The position numbers and the translations under genes were made by a program. 21,551 nt of DNA from a virus. The DNA lies in IMG/VR virus record IMGVR_UViG_3300025276_000250, positions 1-21,551 of that record; one strand, written 5' to 3'. Below are positions 1-21,551 of the stretch, piece after piece; the stretch's first letter is position 1, and each line of letters opens with the position of its first letter. The notes below the pieces were generated by a model. That model did no database searches, was not told the origin of the DNA, and saw nothing but the letters and a program-made list of their open reading frames with translations.

Positions 1-3000
1 CCATAATAGCATCACCAGTTGTCATTTGACTTTCTAGTTCTATACCGTTCTTACTTCTGTAAATACCATTCTTGTAAATACCCATAGCCTTAGCTACGTT
101 ATCTATGCCTGATGGTTGACGTAAAAGTTTAATGACATCTTCTGTAACTGTGGCTGTCTGCCCATGTACAAGTGCTGTGATAGCACCCCAAGCAGCAGAG
201 AATACACCACCTGCAATTTCACCTGATGGACCAAGAGCAGCTGTTGCTACATCTTCTTGGAATATCTTTTTGTATGTGTCTGTTATAGCACCTACAGGAG
301 CTAGACGTTGACCAAAACCAACCTCTACATCTCCACCTAGTTCAGCAACTAATCCGTCTATCATACCATACTTCAGACCTATATACAAGTTACCATCAGG
401 TGCTATACCTAGTTTTTCTCCAACGTAGTCAGCTGCATTCTCAAGTCCAAACCCTGTCAATCCGTACATTGGCATTAAAACTGTAAACAAACGTGCCCTC
501 TCAGCCTTAGTGAAGTTACGTCCAACAAAGATTTGTTCCATAGATCTTAATGTGTATGACAACCACTGAGTAGGTACTTTCATAAATCCAGATTGTACCT
601 GACCCCTTGCAACAGAACTCATGTTAAATGTTAAGTCTTGTTCACGACGAGTAATCCAAAGTCTAGCCTCATCTGAGAGTGCTGACACATTTGGGAACTT
701 AGCTTTGAACTCAAAGAATGCTGTGTTGATACCTGTCATACGGGATAGACGTTCACCAGCTTTAAATGGCATGAGTCCTAAGTCTAAACCTTTTGTCACC
801 GTCTTACTTATATTGTAACCTACGCCACTAAGTGCTGAGTACTTCATACTCTCACCGTTCCAACCTGAGATACCAAAGCCTACACCTGTACCATCTTCGA
901 TTGCGTCACCATCCACAACAGCACGACCTGAAGTTCTCATAAATTCTATAAGTTCTCCAGCATCTTTCTCTGAGATGTCAGCAGCTTTAGCTACTCGTTG
1001 TAGTGCAAGCTTCTGTAATTCAGGAGTGTTAGCTCTTAGAGCACCTCTTAACGGTATAGCCATGTATGCACCCTTTAGGCCATACTTAGGACTAATAGCC
1101 ATAATGGTTGTAGCATGGAAGCCCTGCATAAAGAACTGTGACACATTACCGAAACCAAATGCTGACTGGAAACCAATCTTTAGTAATCCGTTAGTTGGAT
1201 CACCAAGGTTTAATTGTATACCTGTCCTATCAAAGATAGCTTCAGCCATAGCTTGACCTTGACGTTCCATAAAGCTTGCTGCTTCATCCTTCATGTTAAG
1301 TCTACGCATTGTAATATTACGTAACTCAACCATACGTTGAGAGAACTCATCAGTACCTGATATAGTAGCATTACGGAATAAAGTTTCGTAATCTGTAGGT
1401 GACACACCATCAGGGAACCAGTTACGTCCCTTCTCTTGTGCTTTCTTAACCCAACCTACCATAGCATTCTGAGCATAGGCTCTGTTACTGTATGTAAATA
1501 CTGAGTTACCCATCTGTGCTAATACAGAATTTATAGGATCTTCGTTGTAAGCTTTACCACCACCAAAGTCCATAAGAACATTGTCATTACGGCGCATGTC
1601 AGCACTAACGTAGTCATCAATATTCATACCTGTAAATATATCAGAACCATCTACATCACCTGACAAGATGTCATCATTACGACCACGGTAAGCAATGTTA
1701 CCACGAGTTAAGTCCCAACCTTCAGCTTCAGAAAACTTTTGTAAGTCCTCTAAGTTTTCTACATCAGGATTCCAGTCATTGTTTGCTCTTATTATATCGT
1801 CAATGCTACTGTCATTATCTAAAAGAGCACGTTGAATACGACTTATCTGCTCAACAGCAGTACGTGCTTGCTTCTCTGAGAATGTACCCATCAAAGCTTT
1901 AAGACGTTTGTCACCTAGTACAATAAAGTAGTTAAGTGCAGGGTTAGACCTTGAACCACCAGGGTTGTAACCCATGACATCTGTAGGTTCAATCATACGT
2001 AACTGTGTAGGTTTAACAACGTACTCTTGACCACCTGATGTTGGTTTGTCTAACTTCCATATAGGTATTTCATCTGACTCAATGTCTTGTTTACGGATCT
2101 TACCACTAAACTCACCATCAAATATCTTAGCATCGTCAGGTACGTCAGCTCTGTTTACTCTTTTAGCTGGTGCATAATAACCATCGGTTACTTCTACTGA
2201 ATTTTTGTATCCCTTCTCAACATATTTGTTAAGCATTATTGACGTTTTTAACAAGTAGTCAGATTCTTCAACAGCAGCTAAAGCATTGTAACCATCTATA
2301 GCTTTTTCACTTGGAGCTAATCCTGTAGGATGTATCTGTTGGTACTTAACAGCAAACTCACCCTCAGTATAACGAACACGAAGACTAGCATCTGCACCAT
2401 CACGTAGCTGTGTGTAAACTGCTTGTAGTGTGTATCTTTCTTTAGCATTAAGACGTTGCATAGCCTTAGTGTAAGGTTCTATAATTTCTTTAACAGCTGC
2501 TCTACCTGATTCACCCATCTGTGCATAACGAGTTAAACGATCAACATCTCTAGAAGCTGAAGATGCCATCACTGAGTTGTTCATAACCCTACCCAATGTG
2601 TCACGTACTATACCAGCTTCTAAGCCTAGACTTTCATCAAATGACTTTTGTAAACCTACAAGATTAATACGTTCAGATACTTCGATAACATAACCTTTTG
2701 ACAAATCATTTACATCAACAGGTGCTACACGAGCAGTCTCAACCTTTTCAGAAATATCATCAACTAATTTTTGTACACCCCTTGGTGCTGATCCATCAGC
2801 CAATGCTTTGTACGGTGAACCGTCAACAGCTTTACCAAACTTAACAGTTGCTACAAAGTTTCCTAAACCTTCGTCAAGAACCTTGTAGTCAAATACTGGG
2901 TTGGTAACTTTCTTACGGTACTTCTCTGCAATCTTATTACCTGCTAACTTAACAGCTTCTGAGTCTGCTACTCTACCGAATGTACCCTTCTGATACAAGT

Positions 3001-3985
3001 CGTCAATACCCTTAATGATCTCACTCTCTGCAAACTTACTTGTAAAGTCAGCAGCTGATGGACGTACTGGCTGTGGTGCTAGATCTAAACTGCTTGGACC
3101 TACGTTACCTAATACCTCAGCATCAGGTGTAGTAGCTAAGACCTTCTCAGCTGACTCAGAAGCCGCCTTGGGTCCTCTGATAGCACCTACCCTACCTATA
3201 ATAGTAGAGGACTTCATAGCTGTCTTAACGGTTGCCTTAACGCCTATGCTTGCAAGCTGCCCTACACCTATTAAGTCTAGTGCTGACAATACCATATTAA
3301 AATTTTTGGTAGGGTCAAACCCTGCTCCTGCTACTTCACCACCTAATGCTTCAAGTGCTCCTATAGTATTACCTCTAAATAAACCTTCCTCAGATACTTC
3401 GTTAGCAAAAGCCTCAAACCAAACCTTGAACTCTTGTGCTGTCTTAGTGCTTGCAGCTGTCAGTATCTCACGGCTTTGCTTTTCTGTCTTAGCTGTTATA
3501 GCTTCGATAGTTCCAACAACTGTCACATCTCTAAGAAATCTGTCAACAGTATCAAGGGTACGTTCAAACGGAGTCTTACTTGTGTACAGTTCAAACTTAC
3601 GATCACTTAGTATTTCATTAGCAATCTGGTAGTTTGTAGCTACACGAGCATCTAGTGCAGAGTAGTCGTAGTTGTTGACAGCCAGTGCTTGCTCAGAGAT
3701 AAACTCAGGGTTACTGTTGAACTCCTCATTCTTCTGACCAATATCTGTAGCTTCAATGCTTAACTGCTCAACAGTCTTGCCTTCTACATAACCTTGTTGG
3801 AATACTTGGTAGTAAGGATCAGCCTCAGCTTGACGTACTTTAGCTTTAGCTTCCTCAGTACCTAACTCTTCCCCTGTTACAGCTACAATATCCTCTGTTC
3901 TGTCAGTTTGTTTTTCAACTAAACCGAACTGTTCGTCTAATGATTTAAAATTAATATTATAGCCTAGGGGAAGTAAATTTGTCAT
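1..3985 (-). CDS. Large internal virion (ejection) protein, partial; C-terminus lies off the left edge
   Basis: I followed the minus-strand frame from the ATG at 3985 codon by codon to base 1. It stays open for about 1328 codons and has no stop in the window, so the gene is incomplete. The protein begins MTNLLPLGYNINFKSLDEQF and is long, mostly helical-looking and low in cysteine. It has alanine/glycine-rich stretches near residues 215-260 and hydrophobic or amphipathic segments around residue 950 and between 1150 and 1300. Size and position, last after the tail tubular and gp14-like genes, fit the large T7 core proteins gp15/gp16, which leave the virion to form the DNA-translocation conduit across the cell envelope. 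The lytic transglycosylase domain found at the N-terminus of T7 gp16 is not recognisable in the part I can read. The start overlaps the upstream stop by one base (TAATG). Assignment to the ejection-protein class is fairly firm; equivalence to gp15, gp16 or a fusion is not decided. Confidence 0.8.
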   Translation of the reverse strand, partial: MTNLLPLGYNINFKSLDEQFGLVEKQTDRTEDIVAVTGEELGTEEAKAKVRQAEADPYYQVFQQGYVEGKTVEQLSIEATDIGQKNEEFNSNPEFISEQALAVNNYDYSALDARVATNYQIANEILSDRKFELYTSKTPFERTLDTVDRFLRDVTVVGTIEAITAKTEKQSREILTAASTKTAQEFKVWFEAFANEVSEEGLFRGNTIGALEALGGEVAGAGFDPTKNFNMVLSALDLIGVGQLASIGVKATVKTAMKSSTIIGRVGAIRGPKAASESAEKVLATTPDAEVLGNVGPSSLDLAPQPVRPSAADFTSKFAESEIIKGIDDLYQKGTFGRVADSEAVKLAGNKIAEKYRKKVTNPVFDYKVLDEGLGNFVATVKFGKAVDGSPYKALADGSAPRGVQKLVDDISEKVETARVAPVDVNDLSKGYVIEVSERINLVGLQKSFDESLGLEAGIVRDTLGRVMNNSVMASSASRDVDRLTRYAQMGESGRAAVKEIIEPYTKAMQRLNAKERYTLQAVYTQLRDGADASLRVRYTEGEFAVKYQQIHPTGLAPSEKAIDGYNALAAVEESDYLLKTSIMLNKYVEKGYKNSVEVTDGYYAPAKRVNRADVPDDAKIFDGEFSGKIRKQDIESDEIPIWKLDKPTSGGQEYVVKPTQLRMIEPTDVMGYNPGGSRSNPALNYFIVLGDKRLKALMGTFSEKQARTAVEQISRIQRALLDNDSSIDDIIRANNDWNPDVENLEDLQKFSEAEGWDLTRGNIAYRGRNDDILSGDVDGSDIFTGMNIDDYVSADMRRNDNVLMDFGGGKAYNEDPINSVLAQMGNSVFTYSNRAYAQNAMVGWVKKAQEKGRNWFPDGVSPTDYETLFRNATISGTDEFSQRMVELRNITMRRLNMKDEAASFMERQGQAMAEAIFDRTGIQLNLGDPTNGLLKIGFQSAFGFGNVSQFFMQGFHATTIMAISPKYGLKGAYMAIPLRGALRANTPELQKLALQRVAKAADISEKDAGELIEFMRTSGRAVVDGDAIEDGTGVGFGISGWNGESMKYSALSGVGYNISKTVTKGLDLGLMPFKAGERLSRMTGINTAFFEFKAKFPNVSALSDEARLWITRREQDLTFNMSSVARGQVQSGFMKVPTQWLSYTLRSMEQIFVGRNFTKAERARLFTVLMPMYGLTGFGLENAADYVGEKLGIAPDGNLYIGLKYGMIDGLVAELGGDVEVGFGQRLAPVGAITDTYKKIFQEDVATAALGPSGEIAGGVFSAAWGAITALVHGQTATVTEDVIKLLRQPSGIDNVAKAMGIYKNGIYRSKNGIELESQMTTGDAIM

Positions 3986-4446
3986 TATCCACTAATACCT
4001 TTGAGTAATTGTTCTTGAGTAGGTACAGATGGTTGAGCACCAAAGCCCAAAGAACCAAAGCTACCAGCATTTGAGAATACTTGCATACCCAAACCAGCTA
4101 TTCCACTAGCTGTTTGTGCTCTACTCTGCTGCATACTAATCTCTTGAGATAAACCTGACATTTGTCCTGCAAACCCAAGGTTACCGCCTAGCTGTGATGA
4201 CAAAGAAGCTTGACCACCTGCTAAACCTGAACCACCTGTGACACCTAAAGCACCAGCTTGTACTTGTGCTTGTGCTCTACGTAGCTGTGCCTCACGTACA
4301 GCCTGACGTTGGCTACGACGAGACTGTAGCTGTTGCTGTTGCCTTTGTGCCCCTGCTGCTCTTCTCTGTGCTTTTCCTGCTTGTACAGTACCTGCTACTG
4401 CAGCTGTCGCACCTACTACTGCTGCAATCGTTGTTAATGCTGCCAT
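3985..4446 (-). CDS. Internal virion protein, T7 gp14-like
   Basis: This 153-aa protein starts with a hydrophobic, small-residue segment (about residues 2-22, rich in A, V, T and G) that could cross a membrane. An arginine/glutamine/alanine-rich stretch (about 24-65) looks like a charged coiled coil, and the rest is rich in G, S, Q and A. T7 gp14, which is thought to insert in the outer membrane during DNA ejection, has a similar length and composition and sits at the same place, just before the large core proteins. The ATG directly follows the previous stop (TAAATG). Its strong ribosome binding site, GGAGG, lies inside the last codons of the upstream acetyltransferase-like gene, so translation is probably coupled. 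Assignment rests on composition and synteny rather than on a specific motif. Confidence 0.65.
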   Translation of the reverse strand: MAALTTIAAVVGATAAVAGTVQAGKAQRRAAGAQRQQQQLQSRRSQRQAVREAQLRRAQAQVQAGALGVTGGSGLAGGQASLSSQLGGNLGFAGQMSGLSQEISMQQSRAQTASGIAGLGMQVFSNAGSFGSLGFGAQPSVPTQEQLLKGISG

Positions 4447-4911
4447 TTAAGCCTCCTTTAAATAAGTTGTTTCTGTAACAGAGTATCCTAGTTTGCTATA
4501 AAGTTTAGAAAGATTTCCGATACCTTCAATATCTGCCATACCTATATAATTTGCACCTTTAGACTTACCCCACTGTTCAAATGTTTTTAGAAGTTTTATT
4601 GAAGTGGATGTTCCTCTTAAATCTTTACTAACAAACCAAGCTAACTCTGAGGCTACTACAGTATTAGACATGTACATTTCTGTTATAATACAAACAATAG
4701 CTCCTGTAATTTCACCATCTTTTTCAGCTATGAATATAATCATATTGTCATTATTTATAGCAGATATTAAAAAGTCATTTGTTTTTTTTAAATTCCATTT
4801 ATGTGTTTTAGGAGCCTCTGCTGAAAACTCTTTAGCTAAAACTAGTATACCAAGGATGTCATCTTCAGTTGCACTACGAATAATATTTTTAGAAACGGGT
4901 ATTGACTGCAT
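4447..4911 (-). CDS. GNAT-family acetyltransferase-like protein in the T7 gene 13 position
   Basis: The 154-aa protein beginning MQSIPVSKNI has the layout of a GNAT N-acetyltransferase: an N-terminal strand plus helix (RSATEDDILGILVLA), motif A at about residues 88-125 with the acetyl-CoA loop DLRGTSTSIKLL, and motif B at about 134-150 (LYSKLGYSV). A TTG codon in the same frame, at 4923, could be read as a start. I chose the ATG at 4911 because it has GGA about 8 bases upstream and shortens the overlap with the tail-tube gene to 23 bases. The gene lies between tail tubular B and the gp14-like gene. In T7 this slot holds gene 13, whose product, as I recall, belongs to a family in the GNAT clan. 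It could be a divergent virion protein that kept the fold or an active enzyme modifying a host or virion amine. Bases 4501-4860 are 31% G+C by my count (110 of 360), below 38-47% in single lines counted from capsid and portal, which hints at a different origin. Confidence 0.75.
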   Translation of the reverse strand: MQSIPVSKNIIRSATEDDILGILVLAKEFSAEAPKTHKWNLKKTNDFLISAINNDNMIIFIAEKDGEITGAIVCIITEMYMSNTVVASELAWFVSKDLRGTSTSIKLLKTFEQWGKSKGANYIGMADIEGIGNLSKLYSKLGYSVTETTYLKEA

Positions 4912-7084
4912 TAAGTATTCCAAAGCCTAACAGTACGAAATCTTTACCTTGTTCACTCTCGAATCTAAGGCGCATACTGCGACCATGACCTCTCATTTTT
5001 AGCCGTGTGGTTACGACTTTTTCAGGATAGTCCCATGTGCCTAAGCTGGACTCGTTAACAACAGGAGTATACTTTAATCTGTATGCCTGTTGTGGTGATG
5101 ATGACGTGTTAGTACGGAAGTCCCAAAACGATGACACCAATAGTGATGACTCACGAACTGGTGTGTAACCTAATTCGTCACTACCTGAGAACCCTGTCTC
5201 TGTAGGACGTAAGTAAACTTGTACGTATGGTGCATTCTTCTTCAGTATAAGGTCACCCATGAAGTCATAACCAGCTTCAGCATATGAACTGTAGTTAGCA
5301 TTACCCCAATCTAAGAAGTTAGTACCAGAGAACAAACCCATTGTCAACTTACTTGTAGCACCATCATATATCATTAGTACGATATTTGCATCAGCTTGTG
5401 ACAACTCAGTTAGTGAAGAAACAATAACATTGTCCTGCCGAACTGAAGCAATTACATCATCACCGTCTAGTGTAATAACATCATTGTCTGCAAAGTCTGA
5501 CCCAAACCCTGGGAAGTACTCAGCCCCTAGTATATAATCAGTATTACTTGAACTATCTGTTATAGTCCAAGGATAAAAAGCCTGAAGAGTAATATCAAGA
5601 GTAAGTACTTTATTCTTCTTACTAATTACTGATTCATTATTATTAGGGTAGAACCAGTGTATTCTTTTGTTTGTCTCGTCGTATACTGCTGAACATTGTT
5701 GACGAGCATTACCGTCTATAGCTTCAAAGAATTTCTGTATAGTTCCGATGCTAATGTTTTGCTCCTGAGCACGACCTGACACTTCGTCAAAGGATAATGT
5801 ATGTATACCATGCTTAGACCACCACATAGGTACACCTTCAACACTTACAAAAGACTGTGCATTATTCAAACCAATCTGAGATACTTGAGATATAGAATAC
5901 TCTGTAGATTTAAAAACACCATCAACACCAACTATCTGCCATACACCATTCTCAGCAAACACAAAGATTGAACTTCCAAACACATGTAGCTTTAGTATAT
6001 TAGATGCTTCAGGTATTGATATGACACCACCGTCAGTATCGAGTAGATCACTTATCTCTTCTGATGTTGGATCGTTCTGTTGGTAACACCTGTCAGATTC
6101 TGTTATGTTATCTAGGTATTTACTAAACAAGATCTTACCAGTACCTTTTGATCCCGTTAAACCAGCATAGAAGATACGCCCTGAGAAAGAAGCTACAGCT
6201 TTAAACCTGCTGTTTTCATTCTCAGTTGTAATACCTGCAATACCTGATGCAGCACTACGGTTCTTAGAAAAGAAATCGAGGATAAAGCTACCGTTACCTG
6301 TAAGTGTAGAGCCTGTGAATACTTTATTCCACTCAGCTACACTAAAATCACCTGATGTATTTTTACCTGAATACCAAGGATGTGTTAGGGGTGGGTACTT
6401 ATTGTCAGGCTCTTCATTTTGGTTACTGTCGATTGCTAAGTAAGTTGCTAGAGCAGCTGAACCTTTTGTACCTGACCAACCAGAGTTAGCTGTATCGTAC
6501 TGACGGTTAGTGTCTGCATTACTTTTGTCTGAAGTATATGAGGTTGTGTCACCTAACCACTCAAAGTCTCTTACACGAGGAGATATTTTTGTAGTAGATA
6601 TTGTGTTAGCATTAGAATCATACTCAACGTAGAACGGTTCAATAGCTTCAGAAGTAACAACAAGACTACCGTTAGCTGTATCCATTTGAACCTTGGCTAA
6701 ACCTGGACCTACACTACCTGCAAAATTAAAGCTTTTAAGATCAACACTAAAGCTTTCTTGATTACCTGAGTATGGTTCTGAAGATGTATTGTAAAAACGT
6801 AGAGTTGTACCATCCTGTACAACAAGAAATTCTAAACCAGCTACACCAGCTGCGTTCTTCCATTTACCAGTTGTAAATACAAATGTATTGTTTAATGTAA
6901 AGGTGGAGTTAACATTACTTGTTTCTAACTCAACAGCTAACCTACGACGACGAGTACCATCCCTGTCAAGAAGACAGTTGGATTCATCAATAGATGCGTC
7001 TTGAGGAAATGTTAGTTCACCAGCTTCGGTTATCAGACCCTTGATGAACGTGTTCACTACCTTTTGACTTAATCTCTGCGTCAT
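4889..7084 (-). CDS. Tail tubular protein B (T7 gp12-like)
   Basis: With the ATG start the protein has 731 residues and begins MTQRLSQKVVNTFIKGLITE, the typical opening of podovirus tail tubular B proteins, in which an N-terminal helix is followed by an arginine-rich turn (DGTRRRRLAVE). The body is rich in beta strands, with segments such as VFAENGVWQIVG (about residue 385) and GVPMWWSKHGIHTLSF (about 430) that resemble the propeller-like nozzle proteins. T7 gp12 is somewhat longer (about 790 aa). It forms the distal nozzle of the short tail below the gp11 ring. A GTG codon 30 bases upstream (7114) keeps the frame open, but the ATG at 7084 has a good ribosome binding site, GGAAG, 7 bases before it. 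The start lies inside the preceding gene, giving a 68-base overlap. Confidence 0.85.
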   Translation of the reverse strand: MTQRLSQKVVNTFIKGLITEAGELTFPQDASIDESNCLLDRDGTRRRRLAVELETSNVNSTFTLNNTFVFTTGKWKNAAGVAGLEFLVVQDGTTLRFYNTSSEPYSGNQESFSVDLKSFNFAGSVGPGLAKVQMDTANGSLVVTSEAIEPFYVEYDSNANTISTTKISPRVRDFEWLGDTTSYTSDKSNADTNRQYDTANSGWSGTKGSAALATYLAIDSNQNEEPDNKYPPLTHPWYSGKNTSGDFSVAEWNKVFTGSTLTGNGSFILDFFSKNRSAASGIAGITTENENSRFKAVASFSGRIFYAGLTGSKGTGKILFSKYLDNITESDRCYQQNDPTSEEISDLLDTDGGVISIPEASNILKLHVFGSSIFVFAENGVWQIVGVDGVFKSTEYSISQVSQIGLNNAQSFVSVEGVPMWWSKHGIHTLSFDEVSGRAQEQNISIGTIQKFFEAIDGNARQQCSAVYDETNKRIHWFYPNNNESVISKKNKVLTLDITLQAFYPWTITDSSSNTDYILGAEYFPGFGSDFADNDVITLDGDDVIASVRQDNVIVSSLTELSQADANIVLMIYDGATSKLTMGLFSGTNFLDWGNANYSSYAEAGYDFMGDLILKKNAPYVQVYLRPTETGFSGSDELGYTPVRESSLLVSSFWDFRTNTSSSPQQAYRLKYTPVVNESSLGTWDYPEKVVTTRLKMRGHGRSMRLRFESEQGKDFVLLGFGILNAVNTRF

Positions 7085-7358
7085 CTTGCTTCTTCCGTTC
7101 TTGTCTAGCTGCACTGAAGTTATCTCTGCGAACTGTGTTAGATTCTTTTCTGTTATTCAAGTAATGTTCTACAGCTGCCTTAGCCTTTAGTATACTTGAG
7201 TAATGACCACTAAGCTCTGCTGGTGGACTGCCTGTTGTAAACTTAATCTCAAAGAATATAAAACCATCATTTGATTTCTGTATTATAATGTCAGTTTTAA
7301 TCTTGTCAGTTTTGCAAACACACCTTTTCTTTGCGATGTCTTCTATAAATTCAATCAT
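7017..7358 (-). CDS. Conserved-looking unknown protein between the two tail tubular genes
   Basis: I do not recognise this 113-aa protein. Its first half looks folded (a KTDIIIQKSNDGFIFFEIKF strand pair, then a helix SSILKAKAAVEHYLNNR). The last 35 residues are very polar and basic/acidic, likely disordered. The ATG overlaps the stop of tail tubular A by one base (TAATG), so it is probably translated by reinitiation, and its 3' end overlaps the start of tail tubular B by 68 bases in another frame. Position between the two tube genes suggests a tail assembly factor or minor virion protein; that is inference only. The overlapping tail may exist mainly to bring ribosomes to the tubular B start. 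Confidence 0.7.
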   Translation of the reverse strand: MIEFIEDIAKKRCVCKTDKIKTDIIIQKSNDGFIFFEIKFTTGSPPAELSGHYSSILKAKAAVEHYLNNRKESNTVRRDNFSAARQERKKQDDAEIKSKGSEHVHQGSDNRSW

Positions 7359-8089
7359 TAATTTCTTCCGTAGTGTGGACGTTTGTTAGCTCGTTTAGTT
7401 TTATACATATCGTTCTGTACAAAAGACTTTAACCTACGTGCTGACTGTTCAATCTTAGGATCTGAACCTGACTTAAACAATGAGAAGCAAGTAGACTTAG
7501 CTTCAGCTAACATGTAAGGAAGCATTGTGTCATCTAGGTCAGGCTGAAAGCTATCTGCTATAGTAAAGGTTGGATACACATAACCGAATGCTCTTGACTT
7601 ACTGTTCTGTAATGTTGATTCAAGAGTTGCATCGTATGAGTCCATGACAATGTGCTCGTCATCAAAGCTTGTGTAGTATGATGGGCTTGTAGAGTTACCT
7701 ATAAATAGTTTAGTTCCACCTGAAACATCTGTTACTGTAATACTACTAGAGGTATCTTGGTTCATACGGTTTATAAAGACCATAGGCTCAACAAAGGTAA
7801 TCTCTCTGTAGGTAGTACCTGTAGTTGCAATATCATAATCAACTCGACTAAGCTGACGTGTATTCGTTGGGTACTTAAAGTGTGTGGGTTTATCACTGTC
7901 AGCTAAAGCTGTTAGTTTAATTAACTGTCTATGCTCAGGTATGTCCCGTGCTGCAATCAGGTTAAAGAATGTGTCTTGTATAACAGATGCTACCTGTTCA
8001 GCTTCAACGGAGTCACTAATAGAGTTGACAGCTTCTGAGTCCATGTCACTAAGTATTGACTGAACCATTTCTAGGAGGGTACGTTTCAT
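7358..8089 (-). CDS. Tail tubular protein A (T7 gp11-like)
   Basis: This 243-aa protein matches the podovirus tail tubular A pattern: an N-terminal helix MKRTLLEMVQSILSDM, a conserved early stretch EAEQVASVIQDTFFNLIA and RDIPEHRQLIKLTALADSD, a beta-rich middle, and a C-terminal helical part (about residues 190-235) with MLPYMLAEAKSTCFSLFK and a basic end. T7 gp11 is 196 aa, so this version is somewhat longer. It should form the ring joining the portal to the tubular B nozzle. The ATG overlaps the preceding stop by one base (TAATG) and GGAGGG is not available in front of it, so coupling to the upstream gene is likely. The product and place in the order (after capsid and decoration, before tubular B) agree. 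Confidence 0.85.
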   Translation of the reverse strand: MKRTLLEMVQSILSDMDSEAVNSISDSVEAEQVASVIQDTFFNLIAARDIPEHRQLIKLTALADSDKPTHFKYPTNTRQLSRVDYDIATTGTTYREITFVEPMVFINRMNQDTSSSITVTDVSGGTKLFIGNSTSPSYYTSFDDEHIVMDSYDATLESTLQNSKSRAFGYVYPTFTIADSFQPDLDDTMLPYMLAEAKSTCFSLFKSGSDPKIEQSARRLKSFVQNDMYKTKRANKRPHYGRN

Positions 8090-8559
8090 TATGATCTATC
8101 CAATACTACTACAAAACGAAGGATTGCTGAGGTAGATGAAGCACCGTCTGATGCTATAGTAATAAAACTATCAGCTGCAACCGTGTTATTAGAAGAGGGA
8201 GAAAGTGTATCTACATTGCCTGCGGCTGATGATGCGTGAGTAACTGTAATAGTACCCATGCTTGCAGCTGCTGCATTCTTAACTGTGAGTATAGCATTTG
8301 CACTACTAATAGCAGTTTCAAGAACTGTAACAACTTTACTGATAGTGCCAGCAAAAGGAATAGGTATATGAACTGTACTGGCAGCAGAAATATTGTCAAT
8401 GTGACCTGTTAGAGTTTCTCCAACTAGGGTTTCTTTAGATGTCCATGTTCCAGATCCTGAGCCATTAGCTACGTAGACTTTACCAACAGAGGCTGAGGCT
8501 ACACCTTTAGGTTCATGTATGAGAGGATCTGTTAAAGATGAGTGGTTTACGTTAGCCAT
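8089..8559 (-). CDS. Head-fibre or decoration-like virion protein
   Basis: The 156-aa protein has two parts. Residues about 8-42 carry a motif I recall from phage head-fibre or adaptor proteins (SLTDPLIHEPKGVASAS, then GKVYVANGSGSGTW), a probable docking segment. Residues about 45-156 form a beta-rich domain made of S, T, A and V runs, as in small capsid-decorating domains. The ribosome binding site AAGGA lies 8-9 bases before the ATG. The gene follows another small beta-rich protein and a GC-rich hairpin, and precedes tail tubular A with a TAATG overlap. A surface or head appendage role is plausible; the motif memory is the only direct support. Confidence 0.6.
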   Translation of the reverse strand: MANVNHSSLTDPLIHEPKGVASASVGKVYVANGSGSGTWTSKETLVGETLTGHIDNISAASTVHIPIPFAGTISKVVTVLETAISSANAILTVKNAAAASMGTITVTHASSAAGNVDTLSPSSNNTVAADSFITIASDGASSTSAILRFVVVLDRS

Positions 8560-8590
8560 TTGAATTTCCTTGTTATGACAAGAGAGGTAA

Positions 8591-8609
8591 GGGGAGCACT
8601 AAGCCCCCC
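8591..8609 (-). terminator. GC-rich hairpin after the first decoration gene; possible partial terminator
   Basis: In minus-strand RNA a 7-bp stem forms (GGGGGGC, loop UUAGU, GCUCCCC) with one G-U pair, standing out in an AT-rich region between two genes. No U-run follows it on the minus strand, so it is not a textbook rho-independent terminator. It may slow or partly stop polymerase, or protect the 3' end of the abundant capsid message. Its position after the capsid block recalls T7, where a terminator follows gene 10. Read on the plus strand the stem has an A-C mismatch, and T-rich sequence follows. Confidence 0.45.
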
Positions 8610-8623
8610 AAACTTTATTTTAT

Positions 8624-9097
8624 TTATGCTTCGATATACTCGATAACAAGTTTACCTGCACCTGCTGTGAAAACAGCTGTTGCTTGAAGTGCACCGATGT
8701 ATGCATCTGCTGCACCTACAGTAGCTGTTCCGCCAACTAAAGCACCATTACAAGCTACAGCTTTATTAGCTGCTAAGTCTGCTTTAGCAATCGCAGCATC
8801 AATACCATCGGCATCAATAGCAGCATTAGCTAGTGTAAACAAACCAAGACCTAGTGTACCTGCACCACCAGAAGTAAATGCTGTAGTAACAATAAAACTT
8901 GCTGAGGTAATGTACGATCCAGCTGGAATGAATGCATCGTTTGCTGTTGGTGCTACTTGTGCAGCAACTAGCTTAGTTGCATCAGGGATTTCAACGACAA
9001 GAACTTTAGTTGCAGCTAAAGCTCCACCGTTTTCTTTTATAGCCCCTTGGTCACCGTCAGTGAGTACAAATAGGCCGTCTGCATTAGTGTAAGACAT
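8624..9097 (-). CDS. Small beta-rich virion protein next to the capsid gene, probable decoration protein
   Basis: This 157-aa protein is rich in alanine, glycine and threonine, has few charged residues, and shows alternating beta-strand patterns such as SYITSASFIVTTAF (about 62-75) and GKLVIEYIEA at the end. It starts MSYTNADGLFVLTDGDQGAI, an opening I associate with hypothetical or decoration proteins following capsid genes in marine phages. It has the strongest ribosome binding site of this block (AAGGAG, 7 bases before the ATG) and directly follows the major capsid gene, which fits high expression. No catalytic motif is visible. A capsid surface protein is the best guess, based on context and composition. 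Confidence 0.6.
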   Translation of the reverse strand: MSYTNADGLFVLTDGDQGAIKENGGALAATKVLVVEIPDATKLVAAQVAPTANDAFIPAGSYITSASFIVTTAFTSGGAGTLGLGLFTLANAAIDADGIDAAIAKADLAANKAVACNGALVGGTATVGAADAYIGALQATAVFTAGAGKLVIEYIEA

Positions 9098-9109
9098 TTA
9101 TATATCTCC

Positions 9110-10075
9110 TTATACTGTTGGTGTCGTGATAACACGAACCATGTTTTCAGGGCGGTATAACTTAACACCGTAACGAGCAGTTGTTACAAACTCATGGCGT
9201 TGGTAATCTTTGTTATACTCATAATCAACTTCAGGCTGTTGCCTAAATGCACCCACGAATGGATTCACAGTTGAGTCAGCTGAGAAAAACAAGTTAACTT
9301 TACCGTTAGTTGAGTTAAACGCATTAGCTGTTGAGTTATCACGTTCTTTCAATGCTGTGTCAGTTGCTGATGCACAATAGTTAGATGTGTAAACATCAAA
9401 ACCATATACGTTAGCAATGAAACGCATACCAGTAGCAATACCAGAACTTACAATACCTTCAAACTTAGGGTTATTAGTAACTGCTGATAGTTGTGACAAG
9501 GTATTAATTGTAAACTCAACAGAAGGATCAACAATAGCAACCATGTTTTGATCAGGCACGTTAGCCATTTTCAATTTCATGCGAGCATATGCAAAATCTT
9601 CTACTTCGATTTTACCTGCGTTACCACCTGAGAAACGGTGTATACCACCATCAACTAAAGCTTGACCATTGTTAGCAATACCAGCTTCAGAAGCAAGCAT
9701 AGTTGTTGTTTCAAAGTGAGCCATGATAGCACGTTCTTGTTCAGGAACAAAACGACTCATTAACTCGTTACCGTAGAAAGTGTCTTGTTCAGCTTTCTTA
9801 GTCATGTAAGTAGCTGATGACAGATACTTGTCTACTGAGAAGGTGAACTCACCTGTGTCAAGAGGACGATACTCTACTGAATTATCTTCAGAATAGTTGT
9901 CAACCTGTGCTTGACCGATTGATGGGATGTGGAAAGTGTTTCCATCAGGGAAACCCTCAAGCATACGGACGTACCGTTGTGCCATCATCTCATCTCTTAA
10001 TATCTCCTTTAGCTCACTGGACCAAACTTCCGTGCGAGTAAGAAGAGTTGAATTTGCTGTATTCATACCAGACAT
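9110..10075 (-). CDS. Major capsid protein (HK97-like fold, T7-like family)
   Basis: The 321-aa protein lies between the scaffold gene and the decoration and tail-tube genes, the standard place for the major capsid protein. The N-terminus (ANSTLLTRTEVWSSELKEIL) looks like the N-arm and first helix, and GNTFHIPSIGQAQVDNY (about 45-61) resembles the E-loop region of T7-like capsid proteins. The region about 165-215 (ARMKLKMANVPDQNMVAIVDPSVEF, split by turns) fits the spine helix and P-domain strands. The C-terminus (FVTTARYGVKLYRPENMVRV) has the usual 'YG..L..P..MV.I' ending of this family. T7 gp10A is 345 aa. The ribosome binding site GGAG lies about 8 bases upstream of the ATG. No frameshifted longer form is apparent. 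Confidence 0.9.
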   Translation of the reverse strand: MSGMNTANSTLLTRTEVWSSELKEILRDEMMAQRYVRMLEGFPDGNTFHIPSIGQAQVDNYSEDNSVEYRPLDTGEFTFSVDKYLSSATYMTKKAEQDTFYGNELMSRFVPEQERAIMAHFETTTMLASEAGIANNGQALVDGGIHRFSGGNAGKIEVEDFAYARMKLKMANVPDQNMVAIVDPSVEFTINTLSQLSAVTNNPKFEGIVSSGIATGMRFIANVYGFDVYTSNYCASATDTALKERDNSTANAFNSTNGKVNLFFSADSTVNPFVGAFRQQPEVDYEYNKDYQRHEFVTTARYGVKLYRPENMVRVITTPTV

Positions 10076-10088
10076 ATTTTATTCTCCA

Positions 10089-10862
10089 TTAGATTCCAAA
10101 TTTACTACCCAAACGACCTTTATCTTCTATAAGTTGTCGTTGTATTTTTGGGCTATAGTAAAGACTACGATTATCTCGACGAAGATTTTGGTAGTAAGAC
10201 CAATCACGTTCATTCGAGGCTTGCATGTTGACACCTTCTGTACGAACCGAACCTTCAACCATAGGTTTAAAGTCTTTCTTAGGTTCACCAATAAGGTTAA
10301 AGAAAGCATTGGGTGACTCAGCAGCAATTTCTTGCATACGTTCTATAGTTAGCCCTAGCTCCTTAGCTTTATTCTGGATCTTAGCTGAAGCATCAGTGCC
10401 GTAGCTCTTTTCCATTTCCTCATTAACAAGATTAAGGTTTTGCTTTACAACAGAATCTTTATCTCGTTCAGTTAGTGTACGTTCAACGAGGCTCTTCAGG
10501 TCTTCCTCACTCAGATTAGGGTTGGTGTTCCCTTCTGACGTGCCACCAGTATCATTGTTTGGCATTGCATTCTTCGCATTGATGGGGTCTGCGGCCTTTG
10601 TTTGCAACTGTTCCAAGAGATCTTTGGCATAATCCTGCTTACTTAAATCTTCCCTCATGTTAGTGAGTTGTTCTTCAAGTTTTTGTATATAACCGTCAGC
10701 TTCTATTTTGCCTTTGGCTAGTACTTCAGGGTCTTTCCAATTATCTCCCTTTGCCTCTACGAGTTTCTGTACAAAAGAATCCTGTGGTTGGGTACTCTCA
10801 GTAGCTTGAATCTCAGGTTGAGTAGTGCCATTGGTTTGACCACTCTCAGAAAACACATCCAT
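10089..10862 (-). CDS. Scaffolding (capsid assembly) protein
   Basis: This 257-aa protein is acidic and low in complexity at its N-terminus (E, Q, T, S and P rich). It has a charged coiled-coil segment at about 55-90 (YIQKLEEQLTNMREDLSKQ), more helix at about 115-185, and a basic aromatic C-terminal tail (RDNRSLYYSPKIQRQLIED) like the capsid-binding ends of scaffolds. It lies directly upstream of the major capsid gene, where T7 has gene 9. It should line the inside of the prohead and leave before or during packaging. The start has AGGA about 9 bases upstream and lies 3 bases after the previous stop. Confidence 0.85.
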   Translation of the reverse strand: MDVFSESGQTNGTTQPEIQATESTQPQDSFVQKLVEAKGDNWKDPEVLAKGKIEADGYIQKLEEQLTNMREDLSKQDYAKDLLEQLQTKAADPINAKNAMPNNDTGGTSEGNTNPNLSEEDLKSLVERTLTERDKDSVVKQNLNLVNEEMEKSYGTDASAKIQNKAKELGLTIERMQEIAAESPNAFFNLIGEPKKDFKPMVEGSVRTEGVNMQASNERDWSYYQNLRRDNRSLYYSPKIQRQLIEDKGRLGSKFGI

Positions 10863-10865
10863 GTT

Positions 10866-11105
10866 TTATTCCTTATTTATTGTTATCAGTTTAAGCAAAT
10901 CGTCAAGTACTTGGTTGTACTCGTTGACTGCCACTTGACGTAGTTCCCAATTGGGTACTGCGTAATCACGAACGGATTCTTTCTTTTTAAAATCATGTTC
11001 GAGAATTTCTTTAAGAGAATCAAAAGCATTTCTGTAACCTAATACTTCAGCTTTACGTTTCTCTTTCTCTTGTCCTTTGAGACCTTTTAACCAAGTAGAT
11101 TGCAT
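10866..11105 (-). CDS. Small helical protein between portal and scaffold
   Basis: I cannot name this 79-aa protein. It is charged and predicted mostly helical (KGQEKEKRKAEVLGYRNAF, then SLKEILEHDFKKKESVRDY, then a C-terminal helix VLDDLLKLITINKE). A short aromatic stretch, VPNWELRQVAVNEYNQ, lies between the helices. Its ATG overlaps the stop of the 32-aa mini-gene by one base (TAATG), so the two are likely co-translated. Placed among portal and scaffold genes, it may help prohead assembly. I recall similar short proteins at this place in marine podoviruses, without known function. Confidence 0.7.
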   Translation of the reverse strand: MQSTWLKGLKGQEKEKRKAEVLGYRNAFDSLKEILEHDFKKKESVRDYAVPNWELRQVAVNEYNQVLDDLLKLITINKE

Positions 11106-11203
11106 TATTTCTTTTTCATTGGCTTTGCTTTAGGTTTAGCTTTAGGTGTAGGTTTCTTTGTTGTGTTACTGTACGGTTTAACTTTACCTGCTTTATATGG
11201 CAT
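11105..11203 (-). CDS. 32-aa basic, lysine/proline-rich mini-protein
   Basis: A short frame runs from ATG at 11203 to TAA at 11107-11105. It begins MPYKAGKVKPYSNTTKK, continues as alternating K, P and A, and ends in three lysines: 12 of 32 residues are lysine and there are no acidic residues. It starts 2 bases after the portal stop and its own stop overlaps the next ATG (TAATG), filling the gap between portal and the 79-aa gene exactly. The GGGA in the last portal codons could be its ribosome binding site. T7 also has a small basic virion protein, gp7.3, near its portal gene, but I see no firm sequence link. A DNA- or RNA-binding head or tail component is possible. It could also be a coupling device only. 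Confidence 0.55.
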   Translation of the reverse strand: MPYKAGKVKPYSNTTKKPTPKAKPKAKPMKKK

Positions 11204-11205
11204 AT

Positions 11206-12951
11206 CTATATTCCCATTTCTTGAGCTAACATTAGTTGCTCTTGGTTGATAGCTTCAGCTTCTTGCATCTGCTGTTGTGTTTCAAGTTGCTCAGATATTT
11301 GAATGTTTTCTGAGAACAACTCTGGCTCACCCAATTCTTCTGACAAGATTCGAGCAAACTCTTTACCTGACAAGTGAGCAGCCACTGTTGGGTCTGACAA
11401 CTTGATCTGATATAACTGGGTAAGGTTCTGTATACGTCTAGCACGTTCAGCAAAGTGCCTAGCACCTACAGGAACAATCTTACCTTTAGCTGTAATGTCA
11501 TCCTTAGTAATTGTCTGAAATAGAACAGCACCTGTTGCATCATCCAAGACTCTTATTGTGTCAGACATATTCATATAACGACGAGAAACTTCAAGCATAG
11601 CATTTAGTATTGGCTCAAGGAACACACGTTCGAAGTGTGCTGTCTTGTGTTCAAAGATACGAGATGCTGAGTTCTGTAAAGACTGTACCTCAAATGCTGT
11701 CTTCTCGCCTGGTGTACGAATACCCATAGCTTGACGAGGAGCACCTGCCATTTCTTCCATCTTGTCTTCTAATAGTCTGATCTGTAAGTCAGCCTGTAAT
11801 GCTGTAGCATCAGGAGCCATATAACCTACGTCACCTTCTTCACCTAAGTATATACGACCACCTGGTTCAAAGTCAAAGTCTTCTACGTCACCACGGATCT
11901 TTAGCATAGGGTAAGCTATCTGGTCAAACACATCTGACTTTAAGTTCTCTAAGTGGTCAATACGGTACTGCATACCAACCAAATTATCTAATGGTCCCAT
12001 AGCATATAAGTTGTCAGGACGAGGTCTCCATCCAGCTTGGAAGATAGGGGAGCTACCTAACCAACTAGGGTCTTCTTCGTTAGCCATAACATATGCACGG
12101 TCAACGACTGTGATGACACGATTCTTTAGTAGAACACCATTCTCAGTATCGTAGTAGTCTCCATAGAAGGTTAGAACTTCTACGTAGTCCGACTCATAGT
12201 ACTGCTGAATAGATGTAAAACCGTCAGCTATGTAACCTTCAGCTTTATCATATGTGGCGTCAGAACCTTTTACAGCATATCTAGCACCCATCATTTTAGA
12301 GAAGACACCTTCCATATATGACTTCGACGGATCACCATCTATCATACTTCGGATCTCTCCAAGAGTCTTTATAGACTTGAGGATCTTAGGTGACTTCTCA
12401 AAGCTTGGTGCTGTAGGATTAAAGCAAAGATCGTATGGTGAAACACGAACAACCTTTGGACCTACATAGTTTACAACGAGGTCACCAGCTTCTTTGACTT
12501 GGTAGTTGTCTTCCCACGTAACAGTAGCAAAGCAATTACCGTATTGAATGTAGTCGTACAGTAAGTCACTGGCTGTATTAATAAAGTCAGACTGACGAAC
12601 TTTGTTATCCATGTATGCTTGTATGACACTACGTTTAGCTTTAGTGTTAGCATCTCTTGTCTCAGCTTCAAAACGCATCCACTTAGACTGTGGGAATAAT
12701 GTAGCAAAGTAATTAGCATGGAGGTTATCCATGATCTGTGTTAGCTTAGGGGTTGTAGTGCTGTTAGACCAAGGAAGCATAGCATTCTTAGTTGTACTTG
12801 TGTCAGTAGCATATAAGTAGTTACGTAACTCTTTCCACTCTTCAACCTTTGTTTGACGTAAGTTAGACCACTCACGCCAACGATTAGATACCTCGACAGC
12901 CATTGAGTCAGGACCTAAAAGATATTCTAATTCTATTGTTTCACCAGCCAT
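11206..12951 (-). CDS. Portal (head-tail connector) protein
   Basis: The 581-aa protein follows large terminase and precedes scaffold and capsid, as expected for a portal. The helical N-terminus (SNRWREWSNLRQTKVEEWKE, about 22-41) and a WSNSTTTPKL-type loop at about 61-70 resemble T7-like connector proteins. The stretch at about 402-425 (GAPRQAMGIRTPGEKTAFEV) is the conserved stem/crown motif of this class. A glutamine/glutamate-rich C-terminal coil (about 545-581) should form the crown barrel. T7 gp8 is 536 aa. Twelve copies should form the packaging channel. The start overlaps the terminase stop by one base (TAATG), with a GAGGAG ribosome binding site inside the last terminase codons. Confidence 0.88.
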   Translation of the reverse strand: MAGETIELEYLLGPDSMAVEVSNRWREWSNLRQTKVEEWKELRNYLYATDTSTTKNAMLPWSNSTTTPKLTQIMDNLHANYFATLFPQSKWMRFEAETRDANTKAKRSVIQAYMDNKVRQSDFINTASDLLYDYIQYGNCFATVTWEDNYQVKEAGDLVVNYVGPKVVRVSPYDLCFNPTAPSFEKSPKILKSIKTLGEIRSMIDGDPSKSYMEGVFSKMMGARYAVKGSDATYDKAEGYIADGFTSIQQYYESDYVEVLTFYGDYYDTENGVLLKNRVITVVDRAYVMANEEDPSWLGSSPIFQAGWRPRPDNLYAMGPLDNLVGMQYRIDHLENLKSDVFDQIAYPMLKIRGDVEDFDFEPGGRIYLGEEGDVGYMAPDATALQADLQIRLLEDKMEEMAGAPRQAMGIRTPGEKTAFEVQSLQNSASRIFEHKTAHFERVFLEPILNAMLEVSRRYMNMSDTIRVLDDATGAVLFQTITKDDITAKGKIVPVGARHFAERARRIQNLTQLYQIKLSDPTVAAHLSGKEFARILSEELGEPELFSENIQISEQLETQQQMQEAEAINQEQLMLAQEMGI

Positions 12952-14486
12952 TAAGAGGCTCCTCTAAATCTATTATTAGCCCAAACTATATTTGCACTTT
13001 TATCTCTACGTAAACTCTTAAAAGGTTTAACAGCAATATCTATAGCTGAAGCAAGTGCATCTTTAATATCGTCGTGCGGTGGGTTTCTTGATTGTAGTTC
13101 TTCTTCTAACGTCTGTATGTTACCACCACGGTAATGCCATATCTGCAAGTTGTCATAACGAGGTTCTAAAGTAGATGAGATACGTTCTTCTTTATTACCT
13201 TGGTATTTGTTAGGTCTGAACTCATCTACACTAATAGCAAGTCCGTGTTGTTTGATAAGTTCTTTAAGTTGTTTAACGATTGCTTGTTGAGCTACTGTAA
13301 CCTCTGCCCTTAGTTTGCGAAATGACCACTTAGTTGACAACTGTAGTATGTGCTCAAAGTATTCTGTAATTCTGTCAGTACGAAAACGATCTATGTCAAG
13401 TACATAAATATTATTATCTGAATCAACACCTACAACAACTATGGCTGTGTAGTCAGATTTCTTAGATAAACTAAAAGCAAAGTCTACTGCTGCAAATACG
13501 TTTAACTTAGCATCCTTGTAAAACCAGTAACCATTTTCTTCTTTAAGTAACTTACGTTCGTAGTACTGAAACCTACTGCTTTCTATCGGTACATTATCAG
13601 GGTCTGAAGGATCATTGTAGTACTGTGCTCTGAACTGTCCTTTGTCTAAGTACTGCCCACGTTTTTTAGCTAGTACCTTAATGTCGAAACCAAACCACTT
13701 ACCATCCCTACGTTGACTACGAGGCCATAACATTTCACCTGTTCCATCTCCTCTGTCCTCTACAGGACGTTCAAAGATTTCGTAGATGTTTTCTTCACCT
13801 ATCTTATTACCGTCATCATCATACAAGTCTTCTTCCATTTGTAAAAGATCATTGTAAAGATCTACAGGATGGTAACGTGTACCTACTACCCATTCCCTAG
13901 CATCGGCTCCTTCAATGGATGACAATAAAGAGTATTGGCTTTTTACTTTGTTACGACCCTCACCAGTGTAAGCATTCTCGTATACTACTATGTCATCGAG
14001 TACAGCAATATCGCAGTGCATCCCTGTAAGAGAAGTAGTAAGACCACCAGTGAACACAGACGGGTCACGTACTTTTTCTGCTTTCCTTAAAGGATGGTCT
14101 AACATAATCTCGGAGTTAGTCCATCTTGTTCTCTTACCGTCTTCAGGATGTACATGGTCAGGCCAGTACCTACTGTATATTTCTGAAGTTATAATACTTT
14201 TAATAAACCCTAGTTGTTTTTCTGCTAAGTTAGCTGTAGCTGATATGTATAGGATACGAAGGGTTGGGTCTTTGGTTAATTCCCAGGCAACTCTGTAAGC
14301 AACTAAACGAGACTTACCGTGATCACGAGGAAACAAAAGAAGCTGGTGAGACTTAGCATTTTCATTACCCCACCAATTACATACGTCCTCGTGACATTGC
14401 CCAAGGACCTGTTCGGGTGCTACTAACTTAATAAAAGTTACTAAGTCATTCTCAGCAGCTTGTTTGATTTGTTCTATTGTTGCCAT
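12951..14486 (-). CDS. terL: Large terminase subunit (packaging ATPase/nuclease)
   Basis: The 511-aa protein carries a Walker A-type loop FPRDHGKSRL (about 52-61), a Walker B strand DIAVLDDIV (159-167) and a coupling motif VVGTRYH (200-206). The C-terminal RNase H-like nuclease part has candidate metal ligands D335 in AAVDFAF, E395 in LRAEVTV and D473/D476 in HDDIKDAL. It should pump DNA into the prohead through the portal and cut concatemers. The Walker A loop has the form RDHGKS rather than GxxxxGKS, common in phage terminases. It is shorter than T7 gp19 (586 aa). The ATG at 14486 has no clear ribosome binding site; a promoter-like box overlaps this start codon. Confidence 0.93.
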   Translation of the reverse strand: MATIEQIKQAAENDLVTFIKLVAPEQVLGQCHEDVCNWWGNENAKSHQLLLFPRDHGKSRLVAYRVAWELTKDPTLRILYISATANLAEKQLGFIKSIITSEIYSRYWPDHVHPEDGKRTRWTNSEIMLDHPLRKAEKVRDPSVFTGGLTTSLTGMHCDIAVLDDIVVYENAYTGEGRNKVKSQYSLLSSIEGADAREWVVGTRYHPVDLYNDLLQMEEDLYDDDGNKIGEENIYEIFERPVEDRGDGTGEMLWPRSQRRDGKWFGFDIKVLAKKRGQYLDKGQFRAQYYNDPSDPDNVPIESSRFQYYERKLLKEENGYWFYKDAKLNVFAAVDFAFSLSKKSDYTAIVVVGVDSDNNIYVLDIDRFRTDRITEYFEHILQLSTKWSFRKLRAEVTVAQQAIVKQLKELIKQHGLAISVDEFRPNKYQGNKEERISSTLEPRYDNLQIWHYRGGNIQTLEEELQSRNPPHDDIKDALASAIDIAVKPFKSLRRDKSANIVWANNRFRGAS

Positions 14487-14514
14487 TGTACCACGGTTAT
14501 GTTACTGTTGTCAA
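14485..14514 (-). promoter_or_regulatory. Sigma-70-like leftward promoter box overlapping the terL start codon
   Basis: TTGACA (14514-14509) is followed after exactly 18 bases by TACAAT (14490-14485), whose last two bases are the first two of the terL ATG. The end of the spacer and the -10 form AACCGTGGTACAAT, very close to the AACCATGGTATACT of the promoter in front of the small terminase, at the same spacing. The predicted start of transcription (about 14478) lies inside terL, so it would feed portal and later genes rather than terL itself. It may instead be a regulator site. It lies partly in the 43-base gap between the 80-aa gene and terL. Confidence 0.5.
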
Positions 14515-14529
14515 GATATATCTTTTGAT

Positions 14530-14772
14530 TTATGCGGTGTATCCGTTCCCAGCACTGATAGCATTTGTAGTAGCAGTCATAGACTCACTACCCCAATCTG
14601 TTTTAGCTTTCATTAGCTCAAGATGTTGTGTGTTACGATCAACACAACTTTGGCGATCTGCGGCCAATTCATCTGCCATTACATTACCTGCAATAACGTC
14701 TGTGATGAGTGCAATAGAGTGACCCATTGCTGTAAAGTCTTGTGCTAATTCTGCGTCTGTTCTGTCTGTCAT
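14530..14772 (-). CDS. 80-aa small protein between fibre and large terminase
   Basis: This small, mostly helical protein begins MTDRTDAELAQDFTAMG and has a C-terminal half I recall from small marine phage proteins next to fibre genes (HLELMKAKTDWGSESMTA, then AISAGNGYTA). No function is known to me. It starts 4 bases after the fibre stop, and its ribosome binding site, GAAGGA, is made of the last fibre codons (GAA GGA TAA), which couples it to fibre translation. A fibre-assembly or adaptor role would fit its place but is not shown by any motif. After its stop comes a 43-base gap with a promoter-like box. Confidence 0.7.
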   Translation of the reverse strand: MTDRTDAELAQDFTAMGHSIALITDVIAGNVMADELAADRQSCVDRNTQHLELMKAKTDWGSESMTATTNAISAGNGYTA

Positions 14773-14776
14773 TGTT

Positions 14777-17575
14777 TTATCCTTCTAATGCTGTTAGTCT
14801 TGCTTTGATTGCAGTGTTTTCTGTTTGTAAAGCTTCAACCATTGTGATGGTTTCTTGTAATGCGCCAAGAGCCTTCAATAGCATTACAGAATAACGAACA
14901 CCTTTAATTCCATCTGCGTTTTCTGACACAAGACCATTCATGCCTGATGCTTCAAGTTCTTGAGCTACAGTACCTAAGTGTACTTTAGCATCATCACCAT
15001 ACGCAGTAACATGATCTATTAGTCTGTAGTTACGCAGACGAATATTCTTAACATCGTCTATCTGACTATTAGCATCTACTATGTCTTGCTTTATACGTTC
15101 GTCTGAAGTGCTACCGTAAGAGTTAGTTGCTGATTGGAAGTCACCATTAGCTTCGATAACCCCAACCTTTGTTTCACTACCACCTATGTCAGAACGTACA
15201 GCAAATACATCCCGACCAGCAGTTGAAGTTGAAGTGTATACGTCTAAAGCTAAAGTGTCACCCTCTGCTTTTATAATGTTAGAGCCTGTGCCTATTTGAG
15301 CTGTTGCTCCAATTAGTATGTGATCAGCAGTTACTGAGTTACTAAACGTAGCCGCACCAGAAGAGTTTATATAAAGTCTAGGATTACCGTCACCATCCGA
15401 CAACACGATGTGGCTGCTTGCGGTACGGAGGTCTAGGCCACCTTGGTTGCCGTTGTAACGTCCAAGGATGGTATTCTTCGCACCTGATGTTATTAAAGAC
15501 CCAGACGTTGCACCTATGAGGGTGTTGTTTGTGCCTGTTGTTACTGATAGTCCTGCGTCATTACCAACTGCTGTGTTGTTACCATTAGCTCCTGCATTTT
15601 GATTTGCTAAAGTTCTATTACCTACAGCCACGTTAAGACCATGAGCATCTTCTGTGGAAAGAGCAGAATAACCTATAGCAACATTTGAGTTACCTGTGGT
15701 TAAAGCATCACCTGCAATTGCACCAATAATAGTGTTAAATTCCCCTGTAGTTATTGCCAATCCTGAGTTAAAACCAACAGAAGTGTTGCTTGCTCCTGTA
15801 GTATTTGTTCCTAAGCTATTTACTCCTAAGCTTGTGTTTGAGTGGCCTGTAGTATTAGCACTTAAAGCCGAAAAACCAACAGCCGTGTTGTTGTGTGCGG
15901 TGGTGTTAGCATCACCTGATAGACCACCAATAAAAGTGTTTTGGGTGCCTGTGGTTACTGATACTCCTGCTAGATAACCTACTGCTGTGTTATACATATC
16001 AGTATCATTTGTAGTATTTTGAGAGTTAAGTGCGCCGTGACCAATAGCTGTACTAAAGTTACCTCTTGTATCAGAGCCTAACGTTGCTGTTCCTACTGCT
16101 ACGTTTTTATCTCCATCTGTAAGTGCATCACCAGCAGTACTACCAATAAAAACATTTTCAGTACCTGTTGTTACTGATAGACCTGAGTTAAAACCCACAG
16201 CAGTGTTGCTAGATGCTGAGGTATTTGCTCCTAAGCTATTTACTCCTAAAGCTGTGTTTGAACCTCCAGTAGTATTTACGCCTAAAGCACTTGTACCCAT
16301 AGCCACATTATTAGCACCTGTTGTATTGGCGTCTAAACATACTGCGCCTACGGCTGTATTTTGACTTGCCGTAGTGTTTGCACCTAAAGCATTATACCCT
16401 ATTCCTACATTAAAATCTCCAGTAGTAATCGCAGTACCTGCTTGATCGCCCACGACCACATTGAACGTGCCACCAGATACTATTGAGTCACCTGCATTGA
16501 CGCCTGCTATGAAGTTTGCTGTTCCTAAAGTGCTAGTAGACATACCAACTAATACCAAGTTTCCTGTCATTGTACCGCCAGCTCTTGGTAACGCATTATC
16601 TGCTTTAGTACCTTGAGCTGCAGTAGCAGAGGAACCACTCGAACTTACACCTAGTGTAGCCCTAGCTGCAGCAGCATCAGCATCGTCTATTAATGTTTTA
16701 CCATAAGCTGAAATAGTTGTACTAGCAGGTAGAGATAAAGTTTTAATATCTGCGTCTACTTCACTATCCATCAAAGCACCTGCAGCAGTAACATTAGCTG
16801 TATCTGTTACGTCTGCACTAGCCTCTATACCGTCTAACTTAGTTCCGTCAGTAGCTACGTCACGCCCGTCAAAAGTGCTATTAGTTGTGATAGCACCAGT
16901 CATAGCTCCACCAGCTTTTGGTAACGCATTATCTCCTTTAGTACCTTGAGCTGCTGTAGCATAATCAGATGAAGCAAAGGCTTTAACTTGTGCAAGGTTA
17001 GTAATCTCACTATCCATTAAAGCACCAGCAGATGTTACATTGGCTGTGTCTGTTACGTCTGCACTAGCCTCTATACCATTTAGCTTAGTATGGTCTGCAT
17101 CTGTAAATACGTTACTGTTTGTAGCACTTTCAACTAATGCACGTATCTCAGATGCTGTTTGATCAGTTGTAGCACTAGCCTCTATGCCATTTAACTTAGT
17201 GTGATCTGCGTCTGTAAATACGTTACTGTCTGTAGCAGCTTCAACAGCAGCTCTTATTTGAGCATCCGTTTGGTCAGTTGTAGCACTAGCCTCTATGCCA
17301 TTTAGCTTAGTGTGATCTGCATTTGTAAATACATTACTGTCTGTGGCAGCTTCAACAGCAGCTCTTATTTGAGCATTTGTTTGGTCAGTTGTAGCATTAG
17401 CTTCGATGCCGTCTAGTTTAGTACCATCTGTGGAAATGTCACGTCCATCTACAGTACCTGATACTGTTAAGTTTCCTGTTAAAGCTACATCTTTTAATGT
17501 AAGATCACCATCTACATTAAGAGTACCGTTTACATCAACATTTTTAAATGTAGGGTTTGTTCCAAAATCACTCAC
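14777..17575 (-). CDS. Repeat-rich tail fibre with S74 intramolecular chaperone
   Basis: The 932-aa fibre reads, from the N-terminus: a short strand-rich lead (about 1-53), three 37-residue repeats plus degenerate copies (54-190 and about 248-273), glycine-containing linkers (ALPKAGGAMTG, ALPRAGGTMTG), about 20 tandem 17-residue units of the form NTAVGxxALxANTTGxx (372 to about 708), a short domain, and a peptidase S74 chaperone from about 820 with the Ser824-Lys829 pair in TSDERIKQD. It ends in a coiled coil (about 897-931). S74 domains fold trimeric fibres and then cut themselves off. The 17-residue units resemble the left-handed beta-roll head of YadA-type adhesins. The start is GTG (MSDFGTNPTF) with AAAGGAT in front, made from the previous stop region. 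It lacks the virion-binding N-terminus seen in the upstream fibre, so it may attach through that protein. Confidence 0.85.
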   Translation of the reverse strand: MSDFGTNPTFKNVDVNGTLNVDGDLTLKDVALTGNLTVSGTVDGRDISTDGTKLDGIEANATTDQTNAQIRAAVEAATDSNVFTNADHTKLNGIEASATTDQTDAQIRAAVEAATDSNVFTDADHTKLNGIEASATTDQTASEIRALVESATNSNVFTDADHTKLNGIEASADVTDTANVTSAGALMDSEITNLAQVKAFASSDYATAAQGTKGDNALPKAGGAMTGAITTNSTFDGRDVATDGTKLDGIEASADVTDTANVTAAGALMDSEVDADIKTLSLPASTTISAYGKTLIDDADAAAARATLGVSSSGSSATAAQGTKADNALPRAGGTMTGNLVLVGMSTSTLGTANFIAGVNAGDSIVSGGTFNVVVGDQAGTAITTGDFNVGIGYNALGANTTASQNTAVGAVCLDANTTGANNVAMGTSALGVNTTGGSNTALGVNSLGANTSASSNTAVGFNSGLSVTTGTENVFIGSTAGDALTDGDKNVAVGTATLGSDTRGNFSTAIGHGALNSQNTTNDTDMYNTAVGYLAGVSVTTGTQNTFIGGLSGDANTTAHNNTAVGFSALSANTTGHSNTSLGVNSLGTNTTGASNTSVGFNSGLAITTGEFNTIIGAIAGDALTTGNSNVAIGYSALSTEDAHGLNVAVGNRTLANQNAGANGNNTAVGNDAGLSVTTGTNNTLIGATSGSLITSGAKNTILGRYNGNQGGLDLRTASSHIVLSDGDGNPRLYINSSGAATFSNSVTADHILIGATAQIGTGSNIIKAEGDTLALDVYTSTSTAGRDVFAVRSDIGGSETKVGVIEANGDFQSATNSYGSTSDERIKQDIVDANSQIDDVKNIRLRNYRLIDHVTAYGDDAKVHLGTVAQELEASGMNGLVSENADGIKGVRYSVMLLKALGALQETITMVEALQTENTAIKARLTALEG
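15452..16462 (-). repeat. About 20 tandem 51-bp coding units (17-residue beta-roll repeats)
   Basis: Within the second fibre, residues 372 to about 708 split into units of exactly 17 residues starting N-T/V/x-hydrophobic-x-G, for example NTAVGYLAGVSVTTGTQ. All but two units are exactly 17 long: one of 21 (STAIGHGALNSQN and onward) and one of 19 (NVAVGNRTLANQN and onward). DNA copies have diverged, so the repeats are old or selected at protein level. Units fall into sets of four, with AG or SG versions (NDAGLSVTTG, GATSGSLITSG) at fixed places. Confidence 0.85.
17084..17416 (-). repeat. Three tandem 111-bp coding units (37-residue stalk repeats)
   Basis: Residues 54-90, 91-127 and 128-164 of the second fibre are near copies. 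Each opens LDGIEA or LNGIEA and runs through TTDQT, an IRAAVEAATDSNVFT helix and ADHTK. A fourth copy breaks off after LNGIEASADVTDTANV (165 onward), and that broken form reappears at about 248. DNA identity between units is visibly high, including runs such as gtagcactagcctctatgcc, so these are recent or homogenised duplications forming a trimeric stalk. Confidence 0.85.
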
Positions 17576-17587
17576 GTTATTTATCCT

Positions 17588-20542
17588 TTACATTGCAGAG
17601 ATTATAAATGCTAGAAGTTCGGTATATCTAACACCATAGCTGTCATGTGTTTCTAAGTCACCAGTTTCATCTGAGCCTGTAGTCCATTGGTCATAACAAA
17701 ACATACTGTAGTTATTAGCATCAAGACTTTCAGCTGCAAAAGCTGCTTGTACTTCTTGAGCCATTATACCAATATGTATACGAGCATTTTCACCTTTAGC
17801 TGATACTGCATCTTTCCATTTAAACTTCTTTAGTTTACTCTTTAAGACTAAAGCTACTCTGCTTTCAGCATCATCTATAGCTGCTATGTCTTGTTTCTGA
17901 CGTTCATCTGATGTATTGATTGTGCCGTTACTAGCAAACACTTCACTCCATCTGTGGCTACTGTCACCTAGCTTTTGACTACCGTTTGCTGATGGCCTTG
18001 TTGTACCATCTGGTGCCACTTCAAACTTAGGTGTTGCTGCTGTGTTACCTCCGTCAGCTGAGTTAGCTATGACAAAGTCGTGCATTCTTTCTGTGTCTGT
18101 AGCTCCACTTTTAATAAAGCCTACGAACCCTACTTCAATAGGAGTAGTATCACCTTGCAGCTTAGTTCTCCAAGATTGTTTAAGACCTTCACCTGCACCT
18201 AGATTTTGATCAATAGGTTCGTACCAGTCAAGATTTATAGCAGAAACAGGTGTGGTTGTTGTACCGCCTGACGATCTTGCTGCTCTTGATAAAGTAAATC
18301 CTTTAGGTTGTGATGCTACTGTAGAACCACCTGCACCTGAGACTGGTACCTCGTATCCTGTAACAGTACCTGATCCAATTTCAACATTTGGGCATGTTAC
18401 AAGAACTGCTGCTTTGTTAGATTGACTACCAGATATAATAAAGTTATTAACAGTACCTTTGTAAACACTTTCACCACTACTCATTCTAATAGGATGCTCA
18501 GGTCCATTGCTTGATAAAAATCCGTCAACATATATAGGGCCTACAAAACTGTTTGTTGTAGATAAACCCTTTTCCATTTCTAATGCACCTGCACCGAAAC
18601 CAAAGATTGACATGTTTTGTATAATAATATTTGATGCACCGTTGTAGATCCTACAAACTGTATCAAATTGTAATGCTGTTGCTGCTGCGTAATCACCTGC
18701 TAAATCTAATGAGCTATCGTTAAAGCTGACGTTAACAAGTTGTACGTTTTCATATGAACGAATACGCATACCGTATTTAGCAGGGTATGTAACTTGAGAA
18801 GGAATGTTAGTACCTGTTACGGTAGGATGTACTTTTAGTCTTGGAGCTATGATAGAAATATCTGAAAGCATAACATTACGTGCTGTAGGGCTTGTACCCG
18901 TGTAAGCAATTGTGTTACCTTCTTCGTCAACAATCTCAGGATCTTCTCCACTATCAGCTTTGTACACTGTAATGTTGTTTGTACCTGAGGCTGGTGCTGA
19001 AGAAAATGTTAGTGTAACACCACTTACAGAAAAACCTGATGTTTGTTTGACACCACCTACGTAAACTACAGGTGATACAGTGTAACCAGCAGGTAATGTA
19101 AATGCTGTTGTACTTCCGTTACCACTAAATGAAACAGAGTTAGCATACCAACCTGAGTGTCTTAGCTCTACACCCTGAGCATTGTTTACCGCACGAAAGC
19201 CACTAACGGTAACATTATAAGGAGCTGGTGCATAGTCGTGACCTTTAATTTGAAGTCCGTACATACCACCTATAGCAACACAGTTAGTTACAAAAACATT
19301 ACGACTACCATCGTCAATCTCATAGCAGTTTGAGTTCTGAGGAACCAAAACACCAGATGGATTTTCTGACCAACAGTTTGTAATGTTAATGTCTGTTGAG
19401 TGGTGAGATGTTATGTTGTCATCACCGCCTCCTGACGCATAGCAACTTTCAAGTGTTACATTCTTAGATGGTTGAGTATCGTATGTAGCACCGTCTGTTC
19501 CTGTTCTATATGATGGAGCCTGTATGTCTATACAATGTTTATAACCATCTATAGCTCTAACATTTCTAACAAGTACATTTTCTGAGAAACAGATACTCAG
19601 TGCTGATCCCCAGTTATCTTGGCTTGAACTATAACCAGCAGTACCGTTGAATGCATCAGATAATTTAGTACCACCTGTTACTGTCCATCTGCTACGGTTA
19701 AAGTTAATCTCCATGTCTTGAATGACAATGTTTTCACGTTTGTTATTTCTAAAGCCTGTCATAACAACTGTTGTGTCACGCCCTTGACTGGATACCATTT
19801 TGATAACACTGTTTTTACCGTCACCAAAGAAAAACGTATTGCTTGGGATAAATAGAGTAGTACTTACAATATAAGTACCAGCTGGAAGATATACGTTATT
19901 ACTTCCTGAACCTGCTGTTAAAGCTGCCTGTATCTTTGTTGTATCATCTGTTGAACCGTTACCTAAAGCTCCAAAGTCTTTAACAGATATTGATTCTTGT
20001 AGTTTAACTTGTAGTGTTGTGTCAACAGCACCTGTACCTCCTTGATTGTAGGTTACGTTGGTAGCTGCAGTTGTTCCTATTATAAGACTACGGAATACTT
20101 GAACTTCAATTCCTGCATTTAAAGGGGGAGCTATAGTAAAAGTAATTACCTTTCCAGATAAAGAATACCCAGCTTTCTTTTGGTAAATGCCTTCAATAAA
20201 AACACTTGTATGGTCTTTAGCCCCAGGAGAATAAGTAAGTGTAAATGCTGTTAAAGAACCATTACCTGTAAACTGTTCTGTAGCAACAGAAGCTCCAGTT
20301 GCCTCTAAGTCTTTTGGTTGTACAGCAGTACCTGCTACTACTAGACCTTGAAAAGATCCGTTACGACCATTAAGTAAATCATTACTGTTTAAATCAATGT
20401 CAGCACCCATAGAGTTAGGTGAACTACCATCTAATGACAGTGTGTTATTAAAACCATCTTGCAGGTTTTCAAAATTTGTATTGAGTGCTTGTCTACTGTA
20501 ATAGCCTGAAGCTATAGTAGTTATATCAGGTTTCTTAGCCAT
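17588..20542 (-). CDS. Tail fibre/spike with pectate-lyase-type beta-helix and S74 chaperone
   Basis: The 984-aa protein has an N-terminal virion-adaptor-like part (MAKKPDITTIASGYYSRQAL, with NFENLQDGFNNTLSLDGSSP, about 1-75), a first beta module (91-150), and the start of a pectate lyase 3-type beta-helix (SVKDFGALGNGSTDDTTKIQ, 186-205). Beta-helix coils follow, interrupted by a second copy of the beta module (472-528). The protein ends with a peptidase S74 domain from about 877 with Ser878-Lys883 in TSDERQKQD. A GGGDDNITSHHS segment (371-382) is a candidate catalytic site for polysaccharide cleavage. It probably binds and may degrade surface polysaccharide; S74 drives trimer folding and then cleaves itself off. 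The ATG has AAAGGAT upstream. It lies first after the small terminase gene, not after the internal proteins as in T7. Confidence 0.87.
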   Translation of the reverse strand: MAKKPDITTIASGYYSRQALNTNFENLQDGFNNTLSLDGSSPNSMGADIDLNSNDLLNGRNGSFQGLVVAGTAVQPKDLEATGASVATEQFTGNGSLTAFTLTYSPGAKDHTSVFIEGIYQKKAGYSLSGKVITFTIAPPLNAGIEVQVFRSLIIGTTAATNVTYNQGGTGAVDTTLQVKLQESISVKDFGALGNGSTDDTTKIQAALTAGSGSNNVYLPAGTYIVSTTLFIPSNTFFFGDGKNSVIKMVSSQGRDTTVVMTGFRNNKRENIVIQDMEINFNRSRWTVTGGTKLSDAFNGTAGYSSSQDNWGSALSICFSENVLVRNVRAIDGYKHCIDIQAPSYRTGTDGATYDTQPSKNVTLESCYASGGGDDNITSHHSTDINITNCWSENPSGVLVPQNSNCYEIDDGSRNVFVTNCVAIGGMYGLQIKGHDYAPAPYNVTVSGFRAVNNAQGVELRHSGWYANSVSFSGNGSTTAFTLPAGYTVSPVVYVGGVKQTSGFSVSGVTLTFSSAPASGTNNITVYKADSGEDPEIVDEEGNTIAYTGTSPTARNVMLSDISIIAPRLKVHPTVTGTNIPSQVTYPAKYGMRIRSYENVQLVNVSFNDSSLDLAGDYAAATALQFDTVCRIYNGASNIIIQNMSIFGFGAGALEMEKGLSTTNSFVGPIYVDGFLSSNGPEHPIRMSSGESVYKGTVNNFIISGSQSNKAAVLVTCPNVEIGSGTVTGYEVPVSGAGGSTVASQPKGFTLSRAARSSGGTTTTPVSAINLDWYEPIDQNLGAGEGLKQSWRTKLQGDTTPIEVGFVGFIKSGATDTERMHDFVIANSADGGNTAATPKFEVAPDGTTRPSANGSQKLGDSSHRWSEVFASNGTINTSDERQKQDIAAIDDAESRVALVLKSKLKKFKWKDAVSAKGENARIHIGIMAQEVQAAFAAESLDANNYSMFCYDQWTTGSDETGDLETHDSYGVRYTELLAFIISAM

Positions 20543-20574
20543 GGTGTATAATCCTTTACCAGTGGTGGATTGTT

Positions 20575-21105
20575 TTAGTTAGCTCTTGTTAAGCCTAATC
20601 GTTCAGCATCTTCATTAAGAAGATTTAGTGCTGCTTTGTTTTCGTCTTCTACTTCTTTAGCTTTAAGTTTACCTTTAGCTACTGAAGCTGCATCTTTGTC
20701 TAACCAACCCTTATCCAATAAGAGTTTGGCTGCACTAAAGGAACTTCTTCCGTTAGACTTCATTTCTTCAGCTATAGCTTTGATAGCTTCTGACTTAACC
20801 TTGACCTCTACCTCTTTTCTCCATCTGGATATGTGAGGCTTAACTCCTGATGCTGTTGACACGTTCTGCCATACATCCCATGAACCAAAGACTGTCTGAG
20901 CAAACTCGTACTCTGTTGGGTCAGCTGGAGCCATCTGTAGGTATAGTTTCTGTAATGACAAGTACATTTTGCCGTGAGCTTCGAGGTCTCTATCTTTAAG
21001 TGTGAACACAGCATCTTCTGTACCTGAGTAACATAACTCATAAAATAAACTCTTAGTCTTTGTCTTACCGTTAGAACCTTTAAAGTTTTCGTACTGGAAC
21101 ATCAT
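20575..21105 (-). CDS. Small terminase-like protein
   Basis: The 176-aa protein begins MMFQYENFKGSNGKTKTKSL and contains LKDRDLEAHGKMYLSLQKLY (about 37-56), DPTEYEFAQTVFGSWDVWQN (about 62-81), and a helical basic middle (ISRWRKEVEVKVKSEAIKAI). A SAAKLLLDKGWLDK motif (about 124-137) follows, and the protein ends in a charged tail. I recall this layout from proteins annotated as small terminase in marine podoviruses. Small terminase recognises phage DNA and recruits TerL. It is the first gene of the leftward operon, about 30 bases after the predicted transcription start, with only a weak ribosome binding site (GAAGAG). Two ATGs are adjacent (21105 and 21102). It is separated from terL by 6.1 kb of fibre genes. 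Confidence 0.7.
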   Translation of the reverse strand: MMFQYENFKGSNGKTKTKSLFYELCYSGTEDAVFTLKDRDLEAHGKMYLSLQKLYLQMAPADPTEYEFAQTVFGSWDVWQNVSTASGVKPHISRWRKEVEVKVKSEAIKAIAEEMKSNGRSSFSAAKLLLDKGWLDKDAASVAKGKLKAKEVEDENKAALNLLNEDAERLGLTRAN

Positions 21106-21140
21106 GTCTGGTTACACTCTTCACTATTTGTAATTCTGGT

Positions 21141-21170
21141 AGTATACCATGGTTGTGATATATATGTCAA
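21141..21170 (-). promoter_or_regulatory. Leftward sigma-70-like promoter of the structural operon
   Basis: TTGACA (21170-21165), an 18-base spacer and TATACT (21146-21141) lie just upstream of the small-terminase gene. Transcription would start near 21134 and leave a leader of about 30 bases. The spacer end and -10 contain ACCATGGT, an 8-base palindrome, and match a second box at the terL start. This is the natural promoter for the leftward late genes and suggests use of host RNA polymerase, perhaps with a phage regulator. Confidence 0.75.
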
Positions 21171-21219
21171 CACTTTATTTATTTATTTATGGTATTATTT
21201 AAGAATGAGCTTAAAGGTA

Positions 21220-21248
21220 TTGACACAAGTGTAGATTGAGTGTATAAT
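21220..21248 (+). promoter_or_regulatory. Near-consensus rightward sigma-70 promoter
   Basis: TTGACA (21220-21225), a 17-base spacer and TATAAT (21243-21248) match the bacterial housekeeping consensus at all twelve positions and at the optimal spacing. Transcription would begin near 21255 and run right, away from the structural genes. About 50 bases separate it from the leftward promoter, so the two may influence each other. The first 200 bases downstream hold no useful reading frame and end in a terminator. Confidence 0.85.
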
Positions 21249-21259
21249 TTCATTACTAG

Positions 21260-21295
21260 CCGCCAGGCGGTATAAGTATATACTATAGGTATACC
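21260..21295. promoter_or_regulatory. Palindrome cluster at the start of the rightward transcript, operator-like
   Basis: Three palindromes follow one another: CCGCCAGGCGG (21260-21270), AGTATATACT (21275-21284) and GGTATACC (21288-21295). GGTATA occurs directly at 21269, 21288 and 21298, the last two 10 bases apart (one helical turn). They lie just after the predicted start of the rightward transcript, a common place for repressor sites. The first is also the first RNA hairpin, so part of the symmetry may serve RNA structure instead. Confidence 0.4.
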
Positions 21296-21317
21296 AAGGT
21301 ATAATCCATTACTCTAA
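21288..21317 (-). promoter_or_regulatory. Possible third copy of the leftward promoter box (weak)
   Basis: TTAGAG (21317-21312), 18 bases and TATACC (21293-21288) repeat the spacing of the two better leftward promoters, and the ACCTTGGTATA part matches their ACCATGGTATA and ACCGTGGTACA. The -35 is poor. If active, it would fire left across the rightward promoter. The bases are also part of helix 2 of the candidate small RNA. Confidence 0.3.
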
Positions 21318-21422
21318 TGTCTATCTAAGCTTGGTAGTCTACGCAAGGTACTTACGGTAAAGCCTAAGGACACGTCCAGATTCTACTGTAAGCACCACCA
21401 CCCATACAGATATTACATGCAG

Positions 21423-21459
21423 CCCACCATTGGTTAACTCCTTTGGTGGGTTTCTTTTT
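21423..21459 (+). terminator. Rho-independent terminator of the rightward transcript
   Basis: A perfect 7-bp stem, CCCACCA (21423-21429) with TGGTGGG (21444-21450), with a 14-base loop, is followed at once by TTTCTTTTT (21451-21459). This is a standard intrinsic terminator for plus-strand transcription. The loop is fairly long, so termination may be incomplete and some transcripts may continue to the right. Confidence 0.8.
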
Positions 21460-21551
21460 GCATGCTGTGGAAAATCCTTAGAAAATGTTTTGGTGTAATG
21501 TACATATAGAAGGATACCCCCAAGCCCCCTTGTTCGATCCCCTAGTGTTGC
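21460..21551. other. Last 92 bases: no supported gene
   Basis: After the terminator I see no convincing gene, promoter or repeat. C-runs on the plus strand (ACCCCCAAGCCCCCTTG, about 21516-21532) are followed by TTCGATCCCCTAG, which looks like a tRNA T-loop but lacks a matching stem. A plus-strand frame from ATG at 21485 runs off the edge after 22 codons with no good ribosome binding site, so I leave it uncalled. Confidence 0.5.

Follow-up and report, generated by a model that had tools for sequence, protein, structure and literature searches.

A candidate small-RNA gene ahead of the terminal repeat in Veravirus-type cobaviruses

A consensus promoter and an intrinsic terminator bracket a stretch at the right end of a viral genome, which raises the question of whether a discrete RNA is made there and, if so, what it does. 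The DNA analysed in full (the window) is the 21,551-bp virus contig IMGVR_UViG_3300025276_000250, and the gap at 21.2-21.5 kb is its right genome end. To judge from its sequence, the window is a Veravirus-like cobavirus (Zobellviridae, Cobavirinae). By its proteins, the nearest named phages are Roseobacter phage CRP-5 and Lentibacter phage ICBM2, both of which are filed under Veravirus. Cobaviruses infect marine Rhodobacteraceae and occur worldwide (PMC6775973). All structural genes of the window run leftward, and its right end contains the following features.

20575..21105, minus strand: gene for a 176-aa phrog_8035 protein, probable small terminase subunit (PHROG match; the PA11 homologue abuts TerL)
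21141..21170, minus strand: divergent late promoter TTGACA-N18-TATACT, driving the phrog_8035 gene (promoter scan; same position in ICBM2 and CRP-5)
21220..21248, plus strand: RNA-gene promoter TTGACA-N17-TATAAT, an exact 12/12 sigma70-type match
21255..21459, plus strand: non-coding RNA of about 205 nt, predicted to start 7 nt past the -10 box and to end in the U tract
21422..21459, plus strand: intrinsic terminator (fold z -4.1; chimera test z -8.1)
21497..21551, plus strand: start of the direct terminal repeat (DTR), placed by homology, as the annotated DTR of ICBM2 starts at the same ATTGTACATACAG motif, which is conserved in relatives

The promoter, RNA and terminator form a cassette that occupies a single place, flanked by the phrog_8035 gene and the DTR start at about 21497. 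The leftward late promoter (21170-21141) stands back to back with the RNA-gene promoter. The window ends inside the DTR, which begins 38 nt past the terminator. A block reading AGAAAAT...GGTGCATTGTACATACAG.AGG.ACCCC lies across the DTR start (21460-21510 in the window, and in relatives). It was recognisable in Siovirus and more loosely in PA11, and is a candidate terminase cut or binding site. Near-perfect sigma70-type promoters were also found to recur ahead of cobavirus capsid and terminase genes (promoter scan, minus strand; L109:28619, L111:28106 and L110:29377; L109:34015 and L111:33944).

The initial annotation had described the neighbouring gene as the small terminase gene. In Pseudomonas phage PA11, whose TerL is 50% identical to that of the window, the phrog_8035 gene directly adjoins TerL, and this gene order makes a small terminase identity probable for the 176-aa protein. 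Searches of Pfam, NCBIfam and PDB sequences and a fold search that used a low-confidence model gave this identity no support, so the claim stands as plausible on gene order.

The promoter matches the consensus at 12 of 12 positions with 17-bp spacing, as had been reported. The terminator consists of a GC-rich 7-bp stem, CCCACCA (21423-21429) paired with TGGTGGG (21444-21450), which is extended by G-U pairing, encloses a small inner stem of two pairs and is followed by TTTCTTTTT to position 21459. A consensus terminator scanner overlooked it only because its outer loop exceeds 8 nt. The longest sense open reading frame within the RNA is 10 codons, and no conserved frame was found when 20 relatives were compared, in agreement with the earlier statement that the unit holds no useful frame. 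The window thus contains a non-coding stretch with a promoter and a terminator of its own, as expected of a stand-alone non-coding RNA. Folding of the whole RNA yielded a z of about -2.2, which divided into -4.1 for the terminator alone and -0.4 for the remainder. From the window by itself the description of a well-folded transcript is therefore weak, and it became convincing only by comparison.

Relatives were collected by scanning with the adjacent 176-aa protein, which returned 41 IMG/VR loci. Two of these (L045 and L057) had too little upstream DNA and were excluded. A promoter was scored when it matched at least 5/6 and at least 4/6 positions at 17-bp spacing, and most matched at 12/12. 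The cassette was present in 38 of the 39 assessable loci, the exception being L050, and a separate scan, keyed to the start of the repeat, turned up additional contigs in which the cassette precedes it. CRP-5 and ICBM2 also carry it, unannotated in both, while in CRP-4 it is degraded, with a weak promoter and no clear terminator. Promoter and terminator were both absent from the corresponding gap in SIO1, P12053L, ICBM1 and ICBM3. The cassette is missing in the sister genus Siovirus, which shows that cobaviruses as a group can do without it.

This distribution bears on one of the roles that had been offered, a packaging RNA like the pRNA of phi29, which we now consider very improbable. Such a role would suit a structured, sequence-variable RNA encoded at the genome end near a probable terminase gene. 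However, the packaging motor here, a TerL of T7 type that carries a nuclease domain, is not of the phi29 gp16 type, and ICBM1, a Siovirus whose TerL is 69% identical, has no cassette at this place. The Rfam pRNA model was unmatched even at E 10. Thus the three marks by which a pRNA might be known, namely an Rfam match, a gp16-type ATPase and presence in all phages with the same motor, were all lacking.

Across the relatives the predicted RNA varies from about 125 to 260 nt, and its body is poorly conserved in both sequence and length. The 5' hairpin, an A/U-rich hairpin and the terminator are kept despite this variation, and two boxes, A and B, are kept in many lineages. These elements lie in the window as follows, all on the plus strand.

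21259..21268: 5'-terminal hairpin H1, GCC-GCCA-GGC (chimera split at nt 6-15, z between -3.3 and -5.05, lowest p 2e-4)
21269..21295: A/U-rich hairpin H2, GGUAUA...UAUACC (from folding; weak chimera support, z about -1.9 near nt 27-30)
21292..21336: helix H3, pairing 21292-21298 with 21330-21336, UACCAAG/CUUGGUA (shuffle, permutation and chimera tests)
21347..21396: second helix, pairing 21347-21358 with 21385-21396 over 12 positions with one mismatch and one G-U (group-specific)
21363..21386: conserved box B, CCUAAGGACACGUCCAGAUUCUAC (comparison of relatives)

In a global alignment of the full RNA, the RNAalifold consensus recovered only the terminator, and segment-wise and chimera tests were therefore adopted. 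For the chimera test, hybrids were built from 14 lineages, each taking its 5' part from one lineage and its 3' part from a second. Native combinations outperformed these hybrids at the terminator (z -8.1), which bears out the intrinsic terminator of the initial annotation, and at the 5' hairpin, where z ran from -3.3 to -5.05 and p fell as low as 2e-4. Weaker signals were obtained for H3 (z -2.4, p 0.01, split at nt 48-51) and inside the RNA body (z -2.6, p 0.005). The same test applied to upstream and downstream DNA gave no consistent signal. In addition, RNAs without the terminator were more stable than shuffled sequences when 14 lineages, which are not fully independent, were pooled (Stouffer -6.3; -5.3 for the 5' 45 nt), and with this pooling the claim of a well-folded transcript held.

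Both long-range helices named in the initial annotation were present in the sequence as described, and they fared differently among the relatives. H3, the first of them, had a matched pairing score of 59.0, against a mean of 48.9 and a maximum of 53.5 in 500 shuffles; permutation of lineages gave p 0.05. The second was confined to window-type relatives; L022, L023 and L032 have one of its pairs disrupted, and a different pairing takes its place in other lineages. The 3' arm of H2 overlaps the 5' arm of H3, so that the two are mutually exclusive. H3 closes box A (AAGGUAU.UCC, about 21296-21307), and box B has the consensus AAGGACA.GU.CAGAUUCU across lineages. A hairpin sequence of about 26 nt, AAAGTAGTCGAAGACTACGCCTTCTC with its near reverse complement, was found inserted in some relatives, within the RNA in L025/L002 (L002:3966-3988) and just past the terminator in L027, L028 and L032/L006; it resembles a tiny mobile hairpin.

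Conservation of the promoter, the terminator and the 5' hairpin strongly supports a discrete non-coding transcript, and compensatory change was found together with a negative flank control, as expected of a stand-alone non-coding RNA. Comparison of the relatives establishes that the cassette exists, that it has one location and is conserved, and that the hairpins at both of its ends are compensated, and on these comparisons we conclude that the existence of an RNA gene is well supported. The same results make it least probable that the locus is a conserved DNA site with incidental promoter-like and hairpin features and no RNA function. The box B core and AT palindromes do recur as DNA around the DTR, but compensation was seen at both hairpins and not in the flanks, and the 17-bp promoter spacing and the U tract are kept.

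What the RNA does was approached through its position. When the genome ends are joined, the unit points in the same direction as the left-arm early genes, and it might then be their attenuated 5' leader, read across a concatemer junction or in a circularised genome. In favour of this proposal, the first 2 kb of ICBM2 contain no promoter with at least 10/12 matches at 17-bp spacing. In the linear infecting genome, however, the DTR alone lies downstream. Moreover, a separate promoter occurs to the right of the DTR in window-type relatives (TTGACA-N18-TATAAA, L006 near 8305) and in CRP-5 (TTGACA-N18-TATGTT), and the terminator is conserved by compensation. Rather than downstream genes served by no other promoter, the DTR and a separate promoter intervene. 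A leader, also among the roles first offered, is thus disfavoured and we regard it as distinctly unlikely.

The main rival to our preferred reading is a transcript for replication or for processing of the terminal repeat, in which polymerase near the right end would prime or open the DNA, or would stall at the terminator and thereby aid concatemer processing. The unit keeps a constant position beside the DTR, and in concatemers the early and late blocks diverge from this gap; the arrangement is that of Ceduovirus, whose PE1-T transcript is a precedent (PMC7150918). The late genes too have strong sigma70-type promoters, so that host polymerase seems to do the work. The box B core, GACACGTT, is found on both sides of the DTR, recurring 206-251 nt to the right of its start in several window-type relatives. 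On the other hand, priming would need no terminator before the repeat, and GC skew is slightly negative in most of the RNAs, so that R-loops are not favoured. Siovirus lacks the unit yet has DTRs and the same types of replication genes. The spacing from terminator to DTR is also loose, ranging from about 36 to about 130 nt among relatives, and can hold an inserted gene. This last case is L097, in which an HNH/endonuclease-VII-like gene (phrog_3322; L097:3409-4107) lies between the RNA terminator and the DTR start and replaces the conserved DNA that usually precedes the repeat. On balance we consider a replication or repeat-processing transcript rather unlikely. A further reading, that the RNA represents a new class tied to genome ends, transcribed by the host and acting on the processing of concatemers or the replication of the terminal repeat in T7-like phages without an RNA polymerase of their own, seems to us improbable.

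The best explanation, which we put forward tentatively, is a stable phage small RNA that is made by host RNA polymerase and acts in trans, and a regulator of host or phage messages is accordingly the best remaining guess among the roles first proposed. On this view Veravirus-type cobaviruses have a dedicated small-RNA gene. Its transcription from the consensus promoter would fall to the RNA polymerase of the host, since the relatives have no annotated phage enzyme of this kind. The RNA would begin with a stabilising 5' hairpin, contain the conserved boxes A and B within a body that is otherwise variable, and stop at the intrinsic terminator ahead of the terminal repeat, and the free RNA would then act during infection, most likely by base pairing with messages. 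Its transcription, stability and action in trans are predicted from these sequence features. The loose spacing between terminator and DTR, together with the inserted gene in L097, suits a diffusible product better than a cis site of fixed spacing. Against a trans-acting small RNA, the fixed place by the DTR and the box B core beyond the repeat hint at a role linked to the genome end, and poor conservation of the body and absence from Siovirus also count against it. A scan of start-codon regions found no phage target shared by ICBM2 and CRP-5.

Rfam searches at gathering and relaxed thresholds gave no match for the RNA, in keeping with the earlier remark that it resembles no known family. A match to isrG in ICBM2 (L015:2280-2434) fell below the cut-off and lies inside an annotated tail gene. 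As for a host origin, the box B pattern gave 18 scattered matches in bacterial genomes, which by our own estimate is about the number expected by chance. The RNA is not mentioned in the main texts searched on cobaviruses and RCA phages. Another non-coding element, about 95 nt long and likewise conserved, was observed in the left arm, on the right-hand side of the DTR, in Siovirus, ICBM2 and CRP-4 (L110:345-450, L109:471-575 and L112:40605-40701; also in SIO1, L043 and L065). It showed two-sided changes in 6 of 18 predicted pairs among only 6 sequences, had no Rfam match in the genomes scanned and, among named phages, occurs in cobaviruses only.

An RNA gene conserved across one of the two cobavirus genera and headed by a consensus promoter probably ranks with the strongest transcription units of the genome, and its presence in the cultured phages ICBM2 and CRP-5 makes its role directly testable. 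The unit resembles the trans-acting small RNAs of phages and prophages in having a stand-alone promoter, stable hairpin ends, a Rho-independent terminator and no reading frame. It differs from them in having no known target or chaperone, and the RNA family itself is undescribed. Like phi29 pRNA it is a small structured RNA encoded at a genome end, but it accompanies a T7-type TerL motor with a probable TerS, close relatives manage without it, and it has no Rfam match. T7 has the phi-OR promoter near its right end, and a pause at the concatemer junction. The promoter described here likewise lies near the right end of a T7-like genome with DTRs and points toward the terminal repeat; unlike phi-OR, it is of host type and is followed by a strong intrinsic terminator before the repeat, with compensation at the RNA level and loose spacing to the repeat. 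PE1-T of the Lactococcus Ceduovirus (c2) is a non-coding origin transcript whose groups differ in length and sequence (PMC7150918). Both transcripts are non-coding and vary among types in length and sequence, and in both cases a strong promoter lies where early and late blocks diverge. The RNA of the window differs in being short and ended by a conserved intrinsic terminator beside a terminal repeat, in a different phage family, and would be at most a candidate origin transcript. It is a new family within a known kind, the phage non-coding RNA.
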